Assembly (NCBI RefSeq): GCF_002896875.1
Contig: NZ_CP023278.1
Span: 744,001-808,000, forward strand
Direction of reading: 5' to 3'
Length of the DNA: 64,000 bases
DNA from: Nostoc sp. CENA543
GTDB lineage: Bacteria; Cyanobacteriota; Cyanobacteriia; Cyanobacteriales; Nostocaceae
In this document: one piece after another, positions 1 through 64,000 of the stretch
Numbering within the stretch: the first letter of the stretch is position 1
Layout of the letters: each line of letters begins with the position of its first letter
The notes under the pieces: generated by a model
Database searches by the model: none
What the model saw: the letters and a program-made list of their open reading frames with translations, nothing else
What the model was told of the DNA's origin: nothing
Position numbers and translations under genes: made by a program

Positions 1-244
1 AGTATTGTAAAAAATTGAGATATACCCAATTTGCCATTAAATTATCATAGCCAAAACTAGGTGTTTGCTTGAGTAAATCTAGTCTGACTTTTTCTTGTTG
101 CAGTTCCTTTTCTAGAGTTGCTAAAGGGATATACTGCCGACTGTTGAGTAATTTTTGCAGTCTAGGAAATTGCATGAAAGCAATGCCTAACATACACGAA
201 ACTACTACTAAAGGGGTGACGATACTTTGACGCGACATTAACAT
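1..244 (-). CDS. Hypothetical membrane-anchored protein (partial, N-terminus only)
   Basis: The reverse strand is open from ATG 244 to the window edge; a second in-frame ATG at 238 is equally possible. The first ~80 residues show one hydrophobic segment (IVTPLVVVSCMLGIAF) followed by a charged, helical stretch and then DNLMANWVYLNFLQY. This fits an N-terminal signal anchor with an extracytoplasmic body. The body is missing, so no family can be named. It is divergent from the operon starting at 730. What is seen is the open frame, the hydrophobic helix and plausible codon use; the membrane location is inferred. Confidence 0.6.
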   Translation of the reverse strand, partial: MLMSRQSIVTPLVVVSCMLGIAFMQFPRLQKLLNSRQYIPLATLEKELQQEKVRLDLLKQTPSFGYDNLMANWVYLNFLQY

Positions 245-284
245 GGCTTACTAATTTTCTTAGGCATCTTGGCTCATTGTATAT

Positions 285-386
285 ATAGCAGTCCTATCTG
301 ATTTGTGAGAACTTGCGGTGTCCATATCTCCGACTTCTCAAAGAAGTCGGGGATCTTGTGTCTCATGAATGATTTAGGATTGCTAT
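285..386. mobile_element. MITE-like palindromic element with ATAGCARTCCTA ends
   Basis: The 102-bp segment starts with ATAGCAGTCCTA and ends with TAGGATTGCTAT, an inverted repeat with one mismatch, and the symmetry continues inward (TGTGAGA against TCATGAGA). The centre holds a perfect hairpin, CCGACTTCT-caa-AGAAGTCGG. It has no coding capacity. This is the form of a non-autonomous miniature element; the transposase family is not known from this window. Confidence 0.65.
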
Positions 387-729
387 GGTATTATTCCCAA
401 TGCAATACCTGAGTGTTCACATGGTATGGAAAAACCTCCTCTACAGTTTGCTTCCTGTACGATAATTATTCGCTAAAAGTCAAGAAGTTGAAACTCTTCA
501 CCCTAACCTACTAGGGAAGCTAAGTTAAAGGGGAGTTTTAATGTTTACAAACCAGTAATTACTCTGCTTAAATAAGTTTTTATTATACGTGTGGCAGCAA
601 TAAACATCAAGGATACACTGCTAGGGATGGTAAGTTTGATTACTTTTATTAAGTAACCCTAGTCAAATTTACCACAGCTATTAAAATTGTATCTTGTCTA
701 CATTGAAACCTTTTACTGTTAATTAACTC
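387..729. other. Non-coding leader region of the 730-3199 operon
   Basis: No open frame or RNA gene is recognised here. The stretch is AT-rich and should carry the promoter of the operon starting at 730. A GTA-N7-TAC sequence near 689-701 resembles an NtcA box but has the wrong spacing. Confidence 0.4.
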
Positions 730-1182
730 ATGGAAATTACTGCCCCAGAAGAATCTATTAAAAATGGTCAACTGATCAAGGCGGAAAGCGGGAATTTTCA
801 ATCAATAATTCAGCAGATCAATGCTAATAACCTGGATAATAAGAGTATTATCGATGTCATGAAGGCAGCGATCGCAGAAGTTGTACAGTTAGAAATTACT
901 ACTTGGGTTGAAGAACCTTCTACGCAACTGGATGGAGAATTACAACCTCTACCGACAACTGCTAAACCTGGTAACAGAATTTATACCAAGATTAATTTAA
1001 TTGATGGCGACATCGAAAATGAGGTTGGTAGTCAATTTCTCAGTAGTGGCCCTTATGCAGAACTCCTCAGCTTTCATTTAGACCAAGTAAAAGAGAGTCG
1101 AGAAATTATGCAAAAGAATATAGAAAGTGTCCATAAGGTCTATAAAATCCTTAAGGAAATGGCCAGCTCTCGCACAATGTAA
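730..1182 (+). CDS. Hypothetical protein, first gene of a three-gene GD-module operon
   Basis: This 150-residue acidic, soluble protein has no signal peptide or membrane segment and I do not recognise a family. Residues ~53-60 read LEITTWV, matching LEVNTMV in the next gene product. Residues ~87-145 carry a module (KINLIDGDIENEV, then FL about six residues on, then a long C-terminal helix) that recurs at the C-terminus of the second protein and in the middle of the third. The ATG at 730 follows an AT-rich leader. A 150-bp gap separates it from the next co-oriented gene. Seen: shared motifs and gene order. Inferred: the three products act together, perhaps as a complex. Confidence 0.7.
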   Translation: MEITAPEESIKNGQLIKAESGNFQSIIQQINANNLDNKSIIDVMKAAIAEVVQLEITTWVEEPSTQLDGELQPLPTTAKPGNRIYTKINLIDGDIENEVGSQFLSSGPYAELLSFHLDQVKESREIMQKNIESVHKVYKILKEMASSRTM

Positions 1183-1332
1183 GTATTACGAAAATAATAA
1201 GTTGTTTAATTAGCTAATGATCTCCTTTTACACCTACAGTAACTTAGCTTTATCTGTAGGTGAGTTTACTTGTAATTATCAACGTACACAATTCCCAGAG
1301 AATATTTTGCCAAGATTAAAGAGGTAGTCACT

Positions 1333-2247
1333 GTGGTTGATAGGACTCAAACTCAAGCTAGAGACAGTTTAACTAATCAAAATAGAGATAATCTGACCTC
1401 AGCAAATAAAACTTCTAGTCCCAATGGCATTCAATCCCAGGCTAGAGGCTTATTAAATAAATTCGTATCTTCCGTACAGGTCTTAATTGAGGATATTACT
1501 GCTTTAGAAGTCAACACAATGGTGGTGAATAGAATCAATGGTACAAAATTTAGTGCATGGGAAGCCTATCAAAGTATCTACTCTATAGGTGATAAAGATT
1601 ACTTTGAAGAAATGGAAATTCCTGCGAATAAAGAATTGCGCGATCGCTATAAAAGTTTATTCTCACAATTAGAAAGAGAATACTTTCATATTCTAGTGGA
1701 AGAAGGGAACTATAAATCAAATTCTTTGCAAAATGAAAAAGTCAAAAGATATCATCAAAGGCTAAACTTCTTAAAGGAAATTAGAAGAGGCAAGATAATT
1801 GAATCTGATCCTAGATATGTGGAGTTAGCTAGACCTATATTACCTGCTCCTGCGCCCGTAATAGAAGATATTAATCAGGAAAATCAAACAAATTGGCAAG
1901 AAGAATGGCAGAGAAATTGTGATGAAATTCAATCTCTTTTTCAAAATGATAAATTTATGCGAACTCTGCGTAAAGTGATTGAACTGAAGGCGGCTTTAGA
2001 TGGTGGTGATGTTACAAGCACGAAAATTGATACAATTTATGCTCAAACAGTCATGCAGTTAGATGGCGATATTATTACTAGATATCACAGAGACTTATTC
2101 GACTTACCTGAAGATGCCAAAAATATCATCCTGCAAATTCATAATGAGGGAGTAGTTGCTGGGGAAAAACAGTGGCGGGGAATATTAGATTTCATGATTA
2201 ACTTGGTAAAAAGTTTGGCGAACATATCTTCTAATGGTCAACGATAA
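1333..2247 (+). CDS. Hypothetical protein, second gene of the GD-module operon
   Basis: This is a 304-residue protein with a GTG start at 1333 preceded by a good ribosome site (GAGG, 1321-1324). The first ~35 residues are polar and rich in Gln/Asn/Ser/Thr, probably disordered. Residues ~45-65 hold the LEVNTMV motif also seen in the upstream protein. A charged helical middle follows, then a Pro-rich linker (ILPAPAPVIED) near residue 175. The last ~70 residues repeat the shared module (MQLDGDIITRY, then a terminal helix WRGILDFMINLVKSL). There is no membrane segment. Its 3' end overlaps the next gene by 14 bp, which suggests coupled translation. The family is not recognised. Confidence 0.72.
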   Translation: MVDRTQTQARDSLTNQNRDNLTSANKTSSPNGIQSQARGLLNKFVSSVQVLIEDITALEVNTMVVNRINGTKFSAWEAYQSIYSIGDKDYFEEMEIPANKELRDRYKSLFSQLEREYFHILVEEGNYKSNSLQNEKVKRYHQRLNFLKEIRRGKIIESDPRYVELARPILPAPAPVIEDINQENQTNWQEEWQRNCDEIQSLFQNDKFMRTLRKVIELKAALDGGDVTSTKIDTIYAQTVMQLDGDIITRYHRDLFDLPEDAKNIILQIHNEGVVAGEKQWRGILDFMINLVKSLANISSNGQR

Positions 2248-3199
2248 GACACAAAAAAAAGTGCTTCCTGATGTTAAACTGAGTTTTTCCTTGCAAATAC
2301 CTCAAGGCCATAATTTAGAAATTAACTTCGATCAGTCTCAATGTAATTTCTACCTGAACCAGAAAGTTGTAGAGGAAATTCAAGCAGCTAAAAAACAAGG
2401 CATATCTTTAGAAGTACCCCCTAGATTACTTATGTATCTTTGGTACTGTATTTGCTTACGACATAATTATATTCCAGACATAAGACTAAAAAATAATAGC
2501 AGGAAAATTACTAAGAATTACTTTGGTTTTCTACTCAATATTCTAAAAATCTTACGAAGTAAAACTTTACAAAGAAAGCTAAATTTACAGATTAGCTCTA
2601 CATTTAATTCTTATTATAAACAAGATAAATTAACTGTTGATGATGCTCATGAAAATGATTGTATTTTACAGAGTATTGTCCTATTTAATGGTGATGTATT
2701 GCAGAAAGTTAAAGAGGATTTTCTTCTATATAATCCTCAATGTTCAATGGTGATTTCTGCCCATTATTGGTTGGTAGGACAATTACTCAATTCTTTAAGA
2801 AATCAGTTTAAATTATTACTATGGGAGTTATCTTCACTATTTCCTGCTGGTTTAGTAGTCAGTAAAATATCTTTGATTCATGGCATGAATTTAGTACAGA
2901 GAACGGTGTTATTGATTATTATTTGGTTAAGTATAGCCGTCTTAATTTTTGCCTGTCGCAATTTTCTATTTCGGATACTAAAAAGAAATATTGCCATCAA
3001 ATATCAATATCTGAACTGGATAGCATGGGTTATGAGTTGTTTGATTCCAGCGATCGCCATAATTTACACTAAAAATTTTCAGGCAATTATTGATACAATT
3101 TTCTTAGCGATTTCAGTTTGTATACCTCTGCTCCTCCAGCCGATTTTACGTTTTATTTGGCCGAGACTCGGCAAAATAATTGTGCGTCGTTTCTTATAA
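2234..3199 (+). CDS. Hypothetical membrane protein, third gene of the GD-module operon
   Basis: The 321-residue product starts at an ATG inside the end of the previous gene. Residues 1-150 are soluble. Around residues 145-200 lies IVLFNGDVLQKVKEDFLLY followed by a helix, matching the GD[I/V]xxxxxxxF module of the two upstream proteins. The C-terminal third is hydrophobic, with about three membrane helices (near 215-240, 257-280 and 285-305), and ends in basic residues. This makes it the likely membrane anchor of the set. No known family is recognised. The gene is followed by a small hairpin at 3257-3271 and a CCCC/GGGG hairpin near 3282-3296. Confidence 0.72.
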   Translation: MVNDKTQKKVLPDVKLSFSLQIPQGHNLEINFDQSQCNFYLNQKVVEEIQAAKKQGISLEVPPRLLMYLWYCICLRHNYIPDIRLKNNSRKITKNYFGFLLNILKILRSKTLQRKLNLQISSTFNSYYKQDKLTVDDAHENDCILQSIVLFNGDVLQKVKEDFLLYNPQCSMVISAHYWLVGQLLNSLRNQFKLLLWELSSLFPAGLVVSKISLIHGMNLVQRTVLLIIIWLSIAVLIFACRNFLFRILKRNIAIKYQYLNWIAWVMSCLIPAIAIIYTKNFQAIIDTIFLAISVCIPLLLQPILRFIWPRLGKIIVRRFL

Positions 3200-3281
3200 A
3201 TAAGAGACTATTGACTAATGATCAAAGGCAGGGGGCAAGGGTACTAAAGGTACAAACTGAACTAAGTTCAGCTCCTCTAAT

Positions 3282-3305
3282 ACCCCTAAGTGGGGTGATT
3301 TTTCC
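3282..3305 (+). terminator. Putative terminator of the 730-3199 operon
   Basis: ACCCC-taagt-GGGGT followed by GATTTTT forms a short stem with a T run. The convergent ackA gene reads its last codons through the same hairpin on the other strand, so the element overlaps coding sequence. Confidence 0.4.
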
Positions 3306-4545
3306 CCCTGCTCCCTTGCTCCCTGCTCCCCTGCTTTTTCATTAACTCCCAACATTGTTGAGCGATCGCCCAATCTTCTTGAGTATGAATTACTAACACT
3401 CGGACGGTAGAATCAGGAGTGGCGATATCTGCATCTACCGGCTGATTTTGGTTTTTCTCAGAGTCGATTTTCAAACCTAAAAACCCAAAACCCTCACAAA
3501 CCGCTTGACGAATCGCGGCAGAGTTTTCACCGATGCCAGCAGTAAAAATTAAAACATCCAATCCTGCTAAACTCGCCAACATAGAACCAATTTCCGCCTT
3601 GAGACGATGTACGTAAATATCCCAAGCTAGTTGAGCGCGTTTATTACCTTGATTCATCGCTGCTATTACTGCGGGTAAATCACTAGATATACCAGATATT
3701 CCCCTAAGTCCTGAAGCTTTGTTTAAAGCATAATCCAGGCTGTCCGCAGAATCACCACGTCGTAGTAAGTAAATTAAAATACCTGGGTCTATAGAACCGC
3801 AACGGCTACCCATCATCAACCCGTCTAGGGGTGTAAAACCCATCGTGGTGTCGATACTGTGACCATTAGCTACAGCCGCTAAAGAAGCACCATTACCGAG
3901 ATGACAGCTAATCATTCGCAGTGAAGCTAAATCTTGACCAAGGATTTGTGCAGCACGGTGAGAACAGTATTGATGACTAATTCCGTGGAAACCATAGCGG
4001 CGGATACCTTGTTCTACCCATTCATAGGGGACGGGATAAATAGCGGCTGCATCTGGTAGGGTAGCGTGAAAACTGGTATCAAATACTGCGACTTGGGTAA
4101 CATTTCCTAAGCTTTTTTCGATAGCATCAATCCCTGCTAAAGCTGCGGGATTGTGTGCTGGAGCAAGATTACAGAGGTCAGCGATCGCCTTTCTCACTTC
4201 CCCCGTAATAATTACACTATGGCGGTAACTTTGACCGCCATGTACCACCCGATGTCCCACCACATCAATTTCTGACAAATCACCAATGACTTGAGTTTTA
4301 CCACTAGTGAGAGTCTGGAGCAGATAAGCAAACTGTGTCTGTCGAGAATCACCCGTAATAGTTTCATGCAGTTTTTCCCCTGTAGCGGTTTGCACTGCAA
4401 TTTCTGCTGCACCTTGGTCTTGAGTCCAGTTAATTTTCCCCTCCCAAAGCGGTTCGGGTGCTTCCTGGAGAAGCGCACCATCAGGAATTTCATACAAACA
4501 ACTTTTTTGGCTGCTAGAACCAGCATTCAAAACTAGAACTTTCAT
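3286..4545 (-). CDS. ackA: Acetate kinase
   Basis: This enzyme phosphorylates acetate with ATP (acetyl phosphate route) in the cytoplasm. Family marks are the N-terminal LNAGSSSQKS, HRVVHGG near residue 105, VFDTSFHATLPD near 155, HLGNGAS and TPLDGLMMGSRCG near 215-245, and FTAGIGENSAAIR near 340. The length is 419 residues, about 15-20 more than usual. The extra tail (KKQGSREQGSRGKNHPT) is encoded by a ccctgctccc-type repeat and the hairpin at the gene end, so it is probably a late acquisition. No phosphotransacetylase gene lies beside it. The start ATG at 4545 fits the conserved N-terminus exactly. Confidence 0.95.
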   Translation of the reverse strand: MKVLVLNAGSSSQKSCLYEIPDGALLQEAPEPLWEGKINWTQDQGAAEIAVQTATGEKLHETITGDSRQTQFAYLLQTLTSGKTQVIGDLSEIDVVGHRVVHGGQSYRHSVIITGEVRKAIADLCNLAPAHNPAALAGIDAIEKSLGNVTQVAVFDTSFHATLPDAAAIYPVPYEWVEQGIRRYGFHGISHQYCSHRAAQILGQDLASLRMISCHLGNGASLAAVANGHSIDTTMGFTPLDGLMMGSRCGSIDPGILIYLLRRGDSADSLDYALNKASGLRGISGISSDLPAVIAAMNQGNKRAQLAWDIYVHRLKAEIGSMLASLAGLDVLIFTAGIGENSAAIRQAVCEGFGFLGLKIDSEKNQNQPVDADIATPDSTVRVLVIHTQEDWAIAQQCWELMKKQGSREQGSRGKNHPT

Positions 4546-4645
4546 TACTTTTTCAGATTTGAGGTTTGTGAAGTACGAACTATATGCTTTCTCAATTTCA
4601 AGTATTTATTAAACTTATTACCGACAGTCAGGGAGAAGCAAAGAC

Positions 4646-5014
4646 GTGAACCGTTTCCAGAAGCTATCCTCAATTGCGTTACTAGTATTAGCTTTTATCT
4701 ATCCGCCTGCAATAGTTGAAGCCAAAGAAAATACTCAAAATCATGTTTTCACAGAACAGAGTGTTGATGCAGAACCGAATTTAGTTGAAGGTAAAAGCGA
4801 AGAACTTTTGCTAGCTCACCGACCAAGATATAGAAGACATTATTATCGCCGTCGCTACAGACATCACCATTATTATCGAAGATCCCGTCATAGAAGACAT
4901 TACTATCGCCGTCGCTATCGTCACGGACACTATTACGGATACTATCGACATGGACAATGGCATCGTGTCCGCGATCATCATGGTAGATACCTTTATGACT
5001 GGTCAAGGTATTAA
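4646..5014 (+). CDS. Secreted His/Arg/Tyr-rich small protein
   Basis: The 122-residue product begins with GTG and carries a typical signal peptide (LSSIALLVLAFIYPPAIVEAKE), with cleavage likely after VEA near residue 26. A short acidic linker follows. From residue ~57 the chain is almost only Arg, His and Tyr, with the block RRHYYRRRYRH present twice and a GHYYGYYRHGQW close. Such composition could bind metal, nucleic acid or anionic wall polymers; none of this is shown by the sequence. The repeats are visible in DNA as AGAAGACATTAYTATCGCC twice. It is a single gene between ackA (divergent) and the aminotransferase. Confidence 0.7.
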   Translation: MNRFQKLSSIALLVLAFIYPPAIVEAKENTQNHVFTEQSVDAEPNLVEGKSEELLLAHRPRYRRHYYRRRYRHHHYYRRSRHRRHYYRRRYRHGHYYGYYRHGQWHRVRDHHGRYLYDWSRY

Positions 5015-5106
5015 ATAATACGAAAAATTAGGCAGAATCTATCATTAAGCAGTTAGTGTTTGATGATTTTTCATAGAAGTTCACACATGATTAGTTTGCC
5101 TTTGGG

Positions 5107-5137
5107 GGTAGTAGTTTGTGGCTGCTACCTCTTTGTT
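5107..5137 (+). terminator. Possible terminator after the His/Arg-rich gene
   Basis: GGTAGTAG-tttgtgg-CTGCTACC (one G-T pair) is followed by TCTTTGTTT. The stem is short and the T run is broken, so this is tentative. Confidence 0.4.
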
Positions 5138-5221
5138 TCGGGATTTTAAAAACGGAGAAGTCTGGAAAAATCAAAATTTGAAATTAAAATATCTAAAATG
5201 CGTCTAACTCCTTGCCTCATA

Positions 5222-6010
5222 ATGTTTTGGTACAACGGTAGTTTAATTGACTCTCCCACTCTGGAATTAGATATTCATGACCCAGGGTTATTATATGGGG
5301 CAACGGTTTTTACAACTTTACGGGTTTACGAGAATTCACTTGCTAGTAGTTTAACTAACTGGTATGCACATTGCGATCGCCTACTTTTCTCCCTACAAGC
5401 TTTCAATTGGGAACAACCAGACTGGAAACGCTTGCGCCAAGGTGCAGAGGCGATGTTAACTCATTTTCCTGTTCTCAGAATGACTATCTTTCCTGATGGT
5501 CGGGAATGGATAATTGGCAGATATTTACCGGAAAATCTTTCAGACAAACAACAACATGGGGTAAATTGTGCTGTGGCTACTTCCCAGTGGTCTCGCAGTC
5601 TTCCTACCCATAAAACAGGTAATTACTTGGGTGCGTGGTTAGCTAAAACCAGTGTCTCAGCCCATGCCCAAGAAGCTATTCTGGTAGATAATACGGGCAA
5701 TTGGCTAGAAACCAGCACAGGGAATCTTTGGGGATGGGGTAACGGTACTTGGTGGACACCGCCCTTAGAAGTGGGTATATTACCAGGAATTAGTCGCCAG
5801 CAATTAATGAAATGGTTAACCCAGCAGCAACAAGTGGTGAGAGAAGTAGTCTGGACACCAGAATTCGTTCAAAGCTTAGAAGCGATCGCCTACACTAATA
5901 GTGTGGTGGAAATTCTCCCCATTCATACCGTTCATCAGCCCACAGGGTCGCTACAATATAATCCCTACCATCTATGCTTTCAGCAACTCAGGAGGCTATT
6001 CTTAGCATGA
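5222..6010 (+). CDS. Class IV PLP aminotransferase (aminodeoxychorismate lyase-like)
   Basis: The protein belongs to the fold-type IV PLP enzymes, which include 4-amino-4-deoxychorismate lyase (folate pathway) and branched-chain/D-amino-acid aminotransferases. Visible marks are the start MFWYNGSL, the HDPGLLYGATVFTTLRVY region, the lysine in THKTGNYLGAW as the probable Schiff-base residue, the phosphate-binding LETSTGNLWGW, and GILPGISRQ. I chose ATG 5222 rather than the upstream in-frame ATG 5198 because family members begin at MFWYNG. The length (262 residues) fits a lyase. Substrate choice cannot be decided from sequence, but aminodeoxychorismate lyase is the likely role in cyanobacteria. 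Confidence 0.85.
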   Translation: MFWYNGSLIDSPTLELDIHDPGLLYGATVFTTLRVYENSLASSLTNWYAHCDRLLFSLQAFNWEQPDWKRLRQGAEAMLTHFPVLRMTIFPDGREWIIGRYLPENLSDKQQHGVNCAVATSQWSRSLPTHKTGNYLGAWLAKTSVSAHAQEAILVDNTGNWLETSTGNLWGWGNGTWWTPPLEVGILPGISRQQLMKWLTQQQQVVREVVWTPEFVQSLEAIAYTNSVVEILPIHTVHQPTGSLQYNPYHLCFQQLRRLFLA

Positions 6011-6097
6011 CAGAAGTATGATTTTGTTATACCTTAAGATAAGTTAACATAATTCTAATAATGCCCTACGCCCAAAAATACGGGAGGATCAACCTCA

Positions 6098-7939
6098 GTG
6101 AATAAAAGATGGAGAAATGCGGGGCTGTACGCGCTGCTATTTATTGTTGTAATTGCACTTGGCACAGCTTTCTTTGATAAAAGACCCGAAAGTCGGGAAA
6201 CATGGCGATATAGCCAGTTTATTCAAGAAGTAGAAAAAGGCAGAGTAGAAAGAGTTAGCCTCAGTGCAGACCGTTCCACAGCCTTAGTTACACCCAAATA
6301 CGACCCTAATAAAAAACTTGTTACTTTAGTCAACGACCCAGAGTTAATCAATACCCTCAGTTCCAAAGGCGTTGATATATCCGTTTTACCTCCAACCGAC
6401 GAAGGTTTTTGGCTCAAAGCTTTAAGTAGCTTATTCCTCCCAGTATTACTGCTGGTTGGCTTATTCTTCTTACTGCGTCGCGCCCAAAATGGCCCAGGTA
6501 GCCAAGCCATGAACTTTGGTAAGTCCAAAGCGCGGGTACAAATGGAGCCACAAACGCAAGTCACCTTTGGTGATGTTGCTGGTATTGACCAAGCCAAATT
6601 AGAACTAAACGAAGTTGTAGACTTTTTGAAAAATGCCGATCGCTTTACCGCCGTCGGTGCCAAAATTCCTAAAGGTGTACTATTAGTTGGGCCTCCCGGT
6701 ACAGGTAAAACCCTCCTCGCGCGCGCCGTCGCTGGGGAAGCTGGTGTACCTTTCTTCTCCATCTCCGGTTCTGAGTTCGTAGAAATGTTTGTGGGTGTGG
6801 GTGCTTCCCGTGTCCGCGACTTATTTGAACAAGCTAAAACCAACGCTCCCTGTATCGTCTTCATCGATGAAATTGACGCGGTAGGTCGTCAACGGGGTGC
6901 AGGTTTAGGTGGTGGTAACGATGAACGGGAACAAACCCTCAACCAGTTACTCACCGAAATGGATGGTTTTGAAGGTAATACCGGTATCATCATTATCGCT
7001 GCTACCAACCGTCCTGACGTACTAGACGCAGCTTTATTACGTCCTGGTCGTTTTGACCGTCAAGTCGTCGTAGACCGTCCCGACTACTCTGGACGTAGCG
7101 AAATCCTCAAAGTCCATGCCCGTGGCAAGACCCTAGCCAAAGACGTAGACTTAGATAAAATCGCCCGTCGTACCCCTGGCTTTACCGGTGCAGATTTATC
7201 CAACCTGCTCAACGAAGCCGCAATTTTAGCAGCGAGACGCAACTTAACCGAAATTTCGATGGATGAAATCAATGATGCCATCGATCGCGTCCTCGCAGGG
7301 CCAGAGAAGAAAGACCGCGTCATGAGCGAAAAGCGCAAAACCCTAGTAGCTTATCACGAAGCCGGTCACGCCTTAGTTGGTGCTTTAATGCCTGACTATG
7401 ACCCAGTACAAAAAATTAGCATCATTCCCCGTGGTCGCGCCGGTGGTTTAACTTGGTTCACCCCCAGCGAAGACCGGATGGAAACCGGCTTATACAGCCG
7501 TGCTTATCTGGAAAATCAGATGGCTGTGGCTTTAGGTGGTCGGTTAGCAGAAGAAATTATCTTCGGTGAAGAAGAAGTCACCACAGGTGCTTCCAACGAC
7601 TTACAACAAGTAGCGCGTGTAGCACGCCAAATGATTACCCGCTTTGGGATGAGTGATAAACTCGGCCCCGTCGCCCTTGGTCGTCAGCAAGGTAATATGT
7701 TCCTCGGTCGCGATATCATGTCTGAGCGTGATTTCTCCGAAGAAACTGCGGCTGCTATTGACGAAGAAGTGCGGAAATTAGTAGATACAGCCTACAGCCG
7801 CGCTAAAGAAGTGTTGGTAAGTAACCGCCACATCTTAGACCAAATCGCGCAAATGCTGATTGATAAAGAAACAGTAGATGCGGATGAACTGCAAGAAATT
7901 TTGGCGAATAATGATGTGAGAACTGCTGCATTCGCTTAA
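6098..7939 (+). CDS. ftsH: ATP-dependent zinc metalloprotease FtsH
   Basis: FtsH is a membrane-bound AAA+ protease that removes damaged or misassembled membrane proteins; in cyanobacteria this includes photosystem II D1. The 613-residue chain has two N-terminal membrane helices (about 8-25 and 105-125), an AAA+ domain with Walker A GPPGTGKT (near residue 200), Walker [12 protein letters not shown], the second region of homology [19 protein letters not shown], and the zinc site HEAGH (near 419). The start is GTG 6098 with GGGAGG at 6083-6088. Cyanobacteria carry several FtsH paralogues; which one this is cannot be told here. A strong terminator follows. Confidence 0.97.
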
Positions 7940-7960
7940 TTTCTCTTACTTGTAAATATA

Positions 7961-8001
7961 AAAATAGGGTAACTCTAAATTTTTCAGAGTTACCCTATTT
8001 T
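7961..8001 (+). terminator. Strong hairpin terminator of ftsH
   Basis: A perfect 16-bp stem (AAAATAGGGTAACTCT, 7961-7976, paired with 7986-8001) closes a 9-base loop. The stem ends in A/T runs on both sides, so it can work on either strand. Confidence 0.8.
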
Positions 8002-8018
8002 CATGATGATTTTGGTGT

Positions 8019-8158
8019 TAAGGGACTTCCAAAAATTAAATTATCCCAAATTGACTGTTCGTAGGGTGCGTCAGTGTGAGAAACCTTCGCTATACCTAGA
8101 TATTCTTTGTACTGACGCACCCTACAGATGGAATATTTTTTTAGTTAGAAGTCCCTAA
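8019..8158. mobile_element. Palindromic MITE-like element with GTAGGGTGCGTCAGT arms
   Basis: The outer arms TAAGGGACTT (8019-8029 region) and AAGTCCCTAA (8149-8158) are inverted. The inner arms GTAGGGTGCGTCAGT (8061-8075) and ACTGACGCACCCTAC (8111-8125) are exact inverted repeats. The ~140-bp unit has no coding potential and sits between two genes. It resembles a non-autonomous element. Confidence 0.6.
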
Positions 8159-8171
8159 CGTGTCATCCTGA

Positions 8172-8540
8172 TCAATTTTCTTCTTGTATTTGTAAGAAAA
8201 ATGCTTTTACTTCTTGGATATTGATATCTGCCCACCAACCGGAAATAACTTTTTTGTCATTAACATAAATGTTATTATTAGCAACGACAATTTGGTCGGG
8301 AGTGTAGGAATATACTTTCACTGTCATTCCCAATAGATTTCTCATCTGAATCTCATTTTGAGTAATCACGGCTACAGTGCGGGTTAACATTAATAAACTG
8401 ACCAATAAAAGTATTAGACCTGTTATTGTATTTAGCGAAAATCCCACTAATAATGATGTATACAGTATTAAAATACTACAAATTAATATAAAAATAGGAT
8501 ACATTTTCTTATATTTGACCTCTAACTCTGATGGCTGATT
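8172..8540 (-). CDS. Small two-helix membrane protein, PH-like
   Basis: The ~122-residue protein has two close membrane helices (IFILICSILILYTSLLVGFS and ITGLILLLVSLLML) and then a ~70-residue soluble beta-rich tail (ITQNEIQMRNLLGMTVKVY, NNNIYVNDKKVISGWW). The pattern is like bacterial PH-domain (bPH) membrane proteins, but this is a guess from layout. An in-frame ATG at 8564 would add eight residues; neither start has a clear ribosome site. It follows the kinase gene on the same strand with a gap of about 75 bp, so the two are probably co-transcribed. Confidence 0.6.
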   Translation of the reverse strand, partial: NQPSELEVKYKKMYPIFILICSILILYTSLLVGFSLNTITGLILLLVSLLMLTRTVAVITQNEIQMRNLLGMTVKVYSYTPDQIVVANNNIYVNDKKVISGWWADINIQEVKAFFLQIQEEN

Positions 8541-8614
8541 CATATATTTTAAGAGACATTTCAAATCTGGGGACTGGCGGCTAGATAAGAATTAATTAAA
8601 GTTCAACAGGTGAA

Positions 8615-10186
8615 TTAACGTTTTTTGATCACTACAGTACCAGCTATCAAATCATGTAGGGCTTGCTTTTTTTGATGTAGCCCGATAATAATAAAACCGA
8701 TAAATAAACCTATAGTGGAAATAGTTTTAAACCAGTAACGGAGGTTGGCCTTAAAGAATGAAATATCATTACCATTGAGGTCAGTAACAGTAATACCTAA
8801 AAGCAGTTTGCCTATAGTTGCTTGTTGTTTAGAAAATGTTTCTAGAACTGTGAAGTAAAGCCAGCAGAGGATCACTGCTAATAATGTAGGAATGACATCT
8901 GGCCCACCTTCAGGTGAATAGGTAGTTAAAAGTGCTGTTAATAACAACAAAACTCCTAAACCGCCAAATGTGCCACCAATACTTCCATAAAGACCACTAA
9001 TACCAGCGTTGTTAGCAGCAGCAGTAGTGCTGTAGGTATAGGCTGAATGTGAGAAGTTGGGAAATGTCAATCCAAAAATGTAGCCTATTGAAGCTCCTAA
9101 AATAGACAGTATTAATAAATCAATACAGTAAGCGACAAAACGCTGCCAAAAGCCGACATATTTTAGAGAAACAGGTGTTTGAGAAATCGGTGTTTGATAA
9201 ACGGGTGTTTGTTGATAATTATTCTGAGAGTTAACAGGAACTTGAGCTGGTTTTTGAGAAAATTTAGGGTTAGAAGTGCGATAGGTGTTTTCTAATTGCG
9301 TAACAATGTTTAAAAGTTCTGCTGTGTCTTTTGGTCGATTTCCAGGAAATGGCGATATCAAATAATCAATTAAATCTGCTAAACCTGGGGAGATTTCTGT
9401 GATGCTATCTCGCCAAATTAACTGTCCGGTGCGAGAATCTTCATGAAAGCAATCAGGGGTTTTACCTGTTAATAAATAAACAAAAGTCCGTCCCAAAGCA
9501 AAAAAATCTGACTGGGGAACAGCTTTCCCATTCATTTGTTCTTGTGGTGTATATCCGGTGGAAATAATCCCTGTAACTTGCTGTCCTGATACTTTGTGGA
9601 TGAAGGTTTGTGTTACCTCTCTTGCTGTCCCGAAGTCAATTAATACTAACTGCCCATCGGGTCTGAGCATGATATTAGGTGGTTTAATGTCACGATGAAA
9701 ATATTGTTGTTGATGAACTTGATGGAGAATTTCTGCTAGTTGTTTCAACCAACGAATAGCCGCCCGTTCGCCAATGGGTTGAAAGTTCCTCCGGATGAGA
9801 TATTCTTCTAAATTCATCCCCTCAATTTTTTCCATCACCAAGCAATGGAGGGGCTGTTGACTATTTCGAGGAAAATAAATGAAGTAGCCGTCTGATTCGA
9901 CTTTGGGAATACCTGGATGCTGTAATTTTTTTAAGACATTGGCTTCCTGCTGAAATAGTTCCACCGCTTTTGGATGGTTGTTATGTAGCACCTTCAAAAT
10001 TTTTTGCTGACCATGATCCTCTACTTCGTAGATAGTACCGAAGCCACTGGGTTTATTGGGGTCACTGAGTAAACGAGCTGCACGATAGCACCCTTCCAAG
10101 AGTAGTTCTGAACCACAACTCTGGCAAAATAGGGCATCGTGTTTGTTTTCTGGTTTGAGGCAATTGGGGTTAATACAGTAGCTCAT
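8615..10186 (-). CDS. Serine/threonine protein kinase with zinc ribbon and RDD membrane domain
   Basis: Three parts are visible in 523 residues. An N-terminal zinc ribbon has four cysteines (CINPNC and CQSC, residues 4-25). A Hanks-type kinase spans ~35-295, with a Gly loop (GFGTIYEV), lysine in ILKVL, catalytic HRDIKPPNIML and the DFGTARE motif. A C-terminal RDD domain (~345-520) has several membrane helices (FWQRFVAYCIDLLILSI start). A Gln/Pro/Thr linker with PVYQTPISQTPVS repeats joins kinase and membrane parts. The kinase should face the cytoplasm; ligand and targets are unknown. Zinc-ribbon kinases are common in filamentous cyanobacteria; the RDD tail is less usual. Confidence 0.9.
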   Translation of the reverse strand: MSYCINPNCLKPENKHDALFCQSCGSELLLEGCYRAARLLSDPNKPSGFGTIYEVEDHGQQKILKVLHNNHPKAVELFQQEANVLKKLQHPGIPKVESDGYFIYFPRNSQQPLHCLVMEKIEGMNLEEYLIRRNFQPIGERAAIRWLKQLAEILHQVHQQQYFHRDIKPPNIMLRPDGQLVLIDFGTAREVTQTFIHKVSGQQVTGIISTGYTPQEQMNGKAVPQSDFFALGRTFVYLLTGKTPDCFHEDSRTGQLIWRDSITEISPGLADLIDYLISPFPGNRPKDTAELLNIVTQLENTYRTSNPKFSQKPAQVPVNSQNNYQQTPVYQTPISQTPVSLKYVGFWQRFVAYCIDLLILSILGASIGYIFGLTFPNFSHSAYTYSTTAAANNAGISGLYGSIGGTFGGLGVLLLLTALLTTYSPEGGPDVIPTLLAVILCWLYFTVLETFSKQQATIGKLLLGITVTDLNGNDISFFKANLRYWFKTISTIGLFIGFIIIGLHQKKQALHDLIAGTVVIKKR

Positions 10187-10360
10187 TGATAGCTACGGAA
10201 ATGGGTATTTTATACCAATATACAATTCCTATGGGCGATCGCTGCTACTTACCAGATAAATTTTTACCCTGATTAGGGGTGTAAGGGTGTGAGGGTGTAG
10301 GGGTTTAAAAATACTCAAACCCCTGAAAACCTGCTGTCCTGCTTGGATTTTGAATTTTGA

Positions 10361-10579
10361 TTAAACTCTAGATGTTGGCTTTAAAAATAACCAGGCTACA
10401 AAGAAAGTGGCGGCTGTAAATAGTTGTGTCAAATCCAATGCAGATAGATAGCCATCGGCAAAGGAAGCGATACTGCGATCAGTAATACCAAACACCCAAG
10501 AGGAAAGGCCAAACAGCCAAATCCCATTCTTGAGATTACCTAGAAATTCCTTAGAGTCTGACTGTGGCTGGTCTTTCAT
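10361..10579 (-). CDS. Small two-helix membrane protein
   Basis: The 72-residue product starts at MKDQPQSDSKEF; AAGGAG lies nine bases before this ATG, which favours it over the longer frame from 10609. Two hydrophobic stretches (GIWLFGLSSWVFGI and LFTAATFFVAWLFL) suggest a small membrane protein. No family is recognised. It stands alone between the kinase gene and divergent uvsE. Confidence 0.55.
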   Translation of the reverse strand: MKDQPQSDSKEFLGNLKNGIWLFGLSSWVFGITDRSIASFADGYLSALDLTQLFTAATFFVAWLFLKPTSRV

Positions 10580-10855
10580 GCTCCTCTGCTCCTTTGCTAG
10601 AAAAGTCACTGATTTCTGAACAATGTTTGCTACCTTGAATTGCTGGAAACTCCTGACACTCGATTTATACCTATATTAATAAATATTTCACTAACTTGAC
10701 AGCACTGCCAAAAGATACATATCTAAATCTTGACATTCTGCCTTTGGTTCTGTTTAGTTCACAGTGGTAAAATCCACACAAAATCAGGCTTGAGATACTC
10801 CACACTCATCGAGAAAATTCAGTTAAATGAGAAGGTGGTAAGTAATGACAGATCA

Positions 10856-11803
10856 ATGGCTGCAATCGAGTTAAATAATTTGTCCCAGACAGCAAAGTTA
10901 AACCCAAAGACTAAGCCAGAATTAGGATTAGTTTGCATTACTGTGGATAAACAAGTCCGCTTTCGGACAATGACGCGCACATACTACTTAAAACTCAATT
11001 TGACTCAGCGCGAAGCTGCTTTGCAAGAAATTTATCAACATAATTTACAGCGTTTACATGATGCCTTATCTTTTTGCGAAGCCAACAAGATTCGACTGTA
11101 TCGAATGTCTTCGGCTTTGTTTCCTCTGAGTGACATAGAAGACGAAATCGGCGCAAATATTTTAGAAACAATGAGTGCTGATTTAAGTAAAATCGGAGCA
11201 AAAGCTCAACAATTAAACATCAGAATGGTACTGCATCCAGACCAATATGTAGTCCTGAGTTCTGATTCTCCGAAAGTGGTAGAAACGAGTATCAAAATTT
11301 TAGCCAGACACGCCCGTAACCTCGATTTACTCGGCTTACCTTGTTCACCTTGGTCATTAATGAATATTCATGGCGGTAAATCCCAACGTAGCCAACAATT
11401 AGTTAAAGTCATCAGCGAATTACCCACCAACATCAAAAACCGTTTAACACTAGAAAATGATGAATACGCCTACAGTGCCGCAGAAATTTTAGCAGTTTGC
11501 CAACAAGCTCAAATCCCAATGGTATTTGATGCCCATCATCATATTTGCCATGAAAAACTAGACAGTTACAATCATCCCAGCACAGAAGCTATGTTTTACG
11601 CCGCCAGGGAAACCTGGACACATCCAGACTGGCAACTAGTCCACATTTCCAACGGTGAACAAACATTCAACGACAGAAAACACAGTGATCTAATTACCGC
11701 CATGCCCAATATTTACCACCAAGCACCCTGGATAGAAATTGAAGCCAAACAAAAAGAAGTTGCAATTTCACATCTGCGCTCATGGTGGGTTATGGGACAA
11801 TAG
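10856..11803 (+). CDS. uvsE: UV DNA damage endonuclease
   Basis: UvsE/UvdE nicks DNA 5' to UV photoproducts and starts alternative excision repair. It is a TIM barrel with bound metals. Family marks are ELGLVCITV near the start, YRMSSALFPLSD, RMVLHPDQYVVL, NIHGGKSQ, LENDEYAYS, MVFDAHHHICH, HISNGE and EIEAKQKE; these contain the His, Glu and Asp metal ligands and the conserved Lys. The frame is open back to 10730, but those ~42 residues are not family-like, so I chose ATG 10856 (MAAIELNN). The length is then 315 residues, normal for the family. Monocistronic. Confidence 0.9.
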   Translation: MAAIELNNLSQTAKLNPKTKPELGLVCITVDKQVRFRTMTRTYYLKLNLTQREAALQEIYQHNLQRLHDALSFCEANKIRLYRMSSALFPLSDIEDEIGANILETMSADLSKIGAKAQQLNIRMVLHPDQYVVLSSDSPKVVETSIKILARHARNLDLLGLPCSPWSLMNIHGGKSQRSQQLVKVISELPTNIKNRLTLENDEYAYSAAEILAVCQQAQIPMVFDAHHHICHEKLDSYNHPSTEAMFYAARETWTHPDWQLVHISNGEQTFNDRKHSDLITAMPNIYHQAPWIEIEAKQKEVAISHLRSWWVMGQ

Positions 11804-11886
11804 TTTCAACCTTAAACACTCTCTGCGCCTTTGCGCCTACCGCAAGCGGAACGCCAAGGGCGAATGCGCGAAATAAAATTTAGACT

Positions 11887-13485
11887 ATGGCGATCGCAAT
11901 CGATTTTGGTACAAGTAACACAGTCATTGCCCGTTGGAATCCCGTAACCCAACAGCCCCAAACCCTGGCCCTACCTGGCTTATCCATCCAACAAAGCCTC
12001 AACCCCCCACTAATTCCCAGCCTATTATATGTAGAAGATGCCAACCAAGGTAAAATCATAGTAGGGCAACAAGTGCGCGATCGCGGTCTTGACCTCAAAA
12101 GCGACACCAGATTTTTCCGCAGCTTCAAACGGGGAATCGGTTCAGATATCCAAGGTTTCCTCCCAGAAATCGACGGACAAACCATCACCTTTGAACAGGT
12201 AGGACAATGGTTTCTCACCCAAGTCATTGAACAACTCGCACCGCTAGAAGGCGGGTTAGATTCCCTCGTTTTAACTGTTCCCGTAGATAGCTTTGAAGCT
12301 TATCGCTATTGGCTAGGTAAAGTATGCCTTGCCTTACCCGTCGAACAGGTGCGGATGCTAGACGAACCGACAGCCGCCGCTTTAGGCTACGGTTTAGGGG
12401 AGGCAGAAAATTTGTTAGTGATTGATTTTGGCGGTGGTACTTTAGATTTATCCTTAGTGCAGTTAAATAAAAGTAGCCAAGCCAACACTAAGCCTGTGGG
12501 TTTTCTCCTCAAGTGGGGCAATAAATCCTTAGCTGAAGACTCCAAACAAAAAGTCAAAACCGCCCGTGTGTTAGCTAAAGCCGGGCAGAATTTAGGCGGT
12601 ACAGATATTGATAATTGGTTGGTAGATTACTTTGCCAAAAACCAAGGTTTAGCCGTTAGTCCCTTAACCATCAGACTAGCAGAGAAAGTCAAGATTCAAC
12701 TATCTAGCCAAAACCAAGCCAGCGAAGTTTATTTTGATGATGAAAACTTTGAAAGCTACGAACTAGAATTAAACCGCGACACCTTAGACAATATTCTCAA
12801 AGAACACGCCTTTTTTGAGCAATTAGATGAGTCAATGACGAATCTATTGCAGCAAGCGCGCCGCCAAGGCATTGAACTTGCAGATATTAACGCTGTGTTG
12901 TTAGTAGGTGGCACTGTACAACTACCAGCAGTGCAGACATGGGTAAGGCAATATTTCCCAGCCGAAAAGATTCGTTGTGAACGTCCTTTTGAAGCGATCG
13001 CCCAAGGTGCATTGCAACTATCCCAAGGCGTAGAAATCAAAGATTTTCTCTATCATAGTTATGGTGTGCGGTATTGGGATCGCCGTAACCAACGCCATAA
13101 TTGGCATCCGATTATTAAAGCCGGACAAGCTTACCCCATGACTCAGCCTGTAGAATTATACTTGGGTGCTTCTTTAGAGAATCAGCCCAGTATTGAGTTA
13201 ATTATTGGTGAACTCGGTGCAGAAACAGGCGGGACAGAAGTATATTTTGATGGCGATCGCTTAATTACCCGTCGCTTAGATAGCGGTGTCACCAGCGTTA
13301 AACCCCTAAATGATCAAGAGGGTGCCAGAACTATTGCCCAACTTACACCCCCAGGGTTTCCGGGGAGCGATCGCATTAAAATTTTATTTCAGGTTGATCA
13401 GCAAAGGTTTTTACGCATCACCGTTGAGGATTTATTAACCAGTGAAACTCTCTTAGAAAATCAACTCGTTGCCCAGTTGAGCTAA
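11887..13485 (+). CDS. Hsp70 (DnaK)-like ATPase
   Basis: The N-terminal ~380 residues form an Hsp70/actin-type ATPase. The phosphate-1 motif is AIDFGTSNTVIA, phosphate-2 is VIDFGGGTLDLSLV (near 180) and the adenosine motif is VLLVGGTVQLPAVQ (near 340). DEPTAAALGYGL is also present. The C-terminal ~150 residues are shorter and more diverged than the DnaK substrate domain, without the usual helical lid and without a DnaK-type C-terminal tail. At 532 residues it is a non-canonical Hsp70 as found in many cyanobacteria; client proteins are unknown. No dnaJ or grpE lies nearby. Confidence 0.9.
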   Translation: MAIAIDFGTSNTVIARWNPVTQQPQTLALPGLSIQQSLNPPLIPSLLYVEDANQGKIIVGQQVRDRGLDLKSDTRFFRSFKRGIGSDIQGFLPEIDGQTITFEQVGQWFLTQVIEQLAPLEGGLDSLVLTVPVDSFEAYRYWLGKVCLALPVEQVRMLDEPTAAALGYGLGEAENLLVIDFGGGTLDLSLVQLNKSSQANTKPVGFLLKWGNKSLAEDSKQKVKTARVLAKAGQNLGGTDIDNWLVDYFAKNQGLAVSPLTIRLAEKVKIQLSSQNQASEVYFDDENFESYELELNRDTLDNILKEHAFFEQLDESMTNLLQQARRQGIELADINAVLLVGGTVQLPAVQTWVRQYFPAEKIRCERPFEAIAQGALQLSQGVEIKDFLYHSYGVRYWDRRNQRHNWHPIIKAGQAYPMTQPVELYLGASLENQPSIELIIGELGAETGGTEVYFDGDRLITRRLDSGVTSVKPLNDQEGARTIAQLTPPGFPGSDRIKILFQVDQQRFLRITVEDLLTSETLLENQLVAQLS

Positions 13486-13690
13486 AAAACACTACAGCAC
13501 ATCTCCAGACATTAGTTTTTTCACCCAGCCAGTCTAAGCGTTGGAAGTGGATTCTTGATGCTGGGATGTTTTTTCAACTCTTGCATAATATTAGCCCCTG
13601 ATTTTGATGCCATCATTTCTCAGAAAAATTCTCTTAAGACTACTTGACACAACCAAGGGATAACCTGCTATATTAATAAAGTCGAAACGT

Positions 13691-13762
13691 TGGGGCGTCG
13701 CCAAGTGGTAAGGCAGCGGGTTTTGGTCCCGCCATCCCTAGGTTCGAATCCTAGCGCCCCAG
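13691..13762 (+). tRNA. tRNA-Gln (anticodon UUG)
   Basis: The 72-nt cloverleaf has acceptor strands TGGGGCG and CGCCCCA, discriminator G, anticodon stem GCGGG/CCCGC with loop TTTTGGT (anticodon TTG), and T arm CCTAGGTTCGAATCCTAG. CCA is not encoded. Confidence 0.95.
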
Positions 13763-14423
13763 TTTAATTTAAGCTCTATAACTTGGCAACCATCACCTCT
13801 TTTTATCCTTAATTAACTTTTGAAGCTGAACAGAACATAAGCAAAGTTGAAACTAACCTAATGTAGATATATATCCGTTCAGATTAATTCATCAGCGATA
13901 TCTCCACACTAGCGTATTTACATATAATCAATTGGCTAACTACCCGTTTTTATCTGAGGTATTTGGAGCAATACCAAAAGCGTTGAAGTTGAAAAGCCTT
14001 GGTAGCTGTAGCCATACTCTACATAGCAAACCAAGACTCTAAATAATGCTCAAGTATTCATACCAAATTGGGAGAGGTAGTATTTTTTGAACTTCTGGAA
14101 TAGCCTATAAATCTCAGCGTTCAATCCAAAATCCACAATCCAAAATTGGTATGAGTTGCTTTAATGTATCCACATTTTTTTAGGTTCAATTAATGTTGAT
14201 AAACTTAATAGTTATGGAATTTGATCATTAACTACATTAGAATTTCCGTATAAAGGAATACTTTGTTCGATTACTTTATTACGTATTTGCTGGAGACGTT
14301 TTTCCAATCCGGGTTTGCTGTTAATATCTTGCCAATAAAGAAAATCCATAAAGTCTAACACTTGTTTTTGTTTATCTTGCGTAAGAGAACCCCACTTTTT
14401 TAATAGTTCCTGTTCTGAAATCA
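13763..14423. other. Intergenic region with a palindromic element
   Basis: From 13763 to 14211 no gene is seen. The only recognisable content is the ATACCAA-type element at 14060-14152. The rest is AT-rich sequence without clear structure, up to the small reverse-strand gene ending at 14212. Confidence 0.4.
14060..14152. mobile_element. MITE-like element, ATACCAA-ended, short copy
   Basis: The 93-bp unit begins ATACCAAATTGG and ends CCAAAATTGGTAT. It contains TTCTGGAATAGCCTA and a run of CCAAAATC repeats near its right end. The element at 60930-61100 has the same ends, the CCAAAATC-type run and the GGAATAGCCTA core in reverse orientation, so the two are copies of one family. Confidence 0.6.
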
Positions 14424-14424
14424 T
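14212..14424 (-). CDS. Small DUF2281-like (antitoxin-like) protein
   Basis: The product (about 70 residues from MISEQELLKKW) has the pattern LLKKWGSLTQDKQKQVLDFM followed by DFLYWQ, like DUF2281/VapB-type small proteins, which often act as antitoxins. The frame is open from a GTG at 14487, but the extra N-terminal residues do not fit the family. No toxin gene lies next to it: the flanks are non-coding. Function is inferred only from the short motif. Confidence 0.5.
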   Translation of the reverse strand: MISEQELLKKWGSLTQDKQKQVLDFMDFLYWQDINSKPGLEKRLQQIRNKVIEQSIPLYGNSNVVNDQIP

Positions 14425-14487
14425 CAGCCGCATCCACATTATTCTTGAATTATTGCACCTTGATAAAAATTCTGTCACAATTTTCAC

Positions 14488-14900
14488 TCTATTATTCAGA
14501 GCTTACTTGTAACAGATTTTTGGGAACTAGAGTCATTATTAGTTATTTTACCTGAAATCGCATCTCATATTACCACTATTTATAGTCGGCTAAAATTACG
14601 CCCATTTTAGTGGCATTATAAAAATATAAGTCAATTTCTTTTGTATTTTTCATTTGGATGCTATCAGCAAGTTCATCTACTAAAAAAACACATAAAATTT
14701 ATTTGACTATATATATTGATGTGCATTATGAAGTTATATTTTTTGTTACTTAAATTATATAAAGATGTATCGATTAGCTGTTATATAAAAATTAGATTAT
14801 TCATAATCTTCTCATCGTATTTTAATGAAGTGATGATAAACATGATTTAATCATAAATGCCTAACTTTTTGGCAATTACAATATTTTCTAACATGGACTT
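14488..14900. other. AT-rich non-coding region
   Basis: I see no open frame, RNA gene or clear repeat in this stretch, which is strongly AT-rich. Confidence 0.4.
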
Positions 14901-15356
14901 TTATCGTAACTTGTCTTGGGAAATCACTTTAGTTAAACTCTCAACTTTAGCCCTATGACATAGCGCAAGCCGTTTGCGACAGTAGCCAGATTGAGATATA
15001 CGTAATTTTCTGGCGGTTGTTAATTTAGGTTTTACAAATCTTGAAGCATCTGTGACTGAATGATGGTTAGCACTAGTAGGACTGTGATTTGTAGAAACAG
15101 CATACATATTCTTGGTTGTTTCTTCTGATGCTTGTAGTTCGACTTGATGTTTAGTGACATCGAAATTTTTTGGTAGAGATTTTTGGTGTGGCGATTGTTG
15201 AGTTCTATGAACTGCCGCACCTAAGCCAAACATTCCTGCACCAATCGCAAGCATAGTGTATCTGCCAAGGTACTGAACTGCCAAGTATCCACAACTTACC
15301 GCAGCGACTGTTAAAATAATACCTGCAAAGGTATTTTTCCATATATATTTTTTCAT
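14901..15356 (-). CDS. Hypothetical protein with N-terminal membrane helices and basic tail
   Basis: The 151-residue protein has two hydrophobic stretches at the start (TFAGIILTVAAVSCGYLAVQ and YTMLAIGAGMFGLGAAV). A polar, Ser/Thr/His-rich middle and a basic C-terminus (KPKLTTARKLRISQ, YCRKRLALCHRAK) follow. No family is recognised. It is flanked by AT-rich non-coding DNA on both sides. Codon use is plausible, but the gene could be a lineage-specific orphan. Confidence 0.5.
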   Translation of the reverse strand: MKKYIWKNTFAGIILTVAAVSCGYLAVQYLGRYTMLAIGAGMFGLGAAVHRTQQSPHQKSLPKNFDVTKHQVELQASEETTKNMYAVSTNHSPTSANHHSVTDASRFVKPKLTTARKLRISQSGYCRKRLALCHRAKVESLTKVISQDKLR

Positions 15357-15816
15357 GCGGCCTCCCCAAAACTTTGCGGATACATTGTTGGCTAACTCTG
15401 TTCAGAAATACTTTCTGCATTAACGGACATATAGATAACTTTCAACTCAATAATCTAAACTTTTATCAAGTATTGTGAAAATTGGTTGAGATTACTTTAG
15501 TTTATTACATACCAGGAACAAAATCTCGTCAGCCTCTTTTATCCTACTATCTAATTCAGCCTCTGCAATAAAATCATCATCTACTTCACCCCCTGTTTTA
15601 CTGTCGAAAAGTAACTTTTCTCAATGAATCAACTCTCAAGCGAAACGCTATTATGACATAGTTATTTTTTCTCACTGATTTAGTTAATTTTTAGGGTGTA
15701 ATTTAATTGTTGAGGTAGTAGTAAAAAAGTGTGCTTTTCCACCTTATAATAGTTAAAAATGCGGTTCATAACTATCTACCTCGCCAATTTACAAACCAGC
15801 GCAATTTTCTAGAAAA
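15357..15816. other. Non-coding region between two reverse-strand genes
   Basis: No gene or RNA is recognised in these 460 bases. They presumably hold the promoter of the 14901-15356 gene. Confidence 0.35.
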
Positions 15817-17157
15817 TTACGCGATAATTGTCTCTAATGTCTCTTCTATATTCGTCTCATCCCTCACTTTGAAATAATAGTAAAGATTGGCAACTGTTAG
15901 ATGAGATGCCTGTTGCAAATTCTTAGGAACTAATATTTTGTGACCCGTAATATGAGCTTGTTGGTTGATATAAACCTCATATTCCTGACGTAAAACAGGC
16001 TTGAACATAAATATCAGTTGATCCAGCAGAGAATAAAAATGAGACTTTTCAGCTAAATCTTCATAGGCTATTTGTTCGGGTGGCACTGATGTATCAGTTA
16101 CAGATTGATTACTATTCCAACACTCTGTAAACTCTGAACTGTTACTCTCGTTACTAGCTAAAAGTTCCAATTCTTTAGCTGTCAATGAACGTATCCAATC
16201 AATGCGCGCCTGCCATATTTCCAAAATAGCTAAATCGTGTTTACAAATGCGGCTAATTTCGGGAAAGAGAAAATTAAGCTCGTCGTATGATTCACAATTG
16301 CTAATTACTGTACAGGTATGTTCTTTAATTTGATCCCGTAGATAAGATAGGCGATCGCTCACAGCTACCATCTCATTTTGCAATTGATATGTGATGACAA
16401 TTGCTTGCTCAACTGCCCAAGCACATTCAAGTCTGCGGAGTTGACCTGGTGCAGAAGTTTGCTCTAATAGCTGAGGACTCATATAATAAGCTAAGGCCTC
16501 AAGCAAAATTTCCCTAGCACTATCGATTTCAGCATTTCTTTGATGACTATCTCGTAATTTTAATGCTGAGTGTAAAATATTAAGTGCCTTGAGTAATAGT
16601 TTATATGCCTTGACTAGAACTATACGATGCTTGTCAAACTCAATGTTTTCGGCTACTTCCTTGACAATTTGCCGTACTTCTATGCCTTGATATTTGAAAG
16701 CTTGTTGCAAATCGATAAAGCCGTCTTTAACTTCTAGATGTATTTGCTCAACTTCTTTTTTGAGTTTGAGTATCTGTTGCAAATTGACTGCTTCTAATGC
16801 CACATTTGATGTCTTACTCAACTCAATCATAGCTGTAGTTGTTTGCAAAACTTCTATATTTATTCGCAGTGACTGTAAGCCTGTTTGTAAACGAATATTC
16901 TGCTGATTTCTGGCGTAGAAAGCTTGATGCTTTTGTACGGTATTTTCCCCTAAAATTGCTCCTGTCATCAGGAATTGAATTGGTACAGTCAAGGGAGATA
17001 AGGGACAACTATCCACTAAAGCACCGATAGCAGGGGCAAACAAGCCTTCAGATGCGGTGTCACGTACTATGCCGATGGAGATTCCATTACTAAGTATTTC
17101 TACGTATTTACCAGCTTCCAGACTAGCTTTAATAGATGGTGTAAATTCAAACAGCAT
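15817..17157 (-). CDS. Large helical protein of unknown function, downstream of the dynamin-like gene
   Basis: The 446-residue product is mostly predicted helix. Residues ~60-200 include a long coiled-coil-like stretch (NLQQILKLKKEVEQIHLEV, DGFIDLQQAFKYQG). Residues ~25-70 (GISIGIVRDTASEGLFAPAIG, LTVPIQFLMTGAILG) are glycine-rich and mildly hydrophobic and could touch a membrane. The C-terminal half has many Leu/Glu helices and a Ser/Asn linker near 345. No catalytic motif is visible. It lies ~650 bp downstream of the TerB-dynamin gene on the same strand with a MITE between. A functional link is a guess from proximity and from the membrane-remodelling character of the neighbour. Confidence 0.65.
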   Translation of the reverse strand: MLFEFTPSIKASLEAGKYVEILSNGISIGIVRDTASEGLFAPAIGALVDSCPLSPLTVPIQFLMTGAILGENTVQKHQAFYARNQQNIRLQTGLQSLRINIEVLQTTTAMIELSKTSNVALEAVNLQQILKLKKEVEQIHLEVKDGFIDLQQAFKYQGIEVRQIVKEVAENIEFDKHRIVLVKAYKLLLKALNILHSALKLRDSHQRNAEIDSAREILLEALAYYMSPQLLEQTSAPGQLRRLECAWAVEQAIVITYQLQNEMVAVSDRLSYLRDQIKEHTCTVISNCESYDELNFLFPEISRICKHDLAILEIWQARIDWIRSLTAKELELLASNESNSSEFTECWNSNQSVTDTSVPPEQIAYEDLAEKSHFYSLLDQLIFMFKPVLRQEYEVYINQQAHITGHKILVPKNLQQASHLTVANLYYYFKVRDETNIEETLETIIA

Positions 17158-17813
17158 ACTTTACTCTGTAAAAAGGTAGATATTGCACCTAAACGGAAGA
17201 ACCCTGAAGAAGCAAGCAGTATAAAACTACGACAATAGATTCATAAAATAGTCATTCACACAAATAAATACCTCAGTATTACTACTAGATTAACCTCATT
17301 TCTACTTAATATATAGAGGCTTCTGCCAATTTAATTTGAAATTATGTTTAATCTCAATTCACAATGGAGTAACTTCAGCTACGTTAGTACAGCCTTTCAT
17401 AGAGAAGAGCGCAATTCGCAATTTTCCTGGTTAAAGTACAAATAACTATAATTAAACGTAGCTTTAGCTTGTTTGCGGTAGAATGCGCGGATAAATTTGT
17501 ACCTCAGCAGACTAGGAAAGGCTATATTTTTCAGGATTTGAATAAATTGGTCTTCAATTATATGAAATGTGTTTTAAGAAATAGCAATAAGAATACTGAT
17601 TCCTACTTAAAAATTAGCAGTTATTTTGTATTTTTGTAAAATTGTTGAAATTTACTAAAATATGTAACGATTAAGTATATAAATAGAAAATATGACAATT
17701 TTATACAGATAAAATTGCTAAACAAACAGTGCTATAATAAAGACTCAGTACACATTTTATGTTTGGTTTCTGATTCTCTGTTTCTCCGTCAACCTCCAGG
17801 GAAGCAATGCCAG
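17158..17813. other. Non-coding region with a MITE-like element
   Basis: These ~650 bases lack a gene. The palindromic element at 17388-17526 lies in the middle. The remainder is AT-rich. Confidence 0.4.
17388..17526. mobile_element. MITE-like element, copy A of the AGCCTTTC family
   Basis: Ends TACAGCCTTTCATAG and CTAGGAAAGGCTATA are imperfect inverted repeats. The interior AAAGTACAAATAACTATAAT, TTTAGCTTGTTTGCGGTAG and TTTGTACCTCAGCAGACTA match the element at 22098-22243 in the same order and orientation, so these are two copies of one mobile sequence. Confidence 0.65.
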
Positions 17814-20417
17814 TTAATCGTATTCTCTCTTAATAATTACTTTATTAATTACTTCTGAATTCCAAGTCGCAATATCTGTACTGATTTTGTTGCTGATCTC
17901 CTCAAGTTCTTGACATTTGTTCATAATCCAGGATTTAGTTGCATAATGTTGTTCTAACATTTCCTGATGCGATCGCTCTTGCTGTTCCAAGATTTTTTCA
18001 TACACAGATATAGCTCCTTCAATCACTCGACTTACTGCTTCGACTTTGGTATCAAAAAATCTTTCAATATTTTCCTGGAGTTTTTCGTATATCTTATCAA
18101 TTGATTCATCAAACTTTTGAAATCCTATTTCTAAAACAGATGTTTTAATTTGACTATGCAATCTATCGCTGTCTAACATCCTAGAGCCAAAAGAACTGGC
18201 AATTACCGAAGTGATATTAGCTAAAGCAACTGGGATAAATCCAATTCCGGTAAATACTAGTACCTCTTCTTTTAATGCAGCACTGAAATCAATACTATCT
18301 AACTCAATTAATTGATCAGTAATATCATTAATAGAAAGTTTTAATTCTTCACTGAATGTGGTGTTACTTCTAATGTCTAATAAATTAAATTCTGATTGAA
18401 TGGCTTCTAACTCATACTTAATGTTGATATTGAGGTTTTGTAAGTTCTCTTTGAGAACTAAATTTTTCAGATGAGTATTCACCCATTCATCAACTTCATT
18501 AGATAAATCTCTGACAAAATACTGAATATAGTCACGAATTAACTTATCCTGATTCCAGAGAAGTCTATGTTCAGAATGCCAATGCTCACTCCTAAATACC
18601 ATGCGTTCATCTAAACCCTCATACCACTCATTCCAAGAAACACTAGCTTTTTCCAGTGCTTGTTCTATGAGTTGAATTGTTAATAAACATATTTTGACAT
18701 CCCGTCCACTAAACTCTCCAATTCTTTCTAGGATTTTATGTTTTTCATCTTCTGCAATATTAATTTCCGACTCTAGAGCATCTTTAAAATGCAGCAGATG
18801 TTCAGTGATTTCTTGAATTATTTTATTGAGTTTATCAGACAATTGATAAAGTTTTAGTCCTCCCCTCTCCAGCATTAAGAATCTTTCAAGGGATTTAATA
18901 AAAATGTCAAAATTTTCTTGATATTCATCTTCAGTCTTATTCAAAATCGCATTGAGTGCGGTTTGAGCTGAAAGGAAGTGAACACGATTTTTTCCTGTAA
19001 TTATGGGGTTATCACCTTCAACTAAATTCAAAATTCTCTTTTGAATCTGCTCACGACCTTTTTCTGTACGCACTAAATCCATAAAATTACCTACAATGAA
19101 TAAGTTACTTGCAGGTTCTTTATCTTTACCCCCGTTGAGTTTGATTCGCAATTGATTCAACAACTCACGCTCACCTTGCGTTAGCGATCGCGAAGCATTA
19201 GTCACAAAAATAGCAGCATCAATATCGTGAAGTAACTTCTGAGTAATAGCTGTGAGTTCGGGATTTTCGTTCAAACCCGGTGAATCAATTATCTCTACAC
19301 CACTATTGCATAATGTCAAATTTGGATGTTCAACAATGATATCTTCAATAGTAGATTGTATGAATTCTTCGTTGAGTGAACCAATAGCAACCTCTTCAGA
19401 AATACTTGCTTGTTGTCTATACTCCTCAAATGGTATTTCTTCTTCTCTTCCATCTTTATAACGACAGACTACCCGTTTTCTCTCCCCGTACTTTAAGACA
19501 GCTACCGTACCACTACAAGGAATCTCTCGCATCGGTTGAATTTCTTCACCTAATAAAGCATTGAGTAAAGTAGATTTTCCTTGGCTAAATTCACCTACAA
19601 CTGCTAGCCTAAATTTGTGTGATCTGACTCTTTCTAAGACTTCCCTAGCTTTATCAACTAATTTATCTGAGTCATTAGATAAAAACCCCCGTTGATTACA
19701 AGTTTGAATTATCTGCAAAACCTGATGGCAATAATTCTCTAAATGTTTACTAAATTCTTGGAAATTCTTCAACCCTTCATAATAGACATAAACACGAGGA
19801 TTACTTTCTTGTGTGTTAGTGTTAACAGCCAAATTGATCAAATCTTCAGAGGATAACTGAAGAGATATTTTAGGATTTAATGCTTGGAAATGTGATGGAT
19901 TTAGTAAATCATCTACTTCATTTAAAACTTCTATATCAAAGTTATCTGGTGGTTTGAATGCTGATGCCAACACTGCTAAATGTTGTGGCTTAACGTCTAA
20001 ATATTGAGCTACAATTTCCAAATATCTCTGTTCACGTAAACCCATGCTGCCGTTAATTGTAGACATCTCATAGCCAAAGCCAATCAACAATAATCTTTCT
20101 GCTTGTGATAGGGGATGAGTGATAGCTAATAATTCGTTAAACTTGCGATAAAGCTGATATTTTCTAATTCCTTTAATCATCAAATGGGTTAATTTACGGA
20201 TGTCACTTTCTGGTGTGCTAAAGCGATATAATAGTTCAACTAATCTTTGTTTTTCTTTCTCGGTAACAGAACCATCAATTAGGATTACTCCTAACAAGAC
20301 AACAATCAAATTAGCTAAAAATAAAACTGGCGGAGTAACATCTTTTTGTGTCATTTTTTGTCCAGTAATATTTGACAAAAAATTAACCACCTGATTCCCA
20401 ATCAATGATGTATCCAT
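17814..20417 (-). CDS. Dynamin-like GTPase with N-terminal TerB-like domain
   Basis: The 867-residue protein has a TerB-like helical domain at about 25-165 (the acidic pair VILIDGSVTEKEKQRL and STINGSMGLREQRYL are typical). A dynamin-family GTPase follows: G1 GEFSQGKSTLLNALLG near 275-290, G2 threonine in PCSGTVAV, G3 IIDSPGLNE near 380, G4 GNFMDLV near 442. A long helical stalk follows with a hydrophobic paddle near 712-742 (VFTGIGFIPVALANITSVIA) and coiled coil to the end. Bacterial dynamin-like proteins, described from Nostoc, bind and reshape membranes on GTP hydrolysis. The TerB fusion may sense stress or metal; that is inference. GTPase assignment is secure. Confidence 0.88.
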   Translation of the reverse strand: MDTSLIGNQVVNFLSNITGQKMTQKDVTPPVLFLANLIVVLLGVILIDGSVTEKEKQRLVELLYRFSTPESDIRKLTHLMIKGIRKYQLYRKFNELLAITHPLSQAERLLLIGFGYEMSTINGSMGLREQRYLEIVAQYLDVKPQHLAVLASAFKPPDNFDIEVLNEVDDLLNPSHFQALNPKISLQLSSEDLINLAVNTNTQESNPRVYVYYEGLKNFQEFSKHLENYCHQVLQIIQTCNQRGFLSNDSDKLVDKAREVLERVRSHKFRLAVVGEFSQGKSTLLNALLGEEIQPMREIPCSGTVAVLKYGERKRVVCRYKDGREEEIPFEEYRQQASISEEVAIGSLNEEFIQSTIEDIIVEHPNLTLCNSGVEIIDSPGLNENPELTAITQKLLHDIDAAIFVTNASRSLTQGERELLNQLRIKLNGGKDKEPASNLFIVGNFMDLVRTEKGREQIQKRILNLVEGDNPIITGKNRVHFLSAQTALNAILNKTEDEYQENFDIFIKSLERFLMLERGGLKLYQLSDKLNKIIQEITEHLLHFKDALESEINIAEDEKHKILERIGEFSGRDVKICLLTIQLIEQALEKASVSWNEWYEGLDERMVFRSEHWHSEHRLLWNQDKLIRDYIQYFVRDLSNEVDEWVNTHLKNLVLKENLQNLNINIKYELEAIQSEFNLLDIRSNTTFSEELKLSINDITDQLIELDSIDFSAALKEEVLVFTGIGFIPVALANITSVIASSFGSRMLDSDRLHSQIKTSVLEIGFQKFDESIDKIYEKLQENIERFFDTKVEAVSRVIEGAISVYEKILEQQERSHQEMLEQHYATKSWIMNKCQELEEISNKISTDIATWNSEVINKVIIKREYD

Positions 20418-21164
20418 AAATAATTGTCAGCCACTACATTTATTGAATATTGTTTTGAAGTTTAAGCATAATAGCAGAAGAATTATCGCATAAAATGGGG
20501 GTTATTCTTTATAGCTATCTACTCATCATCGATTATTCTTTTTTGAGGTGTTTCTTATGTTTAATGAATTTTTTTTCCATTGAGGATGGTTTCATGTCTA
20601 TAAAGTCAGCTTAATTTTTCGCAAGTATAACAACATCTAAATTTATAATACAGAAAATGACGGCTCAATACTTTTTTAAAGTCAAGTAGTAGCACCATAT
20701 AAGAGTTAAATATAGATTTCTCTTATGTAAATTATCAATAAAACTTACTTTATTTCAGATGCAGACCAACGAAAAATCTCTTACTAATTTCGTTTGTTGC
20801 ACGTACTAGGTGAATATTTATTTTTCACCAACAAGACTATTAGGTAAGAAATCTTGCCTAAAAAACTTGTGTGGTAACAATATAAAAATACTAAAGAAGA
20901 GTATATCTACGTAGTGCTGAGAATGTAGCGAATTTCTGTATGATTGGCAAGAGGGGTGTAACCCCTCATTGATTTTTTGCACCCTCAGATGTTCCCTTCT
21001 TAAAACTTGCGTCCATAATGATATAGGTTTATGCACCTTGATTGTTGCGACAAAATCATATTTCAGATGATCTTTGAGCTAGTCACGGACTGAAAAGTAG
21101 TCTGGTTAATGTTTGATGTTGGAGTATAGTCAGCAGAGGTAATTTTCCCATGTAGTATCTTGGC
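20418..21164. other. Non-coding region upstream of the dynamin-like gene
   Basis: No convincing gene lies in these ~750 bases. A small inverted repeat AGGGGTGTAACCCCT occurs at about 20951-20966. A short open frame on the reverse strand (20818-21036) has no protein-like character. Confidence 0.4.
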
Positions 21165-21851
21165 TCATTGGCTGTACATGGACAGATATTGCCAAGTTTT
21201 AGACCCTACTATTCCATCAACCTTTAAATTATGTTTTGCTTGAAAAGCTTTAACGGCACTCTCTGTTAATGCACCAAAATTGCCATCTACTCTCACATAA
21301 TAGCCGTTAGCCATTAACAGGCGTTGTAATACCTTTACCGCTACACCAGAATTTCTAAAACTTAAATTAGGTAATGGGTAGCGGCTGAAGCTTGGAGAAC
21401 TGACAAAAGCAAGATCATCTTCTCTGTTTTGCTGATTTGTTAACTTTCGTCTATTGAGTAAACTGGCTTTTGGCAATTTGTCGGGAATAAGTTTATCTCT
21501 GCGCTGTTGAACTATTAAGCTTTTTTTAGCAGGAACATTATCTTTGAGAGATTTAAAGGCAGATGATTTGGTGATTTGATTCAAGTTTTTGGGAAGTCTT
21601 TGCTTAACCCTGGTTAAGCGACTTTTTTGAGGTTTAGGCTTATGCGCTAATAAATTCTGTGAGACATGGCTACTGGATGACACATATCTAGGTGAAATAG
21701 CTTGCGCTTGTGCAGTTAGTTGAAACGGTGGATTTGGTCTCACTTCCTGCATATTTTGTTCTGACTGAATTATAGGCGGATTGATCACTTGAGCAGCCGA
21801 TGGTTGCTTTGTCATTAATACGCCTGTCATCAACATTGCAATATCACTCAT
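21165..21851 (-). CDS. Peptidoglycan-binding-domain protein
   Basis: The C-terminal ~65 residues of 228 form a PG_binding_1 domain (SGVAVKVLQRLLMANGYYV, DGNFGALTESAVKAFQAKHN, VDGIVGSKTW). The N-terminus (IAMLMTGVLMTKQPSAAQ) looks like a weak signal or anchor. The middle is basic and Lys/Arg/Ser/Gln-rich without structure. A cell-wall role outside the cytoplasm is likely. No catalytic domain is attached. Alone on its transcription unit. Confidence 0.8.
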   Translation of the reverse strand: MSDIAMLMTGVLMTKQPSAAQVINPPIIQSEQNMQEVRPNPPFQLTAQAQAISPRYVSSSSHVSQNLLAHKPKPQKSRLTRVKQRLPKNLNQITKSSAFKSLKDNVPAKKSLIVQQRRDKLIPDKLPKASLLNRRKLTNQQNREDDLAFVSSPSFSRYPLPNLSFRNSGVAVKVLQRLLMANGYYVRVDGNFGALTESAVKAFQAKHNLKVDGIVGSKTWQYLSMYSQ

Positions 21852-22259
21852 TTTACTGATTACCTAAATGTTGGCTACGAAGCAAAACGCTAATTATACA
21901 AAATTACAAAAGCAATATATCTAGACATCCAATACTAAATAGCTAATGCTTAAGTAATAGAGCCATTATATGCGTAATTTTATGAGTGTAAATTAATTCA
22001 CGATTTTGTGGATTGCAATTAAATATTTAAGTAAATCGGTGACAATAAATGCAACTATATTAACTAATGTAAAGTTAATTAAATCTTTTTCGTAATTGCT
22101 TTATGGCCTTTCTTAACCATAGTGAAGTACAAACCACAATAGCTAAACGCAAATTTAGCTTGCTTCACCGTAGGAGTAACCACAGGTAAACAGATCAATG
22201 TGGATCAATTTGTACCTCAGCAGACTAAGAAAAGCCATAAAGCTGATTAATACGATTGA
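21852..22259. other. Intergenic region with a MITE-like element
   Basis: Apart from the element at 22098-22243 the stretch is AT-rich and featureless. Confidence 0.4.
22098..22243. mobile_element. MITE-like element, copy B of the AGCCTTTC family
   Basis: Ends GCTTTATGGCCTTTCTTA and TAAGAAAAGCCATAAAGC are near-perfect 18-bp inverted repeats. Inside, GAAGTACAAACCACAATAG, TTTAGCTTGCTTCACCGTAG and TTTGTACCTCAGCAGACTA align with copy A at 17388-17526. Length 146 bp, non-coding, placed just downstream of nblS. Confidence 0.7.
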
Positions 22260-24194
22260 TTAGCTAACATTTGTAGGCTCAATTTCTGGCTTCGGTGTTT
22301 CTACTTCAAATAGAGTTAAATCAAACCAAAAAGTAGTACCCACACCAACTTCACTCACCAAATTTACTTTACTGCGGTGTCTTTCGATGATATTTCTCAC
22401 AATGGAAAGACCTAAACCTGTACCTTCTAAGGTGTGAACGCGGTTTTCCACACGGAAGAAACGGTCAAAAATAGCCTGTTGGTCTTCTGGTGCGATACCA
22501 ATACCTGTATCAGACACTTCTACGCGTACTTGTGGGGGTTGATTGGGTAATAAAGCGTGGATATCTAATTGATAGGCACGAATGGTAACTTTACCGCCAG
22601 CAGGAGTAAACTTAAGTGCGTTACCCACCAAGTTAGCTAAAACTTGTAGTAACAAATCATAATTACCCGTAACTAGGGGCAATTGAGGAGCAACTTCTTG
22701 TGATATTTCAATTCCTTTGTCTTTGGCGTTGAGTTGGTATGTCCGCAGAGTTTGTTCGATCGCCTGGGCTAAGTCTACACCGTAGAAGTTATAAGTCTTA
22801 CCAGATTCTAGCTTCGATAAATCCAAAACATCATTAACTAAGCGAGTTAAGCGATCGGTTTCATGGTTAACTGTTTGCAGGAATTCCCGTTTTTCTTCTG
22901 CACTTAAATCTTCACCGTAATCATGTAGAGTTTCAATAAAAGATTTGATATTAAATAAGGGCGTTCGCAGTTCGTGGGAAACATTGCTAATAAATTGGCT
23001 TTTAGCTTCATTGAGTTCTACTTCACGAGTAATATCCTGCACAGTAATGGCAATGCCTTTAATACTCTCCCGTTGCAAATTGAGAACCGTAGTTAAGAGA
23101 ATGCGGATAGTGCGCTTAACGGGTTGATTTAAAGCCAAACGAAACTCCGCACTTTCACATTCACCGGCGGCCATTAAGGATAAAGGTTTGGTGATTTCCA
23201 TTTGCACGGTTGGGGGCAAATTATGTAAAACATTACTGCCTACTACATCATCACTACCTTCCCAACCAAAGATACGCCGTGCCGTGGGATTGACTAAAAT
23301 CACCTGCATATTATTGTCAATTAAGACAGCACCATCGGCGATAGTAGAGACGAGGGTTTCCAGCTTGGCTTTTTCGGCTGTGAGTTCCTCAATATTTTGC
23401 TCTTCGTAGCGTTCTAGCCGTTCCGCCATTTCATTAAAGTTGAAAATTAGCTCCCCTAATTCACCACCCAAAGGTAAATCGATGCGCTGTTTAAAGTTAC
23501 CGGCGGCAATTTGTTTTACCCCTACTAGTAGTTCTTTAATGGGTTTAGTGATTGTCAAAGCGTTGATCACTCCAGCCAAAATTACCATTACCCAAATCGT
23601 AATAAACACGGCAATGGTCACATCACGGGTGAAATTAGTAGAGATAACGGCTATTTGATTGGGGTTGATACCAATTGCTAATACACCGTAATATTTTTTA
23701 TTAACAATTAGAGGGATAAATACATCAGTCACGACTCCATCAGGAGTCATGTGTTGCCGCACCATTGGCTTATCCCCTTCCTCTGGGTAATCTTCTGGCA
23801 GTTCAATACGCCTTTCAATAGTCAGCGAGTTTTCTACTTCAGGTTCCCAAAAGGGAATCCCAAAGTAAATCTTGCCAGTTTCATCCGCGTAGAGCATATA
23901 GCGGATACTAGAGGTACTGCTATAGAAGCGTTGAGAAAATTTAGCTACCTCTGTGAGATTATGGTCAGCTACTAAAGGAGTGATGTTAGCAGCTAGTAGT
24001 AGTCCCAAATCCCGCCCAAAGCGGGTATCATTCATGCGGGCATCTTGCTGAATGGTATTTACCGCCCAGAAAGTGAGACCACTCATGACCAAAGAGACTA
24101 CCAAAGTAGCCACAGCCAAAAGTTTAGTTTGAAGTGTGAACTCTGACCACCAATTGGCGATCGCTTCTCGGATTGTTTTTAACAGCGACAGCAT
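22260..24194 (-). CDS. nblS: Sensor histidine kinase NblS/Hik33 (DspA) type
   Basis: This conserved cyanobacterial kinase responds to light and nutrient stress; known partners elsewhere are RpaB/NrrA-type regulators. The 644 residues show a first membrane helix (~25-45), an extracytoplasmic sensing region with PAS-like fold, a second helix (~195-215), HAMP (ITKPIKELLVGVKQIAAGNF), PAS (~275-385), HisKA with phospho-His in [10 protein letters not shown] (near 403), and a HATPase with N box [22 protein letters not shown] and GTGLGLSIV. The full domain order and length match NblS/Hik33. It lies ~270 bp downstream of purD in the same direction; a purD-nblS arrangement is known from Synechococcus. 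Confidence 0.92.
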   Translation of the reverse strand: MLSLLKTIREAIANWWSEFTLQTKLLAVATLVVSLVMSGLTFWAVNTIQQDARMNDTRFGRDLGLLLAANITPLVADHNLTEVAKFSQRFYSSTSSIRYMLYADETGKIYFGIPFWEPEVENSLTIERRIELPEDYPEEGDKPMVRQHMTPDGVVTDVFIPLIVNKKYYGVLAIGINPNQIAVISTNFTRDVTIAVFITIWVMVILAGVINALTITKPIKELLVGVKQIAAGNFKQRIDLPLGGELGELIFNFNEMAERLERYEEQNIEELTAEKAKLETLVSTIADGAVLIDNNMQVILVNPTARRIFGWEGSDDVVGSNVLHNLPPTVQMEITKPLSLMAAGECESAEFRLALNQPVKRTIRILLTTVLNLQRESIKGIAITVQDITREVELNEAKSQFISNVSHELRTPLFNIKSFIETLHDYGEDLSAEEKREFLQTVNHETDRLTRLVNDVLDLSKLESGKTYNFYGVDLAQAIEQTLRTYQLNAKDKGIEISQEVAPQLPLVTGNYDLLLQVLANLVGNALKFTPAGGKVTIRAYQLDIHALLPNQPPQVRVEVSDTGIGIAPEDQQAIFDRFFRVENRVHTLEGTGLGLSIVRNIIERHRSKVNLVSEVGVGTTFWFDLTLFEVETPKPEIEPTNVS

Positions 24195-24356
24195 TGCAAA
24201 TAAAGTTGTTAGTAGTTTAGGTTATCAACCCCAACAACTAAAAAATTAACAGTTTATTCGACAAATATGGTAATTCGGGGATTGGGGATTGGGGATTGGG
24301 GACTGGGAAAAAGGCGGACAAGGTGGACAAGGTAGAATTGATTTCCTAACTCTCAG

Positions 24357-24387
24357 CACCGGCTAAACACCGCGCTATCGCTAACAA
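24357..24387 (-). repeat. Dispersed GTTAGCG(G/A)TAGCGCGG repeat
   Basis: Read on the reverse strand this is GTTAGCGATAGCGCGGTG, then TTTAGCCGGTGC; it matches the two tandem units at 34486-34552 on the forward strand. Confidence 0.55.
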
Positions 24388-24393
24388 AACTTA

Positions 24394-24484
24394 TCACTCA
24401 TTACTCACTGCTCATTACTCATTACTCACTACTCATTACTCATTACTCACTACTCAGCACTCATTACTCAGCACTCAGCACTCT
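24394..24484. repeat. Heptamer tandem repeat (CTCATTA/CTCACTA)
   Basis: About thirteen 7-bp units, mainly CTCATTA, CTCACTA and CTCAGCA, run into the 3' end of purD. The last codons (VLSAE) and stop of PurD are written in this repeat. Confidence 0.8.
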
Positions 24485-25747
24485 ATGACCAATATCTCTA
24501 CGGTAATACATCCCTTCAAATTGAATAGATTGTAGCCCGTTGTAAGCTTTGGCTAGGGCTTGCTGGAAGTTTTCGCCTGTAGCTGTCACGTTTAAGACTC
24601 GGCCGCCATCTGTGACGATTTGTTGTTGTTCGTTTAATTTTGTGCCGGCGTGAAAGACTGTGGCTGCTTTGGTTTCGGCTTCTGCAATTCCGGTTATGAC
24701 TTTGCCTTTTTCATAGTCCCCTGGATAACCGCCGGAAGCGGCTACTACTGTGGCAGATGCGCCTTCATGCCATGCTAAGGGGGGTAATTCGCTCAAACGT
24801 TGCTCGACGCAAGCTAAAATCAACTCTTCTAAGGGTGTGGCTAAGAGTGGCAGGATGACTTGGGTTTCAGGATCACCGAAGCGACAGTTAAATTCTAAAA
24901 CTTTAAAGTTGCCATCGGGTGAAATCATCAAGCCGGCGTAGAGAATACCACGATAATCGATACCTTGGGATTTTAAAGCTGCGATCGCTCTTTCTAAAAC
25001 TTCCGTTTGCACCCTAGCCATAATTTCTGGCGTAGCAATGGGTGCTGGGGCATACGCGCCCATGCCACCTGTATTTTCGCCTGTATCCCCCTCACCGATG
25101 CGTTTGTGGTCTTGGGCAGGCAATAAAGGGCGAATGGTCAAGCCATCTGTCACGGCTAACACCGAAACTTCCTGCCCGATTAAACATTCTTCAATAACGA
25201 TAAATTCCCCAGCACTGCCAAACTGCCCTTGAAAGATGGTGTCAATGGCGTTTTCTGCTTCTTCTATGGTGGTAGCAACAATAACACCTTTCCCGGCAGC
25301 CAAACCATCGGCTTTGACAACTATCGGTGCACCTTGAGCTTGAACATAAGATTTAGCGGCCGTTGCCTCAGTAAATACCGCAGCCTTAGCAGTAGGAATT
25401 TCTGCTGCTTGCATCAGAGCTTTTGCCCAAGCTTTACTCGCTTCAATTTTGGCACCAGTTCTGGTAGGGCCAAATACCTTTAATCCTTTTGCTTGTAAGT
25501 AGTCAGTAATACCTTTAGCTAAGGGTACTTCCGGCCCTACCACCACCAGCGAAATCCCGTTATCTAAGGCGTATTTACTGATACCCTCAAAATCATCCAC
25601 TGCCAAGGGGATATTTTGGCAACGTGCCAGAGTGGCTGTACCACCGTTACCTGGTACACATACTACCTGATCAACTTGGGGCGATCGCAACAATTTCCAA
25701 GCCAGCGCGTGTTCGCGTCCGCCATTCCCTACAACTAAAACTTTCAC
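24464..25747 (-). CDS. purD: Phosphoribosylamine-glycine ligase
   Basis: PurD (GAR synthetase) joins glycine to phosphoribosylamine using ATP in purine synthesis. It is an ATP-grasp enzyme. The 427 residues begin KVLVVGNGGREHALAWKL and contain VVVGPEVPLAKGI, GAKIEASKAWAKALM, VVKADGLAAGKGVIVA, IIEECLIGQEVSVLAVTDG, LPAQDHKRIGEGDTGENTGG and EFNCRFGDPETQ (metal and ATP site). Length is normal. The last residues and stop lie inside a heptamer repeat. nblS follows in the same direction. Confidence 0.96.
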   Translation of the reverse strand: MKVLVVGNGGREHALAWKLLRSPQVDQVVCVPGNGGTATLARCQNIPLAVDDFEGISKYALDNGISLVVVGPEVPLAKGITDYLQAKGLKVFGPTRTGAKIEASKAWAKALMQAAEIPTAKAAVFTEATAAKSYVQAQGAPIVVKADGLAAGKGVIVATTIEEAENAIDTIFQGQFGSAGEFIVIEECLIGQEVSVLAVTDGLTIRPLLPAQDHKRIGEGDTGENTGGMGAYAPAPIATPEIMARVQTEVLERAIAALKSQGIDYRGILYAGLMISPDGNFKVLEFNCRFGDPETQVILPLLATPLEELILACVEQRLSELPPLAWHEGASATVVAASGGYPGDYEKGKVITGIAEAETKAATVFHAGTKLNEQQQIVTDGGRVLNVTATGENFQQALAKAYNGLQSIQFEGMYYRRDIGHRVLSAE

Positions 25748-25838
25748 TGATTTCCTCTTGCGTCCCTTGAGAGTAAGAATGCCTGATGGCTGCGGATCAA
25801 TTTTTCACCAATTCTTACTTTGATGCAAGTACCTTGTT

Positions 25839-25940
25839 AGGGGTGTAGGGGTATGAGGGTATAGGGGTATGAGTGAAAAACGAATAGAAATTATTATATT
25901 TTTTTAACCCTTACACCCTTACACCCCTAAAAATAAAATT
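25839..25940. repeat. Short TAGGGGTGTAGGG/CCCTTACACCC repeats
   Basis: GGGGTGTAGGGGTATGAGGG-type units are followed ~50 bp on by the inverted form CCCTTACACCCTTACACCCC. Related runs occur at about 10272-10325 and 37538-37566. Confidence 0.55.
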
Positions 25941-26040
25941 CCTATTTTTTGATTCCTATTGCTAAAGAATAGCTATTCCAGGATTATCGAGATTAACCTA
26001 TAAGTATTCTGAGTAAAAAATAACAATACAAATAGAGGAC

Positions 26041-26991
26041 ATGACTAAAGTTATTGTAACTGGAGCAGCAGGATTTATTGGCTCTCATCTAGCCGAAACT
26101 CTTCTAGAACAAGGAAAACAAGTAATTGGTATTGATGAACTTAACGATTATTACGACCCCATATTCAAACGTAAGAATCTTGCTCACTTACAAAGTTCGC
26201 CTAACTTTACTTTAATTGAGAACGATATTCAGAGCTTAGATTGGTCAAAATTGCTGCAAGATGTAGATGTAGTTTATCATCAAGCTGCCCAAGCAGGAGT
26301 TAGAGCCAGTTGGGGTCAAGGTTTTCGTGCGTACACTGAACGCAACATTAACGCCACACAAGTCATGTTAGAAGCAGCTAAAGATGCGAAACAATTAACT
26401 AGATTTGTGTTTGCTTCCACATCTAGCGTCTATGGGGATGCGGAAACCTTACCAACTCATGAAGGTATTCCTCCACAGCCAGTTTCGCCCTATGGAATTA
26501 CTAAACTAGCTGCCGAGCGTTTGTGTGGACTGTATCATAAAAACTTTGGTGTGCCTTTCGTGGCTCTACGTTATTTTACTGTTTACGGCCCCAGACAACG
26601 CCCTGATATGGCATTTCACAAATTTTTCAAAGCTGTTTTACAAGATGAAGCAATTCCCATCTATGGTGATGGACAGCAAACACGAGACTTTACTTTTGTC
26701 AAGGATGCTGTAGCGGCGAATTTAGCAGCAGCTACTGTACCTGAAGCTGTGGGTGAAATTTTTAATATTGGTGGTGGCAGCAGAGTTGTTTTAGCAGAAA
26801 TCCTCAACACAATGGAAAAAATAGTAGATAAACCCATCAAAAGAAACCACATCGAAAAAGCAATGGGGGATGCTAGACATACTGCTGCTGATGTTTCTAA
26901 GGCACGACAGCTTTTAGGATACCAACCACAAGTGTCTTTGCAAGAAGGTTTACTACAGGAATGGCAATGGGTGAAGGCTTTGTATAGTTAA
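26041..26991 (+). CDS. NAD-dependent sugar epimerase (UDP-glucuronate/glucose 4-epimerase-like)
   Basis: An extended short-chain dehydrogenase of 316 residues. The NAD-binding motif is VTGAAGFIGSHLAETL at the start. ASTSSVYGD carries the catalytic Ser/Thr and YGITK the Tyr and Lys. TVYGPRQRPDMAF and GDGQQTRDFTFVKD are typical of nucleotide-sugar epimerases acting on UDP-glucuronate or UDP-glucose. The product probably feeds exopolysaccharide or lipopolysaccharide synthesis. Start ATG 26041 has AGAGGAC just upstream. No other glycan genes flank it, so the precise substrate is open. Confidence 0.87.
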   Translation: MTKVIVTGAAGFIGSHLAETLLEQGKQVIGIDELNDYYDPIFKRKNLAHLQSSPNFTLIENDIQSLDWSKLLQDVDVVYHQAAQAGVRASWGQGFRAYTERNINATQVMLEAAKDAKQLTRFVFASTSSVYGDAETLPTHEGIPPQPVSPYGITKLAAERLCGLYHKNFGVPFVALRYFTVYGPRQRPDMAFHKFFKAVLQDEAIPIYGDGQQTRDFTFVKDAVAANLAAATVPEAVGEIFNIGGGSRVVLAEILNTMEKIVDKPIKRNHIEKAMGDARHTAADVSKARQLLGYQPQVSLQEGLLQEWQWVKALYS

Positions 26992-27121
26992 GCTATTCCT
27001 ATGGGGTTTGTTGACTGTTAACCGTTCACAGTCAAGCAAGTTTAAGATTTTGGAGTTGTAGTGGCGGGTTTTATCCTGTTGGAAAGACAGATATTTTTTC
27101 AAATCCGCCCTTACTTTGTGT

Positions 27122-27155
27122 TCAATCCAAAATCCAAAATCCAAAATCCAAAATT
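27122..27155. repeat. CCAAAATC short tandem repeat
   Basis: Four units of the type ATCCAAA are placed at the 3' end of the lysozyme-like gene. The same string forms the right half of the 14060-14152 element, so this may be a relic of it. Confidence 0.5.
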
Positions 27156-27157
27156 CT

Positions 27158-27853
27158 TTACGGTTGCTTGACTTGGAGCTTAACCTTGGGACTGGGGGTA
27201 GCTGCATTAGCTGCGTTTGGTTGACTGGCCATAGTTAATTCTTCTTGGAGCATTTTTTGATAAATCTTGGGCAAAGATTTACTAATAGAATTGGTTTCGA
27301 TGCCATAACCCAGACTTGTCCATGTGGGGGAGAGTCGCCGTAAAACTTCGTTGAGTTTCCCTTGACGCAACTGTTGGGAAATATCAACTCCCCAGACACT
27401 AGAATCATTTAACCAGCGATAAACTACTATGTCTTGATATTCTGGCTCAAAACTATAATTAGACCAAAACATCATGTTGGCTGGTTTGGGGTGATAGCGG
27501 GGAGCAATATGAAACCAAGTGGTATTAATAATTTGATATCTGCCAGCAGCAGTAGAACAATTACCTGTATTTGGCCCTACAGGAATAGTTACGCATATTT
27601 CAGGATGCTTACTTAAGTCAGTGATTTGCTGTCCACCATATAAGAGAGAATAGGGACGCTTGCTATTGGCTTCACTGGCTGAAATAGTACGCATTAAAGC
27701 GCGGACATAAGGATCACCCCCTTGCATCACCAAAGGCGGTAAATTATTTCCGAAGATGGGATCAGAAGGCGATCGCAAATCCCCAAACACATACCATTGA
27801 AATAAGTACACAAAGGCAAGTAGTGCGGCTATGGGGCCGATAAACTTTTCCAC
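27158..27853 (-). CDS. GH104-like muramidase (lambda lysozyme family), membrane-anchored
   Basis: The 231-residue protein starts with a hydrophobic anchor (FIGPIAALLAFVYLFQWYVF). The core ALMRTISASEANSKRPYSLL, ISDL-like segment and NCSTAAGRYQIINTTWF match the lambda endolysin/GH104 lytic transglycosylase family, where the Glu in the SxSEAN motif is the catalytic acid. A Pro/Ala-rich tail ends the chain. It should cut peptidoglycan on the outer side of the plasma membrane. No holin or phage genes lie beside it, so a cell-wall housekeeping role is more likely than a prophage remnant. GTG start. Confidence 0.85.
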   Translation of the reverse strand: MEKFIGPIAALLAFVYLFQWYVFGDLRSPSDPIFGNNLPPLVMQGGDPYVRALMRTISASEANSKRPYSLLYGGQQITDLSKHPEICVTIPVGPNTGNCSTAAGRYQIINTTWFHIAPRYHPKPANMMFWSNYSFEPEYQDIVVYRWLNDSSVWGVDISQQLRQGKLNEVLRRLSPTWTSLGYGIETNSISKSLPKIYQKMLQEELTMASQPNAANAATPSPKVKLQVKQP

Positions 27854-27950
27854 CCCTTTGAGTTCAACGCTTTTCAGAGTTTTACTCCTTGCAAATTCAC
27901 TCTCTTAAGTAACAACAGCAACAGACGTATATATTTCGGCAAAGTTCAGA

Positions 27951-28020
27951 AATAGTCAGTAGTCAATAGTCAATAGTCAATAGTCAATAGTCATTAGTCA
28001 TTAGTCATTAGTCATTAGTC
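27951..28020. repeat. Heptamer tandem repeat (AGTCAAT/AGTCATT)
   Basis: Ten consecutive 7-bp units, first AGTCAAT then AGTCATT, lie between the NmrA-like and lysozyme-like genes. Confidence 0.8.
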
Positions 28021-28141
28021 GGGGCTTTAAGTATTCTCTGGGTTCATCACAAGAGATCAGTATAAAGGCTTGAAAAAAAGAATGCTTTATCGTTTATGGC
28101 TATGGACTGTTGACTATTGACTGTTGACTATTGACCATTAA

Positions 28142-28798
28142 CTAACATTGCTGAAACAATTCGCCAAAGCTTTTAGCACTGGCTTGTGGTTTGGCTACTA
28201 TCTCGACGATTTTATTGCGTGCAGATAGCTCAAATAAGGCTTCTACACAGACTTGGGCGACTTTTTGTCGAGGAATACTACCGTCAAATAATGTATCAGC
28301 CCCTTGCATGACGATCGCATCGGTATTATCTTCATTTTTTAAACCGCCAGGACGGACTATTGTATAAGTCAGTCCACTTTTTTGTAGATACTCCTCGGCT
28401 TGTTTTTTCCATAGCAAAATTAACCAAAATAAATTCAACGGATGAAAAAACTGGGAGACACACAAGGAGGTTACTAAGATAAAATTCTCAATGCCCTTGG
28501 CTTTGGCTACATCCACTAAATTTTTAGTGCCTTCAAAATCTACCTTGTAAGGGCCAGTAAAATCAAAACTCGGCTTTGCACCAGTGGCACACAAAACAAC
28601 TGTACTATCACCCAAGGCAGTAGTTAAGCTTTGTGGGTTTAATACGTCACCCACCACTAACTCGGCATCAGGTGGCAAAATAGCTCTAGCTACCTCTATA
28701 TCCCTGACTAAAGCACGCACAGGGATGTTACGTGCTACTAACTCTTGTACAATACGGCGACCTGTTTCACCTGTTGCGCCGGCTACAAATGCTTTCAT
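28142..28798 (-). CDS. NmrA-like NAD(P)-binding reductase/regulator
   Basis: The 218-residue protein is an atypical short-chain dehydrogenase. It has the Rossmann motif AGATGETGRRIVQEL, VGDVLNP, and TVVLCATGAKPS in place of a full catalytic Tyr-Lys pair. YTIVRPGGLKNED is typical of the cyanobacterial/plastid NAD(P)-binding group near Ycf39 and Tic62. A role as redox-linked chaperone or assembly factor is possible, as for relatives; substrate is unknown. The stop codon comes from a TTGACTA-type repeat directly at the gene end. Confidence 0.8.
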   Translation of the reverse strand: MKAFVAGATGETGRRIVQELVARNIPVRALVRDIEVARAILPPDAELVVGDVLNPQSLTTALGDSTVVLCATGAKPSFDFTGPYKVDFEGTKNLVDVAKAKGIENFILVTSLCVSQFFHPLNLFWLILLWKKQAEEYLQKSGLTYTIVRPGGLKNEDNTDAIVMQGADTLFDGSIPRQKVAQVCVEALFELSARNKIVEIVAKPQASAKSFGELFQQC

Positions 28799-28975
28799 CG
28801 AAAACGCTATCCTGGGAAACTAGTGTGTGCTTGATCAGTTTTATATTTTAGTGATTTTATGAAGTTTATGACAAAATTATAAGCTTTCAGTCAAAATGGA
28901 AGTTTAGTGCTAACCGACCCATTCAACCTGGGAATCATAAACATAGACAAACGCCATGCTAGAGGGGAATGCTTC

Positions 28976-29635
28976 ATGCTTTCGACAAACGGCGAATACC
29001 AATCTTTAGAAATTACAGAAAAAATTGTCCCCGTTGCTGCTAACATCCCAGATACAGAAGCCACGGGTACAGAAATCACTACCAATACTCAAACTAAATT
29101 TTATGGTCATTATGCCGACTGTATGGAAATGTATGCTCCAGCCCAAACAGTTGGTGAATACCTGAACACCCATAATAGCTGGTTTTGTCGCTGTGCTGAA
29201 CCTATGAAGGTACAGCCTCTAGGCGAACATGGTTACGCTTTAACTATTGGTCGATTTGGTGCGTTTGGTTATGAAGTTGAGCCGAAAATTGGCTTAGAAT
29301 TGTTACCCCCAGAAAACGGAGTTTATCGCATTCGCACCATTCCTATCCCCGACTATCAAGCACCTGGTTACGATGTAGACTATCAAGCGGCTTTACAGTT
29401 CAAAGAAGATGAAGGTGAAGTCACACGGGTAGAATGGGAATTAGATTTAGTTGTTTGCATACATTTTCCGCGATTTATCCAGCGTTTGCCCCAATCTTTA
29501 ATTCAGTCTACAGGCGATCGCCTACTTAACCAAATCGTCCGCCAAGTCTCTCGCCGACTCACCCGCAAAGTCCAAGAAGATTTTCACAATACTTTTGGTT
29601 TACCTTTACCAAAACATTTGCAGAAAAAGTGGTGA
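28976..29635 (+). CDS. DUF1997 family protein
   Basis: The 219-residue soluble protein matches the cyanobacterial/plastid DUF1997 family by pattern (FYGHYADCMEMYA, HNSWFCRCAEPMKVQPLG, YALTIGRFGAFGYEVEPK, IHFPRFIQRLPQSLIQ, RLTRKVQEDFH). Function is unknown. I chose ATG 28976 because AGAGGGGA lies eight bases upstream; the frame is open from a GTG at 28907. Divergent from the NmrA-like gene. Confidence 0.85.
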   Translation: MLSTNGEYQSLEITEKIVPVAANIPDTEATGTEITTNTQTKFYGHYADCMEMYAPAQTVGEYLNTHNSWFCRCAEPMKVQPLGEHGYALTIGRFGAFGYEVEPKIGLELLPPENGVYRIRTIPIPDYQAPGYDVDYQAALQFKEDEGEVTRVEWELDLVVCIHFPRFIQRLPQSLIQSTGDRLLNQIVRQVSRRLTRKVQEDFHNTFGLPLPKHLQKKW

Positions 29636-29636
29636 A

Positions 29637-29680
29637 TTAGTCATTAGTTATTAGTCATTAGTCATTAGTTATTAGTTGAA
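29637..29680. repeat. Heptamer tandem repeat (TTAGTCA/TTAGTTA)
   Basis: Six 7-bp units follow directly after the stop of the DUF1997 gene. Confidence 0.75.
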
Positions 29681-29785
29681 GATTAGAAAAATTTTTATTT
29701 TTGTTTGTGTCTTTAACCAGCAACAAAAATAAAAAGAATAAAATCTCTGAACTACACAATATAACTGTTGACTAATGACTATTGA

Positions 29786-30256
29786 CTACGCCTTAGAAAG
29801 TATTCTTTGGACGATTTCTACACCGGTGATAGCTTGCCAGGTAAACAGTCCTAACATTACGAAATTTAAGAGAATGTGAGTCACTCGCGCCCAATTTGCA
29901 CCTTTTTGCATAAAAGGAGATAGGGCGGCTGAAAATGCTATTAAAGCCGTCATTCCCAACCCAGCTAATAAGTGCGGCCCCACAAACAATTTACCGTTGT
30001 TGATGTACGTGACAGCCATCCCGCCAATTGCACCGGCTACCATCAAAGCCAAAATTAATGAGCCTATTTGGTAGTGTTTAATGTTATATCTACCTTTAAT
30101 TAATTCTTTCTTTTCTTCTCCTTGGGCGTTGCGAGTACGCTGTACTTGCAAGCCTAAATAAGCAGCATAGAGTGAAAGTGCTAGTAACACCCACATAATT
30201 AACGGGTGAAAGAAATTTAGCCAATATTTAACCGAGGCAGACAGTTCCAAACTCAT
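29786..30256 (-). CDS. DUF4079 integral membrane protein
   Basis: The ~156-residue protein has four hydrophobic helices (FFHPLIMWVLLALSLYAAYL, IGSLILALMVAGAIGGMAV, HLLAGLGMTALIAFSAAL, ILLNFVMLGLFTWQAI). The conserved HP and His residues at helix starts are typical of the cyanobacterial/plant DUF4079 family, which resembles small cytochrome-like membrane proteins. ATG 30256 follows GGGTGAG; the longer frame begins at TTG. Stop TAG is formed at the edge of a heptamer repeat. Confidence 0.85.
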   Translation of the reverse strand: MSLELSASVKYWLNFFHPLIMWVLLALSLYAAYLGLQVQRTRNAQGEEKKELIKGRYNIKHYQIGSLILALMVAGAIGGMAVTYINNGKLFVGPHLLAGLGMTALIAFSAALSPFMQKGANWARVTHILLNFVMLGLFTWQAITGVEIVQRILSKA

Positions 30257-30315
30257 CGTGTTCTCACCCAATTCTTAAATCTTAATAAAAATTAGCACAA
30301 TTTCATGGGTGATTG

Positions 30316-30358
30316 TTGAGTCAATAGTCAATAGTCATTAGTCATTAGTCATTAGTTT
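30316..30358. repeat. Heptamer tandem repeat (AGTCAAT/AGTCATT)
   Basis: Five or six 7-bp units lie upstream of the DUF4079 gene. Confidence 0.7.
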
Positions 30359-30517
30359 TTTCCCTGCTACCTTGTCTCCCTTGTCTCCTCGTCCCCAGCC
30401 CCCAACGCCCCATGCCTCATGCCCAGTCCCCAACCTCCCCACTTGCCAAAGTAGCAAAAGCATCTGAGACTAAATTCTGAGACTGAATAAATCAAATTTC
30501 CCAGTCGGAACTGATTC

Positions 30518-31801
30518 ATGATTGACAACAATGATGCTTTGTTGCTGAAGGCTGCTAAAAGTGGTGATTTAAAGCGGTTGGATGCGCTGTTGGCTGCGGG
30601 TGCAAATGTAGATGTGTGCGATCGCGATGGAACTACAGCCTTAATGTTTGCTGCTAATCTAGGCTATACGGAAATTGTGCGATCGCTTTTAGATGCAGGG
30701 GCAAATATTAATTTAACTAGAAAACGCTATGGTTTGACGGCGTTAATGTTGGCGGCTAGTGCTAATCAATTAGATATTGTGCAGATGTTAATCTCTAGAG
30801 GGGCTGAGATTAACGCTACTAATGAAGATGGTAGTACGGCTTTAATGGTAGCGGCACTGAAAGGCCACAGCAATGTAGTACACACTTTGCTCAAGGCTGG
30901 GGCTGATATCAATTTGTCAGATAAAGATGGTGATACGGCTTTGAAGCTAGCTGTAAAACATGGGCAAGCTGCTGTAGTGCAGTTGATTTTACAACATGGC
31001 GCGGATGCTAACAACCAAGACGAAGAAGGGGAAACCTTGCTGATGATGACAGCTGACTTGGGAAATTTGGAGGTAGCCCAAGCATTGCTAGCGGGTGGGG
31101 CTGATGTCAATTTACAAAATCAAGACGGTGGAACTGCACTCTTTGCAGCTGCGGCGGCTGGACAGGGAGCGATCGCCACTATACTACTAGATCAAGGGGC
31201 TTTAGTTAATCATCAAGATCAAGACGGTGAAACTGCTTTAAACCTTGCCGTCATAGAAGGATATCTAGATGTAGTGCAAATTCTACTCAATCGAGGTGCT
31301 AATCCTCAACTGAAAAACCATCCGGGTGATACACCTTTGATAGTAGCTGCATTACAGGGACACAGCGAGATAGTGCAAGCATTACTCAACTATGGCGCAA
31401 ATGTACATGGGGATAATCTGGGTGAAACTCCTTTAATCTTAGCTGTCTCCCAAGGACATACACAGACAGTCAAGGTATTGTTAGATTATGGCGCGAATCC
31501 TAACGCCACAGCTAACGATGGCAAAACTGCGCTAATTAAGGCAGCAGAACGCAACTATCACCAGATAATTCAGTTATTGTTAGGCAATGGTGCAAACATT
31601 AATGCTCAAGATGCAGCTGGGGCTACAGCTTTGATGTGGGCAGCATCGGGAGGTTATGGTACAGCAGTCCAGACATTAATAGCATCTGGGGCTGATATGA
31701 ATTTAAAAAACCGTGGTGGTTATACTGCTTTGATGCTGGCGGAATTTAATGGCTATAGAAGCATTGTGCAGATTTTGAAGCAAGCAGGAGCGCAAAATTA
31801 G
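30518..31801 (+). CDS. Ankyrin-repeat protein
   Basis: The 427 residues consist of about twelve ankyrin repeats of 33 residues (for example DGTTALMFAANLGYTEIVRS, DGSTALMVAALKGHSNVVHT and GGYTALMLAEFNGYRSIVQI). There is no signal peptide, membrane segment or other domain, so this is a soluble binding scaffold. Partners are unknown. Neighbours give no hint. The repeats are diverged in DNA, unlike the near-identical repeats of the big kinase at 54181-60825. Confidence 0.93.
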   Translation: MIDNNDALLLKAAKSGDLKRLDALLAAGANVDVCDRDGTTALMFAANLGYTEIVRSLLDAGANINLTRKRYGLTALMLAASANQLDIVQMLISRGAEINATNEDGSTALMVAALKGHSNVVHTLLKAGADINLSDKDGDTALKLAVKHGQAAVVQLILQHGADANNQDEEGETLLMMTADLGNLEVAQALLAGGADVNLQNQDGGTALFAAAAAGQGAIATILLDQGALVNHQDQDGETALNLAVIEGYLDVVQILLNRGANPQLKNHPGDTPLIVAALQGHSEIVQALLNYGANVHGDNLGETPLILAVSQGHTQTVKVLLDYGANPNATANDGKTALIKAAERNYHQIIQLLLGNGANINAQDAAGATALMWAASGGYGTAVQTLIASGADMNLKNRGGYTALMLAEFNGYRSIVQILKQAGAQN

Positions 31802-32420
31802 ATACAAAATACTCTACTAATTCGCGGTAGGTTTGTGTAGCAAAGGCTGGCAACTCAAAAGTTTGTGGTTCTCTTGTACATCTTTATACAACTATTGGAA
31901 GTTATAAATTTTGAACAATAATTAAGCAATAATGATCAAAAATATCTGTTGTTTTTGCAACAAATTTTATCTAGAATATTTTGATAAAAGTAGTTGTTTT
32001 AGACAACTTGACAACTAGTAAAAAACACGGTATTAAATTAAATACTGAATCCCAAAACTGTTACAGAAATGAGAAACAAAAATTCTCAAATTTAAGTCGT
32101 AGTTATATAAAGTGACTGCGGCTAATATGGGAAGAAATTGAAACACCGAAAGTAGACCAGGTAAAAGAATCTTTTGCTTCACGGATGCCAAAGAAGCGAA
32201 ATTAGAAGAGTATATTTACTTTCTAGTTTTTACCTCGTCATCCCTCCGGCGTTTCCTACTGTGCTAGATATGCTTAATATAGAGTTTTTCATTTCTGATA
32301 ACAGTATTCTAACTATCAGTTTTTCTGTATTTTAGTAAACGCCAAAAAGCTAGCATCTACTCATGTAATGAAAAACCGAAATACTGAAAGTTACCAACTC
32401 TACTTGCTAGAAATTTAGGA
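31802..32420. other. Long non-coding leader before the CbiG-like gene
   Basis: No gene is visible in 619 bases. I looked for a cobalamin riboswitch because the next gene is a corrin-pathway gene, but the conserved core elements are absent. A weak inverted repeat (CTATCAGTTTTTCTGTATTT against GAAAAACCGAAATACTGAAAG) lies at about 32312-32387. Confidence 0.4.
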
Positions 32421-32864
32421 GTGGCAACGATTCCTCAAAAAAATCCATTAATAAAGGACTTGTGGTTGGGGATGGGCTGTACATCTGGTATTTCTTCTGA
32501 GTTATTAGTAACAGCAGTTGAGCAAGTTTGTCGTAATTATGAACTAAGGTTAGCAGCGATCGCTGGCATTGCTACTATTGATATCAAAGCTAGAGAAATC
32601 AGCTTAGTAGAGTTTTGTCGTAGTCATGGCTTACCTTTAACAACCTTTCCCGCCGAGATGTTAGCTCAAGTTGCGGTGCCGCATGGTGACATGGCGATCG
32701 CTAAAATAGTAGGAACACCAAGTGTAGCTGAAGCGGCAGCAATTTTAGCCGCCTCGCAGACAAATTTAGCAGTTAAGCTGATAGTCCCCAAACAAATTAT
32801 CCGCCTACCAGAAAAACCAGGAGCAGTAACAATTGCCGTAGCTCAAACCCTGCTGAATGACTAA
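32421..32864 (+). CDS. CbiG/CobE C-terminal-domain protein (cobalamin synthesis)
   Basis: The 147-residue protein carries only the C-terminal CbiG domain (LWLGMGCTSGISSELLVTAV, AAIAGIATIDIKA, VPHGDMAIAKIVGTPSVAEA). CbiG opens the lactone ring of cobalt-precorrin-5A; stand-alone CobE-type domains are known, with less certain function. Start is GTG 32421 with AGGA upstream. The stop codon is the first TAA of a heptamer repeat. The nearest other corrin genes are at 52385-53543. Confidence 0.85.
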   Translation: MATIPQKNPLIKDLWLGMGCTSGISSELLVTAVEQVCRNYELRLAAIAGIATIDIKAREISLVEFCRSHGLPLTTFPAEMLAQVAVPHGDMAIAKIVGTPSVAEAAAILAASQTNLAVKLIVPKQIIRLPEKPGAVTIAVAQTLLND

Positions 32865-32908
32865 TGACTAATGACTATTGACCATTGACTAATGACTAAT
32901 GACTATTC
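32855..32908. repeat. Heptamer tandem repeat (AATGACT)
   Basis: Seven to eight 7-bp units (AATGACT, ATTGACC, ATTGACT types) fill the whole gap between two convergent genes and give both of them their stop codons. Confidence 0.8.
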
Positions 32909-33259
32909 CTCTATACCTCTTAAAATGTAGTTAATTACACTAGAAACTATAGATAATACAATTGACCCTAAAAAAGCAGCTAACGGGCCATCAATTACAA
33001 AATAGTCACGAGGTGTGAGAATACTTGCTAACCAGAGTAAAAAAGCATTCAGCACAAGTGTAAATAAACCAAAGGTCAATAGAGTAATAGGAAATGCCAA
33101 AAAACCTAAAATTGGTCTGACAAAAGCATTAACCAATCCAATAACAGCCACAGCAAGTAGCGCAGCCACAAAACTCTTTACTTCAAATCCTGGTACGATA
33201 TGGGCGGTAACTAACAAAGCTACCGCAGTACCTAGCCAAGTCAACAGAAAGTTTTTCAT
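32903..33259 (-). CDS. Phage holin family 4-like membrane protein
   Basis: The 118-residue protein from MKNFLLTWLG has four hydrophobic helices and the pattern VNAFVRPILGFLAFPITLLT typical of the holin family 4 (DUF360) proteins found widely in bacterial chromosomes. No lysin gene lies beside it; despite the family name a lytic role is unproven. A longer frame to 33295 lacks family support. Stop TAG lies in the shared heptamer repeat. Confidence 0.85.
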   Translation of the reverse strand: MKNFLLTWLGTAVALLVTAHIVPGFEVKSFVAALLAVAVIGLVNAFVRPILGFLAFPITLLTFGLFTLVLNAFLLWLASILTPRDYFVIDGPLAAFLGSIVLSIVSSVINYILRGIEE

Positions 33260-33394
33260 ATTTTGTGAACAGAAATTAGCCTCACCAGAAAACATCCGAA
33301 AAAAAGCAATTGGTAATTGCTAATTGATTTTTTGAGTTAACAACTACCAACTATCACACAGCAGAGATAAGTGACTTTTTCTACCACAGATAAT

Positions 33395-34285
33395 TTAACG
33401 CCGTTGAGAAGAACTCTGTAATAAAGCCTCCCAAGTAGCACCACCAACTACGCCATCAGGATTAATCCCATAGCGTTTTTGTGCTGCTTTCACCGCCGTT
33501 TCAGTCATCACGCCAAAGTAACCATCTACACTACCCTTGAGAAAACCTAACTGACTCAATCTTGTTTGTAGCTTACTAACCTCCGCGTTACTCATCCCCA
33601 CGCGCAAAATTGGCCAGCCTTCGGTAGTGTACTGCACACCAACAATGCGGTCAGCCGGCGGAGTCGGACTCAAACGAGTGGTATTACTTGGGTTTTGTCT
33701 GGAATTCGTAGTCCTAGAAACTGGCGTAGTTTTAACCACTTGATTATTTGGGGGTTTAGTCGGTGTCCGGTTGGGGGTAGGCTTAGTCCCAACAACTTGA
33801 TTAGGAACAGTGCGGGGATTAGCTGGCCTGGGTTCAGGTCTATTATTAATGACCGTAGCAGGTTGAGTTGGAACGGGAAAATTAGATGGGGGATTGGTTG
33901 TTGGTGTTGATGCTGTCAAAGGTTGGTTGGGGAAGAGTTTTTGCCAAGTAGCTGCATCCACAATACCATCTGGACTCAAACCCACCGTTTGTTTAAATTG
34001 AGAAACTGCATTGGCTGTTGCTTCATTATAGTTACCATCCACTGCACCGGAGTAAAAACCCAACAGTTTCAGAGCCGCCTGAAGTTCCGAGACACGTTCA
34101 CCTTGACTACCAACCTTGAGAGTAGGACGACTGATCCCAACTTGTTGGGCTATTTGTTGGGGTGTAGCAACTGCGACTACAGCCGATAAGCCAAGGAACA
34201 CAGACGAACAAGAAAACAACAGTAACCAATAAAACCTACTTGTGCTGCAACAGCGAAATGTCTTGAGTAAATTTAAGTAACTCAT
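33395..34285 (-). CDS. Secreted protein with two peptidoglycan-binding domains
   Basis: The 296-residue protein has a signal peptide (FYWLLLFSCSSVFLGLSAVVAVA, cleavage near residue 42) and two PG_binding_1 domains. One is at about 58-115 (GERVSELQAALKLLGFYSG, DGNYNEATANAVSQFKQ), the other at about 232-292 (NAEVSKLQTRLSQLGFLKG, DGYFGVMTETAVKAAQKRYG). A Pro/Thr/Asn-rich linker (~120-210) joins them. It should bind the wall in the periplasm. Its ATG is created by the end of a MITE-like element (34284-34386), and no ribosome site precedes it, so the true start may differ. Confidence 0.87.
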   Translation of the reverse strand: MSYLNLLKTFRCCSTSRFYWLLLFSCSSVFLGLSAVVAVATPQQIAQQVGISRPTLKVGSQGERVSELQAALKLLGFYSGAVDGNYNEATANAVSQFKQTVGLSPDGIVDAATWQKLFPNQPLTASTPTTNPPSNFPVPTQPATVINNRPEPRPANPRTVPNQVVGTKPTPNRTPTKPPNNQVVKTTPVSRTTNSRQNPSNTTRLSPTPPADRIVGVQYTTEGWPILRVGMSNAEVSKLQTRLSQLGFLKGSVDGYFGVMTETAVKAAQKRYGINPDGVVGGATWEALLQSSSQRR

Positions 34286-34386
34286 ACCAATTCAAAATTC
34301 AAAATTCAAAATTCAAAATTAAGAAAATGAGACCCAGCATAGCTTTTGGCGTTTGCATTTGAATCACATTTTTTGTGAATTGGTAT
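34284..34386. mobile_element. 103-bp MITE-like element (ATACCAATT ends), copy 1
   Basis: Ends ATACCAATT and AATTGGTAT are exact inverted repeats. Near one end are four TCAAAAT units, and the centre has CAGCATAGCTTTTGG. The element at 53922-54024 has the same length, ends, four-unit internal repeat and CAGCAAAGCTTTTAG core in inverted orientation. Non-coding. Confidence 0.75.
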
Positions 34387-34483
34387 CACAATACTGGCTG
34401 TCAGGCTACCTTTCATGGAAATTGCTCCCAGAACTTCTGTTGCTAATATTACAACCGTGTGAGGTTATTTAGTAGTGCTGAGT

Positions 34484-34552
34484 GCTGTTAGCGGTAGCGG
34501 GGCATTTAGCCCGTGCTGTTAGCGGTAGCGCGGCGTTTAGCCGGTGCTGAGT
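34484..34552 (+). repeat. Two tandem GTGCTGTTAGCGGTAGCG units
   Basis: Two ~32-bp units, each GTGCTGTTAGCGGTAGCG followed by a GGCATTTAGCC/GGCGTTTAGCC palindrome, lie in tandem. A related unit lies inverted at 24357-24387. Confidence 0.65.
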
Positions 34553-34596
34553 TATTAGTGAAAGGAAAATTGCTCAATTTGGTTTGATGAGAACTG

Positions 34597-34686
34597 AACT
34601 CACAATTCACAACTCACAACTCATAACTCACAACTCAGCACTCATAACTCATAACTCAGCACTCACCACTCACAACTCAGCACTCA
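34597..34686. repeat. Heptamer tandem repeat (ACTCACA/ACTCATA/ACTCAGC)
   Basis: About twelve 7-bp units run up to and into the 3' end of the M16 gene ending at 34670, and provide its stop codon. Confidence 0.8.
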
Positions 34687-35968
34687 AAATCGCGCGGTTA
34701 ATCGCTTCTTCTTGACCTACTAAAGAAATATAAGGTTTCTGGAAGTGGTGACGGGCTGCGATTAAAGTGTCTTGGGGAGTGACGGCAGCCATTAGTTCTT
34801 GAAATTTTTGGTCGTAGTCAATTCCTAAGCCTAAAATTTCGTACCAACCGTAGATTTGGGCAATTTGTCCGTTTGTTTGTTTACCCAAAGCATACTGTCC
34901 TAACATTTTGTTCTTGGCAGTTTGCAGAGTGGTTTCGGACAATTCTGTAGTGCAGAGTAACTCTACTTCTGTATGTAATCCTTCTAAGGCGATAGTGGTA
35001 TTTTCTGGGGCTGTACCCATATAAACTAAAAATGAGGCTGGATATAGTTTAGTTGGGTAAAAGGCTGAAACTTCGTAGGCTAGACCACGTTTTTCTCGTA
35101 ATTCCACAAATAGGCGGCTAGATAAGCCATTACCTAAATAGGTAGAGAGCAATTTTAATGGCGCGTAATCAGGAGAATTGACTGCTGCACCTAAATAACC
35201 CAACATAACGATAGATTGCTGTGTCTGTACGGGTTTGAGTTGGGATTGTGGTGCTAGTGGAATTTCCGGTAAATTACTGGTTGGTGTTGCTTGTTCTGGA
35301 ATTTGCCAATCTCCAAAGACTGACTCAACTAAAGCTATGGCTTCATTGCAGGTGATGCGTCCAGCAATGCTAATAACTATATTGTCTGGGCGAAAATAAG
35401 TTTGGTGATACTCTATTAAGTCGGTTTGGGTGATATTGTTGACGCTGTTTTCATCCCCCATGACTGACATTGCATAAGGATGATCTTGGTAAATTACCCG
35501 CCGCATTTGTTCCATCGCCAAGGTGAAGGGTTGTTCTTTTTGGGAACGAATACTATTGATGGTTAAACGCCGTTCTAGTTCTACTTGGGTAGTGGGGAAA
35601 GTAGGCGATCGCAAAATCCGTCCCGCCAGTGATAATATCTGAGAAAAATCTTCTGTTACTGTCTTTAAGGACATTAAAAAATAATCAGTCGATGTATCTG
35701 CACTCAAACTAGCTCCCACAGATTCGACTTCTTCCGCAATTTCCATACTAGAAAGTCCATCACATCCTTTAGTGATGACTGCTGCTAGTAAATGCGCTAA
35801 ACCTGCTTTTTCTCGCGGTTCGCAGCAACTACCCGCACGGATAAAAATTCTCCCCGCAATAATATCCGCAGCCGGATTTTCTGCTACTAGCACGACAATA
35901 CCGTTGTTTAATACAGTGCGATGAACAGGGGAATTGTTAGACAAAGAAGGATTCACAGTTTGAGTCAT
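34670..35968 (-). CDS. M16 peptidase-like protein, non-catalytic subunit
   Basis: The 432-residue chain has the two-lobed M16B fold, but the zinc motif is lost: where the active partner has HFLEH, this protein has HLLAA (near residue 63). It keeps the C-terminal lobe signature LREKRGLAYEVSAFY (near 290), which in paired M16B enzymes lies on the inactive subunit. It is encoded just downstream of the active subunit, with 142 bp between them, filled by heptamer repeats. Together they probably form a heterodimeric protease for short peptides, as known for such pairs. The C-terminal residues ILSAEL are written by a heptamer repeat. Confidence 0.9.
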   Translation of the reverse strand: MTQTVNPSLSNNSPVHRTVLNNGIVVLVAENPAADIIAGRIFIRAGSCCEPREKAGLAHLLAAVITKGCDGLSSMEIAEEVESVGASLSADTSTDYFLMSLKTVTEDFSQILSLAGRILRSPTFPTTQVELERRLTINSIRSQKEQPFTLAMEQMRRVIYQDHPYAMSVMGDENSVNNITQTDLIEYHQTYFRPDNIVISIAGRITCNEAIALVESVFGDWQIPEQATPTSNLPEIPLAPQSQLKPVQTQQSIVMLGYLGAAVNSPDYAPLKLLSTYLGNGLSSRLFVELREKRGLAYEVSAFYPTKLYPASFLVYMGTAPENTTIALEGLHTEVELLCTTELSETTLQTAKNKMLGQYALGKQTNGQIAQIYGWYEILGLGIDYDQKFQELMAAVTPQDTLIAARHHFQKPYISLVGQEEAINRAILSAEL

Positions 35969-36025
35969 TGGTTATTAGTCATTAGTCATTAGTCATTAGT
36001 CATTAGTCATTAGTCATTAGTCATT
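35969..36025. repeat. Heptamer tandem repeat (TTAGTCA)
   Basis: Eight near-perfect TTAGTCA units lie between the two M16 genes, directly upstream of the start codon of the downstream one. Confidence 0.85.
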
Positions 36026-36110
36026 CGTTTTTCTCCCTCTGCTTCCCCTGGCTCCCCCTGGCTCCCCCTGCTCCCCCTGCTTTCTCTCCTTTCCTCTCAC
36101 TCTCCAGAAC

Positions 36111-37379
36111 CTAGCATGGTTTCATCATGGTTACAGCGTAATCTTGCACTGAAAGGTACTGTTGGGCTAATGTTTGCAGTTCTTGGGATGTGAATGATTT
36201 AATTTGCTGGGGGTAGGTAACGGATAATTCCGCTTGGGCAATGGTGTTGTAATATCCATACATTCCACTGATCTGATTGGGTGTTTCGGTGGAAAAGGCG
36301 TATTCATTGCATAACAGCCTACTTGTACGAGCTAATTCTTGTTCGGTAACACCTTGGTTATGGATATCATGCAAATGCTCAAGAATTAATGTTTCTACTG
36401 TTTCTAAGTTTTCTGGTTCTACCCAAGCTGTAATTGTAAATAAGCTTGATTCGCGTTGTAGAGAGAAATTGCTGCAAATTCCCTGTACTAGTTGTAGTTC
36501 TTCTCGTAAATCACGTACTAAACGAGAAGTCCGGCCTTCTGCCAATAATACTGATAATAAATCTAAGCCATAGGCAGCACGCAGTTGTTCTACCCCTGGT
36601 ACTAGCCACGCCATCAATAGCCGTGCTTGTTCGATGTTTGGTAGATACAATTCTTGACGGCGTACCCCATTAATCATGGGTTTAGTGACTGGTGTGACTA
36701 GGGGACATTCTCCACGTTTACCAAATTTACTAAATGAGCTGTTAACTAAATCCCAGGCTAGCTGTTGACTAATTCCCCCTGTTATCACCACTGTCATGTT
36801 TTCGGGTTGGTAGTGTGTGCGGTGAAAACAACGCATCGCCTCTGGTGAATGCTGCATTAATTCCTCTTCGTTCCCCAAAATCGAACGTCCATAAGGATGA
36901 TTTTGGTAAACACTTTGCAGCAAAGATTGAAAACCTACCCAGTCAGGATCATCATAGCAAGCGCGTATTTCTTCTAAAACTACATCTCGTTCACGCTCAA
37001 ACTCATTGTCTGGAATGGCGGCGTTCACTAGTAGTTCTCCTAAATGCGGCAGGTTATCTTCTATATAATTAGCCGCAGTCGTCAAAGAATAATTAGCATA
37101 GTCGTAGCTTGTGGCTGCATTACTGACTCCCCCTGTATTTTCGATATTGTGGTCAAACATTCCCGGATCTAGGGTGGCTGTACCTTTAAAAATCATGTGT
37201 TCCAAGAAATGAGCCATCCCAAACCAAGGTTCTGGCTCATGTATAGTTCCAGCCTTTACCCATATATCAGCTACCACTACGGGTGTAGAGGGAATTTCTT
37301 GATGAATCAACGTTAGACCATTATCTAGCCGGGAAACCGAAGCTGGAAATACAGGATTTGTCAATGAAGATTTTAACAA
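36111..37379 (-). CDS. M16 zinc metallopeptidase, catalytic subunit
   Basis: This is a 422-residue pitrilysin/processing-peptidase family enzyme. The inverted zinc motif HFLEH (in GMAHFLEHMIFKGT, near residue 57-61) and the downstream glutamate (in ERDVVLEEIRACYDDP, near 135) are present. The C-terminal lobe keeps LLSVLLAEGRTSRLVRDLRE. No signal peptide is seen, so it works in the cytoplasm unless exported otherwise. Its partner is the gene at 34670-35968, which lacks the zinc ligands. Upstream lies the 6S RNA, on the same strand but with its own terminator. Confidence 0.93.
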   Translation of the reverse strand: MLKSSLTNPVFPASVSRLDNGLTLIHQEIPSTPVVVADIWVKAGTIHEPEPWFGMAHFLEHMIFKGTATLDPGMFDHNIENTGGVSNAATSYDYANYSLTTAANYIEDNLPHLGELLVNAAIPDNEFERERDVVLEEIRACYDDPDWVGFQSLLQSVYQNHPYGRSILGNEEELMQHSPEAMRCFHRTHYQPENMTVVITGGISQQLAWDLVNSSFSKFGKRGECPLVTPVTKPMINGVRRQELYLPNIEQARLLMAWLVPGVEQLRAAYGLDLLSVLLAEGRTSRLVRDLREELQLVQGICSNFSLQRESSLFTITAWVEPENLETVETLILEHLHDIHNQGVTEQELARTSRLLCNEYAFSTETPNQISGMYGYYNTIAQAELSVTYPQQIKSFTSQELQTLAQQYLSVQDYAVTMMKPC

Positions 37380-37567
37380 TTTTTCTATTCTTAACTAAAA
37401 ATTAAGTTAGGTTTTAGTTATCGTAACTCTGATTTGTATCTCATTAAGCATCATATGATACAAATGGCGTTAAGCTTTTTGAAGTTGGTATTGGGCATTG
37501 GGCATTGGGCATTGGGCATTGAGAATTGGAAAGTTTTACCCCTATACCCTTACACCCTTACACCCTT
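37380..37567. other. Short intergenic region with ATTGGGC repeats
   Basis: ATTGGGC heptamers (about 37494-37521) and CCCTTACACCC repeats (37538-37566) occupy most of this gap between the 6S terminator and the M16 gene. Confidence 0.5.
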
Positions 37568-37608
37568 AAAAAATTAAAGCTCCCAGTTTTCAATGAAAAA
37601 TGGGAGCT
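37568..37608 (-). terminator. Terminator of 6S RNA
   Basis: On the reverse strand AGCTCCCA pairs with TGGGAGCT and is followed by TTTAATTTTTT. It starts ten bases after the inferred 3' end of the mature RNA. Confidence 0.8.
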
Positions 37609-37617
37609 AGAAATTTT

Positions 37618-37803
37618 GAGTTCACCGCAACGCCGTTTTACCTAAGTTTATGACCTGGTTAAACCAGGTGGGTACCGATTTTGCCCGTTTAAAGTTTCCG
37701 AGTACAAGCCCGGTCTACTGCCACGAGAAATATTTGGTTCCCTTTTTCTTAAAGACATAGATCAAAAAACTTGATGGCAGTCACCAACGTCGCAGTGCAA
37801 CTC
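37618..37803 (-). ncRNA. ssrS: 6S RNA (ssaA/ssrS)
   Basis: 6S RNA binds RNA polymerase holoenzyme by mimicking an open promoter. The 186-nt reverse-strand segment can fold into one long rod. The 5' strand GAGTTGCACTGCGACG pairs with the 3' strand CGTTGCGGTGAACTC (one bulge), and inner stems (CCTGGTTTAACCAGG and others) flank a less paired centre. Length agrees with cyanobacterial 6S RNA. A consensus -10 box lies just upstream and a terminator just downstream. The position next to purK is the known site of this gene in cyanobacteria. Ends are inferred from the closing stem. Confidence 0.85.
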
Positions 37804-37807
37804 ACTC

Positions 37808-37813
37808 ATTATA
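37808..37813 (-). promoter_or_regulatory. -10 box of the 6S RNA promoter
   Basis: The reverse strand reads TATAAT, five bases before the inferred RNA start at about 37803. Confidence 0.65.
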
Positions 37814-37939
37814 GCTTCTCAAAGTGGATTGTGTGCAAGTTGGGAATTGGGAATTGGGCATGGGGCATTGGGCATGGGGAATAGAATCTACCTTGTCCCC
37901 CTTGTCTACCTTGTCTCCGTTACCTACACCCTCAATTCT

Positions 37940-39082
37940 TCAACTTGAGTACCAGATAGATTCCACAGTCTGAGCAATTTCTGTGGCTATGGTTGGGTGA
38001 TGATTTTCTAATAAGACGGTGACGTGTCCTAGTTTGCGGCCTGGGCGGGATTCGGTTTTGCCGTACCAGTGGACGTGGGCTTGGGGAATGGCTGCTAATT
38101 GTTGGCGTTTGTTTTGATAGTCGCTTTGAGAGGTTTCATAACCTAATAAGTTGACCATGATGGCAGTTGCACATTGTAAGCTGGGATCGCCTAAAGGCAT
38201 ACCACACACGCCTCTCAGTTGTTGCTCAAATTGGGAGGTGGCGCACGCGTCTAGGGAAAAATGCCCGGAGTTGTGGGTGCGGGGGGCGATTTCGTTAACT
38301 AGGACTTTACCGTCGGTTGTGAGAAATAATTCGATGGCAAATACGCCGACGAATTGCAGGCTGTCTAATAGTTTATGGGCGATCGCTTCTGCTGTGGCAA
38401 CTTGTTCTGATGTAATATTCGCTGGGGCGATGACTCGCCGACATACTTGTTGTTCTTGCTGAGTTTCTACCACGGGATAGATGACAATTTCTCCTTCTAC
38501 CCCACGGGCTGCAATTACGGCTAATTCTCGTTCAAAGGGGATAAATTCTTCGATTAAAAATAGAGTTGGGTTGTTTTTGCTGAACTCTAATTTCTCTTGT
38601 AAGCTGGCTGCATCACGAATGATAAAGGTTCCTTGTCCGTCGTAACCGTGACGACGAGATTTTAAAACGACGGGAAAACCGAAGTCTGCAATTTTGGCTG
38701 TGATCTCTTCCTGTTGTTCAATAGCAAAAAATTGAGGAACGGGTAGCCCTAAGTCACGTAAATAACAACGTTGATGATATTTATCTAACAAGGGTGCTAA
38801 GGCTTCTAATCTGGGGCGAAAGCAAACACCTTGATTTACTAGCTGTGATAATGCTTCTAGATCGACAAATTCGTTTTCAAAGGTGATGACATCGCTGTTC
38901 GCTGCTAACTTTTTTGTGGCTTCAGCATCATCTACTGCTGCCAATATGGTATCGTGAGCGATCGCCACTGCTGGATCTTGATTGCTAGGTGTCTGCACTA
39001 TCAACTCTATCCCCAGCTTTTGCGCTGCACTTCCCATCATCCAAGCTAGCTGTCCGCCACCAATTACACCTACACGCTTCAT
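37940..39082 (-). CDS. purK: N5-carboxyaminoimidazole ribonucleotide synthase
   Basis: PurK carboxylates AIR with ATP and bicarbonate in purine synthesis. It is an ATP-grasp protein of 380 residues. Marks are RVGVIGGGQLAWMMG at the start, VVLKSRRHGYDGQGTFII, LFLIEEFIPFERELAVIAAR, VFAIELFLTTDGKVLVNEIAPR and THNSGHFSLDAC. I chose ATG 39082; it overlaps the stop of the upstream pentapeptide gene as ATGA, which suggests coupled translation. The 6S RNA gene follows ~135 bp downstream on the same strand. No purE is adjacent. Confidence 0.95.
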   Translation of the reverse strand: MKRVGVIGGGQLAWMMGSAAQKLGIELIVQTPSNQDPAVAIAHDTILAAVDDAEATKKLAANSDVITFENEFVDLEALSQLVNQGVCFRPRLEALAPLLDKYHQRCYLRDLGLPVPQFFAIEQQEEITAKIADFGFPVVLKSRRHGYDGQGTFIIRDAASLQEKLEFSKNNPTLFLIEEFIPFERELAVIAARGVEGEIVIYPVVETQQEQQVCRRVIAPANITSEQVATAEAIAHKLLDSLQFVGVFAIELFLTTDGKVLVNEIAPRTHNSGHFSLDACATSQFEQQLRGVCGMPLGDPSLQCATAIMVNLLGYETSQSDYQNKRQQLAAIPQAHVHWYGKTESRPGRKLGHVTVLLENHHPTIATEIAQTVESIWYSS

Positions 39083-39597
39083 GAACATCCTAAAGAATCA
39101 CGAGTTTCTACACCTGTTTGCGAATTTACTCCGCTAGCTTTTGTACAAAGTTCTTTGATTTGTGCCTTGTCTAAAATTGCATCTGTAAAGTCTGCGCCTT
39201 CTATGTTCACATTATTAAAGATGGCACGGAGTAAAAGAGCTTCTTTAAAAACGGCATCGCTTAAATTAGCCCCTGTTAAGTTTACCTGATCTACCATTGC
39301 ATTCGTTAAATCTGCTCTTTGGAGGTTGGCTTGTGTCATCACAGATGCACTTAATACTGCTCCCCGTAAGTCAGCACCAGTAAAATTAGTCATTTCTAAG
39401 TTAGCGTTAGAAAACTCCGCCGCTTGTAAACTCTCACCGGAAAAATCATGGCGGGATAATTCTGCGTTGCTAAATGATAGGGGATGTGTCCAGTCTACTG
39501 CCCAAGCGGGGAAAGGTAAGCAAAAAACCATGATCCCCAAGGCTAATATCAAGGCTTTGCGCCAAAACATCTTTAGGTAATTAATTTGCTGGTTCAT
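39079..39597 (-). CDS. Pentapeptide-repeat protein with signal peptide
   Basis: The 172-residue protein has a signal peptide (ALILALGIMVFCLPFPAWA, cleavage near residue 33). About fifteen pentapeptide units of the A[D/N]LxX type follow (GADLRGAVLSASVMTQANLQ, RADLTNAMVDQ, GANLSDAVF, GADFTDAIL), which form a right-handed quadrilateral helix. A C-terminal Cys-containing tail follows. It resembles thylakoid-lumen pentapeptide proteins of cyanobacteria and plants; function is unknown. It overlaps purK by four bases (ATGA). Confidence 0.88.
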   Translation of the reverse strand: MNQQINYLKMFWRKALILALGIMVFCLPFPAWAVDWTHPLSFSNAELSRHDFSGESLQAAEFSNANLEMTNFTGADLRGAVLSASVMTQANLQRADLTNAMVDQVNLTGANLSDAVFKEALLLRAIFNNVNIEGADFTDAILDKAQIKELCTKASGVNSQTGVETRDSLGCS

Positions 39598-40130
39598 TCT
39601 GCACGTTCCTGATAATCAAGTGTTTTGGATTATTAACAGCTTAACATTTTGTTATAAATGCTTGGTAATGCCTACACCTTGAGGATTTGTATGACTTTTG
39701 GAGAGATAAATACAACTCTAGGCAGTAGAAAAGTTATTTAATGATCAGATATATTTAGATTCAGTCAAATAAATTAAGTGTTTACTCTAGCAATAAGTTA
39801 CAATTCTTGATTTTAAATTGTGATTTTTAGGGTATAAATATTTTTAATTGAGATTAGGCGATCGCAATGTAATTTACAATTCTTCAAGTTGATATTTCCA
39901 AGTAAAGTTTATTGTCAATTATGTTTTATAGGCGAGATTGACTGTTAGTCTTTTAATCATAAAGAGCATTAAGCTTATAAAGCATAATCTTCTGATGCTT
40001 AAAGAGCTTCTGCATGGGGAGTATTGACCAAGATTTCATATTGACTGCTAAAACTCTGAATCAGTCTGTTTGACTGGGATTTATTGTTCCTCATTAGACA
40101 ATTCAACAAGCCTAATAAGTAACTGCAATT
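39598..40130. other. Non-coding region upstream of pentapeptide gene and 40131 gene
   Basis: No gene, RNA or repeat of note is visible in 533 AT-rich bases between two divergent genes. Promoters of both must lie here. Confidence 0.4.
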
Positions 40131-40451
40131 ATGACACACTACTCTATTGAATGGATTGAAGCTTGGTGCGAAGAAAATGGCTGGACAGAACTATTTGTAG
40201 AACGACGGAATCATTACTGGGCGTTTCCTCCAGGCTGTGTCATGCCTGAACCAATTCCTAACCATGTCCTCAGAAGTATTAAATCTGAAAAAGGGCTGAC
40301 ATTGGAAGAAAAGATTTGGTCATTATCAGCAGTGGTTAGTACAGTTTTAGCCGTTGTTTCCACCTTCGTCCTGAGATGTCCTATGCCATTAGTTTTTGCT
40401 TTTGCTGTCAATGCAGTTACAGTGGCACAACTTGAACCAGAGGATGTTTAA
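40131..40451 (+). CDS. Conserved cyanobacterial small membrane protein
   Basis: The 106-residue protein has a soluble N-terminal part with many aromatic residues (IEWIEAWCEENGWTELFVE, NHYWAFPPGCVMPEPIP). A hydrophobic C-terminal part (SLSAVVSTVLAVVSTFVL, MPLVFAFAVNAVTVAQL) has one or two membrane helices. I do not recognise a named domain; the pattern looks like a conserved cyanobacterial orphan family. A good terminator follows. Confidence 0.7.
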   Translation: MTHYSIEWIEAWCEENGWTELFVERRNHYWAFPPGCVMPEPIPNHVLRSIKSEKGLTLEEKIWSLSAVVSTVLAVVSTFVLRCPMPLVFAFAVNAVTVAQLEPEDV

Positions 40452-40488
40452 GTTATTTAATGTGAAATCTGGTTGTGACTCCTCTATA

Positions 40489-40525
40489 CTGCCCTTGGCA
40501 TCGCTTCCGTCCAAGGGCAGTTTTT
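40489..40525 (+). terminator. Rho-independent terminator
   Basis: CTGCCCTTGG (40489-40498) pairs perfectly with CCAAGGGCAG (40511-40520), followed by TTTTT. It ends the gene at 40131-40451 and sits right before the end of the convergent gene. Confidence 0.88.
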
Positions 40526-40528
40526 GAT

Positions 40529-41080
40529 TTAATGTTTGCAGTTTCTTAACCATTCATCTGTCATTTGGGGAAATTTTAAGTGGACGACTGATAGATGAGA
40601 ATATTTTGGTTGTTGAAATAGCAGAGGATATTTTTTTCGGTTTTGGTGATGTGTGCGTAACATCCACAAAATGATAGAATCTTGACTGAAAAATGATAGT
40701 TTAAAATCTTCACGATTACCATTCCAAAGTTCTTCTTGCAGCCAAGAACGACGCAAAGTCCGCCGCAGTAGTCGCCCCATAACTAACCAAAAGGAGTAAT
40801 CGAGAAATAAAATCGTGTCGGCTTGACTCCAAATGATATCACGAACTTGACTATAGTTACCATCTACAACCCAGCGATCGCCACTCAAAGCTTGTGTAAC
40901 TCGCTCTCGAAACACTTCATCCGCCGCCACAGTCCAATTCTTTTCCCAATGCAGTGCGTCTAATTCGATGTGAATAACTTGCAATTGTTGAGCGATTTTT
41001 CGCGCTAAAGTTGTTTTTCCTGATCCTGTAGTCCCGACAATCGCAATTTTTTGACCACAATGCTGAGAACTTTTTTGCAT
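40529..41080 (-). CDS. P-loop adenylate-kinase-like (FlaR/topology-modulation type) protein
   Basis: The 183-residue cytoplasmic protein has Walker A GTTGSGKTT (residues 16-24), HIELDALHW, WVVDGNYSQVRDIIW and ILFLDYSFWLVMGRLLRRT, which are marks of the AAA/nucleoside-kinase-like family annotated as FlaR or topology modulation proteins. The reaction is unknown; the name in databases is historical. It is a single gene, convergent with the small membrane protein gene. Confidence 0.8.
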   Translation of the reverse strand: MQKSSQHCGQKIAIVGTTGSGKTTLARKIAQQLQVIHIELDALHWEKNWTVAADEVFRERVTQALSGDRWVVDGNYSQVRDIIWSQADTILFLDYSFWLVMGRLLRRTLRRSWLQEELWNGNREDFKLSFFSQDSIILWMLRTHHQNRKKYPLLFQQPKYSHLSVVHLKFPQMTDEWLRNCKH

Positions 41081-41249
41081 AGGTGATTTACGATGTAGCT
41101 TTATATATAGTAATCCGAATTTATAATTGACATTACTTACATAGGTAAGAAATAGGAAACAGAGATTTATTTTTTATTTTTACCTCTAATTAAATTAGAC
41201 TTAAACTCATAACCTCAAGATCATCTCGTTTATAGTGAGGGAAACTGAG

Positions 41250-41777
41250 ATGAAATGGGTTTCAAAGTTATTGCTAACTGTGGCTAGTTTAACTTTAGGA
41301 TTAGCTAGCGTAGATGTAAAACCAACTACGGCGGCGATTGTTAATTATGCTTTTACAGTTGATAGTCCTACAAAAAAAGGTAATGGACTATTTAGCTTTG
41401 ATGATGCAACTTTTACTGATGGCATAGCAAAGGTGCAGTCTCTAACTTTTAAGTTTGATGATGAATCCAATATTTACACTGAGCAAGATGATTTTGACTA
41501 CCCAGAATATCCTATCGTTTTTATCAACAATTTTTCTACGGGTAAAACATCTTTTGCACTAGACTATGCTTTTGGTATTCAAAATAATCCTGCAAGTTCT
41601 ATCGCCTATGAAATTGTTGGCGAAGATTTTACAATTTATTCCCTAGACCCCAGTAATACTGAGTTCATATCTGGTACTGTTACCTATGCAAAAGTGCCTG
41701 AACCTACTATATTAGGAGGGATTTTATTGGTTGGTACTGTTGCATTGATGAAGCAAAAGAAAATCAAGGTTAGCTAA
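41250..41777 (+). CDS. PEP-CTERM sorted exported protein
   Basis: The 175-residue product has a signal peptide (MKWVSKLLLTVASLTLGLAS, cleavage likely near TTAA). An acidic beta-rich body follows, ending in the sorting signal VPEPTILGGILLVGTVALM followed by KQKKIK. This is the PEP-CTERM layout: motif, hydrophobic helix, basic tail. Exosortase would cut it at the surface. No exosortase or polysaccharide genes are in the window. ATG 41250 was chosen over GTG 41235 because the signal peptide begins there. Confidence 0.82.
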   Translation: MKWVSKLLLTVASLTLGLASVDVKPTTAAIVNYAFTVDSPTKKGNGLFSFDDATFTDGIAKVQSLTFKFDDESNIYTEQDDFDYPEYPIVFINNFSTGKTSFALDYAFGIQNNPASSIAYEIVGEDFTIYSLDPSNTEFISGTVTYAKVPEPTILGGILLVGTVALMKQKKIKVS

Positions 41778-41840
41778 AATAGCGAAACTTGATTTGTTGA
41801 TTTATTCCTAGTGGATAGCATTTATAAGCAACAAAGTTAA

Positions 41841-41870
41841 AGTTGGATATCACGATTGTGACATCCAACT
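41841..41870. promoter_or_regulatory. Palindromic hairpin between convergent genes
   Basis: AGTTGGAT-at-CAC-gatt-GTG-ac-ATCCAACT is a near-perfect palindrome without a T run. It may be a weak terminator for either flanking gene or a protein site. Confidence 0.35.
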
Positions 41871-41945
41871 GCATATCTAGATGTTTACTGGCAGTGGAAA
41901 CTTAAATTAGTGGCTCATCAAGAATAATTAAATCATCAAGGAAAA

Positions 41946-42791
41946 TTATTTGATAGCCTGCATTTGCTGAAATGGGTATAGAAAAATGCTGTCTTGTCTG
42001 CTTTGAATCATATTAAGTTCGTCAGTCATCGCTTCTATTAAGTAAGGGGTGACTTTTTTATGATTAATTAAAGATGGTGCGGCACTTAGTAAACACTCTA
42101 GAAACCAAGTAATTAATTCTGAACGCTTGTATTCATCTTTGATTCTGCTATCCAAGCTAATAGGTATATATTCCTGAATGCTATCAGAAAAGCCTGCTTG
42201 CAATGCTAAATTGCAAAGTTTTGCCCCAACATCTGGATCACCATTTAAGTATTTTTGTTGACGATTAAATATTTCCCAGTAAGTCTGAAGACCTAAACAA
42301 GTAGGGTATACATATAAACCAGAATTAAAAGCTTCTGTACAGTACAATCTACTGCCTGATATCATGACTCTTTTTAATTCTTTTAGAACTGCAAGTGGAC
42401 GATCTGCGTGTTCTAAAACAAAGCAAATTAATGCCCCATCAAATGATTCGTCAGGGAAAGGAATTTCTCCACCATGACTAACATGAAGTGATACTTGTCC
42501 AGCATCAATGTAAGGCTTAAGTAATTCGCTAGCGCGATTAATCTGCTCTCTAGAAATATCAACACCAGTTATTTTTAAATGTGGCCAGCGATTTAATAAT
42601 TGTTGTATTTGCGCTCCTACACCACAACCTACTTCAATAATGTGATGACAATGAGAAAAATCAATGTTTTTATATAGATAGGGTGCGATAATATTGCTTT
42701 GTCTAATCAGGCGGTCTTGCTCATCCGCAGTATAGCCATGAATATATTGATTATTGTTGTAGTTTTTAGATAAGAGAGCAGTGCTAGACAT
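41946..42791 (-). CDS. Class I SAM-dependent methyltransferase
   Basis: The 281-residue protein has the SAM-binding motif IIEVGCGVGAQIQQLL (near 50-65), ITGVDISREQINRA with the acidic ribose contact, and DGALICFVLEHADRPLAVLK (motif IV region). The C-terminal ~110 residues are helical and probably bind the substrate. The target molecule cannot be told from sequence. It is a single gene; the neighbours give no pathway. Confidence 0.85.
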   Translation of the reverse strand: MSSTALLSKNYNNNQYIHGYTADEQDRLIRQSNIIAPYLYKNIDFSHCHHIIEVGCGVGAQIQQLLNRWPHLKITGVDISREQINRASELLKPYIDAGQVSLHVSHGGEIPFPDESFDGALICFVLEHADRPLAVLKELKRVMISGSRLYCTEAFNSGLYVYPTCLGLQTYWEIFNRQQKYLNGDPDVGAKLCNLALQAGFSDSIQEYIPISLDSRIKDEYKRSELITWFLECLLSAAPSLINHKKVTPYLIEAMTDELNMIQSRQDSIFLYPFQQMQAIK

Positions 42792-43111
42792 AAATTTAAG
42801 GTGTATCAGTTTAGATGATATGTTGACTGCTTTGTTAGTGAACAGTCACGATGGATTTGATTAATATTCAGCCTCAGCACTAAGCTTTATGCAAAAAGAT
42901 TCAGCAAAATGAAATTTGGTAATTCTTCGCGGACATGATTGCAGAGATAGCGATCGCAAATGACCATGCAAACCTTTCTATCTCAATACCATAACCGATA
43001 TTAAAGGACATATGGCTTTTATGTTTGATTAAATAACCTCGTGCAGCCACTCCCATTGACTGTTGACTGCATAAGCAGGGAACGGTTAAGAAAAATCCCA
43101 TTCCCAATGCC

Positions 43112-43160
43112 CATTGACTAATGACTAATGACTAATGACTAATGACTAATAACTAATGAC
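43112..43160. repeat. Heptamer tandem repeat (ACTAATG)
   Basis: Seven 7-bp units lie just downstream of the aroE stop codon. Confidence 0.8.
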
Positions 43161-43162
43161 TC

Positions 43163-44032
43163 TCACCCCAAACCTAATTGCTTTTTCAAGGCTTGACGCA
43201 TCACATCTACTGGTATATCGTCTCGCTGTAACCAGATTTTTAATGCAGCCACTCCTTGCTGGACTAGCATTTCTAAGCCATCAATGATAGTTGCACCTTG
43301 TTGTTGTGCATATTGGAGAAATTTTGTGGGCTGGGGAATATAAATCAAATCATAGGCGATCGCATCTGTTGGTAAGTTCGCCATTTCGTCTATACTCACA
43401 GGGGAATCATCAACTTTGGGATACATCCCTATCGGGGTAGTGTTTACCAATAAGCCAGCTTGAGGAATTAGTTGTGTAAGCTTATCCCAACTATGGACTT
43501 GTAAATTCTCCGCGATGGGTGAATTTGCCCAACTTTGTTGAAATTCTTGCAATTTATCGAAATTGCGCCCCACCACATGAATTTGAGCAAAACCTAGCTG
43601 ATGACAACCTGCAACCACCGCCCTAGCTGCACCGCCATTTCCTAAAATCACAGCAATTTTCTGACTCCAATCCTGTTGATAGGTGGTTTGCAGAGGGTCA
43701 ATAAATCCGATAATATCAGTATTTGTCCCTAACCATTTGTTATCTTTGCGGCTGACGGTATTAACTGCACCTATAGCTTGAGCTAGGGGTGTAATTTCTG
43801 CCATTAACGGCATAATTGCCTGTTTATGAGGAATAGTCACACTAAAACCCACAGTCCCCACCGCCGCCAAACCTGCGATCGCCACCTCCAAATCCTGCGG
43901 GTCGATAGGTAGCGGTAGATACGCATAGTCTAAACCCAAATGAGCGATCGCTGCATTGTGCATCACAGGTGAAAGAGAATGTCCCACCGGATACCCAATT
44001 ACTCCTAGTAACTTAGTTTTGCCTGTAATCAT
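43163..44032 (-). CDS. aroE: Shikimate dehydrogenase
   Basis: AroE reduces 3-dehydroshikimate with NADPH in aromatic amino acid synthesis. The 289 residues hold the shikimate site VGHSLSPVMHNAAI, catalytic lysine in VTIPHKQAIMP, NTVSRKDNKWLGTNTDIIGF with the catalytic Asp, the NADP loop ILGNGGAARAV, NTTPIGMYP and GLEMLVQQG. Length and order are normal. Upstream lies a long heptamer repeat. Confidence 0.96.
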   Translation of the reverse strand: MITGKTKLLGVIGYPVGHSLSPVMHNAAIAHLGLDYAYLPLPIDPQDLEVAIAGLAAVGTVGFSVTIPHKQAIMPLMAEITPLAQAIGAVNTVSRKDNKWLGTNTDIIGFIDPLQTTYQQDWSQKIAVILGNGGAARAVVAGCHQLGFAQIHVVGRNFDKLQEFQQSWANSPIAENLQVHSWDKLTQLIPQAGLLVNTTPIGMYPKVDDSPVSIDEMANLPTDAIAYDLIYIPQPTKFLQYAQQQGATIIDGLEMLVQQGVAALKIWLQRDDIPVDVMRQALKKQLGLG

Positions 44033-44035
44033 GGT

Positions 44036-44138
44036 TGTTAGTCAATGGTCAATAGTCAATAGTCAATAGTCAATAGTCAATAGTCAACGGTCAATAGTCA
44101 TTAGTCATTAGTCAACAGTCATTAGTCATTAGTCATTA
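44036..44138. repeat. Heptamer tandem repeat (AGTCAAT/AGTCATT)
   Basis: About fourteen 7-bp units directly upstream of the aroE start codon. Confidence 0.85.
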
Positions 44139-44284
44139 CTTCTACCTTGTCTCCCAGTCCCCAATCCCCAATCCCCAGTCCTCAAAATATCACAGCTGTG
44201 CAAAGATAACTCCCCACTTCTCCCCTACTTACTGTGATTTGCTGTAATACTATATTCGGCGCGTTTACTGTTAGGGAGTCTCTT

Positions 44285-45436
44285 ATGGCGAAACATTTGG
44301 GTAAAAAAATTGCACCTATACCGATGTCAGCAGATATCAGTGTAGTAGATTTGATTGATAATTACTTCACTGCTTACAACTCGGCGCGGTTGCGGGAAGC
44401 TTGTCAATTATTGGCGCAGGATATTTTAAAAGATGGTGTTACTGTGGGTGTGAGTCTTTCCGGTGCTATGACACCAGCTGGTTTTGGTGTGTCTGCATTA
44501 GCACCCCTGATTCGTAATGGTTTTATTGATTGGATGATTAGCACTGGTGCAAACCTTTACCATGATATGCACTATGGTTTGGGGTTTGAGTTGTTCGCAG
44601 GTAGCCCGTTTTTAGATGATGTGAAACTGCGCGATGAAGGAACAATCAGAATTTATGACATCATCTTTGGGTATGATGTCTTACTAGAAACCGACGCATT
44701 TATCCGTAAAATCCTGCAAGCTGAACCTTTCCAAAAGCGGATGGGAACGGCTGAGTTTCATTACTTGCTGGGTAAGTATGTGCGAGAAGTCGAAAAGCAA
44801 TTAGGTGTGCAGCATTCTTGTTTGTTAGCTACAGCTTATGAATGCGGTGTGCCTATATATACCTCTTCACCTGGGGATAGTTCCATTGGGATGAACGTGG
44901 CGGCTTTAGCGTTGGAGGGTTCCCAGTTGGTATTAGACCCAGCAATTGACGTAAACGAAACAGCTGCGATCGCCTACAATGCCAGAGAAGGAGAAGGTAG
45001 CAGCGCAGCCGTCATTCTCGGTGGTGGTAGTCCGAAAAACTTCTTACTGCAAACCCAACCGCAGATTCACGAAGTTTTAGGTTTAGAAGAAAGGGGACAT
45101 GATTTCTTTGTCCAGTTCACCGATGCTCGTCCTGATACCGGTGGCTTATCTGGTGCGACACCTTCCGAGGCAGTAAGTTGGGGTAAGATTGACCCAGAAG
45201 AATTACCCAGCACCATAGTTTGTTACACCGATAGCACCATCGCCATCCCCCTAGTGACATCCTATATTCTCAACCAATGCCCACCCCGTCCCCTCAAGCG
45301 GTTGTATGATCAACGTCCAGCCTTACTAGACAAACTCCGCACCGATTATTTAGCCGCCAAAGACCAACCAAAAGAAAAAGTCGCCACTGACTCAGAAGTA
45401 GCAACTTATCCCTGTGGGACACCGATTCGGAAGTAG
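44285..45436 (+). CDS. Deoxyhypusine synthase-like enzyme (probable homospermidine synthase)
   Basis: The 383-residue protein belongs to the deoxyhypusine synthase family, NAD-dependent enzymes that move an aminobutyl group from spermidine or putrescine. It keeps [14 protein letters not shown] (NAD site), [30 protein letters not shown], and [14 protein letters not shown] with the catalytic lysine. Bacteria lack the eIF5A target, so the usual role proposed is homospermidine synthesis from polyamines, which filamentous cyanobacteria accumulate. ATG 44285 has GGGAG upstream; the frame is open from 44234. Confidence 0.88.
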
Positions 45437-45565
45437 TTAGGGCAGGCAGGGGGGCAGGGTGCAGGGGAGACAAGGTAGACAAGGTAGACAAGGAGTTTTA
45501 GATTTACTCCAATGTCCTATACCCAATCCCCAATCCCCTATGCCCAATTCCCCATGCCCTATGCC

Positions 45566-47419
45566 CTAATTCCGAATATGAGCCGCCCAATAGACTGTCT
45601 GACCGCCTGTAGGTACGCTGTAGCCGCGAATGCGGAGTTTCCATGTACCTGGGGTAAGACTGCCTGCTACTTTGGCGCGCTCAAATACACTTAAGGCGGA
45701 AAAACCTCTGGCTTTTTCTACGCCGGATGGGTCAATTAAGTGGACATCAATGTCGTTATGTGCTTGTGCTGCTGATTCTGGCCACCATAAGGCCGCATCA
45801 AAATCTCGCTTATTAGAACTAACACTAATAGGAATATCGATAGTCGTACCATTGTTGACTACGACTTTACCCCAATGCGCCCAGCCATTGGTCGCCATTT
45901 TTAACAACCCTGCACCAACAGTATTATTGTAGGGATAAGATTTCTGCCCATAGAGAATCATGAAGGCGTAGGTTTGACCATTATCGTATGTGCCGAATTG
46001 TCGCAACCAGTTATGGGCTAACATAGCGGCCGCAGAAGCGTAGGGAGTTGCACCACTGGTTCCGCTAAATACTTGCAATGCGGAGGTGGAAGCATTACTG
46101 GCGGTTTCGCTATAGGTGGGTGCTTGGATATCTGGTTTGAAACGTCCATCGGTTGCAGGGCCGCGGCCTTGTCCGTTGTATTGGCTTTGGTCAGTGGTCA
46201 TCACACCACCAACACCGATGACTTTGTGGGCGATCGCAGGTGAACGAACTGTTCTATCATTAGGGCCATAGTTACCGTTAGCTGAGACGAAAATCACACC
46301 AGCATTGTAAGCGTTATCTGCGGCTGTGGCGATCGCGCCGGTTTCTGTCTCGTCGGCTTGTAATTCTCCTACCAATACTTTATCAAAGGCGGCGATTCCC
46401 GCTTGAATTGACCGAATCGCCGCCGCCGAATCTAGACCCCCATTGGTATAAATCTTCCAACTGTCTAATCTCACTCCCGTCACACCGCGATAATCATTAC
46501 CTAGACGACCATTACCGCTAATAATGGCGGCGGAACTTGTGCCATGATTCCAGTCATTATCATCGGTGTTGTAACCAGGGTTAGCACTATTGTTACAATT
46601 TGCCCCACCGTTAACGCAATCTCTCAACCATGCCAAGTTACTGGGAGAATTAAATAAAACGTGTGTATTTCTTACCCCAGTATCTAAAAGACCAATCCAA
46701 GGTTGAGTTAATCCTAAATTAAAATAGGGGTCAGAAACAATAATCGCTCTGCCATCATCAACGTCATTATTAGTAATAGCATCTGGTGGTTTTTCTCCCC
46801 CTTGGACTGGTTGAATATAAGCCACAGCATCCAGTTGTGCTATTTCTTTAACTGCTCTGAATTGTGTTTTACCAGCAACAGCATTGACAATCCAAAAATG
46901 TTCTGTTGGTTTAAAGTAGCTCGATATTTTATATCGTTCTAGCAATGCCAATTGTGATTTGACTCTTTGAGCTTGCAATTGTGCGATCGCGGCTTGTCGG
47001 CGTTGGGATTTTTCCCGTTCTACTGATGTTTCTAGTTCCGGTAATAGGGGAATTTGGGTGTCTTCTTGAAAAGTAATAATCACCTCAACGCTGTCTTCGG
47101 GGTTACTTTTCAGGAGTAAGTTTTCTAGAGTAGGGCTAATTTTTGACTTGCGAATATCGGGAATTGGTTCTGATTGTTTATCGAGAGGAAACTTGACTTG
47201 GTAAATATTTTCCCTCGAAAGATTGCCACGTTTAAAATCTGTAGATAAGCCAGTTTTGGGAATGAAAACTGAATTGATAGTATTAGTTTGGTCTACAGGT
47301 ACTTGATAGGGATTATAAGGTTCACCACTAACTTGAGCATAAACCATCAATGGTGACATTAACACCAAAGATAAGCTGAATGAAAATAAAAGAAGCTTAG
47401 TTCTTGTTCGCATATTCAC
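45566..47419 (-). CDS. Secreted subtilisin-like serine protease (S8)
   Basis: The 617-residue precursor has a signal peptide (LLLFSFSLSLVLMSPLMVYA) and a propeptide (to about residue 215; VEVIITFQEDTQIPLLPEL, AVKEIAQLDAVAYIQPV, inhibitor-like). The S8 domain follows, with catalytic Asp in IGLLDTGVRNTH, His in DWNHGTSSAA, oxyanion Asn in VIFVSANGNYGPN, and Ser in SGTSGATPYASAAA. A beta-rich C-terminal part (~115 residues: DFDAALWWPESA, GTWKLRIRGYS) resembles a proprotein-convertase-type P domain. It should be active outside the plasma membrane. Confidence 0.92.
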   Translation of the reverse strand: MNMRTRTKLLLFSFSLSLVLMSPLMVYAQVSGEPYNPYQVPVDQTNTINSVFIPKTGLSTDFKRGNLSRENIYQVKFPLDKQSEPIPDIRKSKISPTLENLLLKSNPEDSVEVIITFQEDTQIPLLPELETSVEREKSQRRQAAIAQLQAQRVKSQLALLERYKISSYFKPTEHFWIVNAVAGKTQFRAVKEIAQLDAVAYIQPVQGGEKPPDAITNNDVDDGRAIIVSDPYFNLGLTQPWIGLLDTGVRNTHVLFNSPSNLAWLRDCVNGGANCNNSANPGYNTDDNDWNHGTSSAAIISGNGRLGNDYRGVTGVRLDSWKIYTNGGLDSAAAIRSIQAGIAAFDKVLVGELQADETETGAIATAADNAYNAGVIFVSANGNYGPNDRTVRSPAIAHKVIGVGGVMTTDQSQYNGQGRGPATDGRFKPDIQAPTYSETASNASTSALQVFSGTSGATPYASAAAMLAHNWLRQFGTYDNGQTYAFMILYGQKSYPYNNTVGAGLLKMATNGWAHWGKVVVNNGTTIDIPISVSSNKRDFDAALWWPESAAQAHNDIDVHLIDPSGVEKARGFSALSVFERAKVAGSLTPGTWKLRIRGYSVPTGGQTVYWAAHIRN

Positions 47420-47575
47420 CCTCTAAAAACGTGCATGATTTACAGTCCAATTCATCAGAAAATCTGTAGAATGACTGAATTTCTCGGTATACGTTTTTAT
47501 ATATAGGGTTGGGTGAGAAGAATTATGCAAGTGATGCAGGTTGCTTGATATTTCTTTACATATGGAAGCTACCTA

Positions 47576-47911
47576 TCATCGCCGGCGATCGCGTTCTAAA
47601 TCAAAAATCACTTTCTCTAAATACCAGTTATCTGACTTTCCTGGATTTTTGCGACGCTGTTGAGCTAACAAGCGTTTAGCGGCTGCGGTATCTCCTTTCA
47701 GTAAAATTAGCAAATCTCTTTGAAGATATCGATTTTTTGGGTCGTTACGATATGTGTGAGAAACTCTACCCCGTGGCTTGTTGATTTGCAAGTTGCGCCA
47801 TTGAGATCGGAATTGTTCAGAATTTTGCAGAATGGCGATAATTGCCACAATTATCACGATGGTAAGTAATATATTCATCACAATGCGCTGGTAGATGTCT
47901 TTTTCCACCAT
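47576..47911 (-). CDS. Small membrane-anchored protein with basic helical tail
   Basis: The product (111 residues, or 100 from the ATG at 47878) has one membrane helix (ILLTIVIIVAIIAIL). A soluble, very basic helical region follows (NRYLQRDLLILLKGDTAAAK, RLLAQQRRKNPGKSDNWYLE, LERDRRR). The pattern is common in cyanobacterial small proteins of unknown function. It probably sits in the membrane with the tail in the cytoplasm. No neighbour suggests a role. Confidence 0.7.
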   Translation of the reverse strand: MVEKDIYQRIVMNILLTIVIIVAIIAILQNSEQFRSQWRNLQINKPRGRVSHTYRNDPKNRYLQRDLLILLKGDTAAAKRLLAQQRRKNPGKSDNWYLEKVIFDLERDRRR

Positions 47912-48011
47912 GCGTTAGTGTTTCGCTTTCAAGCATCGTTAATCACCACACGCTATTTTGAAGAGTTTGTAAAGCTCGTTTTTCCCCTTACGGGGAAGAG
48001 GTGGTGTTTAA

Positions 48012-48155
48012 CTTCAGTATCTAGTGGTAAGCTTAGAAACTCAAGAAGATATTCAAGTATCTACACTCTCTCGTTGTATTAAAGCTTTGGGTGGAAAATT
48101 AAAGATAGTGGCTCATTTCTCCAATGAAGAGATAACCTTAACTGAGTTCGATTAA
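48012..48155 (+). pseudogene. 3' remnant of an XRE-type antitoxin/regulator gene
   Basis: The frame ending at TAA 48153-48155 encodes LETQEDIQVSTLSRCIKALG, then GKLKIVAHFSNEEITLTEFD. This is the typical C-terminal end of XRE/HigA-like antitoxins. The frame is closed by a TAA at 48009-48011 and lacks the helix-turn-helix region and a start. The rest of the gene and any toxin partner are missing, so it is a decayed fragment. Confidence 0.7.
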
Positions 48156-48245
48156 TTGCCAATTATATAAAATAGGGGAATGTAGCCGCTAAGTTTACAT
48201 TTGGTGTGGACTTTGCGATCGCCTCTATATTATTCTATCCTCACG

Positions 48246-48953
48246 ATGATGTTCAAATACAATCCATTAGACTGCTTACCGTCATCGGCAGAATTACCAG
48301 ATTCAGACGATACACCAGTGGATAACGAACTGCAAATATTAATTCCCAATTTGTTGTTAGCCATCTTAGCGGCAATCTGGCAAAGCCGTGATGATTGGTT
48401 TTTCGGGATCAATATGGGTATCTATCATACGCCAAATCAAGGTGCGATCGTTCCAGATGGATTTTTGAGTCTGGGTGTAGAACGTTTCGTGGGTGAAAAT
48501 GGACGTTCTAGTTATGTTTTGTGGGAAGAAGACGGTATTCCGCCAATTTTAGCTTTAGAAGTAGTTTCGCAAACTTACAACGGTGAGTATGAACAGAAAA
48601 AAATCGATTATGCCGAATTAGGTATTTTGTATTATGTTATTTACGCACCGACGCGGCTACGGCGTAAGCGTCAACGTTTAGAAGTTTATCGCCTAGTGGA
48701 AGGTCAGTATATTTTACTGTCAGGTGATCAAATCTGGATGCCTGAAATTGGCTTAGGTATTGGACGCGAACGGGGAACTTATCAAGGTATGACACGGGAA
48801 TGGCTGTTTTGGTATGATGAACAGGGGCAAAGATATCTCACACCAGAAGAAGCCAACTTTCAACAACAGCAACAATTAGAACAAACTCAGCAACAACTCC
48901 AAGAACTTTTAACTAAATTACAACAAAAAGGAATTGACCCCAACACACTTTAA
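48246..48953 (+). CDS. Uma2 family (DUF820) endonuclease-like protein
   Basis: The 236-residue protein belongs to the Uma2 group, PD-(D/E)xK nuclease-fold proteins very numerous in cyanobacteria. The acidic and basic active residues are seen in IVPDGFLSLG, ILALEVVSQ and KKIDYAELG. LYYVIYAP and RLEVYRLVEGQY complete the domain. A Gln-rich coiled tail (QQQQLEQTQQQLQELLTKLQ) ends it. Function is unproven; a mobile-element-linked origin is often suggested. ATG 48246 or 48249 is preferred over the longer frame from 48201. It follows the XRE remnant. Confidence 0.88.
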   Translation: MMFKYNPLDCLPSSAELPDSDDTPVDNELQILIPNLLLAILAAIWQSRDDWFFGINMGIYHTPNQGAIVPDGFLSLGVERFVGENGRSSYVLWEEDGIPPILALEVVSQTYNGEYEQKKIDYAELGILYYVIYAPTRLRRKRQRLEVYRLVEGQYILLSGDQIWMPEIGLGIGRERGTYQGMTREWLFWYDEQGQRYLTPEEANFQQQQQLEQTQQQLQELLTKLQQKGIDPNTL

Positions 48954-49039
48954 CAGTTATCAGTCAAATAGTTGGGTGTTCACAAAAGTCATCATTTTAG
49001 CGTCCTTCTTCGCGCCTTTGCGCCTCTGCGCGCAACACA

Positions 49040-50152
49040 TCACTCAACCTTCAAAGCACGGCGCGCCAACTTAGCGTAAGTCTTCACCGTTTCATAAGGC
49101 ATTTGCAAATCATTCGCTACCACTTGCAAAGACTCGCCCATTTCCCGGCGTGCTAAGATAGTAGCCCACTTTGATGCTACCTCAGAAGCGCGATCGCCCC
49201 CTGTCCTTTTGCGTTGAGATGTAAATATCTCTGTTAACTCTGCAATTCTACTCGCCAACAAACTTTCCACCTCTGGGACTTCTGCAACCACTTGTGATGA
49301 CCAACCCAAGCGGGTTTGACCCAAGCCAAATGTTGTTTTATGACCAGTTCCGCAATAGGGTGCTAACTTACCCAAAGCATAAAACAACCGAGAAAATTCT
49401 GTGTTCTGTGTGGCTTGTTTCGCTAAACTAAATTCTACTGATCCTGTAAAACCTGTTACCGCACCCTTTTTCCCCGCCAGTATTTTCATTGAAGCAATTT
49501 GGTGACGAGTAATCAACACAGACTCATCTATCCAATCTAAAAACGAGTCTTGGTCTACTGGAATACCAGAAAAATCATTCCAACGGCGCAGGTAACTGTG
49601 GAAAACATTCATTGGTAAAGGTAAGGGTAAATGATGACCCTTGCGACGAAAGCTAGTAGGACTGATAAATCTTAAACTCAGATTTTCTCCATGTTCAGCA
49701 TCTAGCAATTGCGCGTAAGTTGTAGGTGGATGAACCACATTGCACCCCAGAATTTGTAAAGGTGCGTTTCGCAAACTCACCTCAGTAGGGAGATTTTTCA
49801 CCCACTGCGCCAACCACTGCACTACTCTATTAGATAACGCCGTCACATACCAACGATAGGTTTGATTCGCCAAAATTTTTAACTGCTTACCACTACTCAC
49901 CAATTCCCCATCCAACGCAGAGATAGTAAAAGGCTTCTCTGACTCGCCGTCATGGAGATAAGCCGAAAGTTCTGGGTTAGTCGAACGTACTTGGTCAAGA
50001 AACCAAGCGTGTAGTCCAATGGTGTACTGCGGATATAAAGAAACATCTACTTTTGTGGCTAACTCAAATTCCAAACCCACTATTTCCGTCTCTAGAGGCC
50101 AGTCAGAGTTAGAACTGGGGGGATTGATTTTGTTCTTGGGACGACGCACCAT
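49040..50152 (-). CDS. cas6: Cas6-family CRISPR RNA endonuclease with C-terminal HTH tail
   Basis: Cas6 cuts CRISPR precursor RNA at repeat hairpins. The 370-residue protein has two RAMP-type ferredoxin-fold parts: an N-terminal one with LHAWFLDQV (family His) near residue 40, and a C-terminal Gly-rich loop GTGHKTTFGLGQTRLG near 275. NVVHPPTTYAQLL and FISPTSFRRKGHHLPLPLP lie between. After the Cas6 core the last ~70 residues (KWATILARREMGESLQVVAN, DLQMPYETVKTYAKLARRAL) look like a DNA-binding helix-turn-helix, an unusual addition. No CRISPR array and no other cas gene lies in the window, so it is an orphan here and could act in trans on arrays elsewhere. Confidence 0.88.
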   Translation of the reverse strand: MVRRPKNKINPPSSNSDWPLETEIVGLEFELATKVDVSLYPQYTIGLHAWFLDQVRSTNPELSAYLHDGESEKPFTISALDGELVSSGKQLKILANQTYRWYVTALSNRVVQWLAQWVKNLPTEVSLRNAPLQILGCNVVHPPTTYAQLLDAEHGENLSLRFISPTSFRRKGHHLPLPLPMNVFHSYLRRWNDFSGIPVDQDSFLDWIDESVLITRHQIASMKILAGKKGAVTGFTGSVEFSLAKQATQNTEFSRLFYALGKLAPYCGTGHKTTFGLGQTRLGWSSQVVAEVPEVESLLASRIAELTEIFTSQRKRTGGDRASEVASKWATILARREMGESLQVVANDLQMPYETVKTYAKLARRALKVE

Positions 50153-50494
50153 TATGCAGTAAGTTAATAGAGTAAGTGGTAAGTTGAAAGTTACATCAGT
50201 TATCAGCTATCAGTTATCAGGTGGGTAACGTAGACCCAAGGATTTAACTGTTCACTGTTCCAGCTAGCTTTATCAAGCAACTAGCCCAGCCCAATTATAC
50301 AAAATTAATACATCTCCGTAATTTTTCTGTTGTATCGGCAGAAATGGTCATAATTATTCATCAAAGATAAAGTACATTTACTAATTTACAATGAAAAAAT
50401 AATGTAGCTTTGAATAAACTGATTGATAGCCCTGTGCGTAAAGGTTAAGCTAATAACAACAAAATTCACAATCTCAAGGGTCTTGAGTAATTGC
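50153..50494. other. Non-coding region between divergent genes
   Basis: A TTATCAG-type short repeat near 50190-50220 is the only visible structure. Promoters for the Cas6 gene and the next gene should be here. Confidence 0.4.
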
Positions 50495-51802
50495 ATGACC
50501 GCTAACACTTTACTCAGTAATCTACTAGATCAAAAGATTATTAGATTAAGTTCTCAAGAAATCAATCTACCAATTTTACAGGATAAGATTTACAGTTTCT
50601 TTATGGAAGTCGTCAATCTCTATCCGCCAGAAAATGTTTTGCATGAATTTAAAAGGTTATTTGTTGGTTGTTTGCTAGTAGATAATTTAAATCACGTTCC
50701 TATTATTAAAAAACTCTTATTGCTGACTGATGAACAAGAATTTCACAATACAATTAAACGCTGTTGTTACATTTTAATTAATAATTGGGCAACTAAAAGA
50801 AAATACCAATATGTTCGCGAACTAATTGATTTATTTTCGCAATTACCTGAGAGTAGTGACAATATTTCTAAAAATACTCTGTTATATAGACAAAGGTTAA
50901 ATAATTTTGTCGGAAGTCAAGATTATCAAGAACTCAAAATATTTAACTATAAAAATGAGTATAACAACCAAGGTCATTGGAGCGATCGCTATGCTGCTTA
51001 CTTATTAGTTGCTCAATCTTTGGACACTAGTAAGCCCAAAGAGCAACAAGAAGCAGCAATCAAAATTTACAGACAGATGAAAGACAAATACAAGTTTGAT
51101 TTAGCTATGTATATTGCTCGTTCACAGTCTGAAGCATCTAGCAGCACACGCTATACTAATCCTAGTATTTTGGGCGATAATGTTTTATACCTCATTAAAA
51201 AAATTGTTGCTAAAAAGGGTAAGTTTAGTCATGATAATTTAGCTAATATATTCCTTAAGCAAACTGACAATCAAACCCTGCTTAACTTTAAAATCAGTTT
51301 ACAGAAATATCTATTTCTATCAGTTGGCAGTCAAGAATTAGTAGTGGTTTTAAGGAAATCATTAAGGGAAAAACTAGATGTTTGGAAAACTGAGATAGAT
51401 GCAGAAATAATTAACAAAAACTTATTACTGCGAATCTGCAACAAATTAATTGATTATTTGACTATAGAAAATAGACATGAACCGTCAGAATTATTTAATC
51501 TATTAGTCTCTCAAGGTCATCCACTAACTTTAGTCATTATCCTGTTAAAGATTATTCTAATCTCTCCATATTCTCGGAGTCATTTAGAAACTCGCATCGC
51601 GGCTTTAATCAATTATTATCAGCATCAATCCGAAGAGGAATGTAAATGGATTATTTATTTTATTGAAGTGTTTAATATCACCTTTGCTATTTATGCGGAA
51701 AATGTGGATTATAATCTGCTAAAAATGACAGCAGAGGAGTTGGATAATCAGGGTGGCAATAATATAAATAGCTATCGTGTCTTTTCGCAAATCAAGCAAT
51801 AG
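50495..51802 (+). CDS. Large helical protein of unknown function
   Basis: The 435-residue soluble protein is almost entirely predicted helix and rich in Leu, Asn and Lys. Segments such as ENVLHEFKRLFVGCLLVDNL, TIKRCCYILINNWATKRKYQ and DRYAAYLLVAQSL suggest an armadillo- or HEAT-like solenoid, but no named domain is recognised. There is no signal or membrane helix. ATG 50495 (MTANTLLSNLL) is preferred over the longer frame from 50423, as that upstream part is not protein-like. It looks like a conserved cyanobacterial protein; neighbours (cas6, DUF1636) give no firm link. Confidence 0.65.
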   Translation: MTANTLLSNLLDQKIIRLSSQEINLPILQDKIYSFFMEVVNLYPPENVLHEFKRLFVGCLLVDNLNHVPIIKKLLLLTDEQEFHNTIKRCCYILINNWATKRKYQYVRELIDLFSQLPESSDNISKNTLLYRQRLNNFVGSQDYQELKIFNYKNEYNNQGHWSDRYAAYLLVAQSLDTSKPKEQQEAAIKIYRQMKDKYKFDLAMYIARSQSEASSSTRYTNPSILGDNVLYLIKKIVAKKGKFSHDNLANIFLKQTDNQTLLNFKISLQKYLFLSVGSQELVVVLRKSLREKLDVWKTEIDAEIINKNLLLRICNKLIDYLTIENRHEPSELFNLLVSQGHPLTLVIILLKIILISPYSRSHLETRIAALINYYQHQSEEECKWIIYFIEVFNITFAIYAENVDYNLLKMTAEELDNQGGNNINSYRVFSQIKQ

Positions 51803-51828
51803 AAGCTGACTGAGATAAACCTATTAAA

Positions 51829-52170
51829 TTAACGTGATTCTAATTGGGAGACTCGCGTCTCTAATTTAGTCACTTGTTGCTTTAACTCAACTACTAAAGT
51901 AGCTAAATTATCAAACATTTTCTCTCGTTCTGACTGGGATAAATTTCTTCTAGAACCAGGAGGTACTGTAATTGTCGTCCTTGGAGATGCAGCAGGACGA
52001 CCTTGATTTAATCTTGACTCTATTTGACTTAACCGTGACTCCACACGATTTAAATCTGCTTGCAAATTATTTATCCGAGATTCAACTTGCTGTGATATGG
52101 CTGGGTTTGATAGTAATCCCAGCCAGATAATTACCACCAATAATACAGCGAGTAACAATCTGCGAAACAT
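51829..52170 (-). CDS. Small anchored coiled-coil protein
   Basis: The 113-residue protein has an N-terminal membrane/signal helix (LLLAVLLVVIIWLGLLS) followed by heptad coiled coil (VESRINNLQADLNRVESRLS, QIESRLNQ). After a Pro/Arg linker with PPGSRRNLS, a second coiled coil ends the chain (VVELKQQVTKLETRVSQLES). The repeated units VESRL/QIESRL/QLESR suggest internal duplication. It probably projects into the periplasm or lumen. Family not recognised. Convergent with the upstream helical gene. Confidence 0.7.
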   Translation of the reverse strand: MFRRLLLAVLLVVIIWLGLLSNPAISQQVESRINNLQADLNRVESRLSQIESRLNQGRPAASPRTTITVPPGSRRNLSQSEREKMFDNLATLVVELKQQVTKLETRVSQLESR

Positions 52171-52384
52171 CTTATTAACTCCTGAAAATCATTATTAAAC
52201 AGGACATCATGCTATTAGCATAACGCAGCATTTAATTATTAATTGAAGGTTTGTAATGATAACTAAAATTCTCAAATAAGGACTAAAGTCCTGACTACAA
52301 ACGGAATCTTCCTGTTACCTTTTAAATTAAATATTGTGAAGATATCGGTATAATTATAATTCACGCACATCTACTGAGGTACAG

Positions 52385-52774
52385 ATGGATAATACTACTG
52401 CTCATAGTTTATTTGTTTGCACAACTTGTGCTAGCGTTTGGCAAGATGGAAAACGCATAGGTGAAAGCGGTGGTCAAAAACTTCTGCATCAGTTACAGGA
52501 ATTAGCACAAGATTGGGAATTACGGGAAGAATTTCCTATCCAAGCAGTGGAATGTATGAGTGCTTGTAACCGTTCCTGCGTCGTCGCTTTTGCGGCTGAA
52601 GGTAAAATGACCTATTTATTCGGAGACTTAGCAGTTGATGATAGTATATCTGCTGTCTTGGAATGTGCTACTAAATACTATAAAAAACCAGATGGGTTGT
52701 TACCTTGGTCGGAACGGCCAGAACCATTAAAAAAAGGAATATTAGCCAAAATTCCGTCTTTATCCTTGAAATAG
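52385..52774 (+). CDS. DUF1636 metal-binding protein linked to cobalamin synthesis
   Basis: The 129-residue soluble protein has a Cys pair (CTTC, residues 12-15) and a second cluster in CMSACNRSC (near 58-66), the DUF1636 pattern, which resembles a thioredoxin-like [2Fe-2S] ferredoxin. Such genes often sit beside cobalamin genes, as here: cobK starts 17 bases after the stop. A role in metal delivery or redox support for corrin synthesis is inferred from context. Confidence 0.85.
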   Translation: MDNTTAHSLFVCTTCASVWQDGKRIGESGGQKLLHQLQELAQDWELREEFPIQAVECMSACNRSCVVAFAAEGKMTYLFGDLAVDDSISAVLECATKYYKKPDGLLPWSERPEPLKKGILAKIPSLSLK

Positions 52775-52790
52775 TAGGTAGAGAGAAGAC

Positions 52791-53543
52791 TTGAAACGGG
52801 TTTTAATTCTAGGTGGAACTGGAGATGCGGCGGAGTTAACTGCTAAAATTGCCACTATCCCAGGGGTAGAAGCGATCGCATCTTTAGCCGGTCGCACTCG
52901 TGAACCATCACTCCCCGATGGAAACGTGCGGATTGGCGGCTTTGGCGGTGCGGCGGGATTAGCCGATTATTTACGTCAGATGCAAATTGATCTACTCATT
53001 GATGCTACCCATCCCTTCGCCAATCAGATTTCCTGGAATGCAGCGACAGCAGCAAATCAAGTCAATATACCCAGATTAATGTTAACTCGCCCGGCTTGGG
53101 AAAAAGTAGCAGGCGATCGCTGGCTAGAAGTAGATAATCATCAAGCTGCGGCTCAAATTTTGGCAAAACAAGCCAAAAGAGTCTTTTTAACAGTCGGGAG
53201 ACAAGAATTAGCAGCCTTTGCTCATTTACAGCATATTTGGTTTTTGATGCGAATGATTGACCCCCCCAGCAATGGGACTTTCATCCCACCAGGGGAAATA
53301 TTATGCGATCGCGGCCCCTTTACATTAGAAGACGAGCGAAAAATTCTCACTCAATACAAAATTGACACCATAGTCAGCAAGAATAGTGGAGGTAACGCCA
53401 CCTACCCCAAAATCATCGCCGCCAGAGAACAAGGAATACCAGTTGTCATAGTCAACCGTCCCCCCATCCCACCAGGAGAACAAGTAGCCAAAGTTGAAGA
53501 CGCAATCACATGGCTACTACAGAAAATCGAGACTAAGTGCTGA
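52791..53543 (+). CDS. cobK: Precorrin-6A reductase
   Basis: CobK/CbiJ reduces (cobalt-)precorrin-6A with NADPH. The 250-residue chain has VLILGGTGDAAELTAKI at the start, LIDATHPFANQISWNAATA, NIPRLMLTRPAW, RVFLTVGRQELAAFA and TIVSKNSGGNATYPKIIAAR, all typical. It begins with TTG 52791 after AGAGAGAAG. The gene is tightly coupled to the DUF1636 gene. Its stop codon (TGA 53541-53543) lies within the first unit of a long heptamer repeat. Confidence 0.92.
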   Translation: MKRVLILGGTGDAAELTAKIATIPGVEAIASLAGRTREPSLPDGNVRIGGFGGAAGLADYLRQMQIDLLIDATHPFANQISWNAATAANQVNIPRLMLTRPAWEKVAGDRWLEVDNHQAAAQILAKQAKRVFLTVGRQELAAFAHLQHIWFLMRMIDPPSNGTFIPPGEILCDRGPFTLEDERKILTQYKIDTIVSKNSGGNATYPKIIAAREQGIPVVIVNRPPIPPGEQVAKVEDAITWLLQKIETKC

Positions 53544-53728
53544 GTGCTGAGTAATGAGTAATGAGTAATGAGTAATGACTAATGACTAATGAGTAATGAC
53601 TAATGAGTAATGAGTAATGAGTAATGACTAATGAGTAATGACTAATGAGTAATGACTAATGAGTAATGACTAATGACTAATGACTAATGACTATTGACTA
53701 TTGACTATTGACCATTGACTATTGACTA
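53536..53728. repeat. Long heptamer tandem repeat (GTAATGA/CTAATGA)
   Basis: About 27 consecutive 7-bp units, mainly GTAATGA, CTAATGA and CTATTGA, are arranged in mixed order. It starts in the last codons of cobK. There are no spacers, so it is not a CRISPR. It is the longest such array in the window. Confidence 0.9.
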
Positions 53729-53732
53729 AATA

Positions 53733-53777
53733 AAAAAAAGTGGGAGAAAGCATATCAATCGCTTTCATCTCCCACTC
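53733..53777 (-). terminator. Hairpin terminator on the reverse strand
   Basis: On the reverse strand AGTGGGAGATGAAAGC pairs with GCTTTCTCCCACT (one bulge), followed by TTTTTTTTTA. It could end a transcript coming from the large kinase gene or from an unknown short RNA between 53780 and 54180. Confidence 0.7.
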
Positions 53778-53843
53778 TGCCATTTGCTGCTGTAGCGTTC
53801 AGGTATCCTGACAGATATTGCCATTAATTTAGGGGGCTGATGT

Positions 53844-54026
53844 ATGATTCAATGGCAAAACCTGTACAAATTAGATGTTCCCGTCGCAGCAAATGCCAAG
53901 CCTAATTATTTATCAGATATAATACCAATTCACAAAAACCTTGATACAGACATAAACCCTAAAAGCTTTGCTGCATCTAAGTTTTTTAATTGCGAATTGC
54001 GAATTGCGAATTGCCAATTGGTATAA
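53844..54026 (+). CDS. Short open frame ending in a mobile element
   Basis: A 60-codon frame (start MIQWQNLYKLDVPVAANAKP) has a good ribosome site (TTTAGGGGG, about seven bases before ATG). From residue ~27 on it runs through the 103-bp element at 53922-54024, and its stop lies at the element edge. The first part looks protein-like, so this may be the head of a small gene whose tail was replaced by the element. No family recognised. Confidence 0.35.
   Translation: MIQWQNLYKLDVPVAANAKPNYLSDIIPIHKNLDTDINPKSFAASKFFNCELRIANCQLV
53922..54024. mobile_element. 103-bp MITE-like element (ATACCAATT ends), copy 2
   Basis: Ends ATACCAATT and AATTGGTAT are exact inverted repeats. GCGAATT occurs three times at the right, with AAAAGCTTTGCTGCA in the middle. 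In inverted form it aligns over its full length with the element at 34284-34386. Confidence 0.75.
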
Positions 54027-54180
54027 GACTCATATTTGATTTTTGAACTTTTATCTTTCCCGCTTGAGCCAGTACAACTGGATACACCCTGATAACCACA
54101 TCTGAAAAGTCGTTTATCTTTTATGTAATTTAACTTCCTCCAATTCGATTAGGTTGCCATTTTGGCAGTTTTTCCCAGAC

Positions 54181-57100
54181 CTACGACGCATAAAGCCAAA
54201 CTCGTAATAAAGATAGTAGTTGTTCTGTATCTACTGGTTTCGCAATGTAGTCTGAGGCACCGGCGGCGATGCAGTGATCGCGATCGCCTTGCATGGCTTT
54301 GGCAGTGAGAGCGATAATTGGTAAGTTCTGAAATTGCTGATTCTGGCGAATTAGCCGCATGGTTTCGTAACCATCCATTTCTGGCATCATCACATCCATC
54401 AAGACCACATCAATATCAGGTGTTACTTCTAACAAGCTAATCCCTTCTCTACCGTTTTCTGCATATATGACCTGCATTTGGTAGCGTTCTAGCATACTAG
54501 TGAGGGCGAAGATGTTACGCACATCATCGTCAACGATTAGCACTTTTTTGCCCACTAAAGAATTGTCTTGAGAATATAGTTGTTCTAAGATTTCCCGCTT
54601 GGGTGTGGGTAAATTTGCCTGGACGCGGTGAAGGAATAATGCGGTTTCATCAAAGAGACGTTCGGGCGATCGCACATCTTTAATGATAATGGTTTCGGCT
54701 ATCCGTCTGAGTTCTGTTTCTTGAGTGGGAGTGATTTCTCTACCTGTGTAGACAACTATGGGCAAAGTTGTACTGTTGGGTTCTCGCTTGATTTGTTCTA
54801 TGAGTTCAAAACCTGTCATATCAGGTAAACCTAAATCTAGAACTAAGCAATCAAATTCCTGAGTGCGAATGGCTTCTAGGGCGGCGGCACCCGTACCAAC
54901 AGCCACAGTTACTACATCGTTATTGCCAATGAGTTCAACAATGCTTTGACGTTGCAAATCATCATCTTCCACCACCAGTAAATTCTTCACTCGCCGTTCT
55001 ACAAAACCTCTAATTTTATACAGGGCTTCGGACATCGCTTCACTAGTTACTGGTTTTTGTAAATAAGCGATCGCACCTAGTAGTAAACCCCGTTGCCGTC
55101 CTTCTTCGACGGTCATAATGTGTACAGGAATATGACGGGTAGTCGGGTCACGTTTGAGGCGACTCAGCACTGTCCATCCATCCATTTCGGGTAAGCGAAT
55201 ATCCAGTAAAATCGCCATTGGTAAAAATTCTTTGGCTAGTTTCAGCCCATCTGTACCAGTTTGGGCGGTAATTACCTGGAATCCGTGCTGTCGTGCCATA
55301 TCTACTAAAATCCGGGCAAAATTAACGTCATCTTCAATAATGAGTAATACTTTATTCTCTGATGCTGTTTTGCTAATGCTGTCGCGGTCGTCTTGGACAA
55401 TAGGGTTTTGGTAAACGACATTTGCTGGGCGTAGCTGTTCATCCTTGGTGTTCCCGTTTGTGTAGCGTACTTTAGAGAAGGGCGTACTCTGCGGAGTTGA
55501 GGATACAGATTCTGCACTGAACTGGGGTAAATAGAAGGTAAATGTACTTCCTTGACCAAGATAGCTGACAAGTTTAATTTCTCCACCTAACAGATGAGCA
55601 ATTTCTCGGCTAATAGATAAGCCTAATCCAGTACCGCCGTATTTGCGGCTGGTTGTGCCATCAGCTTGCTGAAAGGCTTCAAAGATAATTTTCTGTTTAT
55701 CAGGTGCAATGCCAATACCTGTATCACTGACAACGAAAGCTAACACTGTCTGGGCATGGCTTAAAGTCGGTTGATGATCACTCCATCCTTGTTTGGCTAC
55801 CTCAATCCTCAGCCGGACTTCACCCCGTTCCGTAAATTTAAAGGCATTCGAGAGGAGATTTTTTAAGACTTGCTGCAAGCGTTTGATATCTGTACTCACG
55901 TTGCTAGGCAAATCAGGCGCAAATTCAATGGCAAAAGCCAGACCTTTATTTTGAGCCATTTGCCCAAAACTCCGTTCAATCTGTTCAGCCAACTCAGATA
56001 AAGGTATCGAAGTCACATGAATTGACATTGTACCCGATTCAATTTTGGCTAAATCTAAAATGTCATTGATTAATGCCAACAGTTCATTACCGGCTGAGTA
56101 GATGGTTTGGCTGTACTCCACTTGTTTAGCGGTGAGATTACCATCAACGTTATCTGTTAACAATTTGGCCAAAATCAACAAGCTGTTTAGGGGTGTCCGC
56201 AATTCATGGGACATATTCGCTAAAAATTCCGACTTATATCGAGATGAGAGGGCTAGTTGTTCGGCTTTCTCTTCTAATGACCGTCTAGCTTGTTCAATTT
56301 CTTGATTTTTTCGCTCTACTTCTTTTTTCTGGAGGGCTAACAGTTCGGCCTTTTCTTCTAGTTCGGCATTGGTTTGCTGTAATTCTTCCTGTTGTCCCCG
56401 TAATAAGTCTTCCGAGGTTTTGAGTGATTGGGCTTGTTGTTCCAGCCGCTTGTTAGTTTCGCGGAGTTCATTTTGTTGAGTTTGTAGTTCTTGTGCCAGA
56501 GACTGGGATTGTTTGAGTAATTCTTCGGTACGCATCGAGGCGGCAATGGTGTTGAGAACGATCGCAATACTTTCGGTGAGTTGGTCGAAGAACGTTAAAT
56601 GAATTTCACTAAAGCGGCGGAAAGCAGCTAATTCAATTACCGCCGTGACTTGTCCCTCAAATAGCACAGGTAATACTACTGCATTCAGGGGATTGGCTTC
56701 TCCTAAACCGGAGCTAATTTTGATATAGTCACTGGGGACTTCTGTTAACAAAATGCGTTCTTTTTCTAAAGCACATTGCCCCACTAAACCTTCTCCTAAA
56801 TGGAAGCGGTTAGCTAGATGTTTACGTTCGCGGTAGGCGTAGGTACTGAGTAGTTTCAAGTATGATGCTGGTGGATTTTCGCCATTTTCCATTAGGTAGA
56901 AAACGCCGTGTTGCGCGCTGACAAGGGGTGCAAGTTCTGAGAGGATGAGTTTAGATACGGTTTCTAAGTCACGCTGACCTTGCAACATCCGAGTGAATTT
57001 AGCGAGGTTAGTTTTTAACCAGTCTTGCTCAGTATTTTTCTGGGTGGTCTCCCTGAGATTGGCAATCATCTGGTTGATGTTGTCTTTGAGGATTGCCACT

Positions 57101-60100
57101 TCCCCTTGGGCTTCCACAGCAATAGAACGGGTTAAATCGCCTTTAGTTACGGCTGTAGCTACTTCCGCGATCGCCCGTAACTGGGTAGTCAATGTTGCCG
57201 CTAATTCGTTGACGTTGTCCGTGAGGTCTTTCCACGTCCCAGCCGCCCCCGGAACTTTAGCTTGACCGCCTAACTTCCCTTCAATCCCCACTTCCCGCGC
57301 CACTGTCGTCACCTGATTAGCAAAGGTAGCTAGGGTATCAATCATTTCGTTGATGGTTTCCGCCAAGGTTTCAATTTCCCCTTTGGCATCTAACATCAGT
57401 TTGCGTTTTAAGTCACCATTCGCCACCGCCGTCACAACTCTGGCGATACCCCGCACTTGGGCTGTCAAGTTCCCCGCCATCGAGTTAACGTTATCTGTTA
57501 AGTCTTTCCAGGTTCCCGCTACACCTTGGACTAAGGCTTGACCACCTAATTTCCCTTCTGTTCCTACCTCCCGCGCTACCCTTGTTACTTCCGAGGCAAA
57601 GGAACTGAGTTGATCCACCATTGTATTAATCGTGTTTTTCAACTCCAAAATTTCACCTTTGACATCCACGGTGATTTTCTTCGACAGGTCGCCATTGGCT
57701 ACCGCCTTCGTCACTTCTGCAATGTTCCGCACTTGGGCTGTGAGATTTCCCGCCATCAAGTTGACGTTATCTGTCAAGTCTTTCCAAGTCCCACCCACAC
57801 CCCGGACGTAGGCTTGTACACCCAGTTTTCCTTCTGTTCCCACTTCTCTGGCGACCCTTGTCACCTCAGAAGCAAAGGAGTTGAGCTGATCCACCATTGT
57901 ATTAATCGTGTTTTTCAACTCCAAAATTTCACCCTTCACATCCACGGTGATTTTCTTCGACAGGTCGCCATTGGCTACCGCCGTTGTCACCTCGGCAATA
58001 TTTCTTACCTGTGCCGTCAAACTCCCCGCCATAAAGTTCACGCTGTCGGTCAAGTCCTTCCACGTACCCGCCACACCTTTGACTTCGGCTTGTACGCCCA
58101 GCTTTCCTTCTGTTCCCACCTCCCGCGCTACCCTTGTCACCTCTGAGGCAAAAGAGTTGAGCTGATCCACCATTGTATTGACGGTGTTTTTCAACTCCAG
58201 AATTTCGCCTTTGACATCCACGGAAATTTTCTTCGACAGGTCGCCGTTAGCTACAGCCGTTGTCACCGCCGCAATGTTTCTTACCTGTGCCGTCAAACTC
58301 CCCGCCATGAAGTTCACACTGTCGGTCAAGTCTTTCCATGTACCGGCGACACCCTTGACATCGGCTTGTACACCCAGTTTCCCTTCACTACCTACTTCTC
58401 GCGCTACCCTTGTCACCTCAGAAGCAAAGGAGTTGAGCTGATCCACCATGATATTGATTGTGTTTTTCAACTCCAGAATTTCGCCTTTGACTTGTACCGT
58501 GATTTTCTTGGATAAGTCACCATTTGCGATCGCAGTTGCTACTTCGGCAATGTTCCTGACTTGGTCGGTGAGGTTGCCTGCCATCATATTCACCGCGCCG
58601 GTTAAGTCCTTCCATGTACCCGCCACACCGCGCACTTCGGCTTGTACACCCAACTTTCCTTCTGTTCCCACCTCCCGCGCTACCCTGGTCACTTCTGATG
58701 CAAAGGAACTGAGTTGATCCACCATTGTGTTAATCGTGTTTTTCAACTCCAAAATTTCGCCCTTCACATCCACGGTGATTTTTTTGGATAGGTCGCCGTT
58801 CGCTACCGCCGTCGTTACTTCGGCAATATTTCTTACCTGCGCCGTCAAACTCCCCGCCATGAAGTTCACACTATCGGTCAAGTCTTTCCACGTACCCGCC
58901 ACGCCTCGCACTTCGGCTTGTACTCCCAGTTTCCCTTCACTACCTACCTCTCGCGCCACCCTAGTAACTTCTGATGCAAAGGAGTTGAGCTGATCCACCA
59001 TTGTATTAATCGTGTTCTTCAACTCCAGAATTTCACCCTTCACATCCACGGTGATTTTTTTGGACAAGTCGCCAGTCGCTACCGCCGTTGTCACCTCGGC
59101 AATATTTCTTACCTGTGCCGTCAAACTCCCTGCCATGAAGTTCACGCTGTCAGTCAAGTCTTTCCACGTACCGGCAACACCTCTGACATCAGCTTGTACA
59201 CCCAGTTTCCCTTCACTACCTACTTCTCGTGCCACCCTGGTAACTTCTGATGCAAAGGAACTGAGTTGATCCACCATGATATTAATCGTGTTTTTCAACT
59301 CAAAAATTTCACCCCTGACATCAACAGTAATTTTCTTCGATAAATCTCCGTTAGCGATCGCGGTTGCTACCTCAGCAATATTCCGCACCTGTCCTGTGAG
59401 GTTTCCTGCCATCAAGTTGACATTATCGGTTAAGTCTTTCCAAGTCCCGGCAACGCCTCGTACTTCTGCTTGTACACCCAGTTTGCCTTCTGTTCCCACT
59501 TCCCGCGCCACCCTTGTTACCTCAGAAGCAAAGGAGTTGAGCTGATCCACCATTGTATTAATCGTGTTTTTCAGCTCCAAAATTTCACCCTTCACATCCA
59601 CGGTGATTTTCTTGGATAGGTCGCCATTCGCTACCGCCGTCGTCACCTCGGCAATATTTCTTACCTGCGCCGTCAAACTCCCCGCCATGAAGTTTACACT
59701 GTCGGTCAAGTCTTTCCACGTCCCCGCCACGCCTTTAACTTCTGCTTGACCACCTAATTTTCCTTCTGCGCCTACCTCCCGCGCCACCCTGGTAACTTCT
59801 GATGCAAAGGAGTTCAGTTGATCCACCATGATGTTGACGGTGTTTTTCAACTCTAGAATCTCTCCCTTGACATCCACGGTGATTTTCTTCGACAAGTCAC
59901 CATTCGCTACAGCTGTCGTCACTTCCGCAATATTCCGTACCTGTGCTGTCAGATTCCCTGCCATCAGGTTGACGTTATCAGTTAAGTCTTTCCAAGTCCC
60001 AGCAACGCCTCTAACTTCTGCTTGTACACCCAGTTTGCCTTCCGTTCCTACTTCCCGCGCTACCCTAGTAACTTCCGATGCAAAAGAATTAAGTTGATCC

Positions 60101-60825
60101 ACCATTGTATTGACGGTGTTTTTCAACTCTAAAATTTCGCCTTTGACATCAACTGTAATTTTCTTCGATAAATCACCATTGGCGATCGCGGTTGCGACTT
60201 CTGCAATGTTCCGCACCTGTCCGGTGAGGTTTCCTGCCATCAAGTTGACGTTATCGGTTAAGTCTTTCCAAGTCCCGGCAACACCTCGTACTTCTGCTTG
60301 TACACCCAGTTTGCCTTCGGTTCCCACTTCCCGCGCTACCCGCGTCACTTCACCAGCAAAGGAACTCAGCCTTGTCACCATCGTATTGACAATGTTGGCA
60401 GTTTGCAGAAACTCTCCCTTCAGGGGTCTAGCGTCAATTTCTGTGGCGATGGTTTGGGATAAGTCACCGTTAGCTACAGCCCGAATCACCCGTGTAGTTT
60501 CTGCCGTAGGCTGAACTAAATCTGTAATTAGAGTATTGACAGAATTGACACAATCTGACCACGAACCACGGACATTTCCTAATGAGGCACGTTCACTAAT
60601 TTTGCCCTCTTTGCCAACAACATTGCTAATGCGCTTTAGCTCTGCTGCCATGCGCTCATTTTGGTCAATGATATCGTTGAGCGTATCAGCTATTTTCCCA
60701 GCTATACCAGTTTGGTCAATTGGCATCCGAGCAGAAAAATCACCTTTTTTTACAGATGTCAGGGTTTTGAGTAGCTCTTTTAAATCCAGGTGGTCAGATT
60801 CTTTAGTTAACTGTTCGGTTGCCAT
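54181..60825 (-). CDS. Giant soluble hybrid histidine kinase with poly-HAMP array and three receiver domains
   Basis: The 2214-residue protein has no membrane helix. Residues ~20-1255 form a chain of HAMP-like units; about twelve copies of a 92-residue module ([49 protein letters not shown]) are nearly identical. A GAF domain follows (~1275-1420), then coiled coil, HisKA with phospho-His in [12 protein letters not shown] (near 1538), and HATPase (LLSNAFKF near 1660, GTGLGLSIS near 1732). Three receivers follow with phospho-Asp in [11 protein letters not shown] (~1875), LVLDLGLPD (~1997) and [11 protein letters not shown] (~2143). The layout recalls fungal group III (Nik1/Os-1) kinases, where poly-HAMP senses osmotic or chemical stress. 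Signal and output are unknown here. Confidence 0.95.
57540..60370 (-). repeat. Tandem 276-bp repeats inside the kinase gene
   Basis: The string TTGATCCACCAT or GCTGATCCACCAT recurs at about 57610, 57886, 58162, 58438, 58712, 58988, 59264, 59540, 59816 and 60092, a strict 276-bp period (92 codons). Units are very similar in DNA, so recent duplication or gene conversion is likely. Confidence 0.9.
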
Positions 60826-61657
60826 AGTACAGCCTTTTTAAGATTACGATGTCTTTTGATCCCCAGACAATATTGGAGGGTATGGTGAAACCAAGGACAA
60901 TTTTTCTGGTTTCACCCTCAGCATGACTTATACCAATTTTGGATTTTGGATTTTGCGTTCGCGTAGCGTGTCGAAGACAAAAGTTCTGTAGGCGGGTTTC
61001 CCGCCGTAGGAAACTTTTCAAGACGGATTTTGGAGCAAAAGCCTAGATTTTTAGGCTATTCCAGAATCTCGCAACAATACTAACTATCACAATTTGGTAT
61101 TAAGTCCCATGACTATGCTAGATAGAAAATGCTATTGCTGACAGTTTTAAAAATACTACTTAGCAAATCATAGCCGCTATTTAGCTTCTACAATTAGTCT
61201 CTATAAAATTTTTTTTATCGTCGAAAAAATAATAGTTAATTTACCTATGTCTTCAGACATAATCCTTTTGATATAGTAAGGCAAACACTTCTAATTAGGC
61301 TCATCATCATTCATCTTTTCAGACTGATTTAATTGTAACAAAAGATACCCTAAAATTTGTGTAAGCCTTACAGCCCTGGCTTTATACAACTTAAATGCTG
61401 ATTCGCTTACCAATACAAGATAGAAGCATAGCTTTGGCTGCTCATAGCGTCTTTTTAGCGTAGTTTCTCGTAGAGAATAGAAGACTCGTATATAAAAAAA
61501 TTAATCGTTAAAAAAGTGACAATAACACTAATTCAAAATGCACACACAATTTAAAATAAGGCTGGTTAACAAAATATTTACTTATTGATCATATGAGACG
61601 ATCAATGGCTTTTATGGTTTACATATCTATCATATTTTTGAATTGAGTGACTCTAGC
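60826..61657. other. Non-coding region upstream of the large kinase, with one MITE-like element
   Basis: Besides the element at 60930-61100 no gene or RNA is recognised. The stretch is AT-rich and ends at the insertion sequence. Confidence 0.4.
60930..61100. mobile_element. MITE-like element, ATACCAA-ended, long copy
   Basis: The 171-bp unit begins ATACCAATTTTGGATTTTGG and ends AATTTGGTAT. It contains TAGGCTATTCCAGAA, the reverse of the core in the 14060-14152 copy. An extra ~75 bp (60955-61030) with GGCGGGTTTCCCGCC and GCGTAGCG sequences appears to be inserted in its middle relative to that copy. Confidence 0.6.
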
Positions 61658-61664
61658 AATGAAA
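61658..61664. repeat. Left target-site duplication of the insertion sequence
   Basis: AATGAAA directly before the left terminal repeat equals AATGAAA at 63168-63174 directly after the right one. Confidence 0.85.
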
Positions 61665-63167
61665 CTGGAGTTTAGACTAAGCAGCAAAAAATGACCCAGG
61701 AAGGCTGAGTTGAAAATAAATAGGCATTAGACATAAAAATCGACAATCTTAAGCAGATTCTGATTGTTGCTTACGTGGCTTAGTTGTAGTTTTTCTAACA
61801 ACAGGATAGCGAATTCTACGTTGTCGGGGTTGTCCAGTCTTCCAGCCAGGGGACTTTCCGCGAGGTTTGGGCGGACGGGCAGGAGTACCAATCGTCGCTA
61901 AAATACTTCCCATCGCCTGAGCAACCCTACCTGGAGTCAAACTAACTAATAACTTTTGCCAAGGTAAAGGGTTGTCTGCAACGATATCACGGGCTAACCA
62001 CAATTCCCAAGTCATGATGGGCATTAAGTCACTCCAACGCTCACATTGCTTAGGGGTACGTAGCTTGGGAAGAGTCCAGTGTAAGCGTTGCTTCAAAAAG
62101 CGATACCAGTGGTCAACAGTAAAACGCCGCAAGTAGAGTTGCCAAACTTCTTCTAAAGGCGGCATTTGTTCTCCCAGCCAAGCCAACCACAAAGGTTTTG
62201 ACACCCGCAAGTTGCCAAGCTCATCAAGACGCTCAACCCGAATCAAGGACATCGGACGTGTAGCGGCTTTCCGAAAATGAAAATTTGACCACAAGCTCAC
62301 CTTGATACGTCCTAGTTTTGGATGATTTACTTCTATAGTTTGAATGGCTTGAGTCCATGTCGAAGCATCATTCAACTTAAATTTATCACCATGTTTTCTC
62401 GGTCGTCCCTTGCCAGAATATGGTGGTGGTGCGCCCCATAAACAAAGATTTGAACGCAAACGTACCAAAATGTCTGCTTTAATATTACTCGTCTTCAAAA
62501 CGAAAGGAGCGCACCCGTACTCACTATCCCAAACCGAAATTGGTCTGGTAGGTAAATTTTCACAAACTTGTTGTAATTGCCATGCTGCTTTCTGGATTGG
62601 GCTTTCCCAACTGGTAATTCGCTCGTGTCTCAATGGTAATGCCCAACTGCCCGAACTCTCCGGTATCCAAGCAATGGTGCTATAGCCCTGACCAATGGTG
62701 ATTGGTTTGTCACCTCCCATTGAGACACTGCTGTGTTCAATTGTCCTTTCCTGTAGCGTTACCGCATCTGGCCTTGGCCAAGCTGTATGGTCGCCAGCCA
62801 ACAACGGACGACCCTGGTGTGGCATCTGTTTGATGTATAACTGCATCAATTTTTGTCGCTGTGGCCTGCTATCTTGTAACGCTTCATAAATACTTGACCA
62901 CTTGCGTCTAAATGCTGGTGATAGTGATAAATCTGCCAAACTGTAAGCGTTCCGAGTTAGCAATATTGCATCCATCAGTTCAAATGTTGCATCATGCGCT
63001 CTACCTAGATAGTTATACGCTGCTTGACGAAATTCCTCTAATTTGGCACGGTTCATATTGGCAGATGAGAGTTGGTGGTTCTTCTCTCAGCTTCTGCTAA
63101 TAGGGGACTGTGTTCAAGCACACCCCTTATTTTTCGTTGTCGCACCGGGAACTAGTCTAAACTCCAG
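61665..63167. mobile_element. Complete 1503-bp insertion sequence
   Basis: Perfect 15-bp terminal inverted repeats (CTGGAGTTTAGACTA at 61665-61679 and its complement at 63153-63167) enclose one transposase gene. A 7-bp direct duplication AATGAAA flanks the element on both sides. Intact ends, intact gene and intact duplication indicate a recent insertion. Confidence 0.93.
61749..63056 (-). CDS. DDE-type transposase
   Basis: The 435-residue transposase has a DDE/RNase H-like core. First Asp is in LLAGDHTAWPRP (near 97), second in SVWDSEYGCAPF (near 182), and the helix TVDHWYRFLKQRLHW (near 320) is near the expected third acidic site. The basic C-terminus (KPRGKSPGWKTGQPRQRRIR) may bind DNA. 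It belongs to a cyanobacterial transposase group with long, intact frames (IS701/NF041680-like); the exact IS family cannot be named with certainty. The reading frame is intact, so the element may still be mobile. Confidence 0.9.
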   Translation of the reverse strand: MNRAKLEEFRQAAYNYLGRAHDATFELMDAILLTRNAYSLADLSLSPAFRRKWSSIYEALQDSRPQRQKLMQLYIKQMPHQGRPLLAGDHTAWPRPDAVTLQERTIEHSSVSMGGDKPITIGQGYSTIAWIPESSGSWALPLRHERITSWESPIQKAAWQLQQVCENLPTRPISVWDSEYGCAPFVLKTSNIKADILVRLRSNLCLWGAPPPYSGKGRPRKHGDKFKLNDASTWTQAIQTIEVNHPKLGRIKVSLWSNFHFRKAATRPMSLIRVERLDELGNLRVSKPLWLAWLGEQMPPLEEVWQLYLRRFTVDHWYRFLKQRLHWTLPKLRTPKQCERWSDLMPIMTWELWLARDIVADNPLPWQKLLVSLTPGRVAQAMGSILATIGTPARPPKPRGKSPGWKTGQPRQRRIRYPVVRKTTTKPRKQQSESA

Positions 63168-63174
63168 AATGAAA
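63168..63174. repeat. Right target-site duplication of the insertion sequence
   Basis: AATGAAA follows the right terminal repeat and matches 61658-61664. Confidence 0.85.
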
Positions 63175-63383
63175 GTCTACCCATATTTATTTCCTAACTA
63201 TCTCAATAATTATTTTTGGGTTAAATGCTATTAGCGAGACTGACTTTTCACGTTATGTGGAAAAGTTAACGCAAAACCTCATACCAAATTGGGATCTAGG
63301 ATTCCTACTTGATTTTTGAACAGATACATAGGGGAGGCAAATTGCAGTGTGGATTTTCCTCCTGCAATCTTGCCGTGCGGAAT

Positions 63384-64000
63384 TTATACGATTTGTCGGA
63401 TTCCCGGAATACCGTTATCAACTACAAAGGAAGCTCGATTGCTAATTGTCCCGAAAGGAGTTGTGACACCAGACACCACAAGATAATCCGATCGCCAACT
63501 AGTAGGAGTCACAGTACAACGCACATATCCCCGTTGCCCATTGTAGAACTTAATGTGGGGATTATCTGGTAAATAAGCTTGTATTGCGGGAGTAATATCA
63601 GCACCATCACCACCAGAACTAATGGAACTACAAACAAACTCACTAGCTAATGTGGCTGAAGCAGGGTTATCAAAATTCGCTTTGAGATCCATCGCCCAAT
63701 GAGAATGCACATCACCTGCTAAGGAAACCGGGTTGGATGGTTGACGCTGGGCGATAAAATTCATTAAGCGATTACGGGAAGCTACATACCCATCCCATTT
63801 ATCCATACTGAAAGATTGACCCTCGCCGGGGGTAAAATCTCTCTGAGCAATGGGAACTTGCTGCGCTAAGATATTCCACCTCGCTGAAGATTTATCCAGT
63901 CCATCAAATAGCCATTCTTCTTGCGCTTGACCTGTAATTGTGGCTTGGGGACTGAGTGCATCTAGACAACCTGTTCTTGTACCGTCGCCACAAGGTTGGT
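63384..64000 (-). CDS. phoD: PhoD-like alkaline phosphatase (partial, C-terminal part)
   Basis: The reverse frame is open from the right edge to the stop at 63384, ~205 residues of the C-terminal part. ITGQAQEEWLFDGLDKSSAR, WNILAQQVPIAQRDF, NPVSLAGDVHSHWAMDLK and FVCSSISSGG are typical of PhoD phosphatases, secreted by the Tat route and active in phosphate starvation; the GDVHSHW motif holds metal ligands. The N-terminal part with signal and phosphate site lies outside the window. The IS ends ~215 bp downstream of its stop. Confidence 0.92.
   Translation of the reverse strand, partial: QPCGDGTRTGCLDALSPQATITGQAQEEWLFDGLDKSSARWNILAQQVPIAQRDFTPGEGQSFSMDKWDGYVASRNRLMNFIAQRQPSNPVSLAGDVHSHWAMDLKANFDNPASATLASEFVCSSISSGGDGADITPAIQAYLPDNPHIKFYNGQRGYVRCTVTPTSWRSDYLVVSGVTTPFGTISNRASFVVDNGIPGIRQIV

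What the first reader, a model, noticed from the sequence alone, without database searches (positions are those of the whole stretch)
15817..20417. Dynamin-like GTPase fused to a TerB-like domain, with a helical partner downstream
Bacterial dynamin-like proteins reshape membranes. Here the GTPase carries an N-terminal TerB-like acidic helical domain, and the next gene on the same strand is a large coiled-coil protein with a glycine-rich hydrophobic segment. TerB domains are tied to stress, metal and phage-defence clusters. The pair may be a membrane-stress or defence module.
Basis: partly seen in the sequence, partly recalled or inferred. Interest (0 to 1): 0.5.

Follow-up and report, generated by a model that had tools for sequence, protein, structure and literature searches.

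The report
Cyanobacterial TerB-dynamin and its partner
A membrane-shaping enzyme of the dynamin kind is inherited together with an unnamed helical partner protein in many cyanobacteria, and some lineages have dropped the enzyme part but kept the rest of the pair, which suggests that the pairing itself, rather than the enzyme, is the conserved core.

Summary
Window 17814-20417(-) encodes an 867-aa bacterial dynamin-like protein with an N-terminal TerB domain (above Pfam's cut-off) and intact G1, G3 and G4 motifs. The next gene, 15817-17157(-), is a 446-aa helical protein of no known family. Co-occurrence is strong: of 106 near-complete partners in other cyanobacterial loci, 100 lie beside a homologue of the dynamin's C-terminal stalk (94 divergent, 6 tandem), 5 are at contig ends, 1 has none. 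The constant companion is the stalk, not the GTPase: neighbours are TerB-GTPase-stalk, GTPase-stalk, TerB-stalk or stalk alone. GTPase-less forms mostly lack the hydrophobic membrane segment (2 of 27 keep one; 59 of 59 with GTPase have it), yet seven pairs tested show purifying selection. The tree needs only about three GTPase changes, so these are few independent events. Twelve partners carry a fused acyl carrier protein, two a GUN4 domain. At one syntenic locus the dynamin gene and the ACP differ beside a 96%-identical partner. Plasmids, viruses and defence islands are not indicated. Best reading: a two-protein membrane-associated complex with exchangeable motor, sensor and lipid-linked parts; biological role unproven. 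New variant of a known kind.

The parts
17814..20417 (-). TerB-dynamin gene, 867 aa (P0001)
   Evidence: ORF; and 7 families and PDB relatives; dN/dS 0.07 against L064
19980..20315 (-). TerB domain, residues 35-146
   Evidence: PF05099, 26.5 bits, cut-off 24.4; family consensus shows two DG..E repeats, VDGxVAExEK and AADGxIDxREK
18858..19685 (-). GTPase domain, residues 245-520 (Dynamin_N 270-422)
   Evidence: PF00350, 96.6 bits; G1, G3, G4 conserved
19569..19595 (-). G1 / P-loop GEFSQGKST, residues 275-283
   Evidence: conserved columns
19275..19286 (-). G3 DSPG, residues 378-381
   Evidence: invariant columns
19077..19088 (-). G4 NFMD, residues 444-447
   Evidence: N444 and D447 invariant
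17880..18845 (-). helical stalk, residues 525-846: the part kept in all neighbour types
   Evidence: profile scan of 120 loci; homologous to the stalk-only proteins, hhalign probability 100, E 7.7e-40
18183..18287 (-). hydrophobic segment (paddle-like), about residues 711-745
   Evidence: read from alignment A1; the near-identical L064 protein has 19-residue hydropathy 1.79, family median 2.44
15817..17157 (-). partner gene, 446 aa (P0002), no known family
   Evidence: ORF; no Pfam hit, nothing relevant in NCBIfam or PADLOC; AlphaFold2 model
16777..16854 (-). conserved hydrophobic helix of the partner, about residues 102-127
   Evidence: family consensus LGVLQATTALIGVGTVAGVALTAVNL; degenerate in the window's copy
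17158..17813 (.). 656-bp intergenic gap; in most relatives the two genes are instead divergent, median gap 129.5 bp

Best explanation
The two genes encode a dedicated two-protein, membrane-associated complex. The constant core is the helical partner bound to the C-terminal stalk of the dynamin-like protein. On this core sit exchangeable parts: a GTPase with a hydrophobic paddle, which would give nucleotide-driven assembly and membrane bending as in BDLP; a TerB domain, which would sense or recruit; and in some lineages an acyl carrier protein or GUN4 domain at the partner's C-terminus, which would tie the complex to acyl chains or tetrapyrroles. Shown here: the domains, the linkage, the loss of GTPase and paddle with retention of stalk and partner, the fusions, and replacement of the dynamin gene at a syntenic locus. 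Inferred: physical binding of partner and stalk, membrane action, and the meaning of TerB and ACP. The most likely use is an accessory membrane-surveillance or membrane-stress device under diversifying pressure rather than an essential housekeeping machine.
For: Linkage: of 106 near-complete partners (120 loci examined), 100 have a stalk neighbour within 3 kb, 94 divergent and 6 tandem, 5 at contig edges, 1 without. In 192 genomes of the family, 54 of 56 with the dynamin also have the partner. Stalk-only proteins are true relatives of the dynamin stalk. GTPase-less genes are kept: dN/dS 0.18-0.52 in 5 stalk-only pairs and 0.30-0.31 in 2 TerB-stalk pairs, no internal stops. GTPase and hydrophobic segment go together: 59 of 59 against 2 of 27. 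The dynamin model matches BDLP, E 7e-21, then IniA, the C. jejuni DLP pair and SynDLP. ACP: Pfam 48.6-59.5 bits in the 3 intact copies scanned, 72% identical to the one ACP match of the window's genome, D-S-L kept in 10 of 12. Rapid turnover: L084 and L087 share a 96%-identical partner, but GTPase 55% and stalk 32%.
Against: No interaction, GTPase or membrane assay. The parsimony count is only 3 changes of GTPase state, one of them L192, which keeps a hydrophobic segment, so the co-loss rests on few events. L204 also passes the threshold at 1.65. ACP occurs in 11 of 64 GTPase-bearing and 0 of 27 GTPase-less pairs (Fisher p 0.030), but no independent pair is informative. In the family sample G038 and G190 have a dynamin match without a partner; in G190 the gene is full length and no partner was found on its 17.7-kb contig. 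The window's own pair is tandem with a long gap, and its hydrophobic helix is weak.
Confidence: 0.5

Rival explanations
1. Anti-phage or abortive-defence module: the dynamin-like protein detects or gathers at an infected membrane and the partner perforates it, as JukB does.
For: Patchy presence (dynamin in 5 of 13 genomes of the genus and 56 of 192 of the family); frequent remnants of the partner (32 of 85 genomes); replacement of alleles at syntenic loci. A second-look aligner puts the partner model nearest Cry toxin domain I (Z 11.6, 182 residues, 3.1 A) and the pore-former JukB (Z 9.5, 187 residues, 5.0 A). JukB forms pores on the phage vesicle (PMC13282480, passages). Best PADLOC hit of the dynamin is LeoA.
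Against: Foldseek finds no match at E 0.001, and the aligner's note warns that Z below about 13 means little for helical bundles. The LeoA match of 48.8 bits centres on 44 residues round the P-loop. Neighbours are mostly not defence genes. No plasmid copy of the partner and none in viral contigs by the pattern scan.
Confidence: 0.25
2. Housekeeping membrane remodelling or repair, for example of thylakoids, with the ACP linking it to lipid synthesis.
For: BDLP, SynDLP and mitofusins are the nearest structures; chromosomal location beside housekeeping genes; the ACP is of the fatty-acid type; low dN/dS in the window pair.
Against: Absent from most genomes: the partner is in 36 of 386 sampled across the phylum. 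Often decayed. Several lineages lack the GTPase and the hydrophobic segment altogether.
Confidence: 0.2
3. The GTPase-less and stalk-only genes are decaying remnants, and the real unit is dynamin plus partner.
For: Some loci really are decayed (for example L068, L095, L125, L175, L200).
Against: 27 clean GTPase-less genes have full-length stalks; all 14 sequences of the 7 pairs tested are open and dN/dS is 0.18-0.52; 17 stalk-only proteins of 337-364 aa align with conserved residues.
Confidence: 0.05

Closest known systems
BDLP of Nostoc punctiforme (PDB 2j68, 2j69)
   Same: Best sequence (E 5.5e-25, residues 261-527) and fold match (E 7e-21, 706 alignment columns); GTPase plus long helical trunk with a hydrophobic tip.
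   Different: No TerB domain in the matched BDLP stretch, different genetic partner, and here the GTPase is lost in some lineages.
Campylobacter jejuni DLP1/DLP2 pair (5owv, 5oxf; PMC6104087, abstract only)
   Same: A dynamin-like protein encoded with a second dedicated protein.
   Different: There both are GTPases; here the partner shows no GTPase or stalk homology.
RdcA/RdcB (YjdA/YjcZ) of E. coli (PMC6510439, passages)
   Same: A dynamin-like GTPase that binds a non-GTPase partner encoded next to it.
   Different: It regulates a diguanylate cyclase and is described as soluble; no sequence link was found or tested beyond a 17.1-bit CrfC match confined to the P-loop.
LeoA / LeoBC (4aur)
   Same: Dynamin-like, weak matches (PADLOC 48.8 and 36.3 bits; fold E 2.5e-8).
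   Different: Far below NCBIfam's cut-off for LeoA (25.9 against 325 bits); different domain composition.
SynDLP (Slr0869; 7zw6)
   Same: Cyanobacterial dynamin-like protein, fold E 2.3e-12.
   Different: No TerB or partner is reported in the abstract I saw (PMC10104851); sequence match limited to about 100 residues.
JukB and Cry toxin domain I (fold only)
   Same: Helical bundles that the structural aligner ranks first for the partner.
   Different: 5-10% identity in those rows, no significant Foldseek or profile match; may be only a common arrangement.

Membership tests
Dynamin-like proteins (Dynamin_N, PF00350) | GTPase domain above Pfam cut-off with G1, G3, G4 | tested here: met
   96.6 bits, cut-off 27; motifs conserved
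Dynamin-like proteins (Dynamin_N, PF00350) | BDLP-like helical trunk | tested here: met
   Foldseek E 7e-21 to 2j69 over 706 columns, though global TM-score is only 0.38-0.48 and model pTM 0.51
Dynamin-like proteins (Dynamin_N, PF00350) | hydrophobic membrane-binding segment | tested here: met
   59 of 59 GTPase-bearing relatives at 1.6 or more; near-identical L064 copy 1.79, among the weakest
Dynamin-like proteins (Dynamin_N, PF00350) | GTP hydrolysis and membrane remodelling | not testable with these tools
   needs biochemistry
TerB (PF05099) | profile match above cut-off | tested here: met
   26.5 against 24.4 bits; 38.1 and 34.2 in relatives
Ter stress operons | other ter genes next door | tested here: inconclusive
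   no Ter family in the first 25 of 151 Pfam families of 123 neighbours or in the 17 window ORFs scanned; not all window ORFs were scanned
LeoA/HP0731 dynamin-like GTPases (NF041922) | NCBIfam cut-off 325 bits | tested here: not met
   25.9 bits
DynA-type dynamins (NF052648) | NCBIfam cut-off 1600 bits | tested here: not met
   47.1 bits
Alpha-pore-forming proteins of the Cry domain I or JukB type (partner) | significant fold or profile match | tested here: inconclusive
   aligner Z 11.6 and 9.5 but no Foldseek E below 0.001 and no profile match
Acyl carrier protein (fused domain in relatives, not in the window) | PF00550 with D-S-L attachment site | tested here: met
   48.6-59.5 bits in L084, L102, L119 and 24.4 in L114; D-S-L in 10 of 12, interrupted in L114 and L176

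The most novel reading that the evidence does not exclude
A dynamin has been turned into a modular scaffold: stalk plus partner form the working core, which runs in some cyanobacteria without any GTPase or membrane paddle, while motor, TerB sensor and an acyl-carrier domain are swapped in and out around a conserved partner. The partner may itself be a pore-forming helical bundle whose ACP senses or carries acyl chains, so that the module couples fatty-acid status to membrane remodelling or perforation.
Probability: 0.2. Interest if true: 0.78.

Novelty: new variant of a known kind. Interest (0 to 1): 0.58.

Why it matters
Bacterial dynamin-like proteins are widespread but few have a known role, and their usual partners are other GTPases. 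Here is a natural series, in related genomes, in which the GTPase, the membrane segment, TerB and an acyl carrier protein come and go while one stalk-partner pair stays. That makes two questions testable: what a dynamin stalk does without its motor, and whether acyl carrier proteins can regulate membrane remodellers directly. It also names a partner protein that gives a genetic handle on this branch of cyanobacterial dynamins.

Tried and rejected
Defence islands: rejected as a general setting after a PADLOC and Pfam scan of 123 of 187 neighbouring ORFs of 20 of 80 loci; there was no matched background set. Mobile carriage: viral contigs gave 31 pattern matches and no relative, plasmids no partner and only two partial GTPase matches. 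A third conserved gene: clustering of neighbours found only local shared synteny beyond the two genes. Homology between stalk and partner: none (hhalign probability 0.3). Known family for the partner: none convincing in Pfam over 40 members (weak Tc-R-P, bPH_10 and vinculin scores), PDB profile (one match at E 0.094), Foldseek. The window's paralogous dynamins elsewhere in the genome were not pursued.

Prior art: searches for TerB with dynamin (130 papers, 25 listed, none relevant by title), bacterial dynamin-like with cyanobacteria, TerB domain (2 papers), dynamin-like with acyl carrier protein (18 papers, 10 listed, none relevant by title), dynamin with phage defence in cyanobacteria, pseudoGTPase dynamin, TerB with dynamin family protein (none). 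Only open-licence PMC papers are held, so this is not proof of absence. The cyanobacterial dynamin review PMC5827413 has no mention of TerB, acyl carrier or operon in its main text (find). Phylum-level and family-level samples scored only a few candidates per genome, so counts are lower bounds.

A mistake mended: five contig-edge rows were counted as GTPase-bearing because the word 'edge' holds a g; one search repeats the counts correctly (64 against 27; GTPase 3 changes, TerB 8, ACP 10; Fisher p 0.030). The hydropathy counts (59 and 27) were not affected. The 16 rows left out are L068, L082, L092, L095, L098, L118, L125, L134, L135, L143, L175, L180, L194, L200, L209, L210 (contig ends, decayed or split neighbours). 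The tree is a quick one with long branches that meet, and the root is unknown; the direction GTPase loss rather than gain rests on the fold match of GTPase plus stalk to BDLP.
Full report
What is there. On the minus strand, window 17814-20417 is an 867-aa ORF and 15817-17157 a 446-aa ORF. The first has a TerB domain at residues 35-146 (26.5 bits, cut-off 24.4) and a dynamin GTPase at 270-422, with G1, G3 and G4 conserved in 20 relatives. The nearest solved relative is Nostoc punctiforme BDLP. An AlphaFold2 model (mean pLDDT 79, pTM 0.51, so trustworthy by domain rather than as a whole) matches BDLP best, followed by IniA, the C. jejuni pair and SynDLP, with mitofusins and LeoA further down. 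The second ORF has no Pfam match, only a 10.7-bit NCBIfam match, and none in PADLOC, nor any convincing one for 40 family members. It is predicted as a short beta-rich N-terminus followed by a helical body.

The pair is real. In 192 genomes of the same family the dynamin is found in 56 (E 1e-40) and the partner in 85 (E 1e-5); 54 of the 56 also have the partner. Of the 85, 53 have a near-complete partner and 32 only part of one, 28 of these being C-terminal pieces (contig ends are not separated out). In the genus 5 of 13 genomes have the dynamin. Across the phylum 36 of 386 sampled genomes have a partner match. A scan of 84,980 species' genomes with the partner alignment kept 80 loci, all with cyanobacterial titles, but this scan needs two exact peptide patterns and would miss distant relatives.

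The constant companion is the stalk. I cut the dynamin into TerB, GTPase and stalk profiles and scanned 120 loci: 80 and 40 that I chose from the tables. In 106 of them the partner covers at least 330 profile positions. Of these 106, 100 have a stalk, GTPase or TerB match within 3 kb, in 99 of them a stalk (L110, cut by its contig end, shows TerB and the start of the GTPase); 94 neighbours are divergent and 6 tandem; 5 partners lie at contig ends and 1 (L118, itself truncated) has no neighbour. The 106 neighbour states are: TerB-GTPase-stalk 55, partly cut versions of it 3, GTPase-stalk 5, TerB-stalk 5, stalk alone 20, incomplete stalk 11, a decayed TerB plus stalk 1, contig end 5, none 1. The divergent genes are a median 129.5 bp apart, 86 of 94 within 30-270 bp. 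The window's genus is unusual in having the genes in tandem or convergent. Stalk-only proteins of about 340 aa are genuine relatives of the dynamin's stalk (hhalign probability 100, E 7.7e-40) and 24 of 27 genomes that match their profile also match the partner.

GTPase and membrane segment leave together. A hydrophobic 19-residue stretch (Kyte-Doolittle 1.6 or more) is in the stalk of 59 of 59 GTPase-bearing proteins and of 2 of 27 clean GTPase-less ones, L192 at 2.40 and L204 at 1.65. On the partner tree (quick method) GTPase state needs at least 3 changes among 91 rows, TerB 8, and ACP 10 among 107, so the co-loss is a small number of events and L192 is a counter-example. GTPase-less genes are not junk: dN/dS is 0.18-0.52 in five stalk-only pairs and 0.30-0.31 in two TerB-stalk pairs, without internal stops. 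That the GTPase was lost rather than gained is inferred from the fold match of GTPase plus stalk to BDLP.

Fused parts. Twelve partners end in an acyl-carrier-like domain and two (L068, L095) in GUN4 (Pfam: PP-binding 56.0, 48.6 and 59.5 bits in L084, L102 and L119, 24.4 in L114; GUN4 96.5 and 132.5 bits). The domain is of the fatty-acid type: its best solved relatives are bacterial acyl carrier proteins (E 8e-26), and it is 72% identical to the single match in the window's genome. The D-S-L site is kept in 10 of 12 and interrupted by insertions in L114 and L176. ACP is seen in 11 of 64 GTPase-bearing and 0 of 27 GTPase-less pairs (p 0.030), but the tree gives no informative independent pair, so this may be shared ancestry. 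Both GUN4 partners stand next to decayed dynamins. Three partners have other extensions of 277-401 aa. The window's partner has none.

Fast periphery, slow core. Among 90 pairs of loci with partners at least 85% identical and all four modules present, the median identity is 0.90 for partner, 0.89 for TerB, 0.82 for GTPase and 0.70 for stalk. L084 and L087 are the same locus: stretches on one side are 91-95% identical DNA, on the other 78-84%, and the partners are 96% identical protein, but the dynamins are TerB-GTPase-stalk against GTPase-stalk with 55% (GTPase) and 32% (stalk) identity, and only L084 has the ACP. L079 and L080 share TerB at 0.90 and partner at 0.94 but GTPase at 0.63 and stalk at 0.49. 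Over all 49 complete sets the distances of the modules still correlate (0.82-0.92), so replacement is superposed on common descent. This pattern fits diversifying exchange, but I ran no formal test for recombination.

How it probably works. Inference, in steps: the partner binds the stalk (never shown); the GTPase and paddle, where present, drive assembly and membrane deformation as in BDLP; TerB gives an input; an ACP domain, where present, brings acyl chains or reads their supply. The partner's own hydrophobic glycine-rich helix reaches 1.6 in 59 of 62 GTPase-bearing and 31 of 36 GTPase-less loci, so the partner may itself touch membranes. Its model is ranked nearest Cry domain I (Z 11.6) and JukB (Z 9.5) by a second-look aligner, both pore-forming bundles (Cry from recall; JukB from passages of PMC13282480), but Foldseek gives nothing at E 0.001 and such Z values are common for helical bundles.

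Against known systems. It is a dynamin-like protein by every tested feature, but not LeoA (25.9 against 325 bits) and not DynA (47.1 against 1600). It works like, but is not shown to belong with, RdcA/RdcB, where a dynamin-like GTPase binds a non-GTPase partner (PMC6510439, passages). No paper on this pair was found in the searches or in passages of PMC5827413.

Verdict. The new points are the untouched partner family, GTPase-less members, ACP and GUN4 fusions, and exchange of the dynamin beside a conserved partner. New variant of a known kind, interest 0.58.

Noticed in passing
L099 2136-3557, L105 10001-11401: Partners beside TerB-stalk proteins carry near-perfect seven-residue repeats (VxGVSQQ) before the hydrophobic helix, as if a coiled coil were being lengthened.
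   Followed up: no
L110, L114, L115, L178: Partners with long C-terminal extensions (700-837 aa in all) that end in glycine-rich hydrophobic stretches and a coiled coil; no Pfam name for the extension in L114 and L115 apart from a degenerate ACP in L114.
   Followed up: partly
L068 10001-11779, L095 9457-11214: GUN4 (tetrapyrrole-binding) domain fused to the partner, both times beside a decayed dynamin.
   Followed up: partly
window 11887-13485: Convergent Hsp70-like protein lacking a full DnaK match, near tRNA-Gln; not conserved beside the pair.
   Followed up: no
window 54181-60825: 2214-aa histidine kinase with about eleven tandem HAMP domains, GAF and three receiver domains.
   Followed up: no
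window 30518-31801: 427-aa protein made almost wholly of ankyrin repeats.
   Followed up: no
window genome C1:1134663-1137704 and C1:4143033-4143521: Three further dynamin-like ORFs in the genome, two of them close together on one strand.
   Followed up: no
L223 (G190 contig 97): A full-length TerB-dynamin with no partner found on a 17.7-kb contig: an exception to the pairing.
   Followed up: partly
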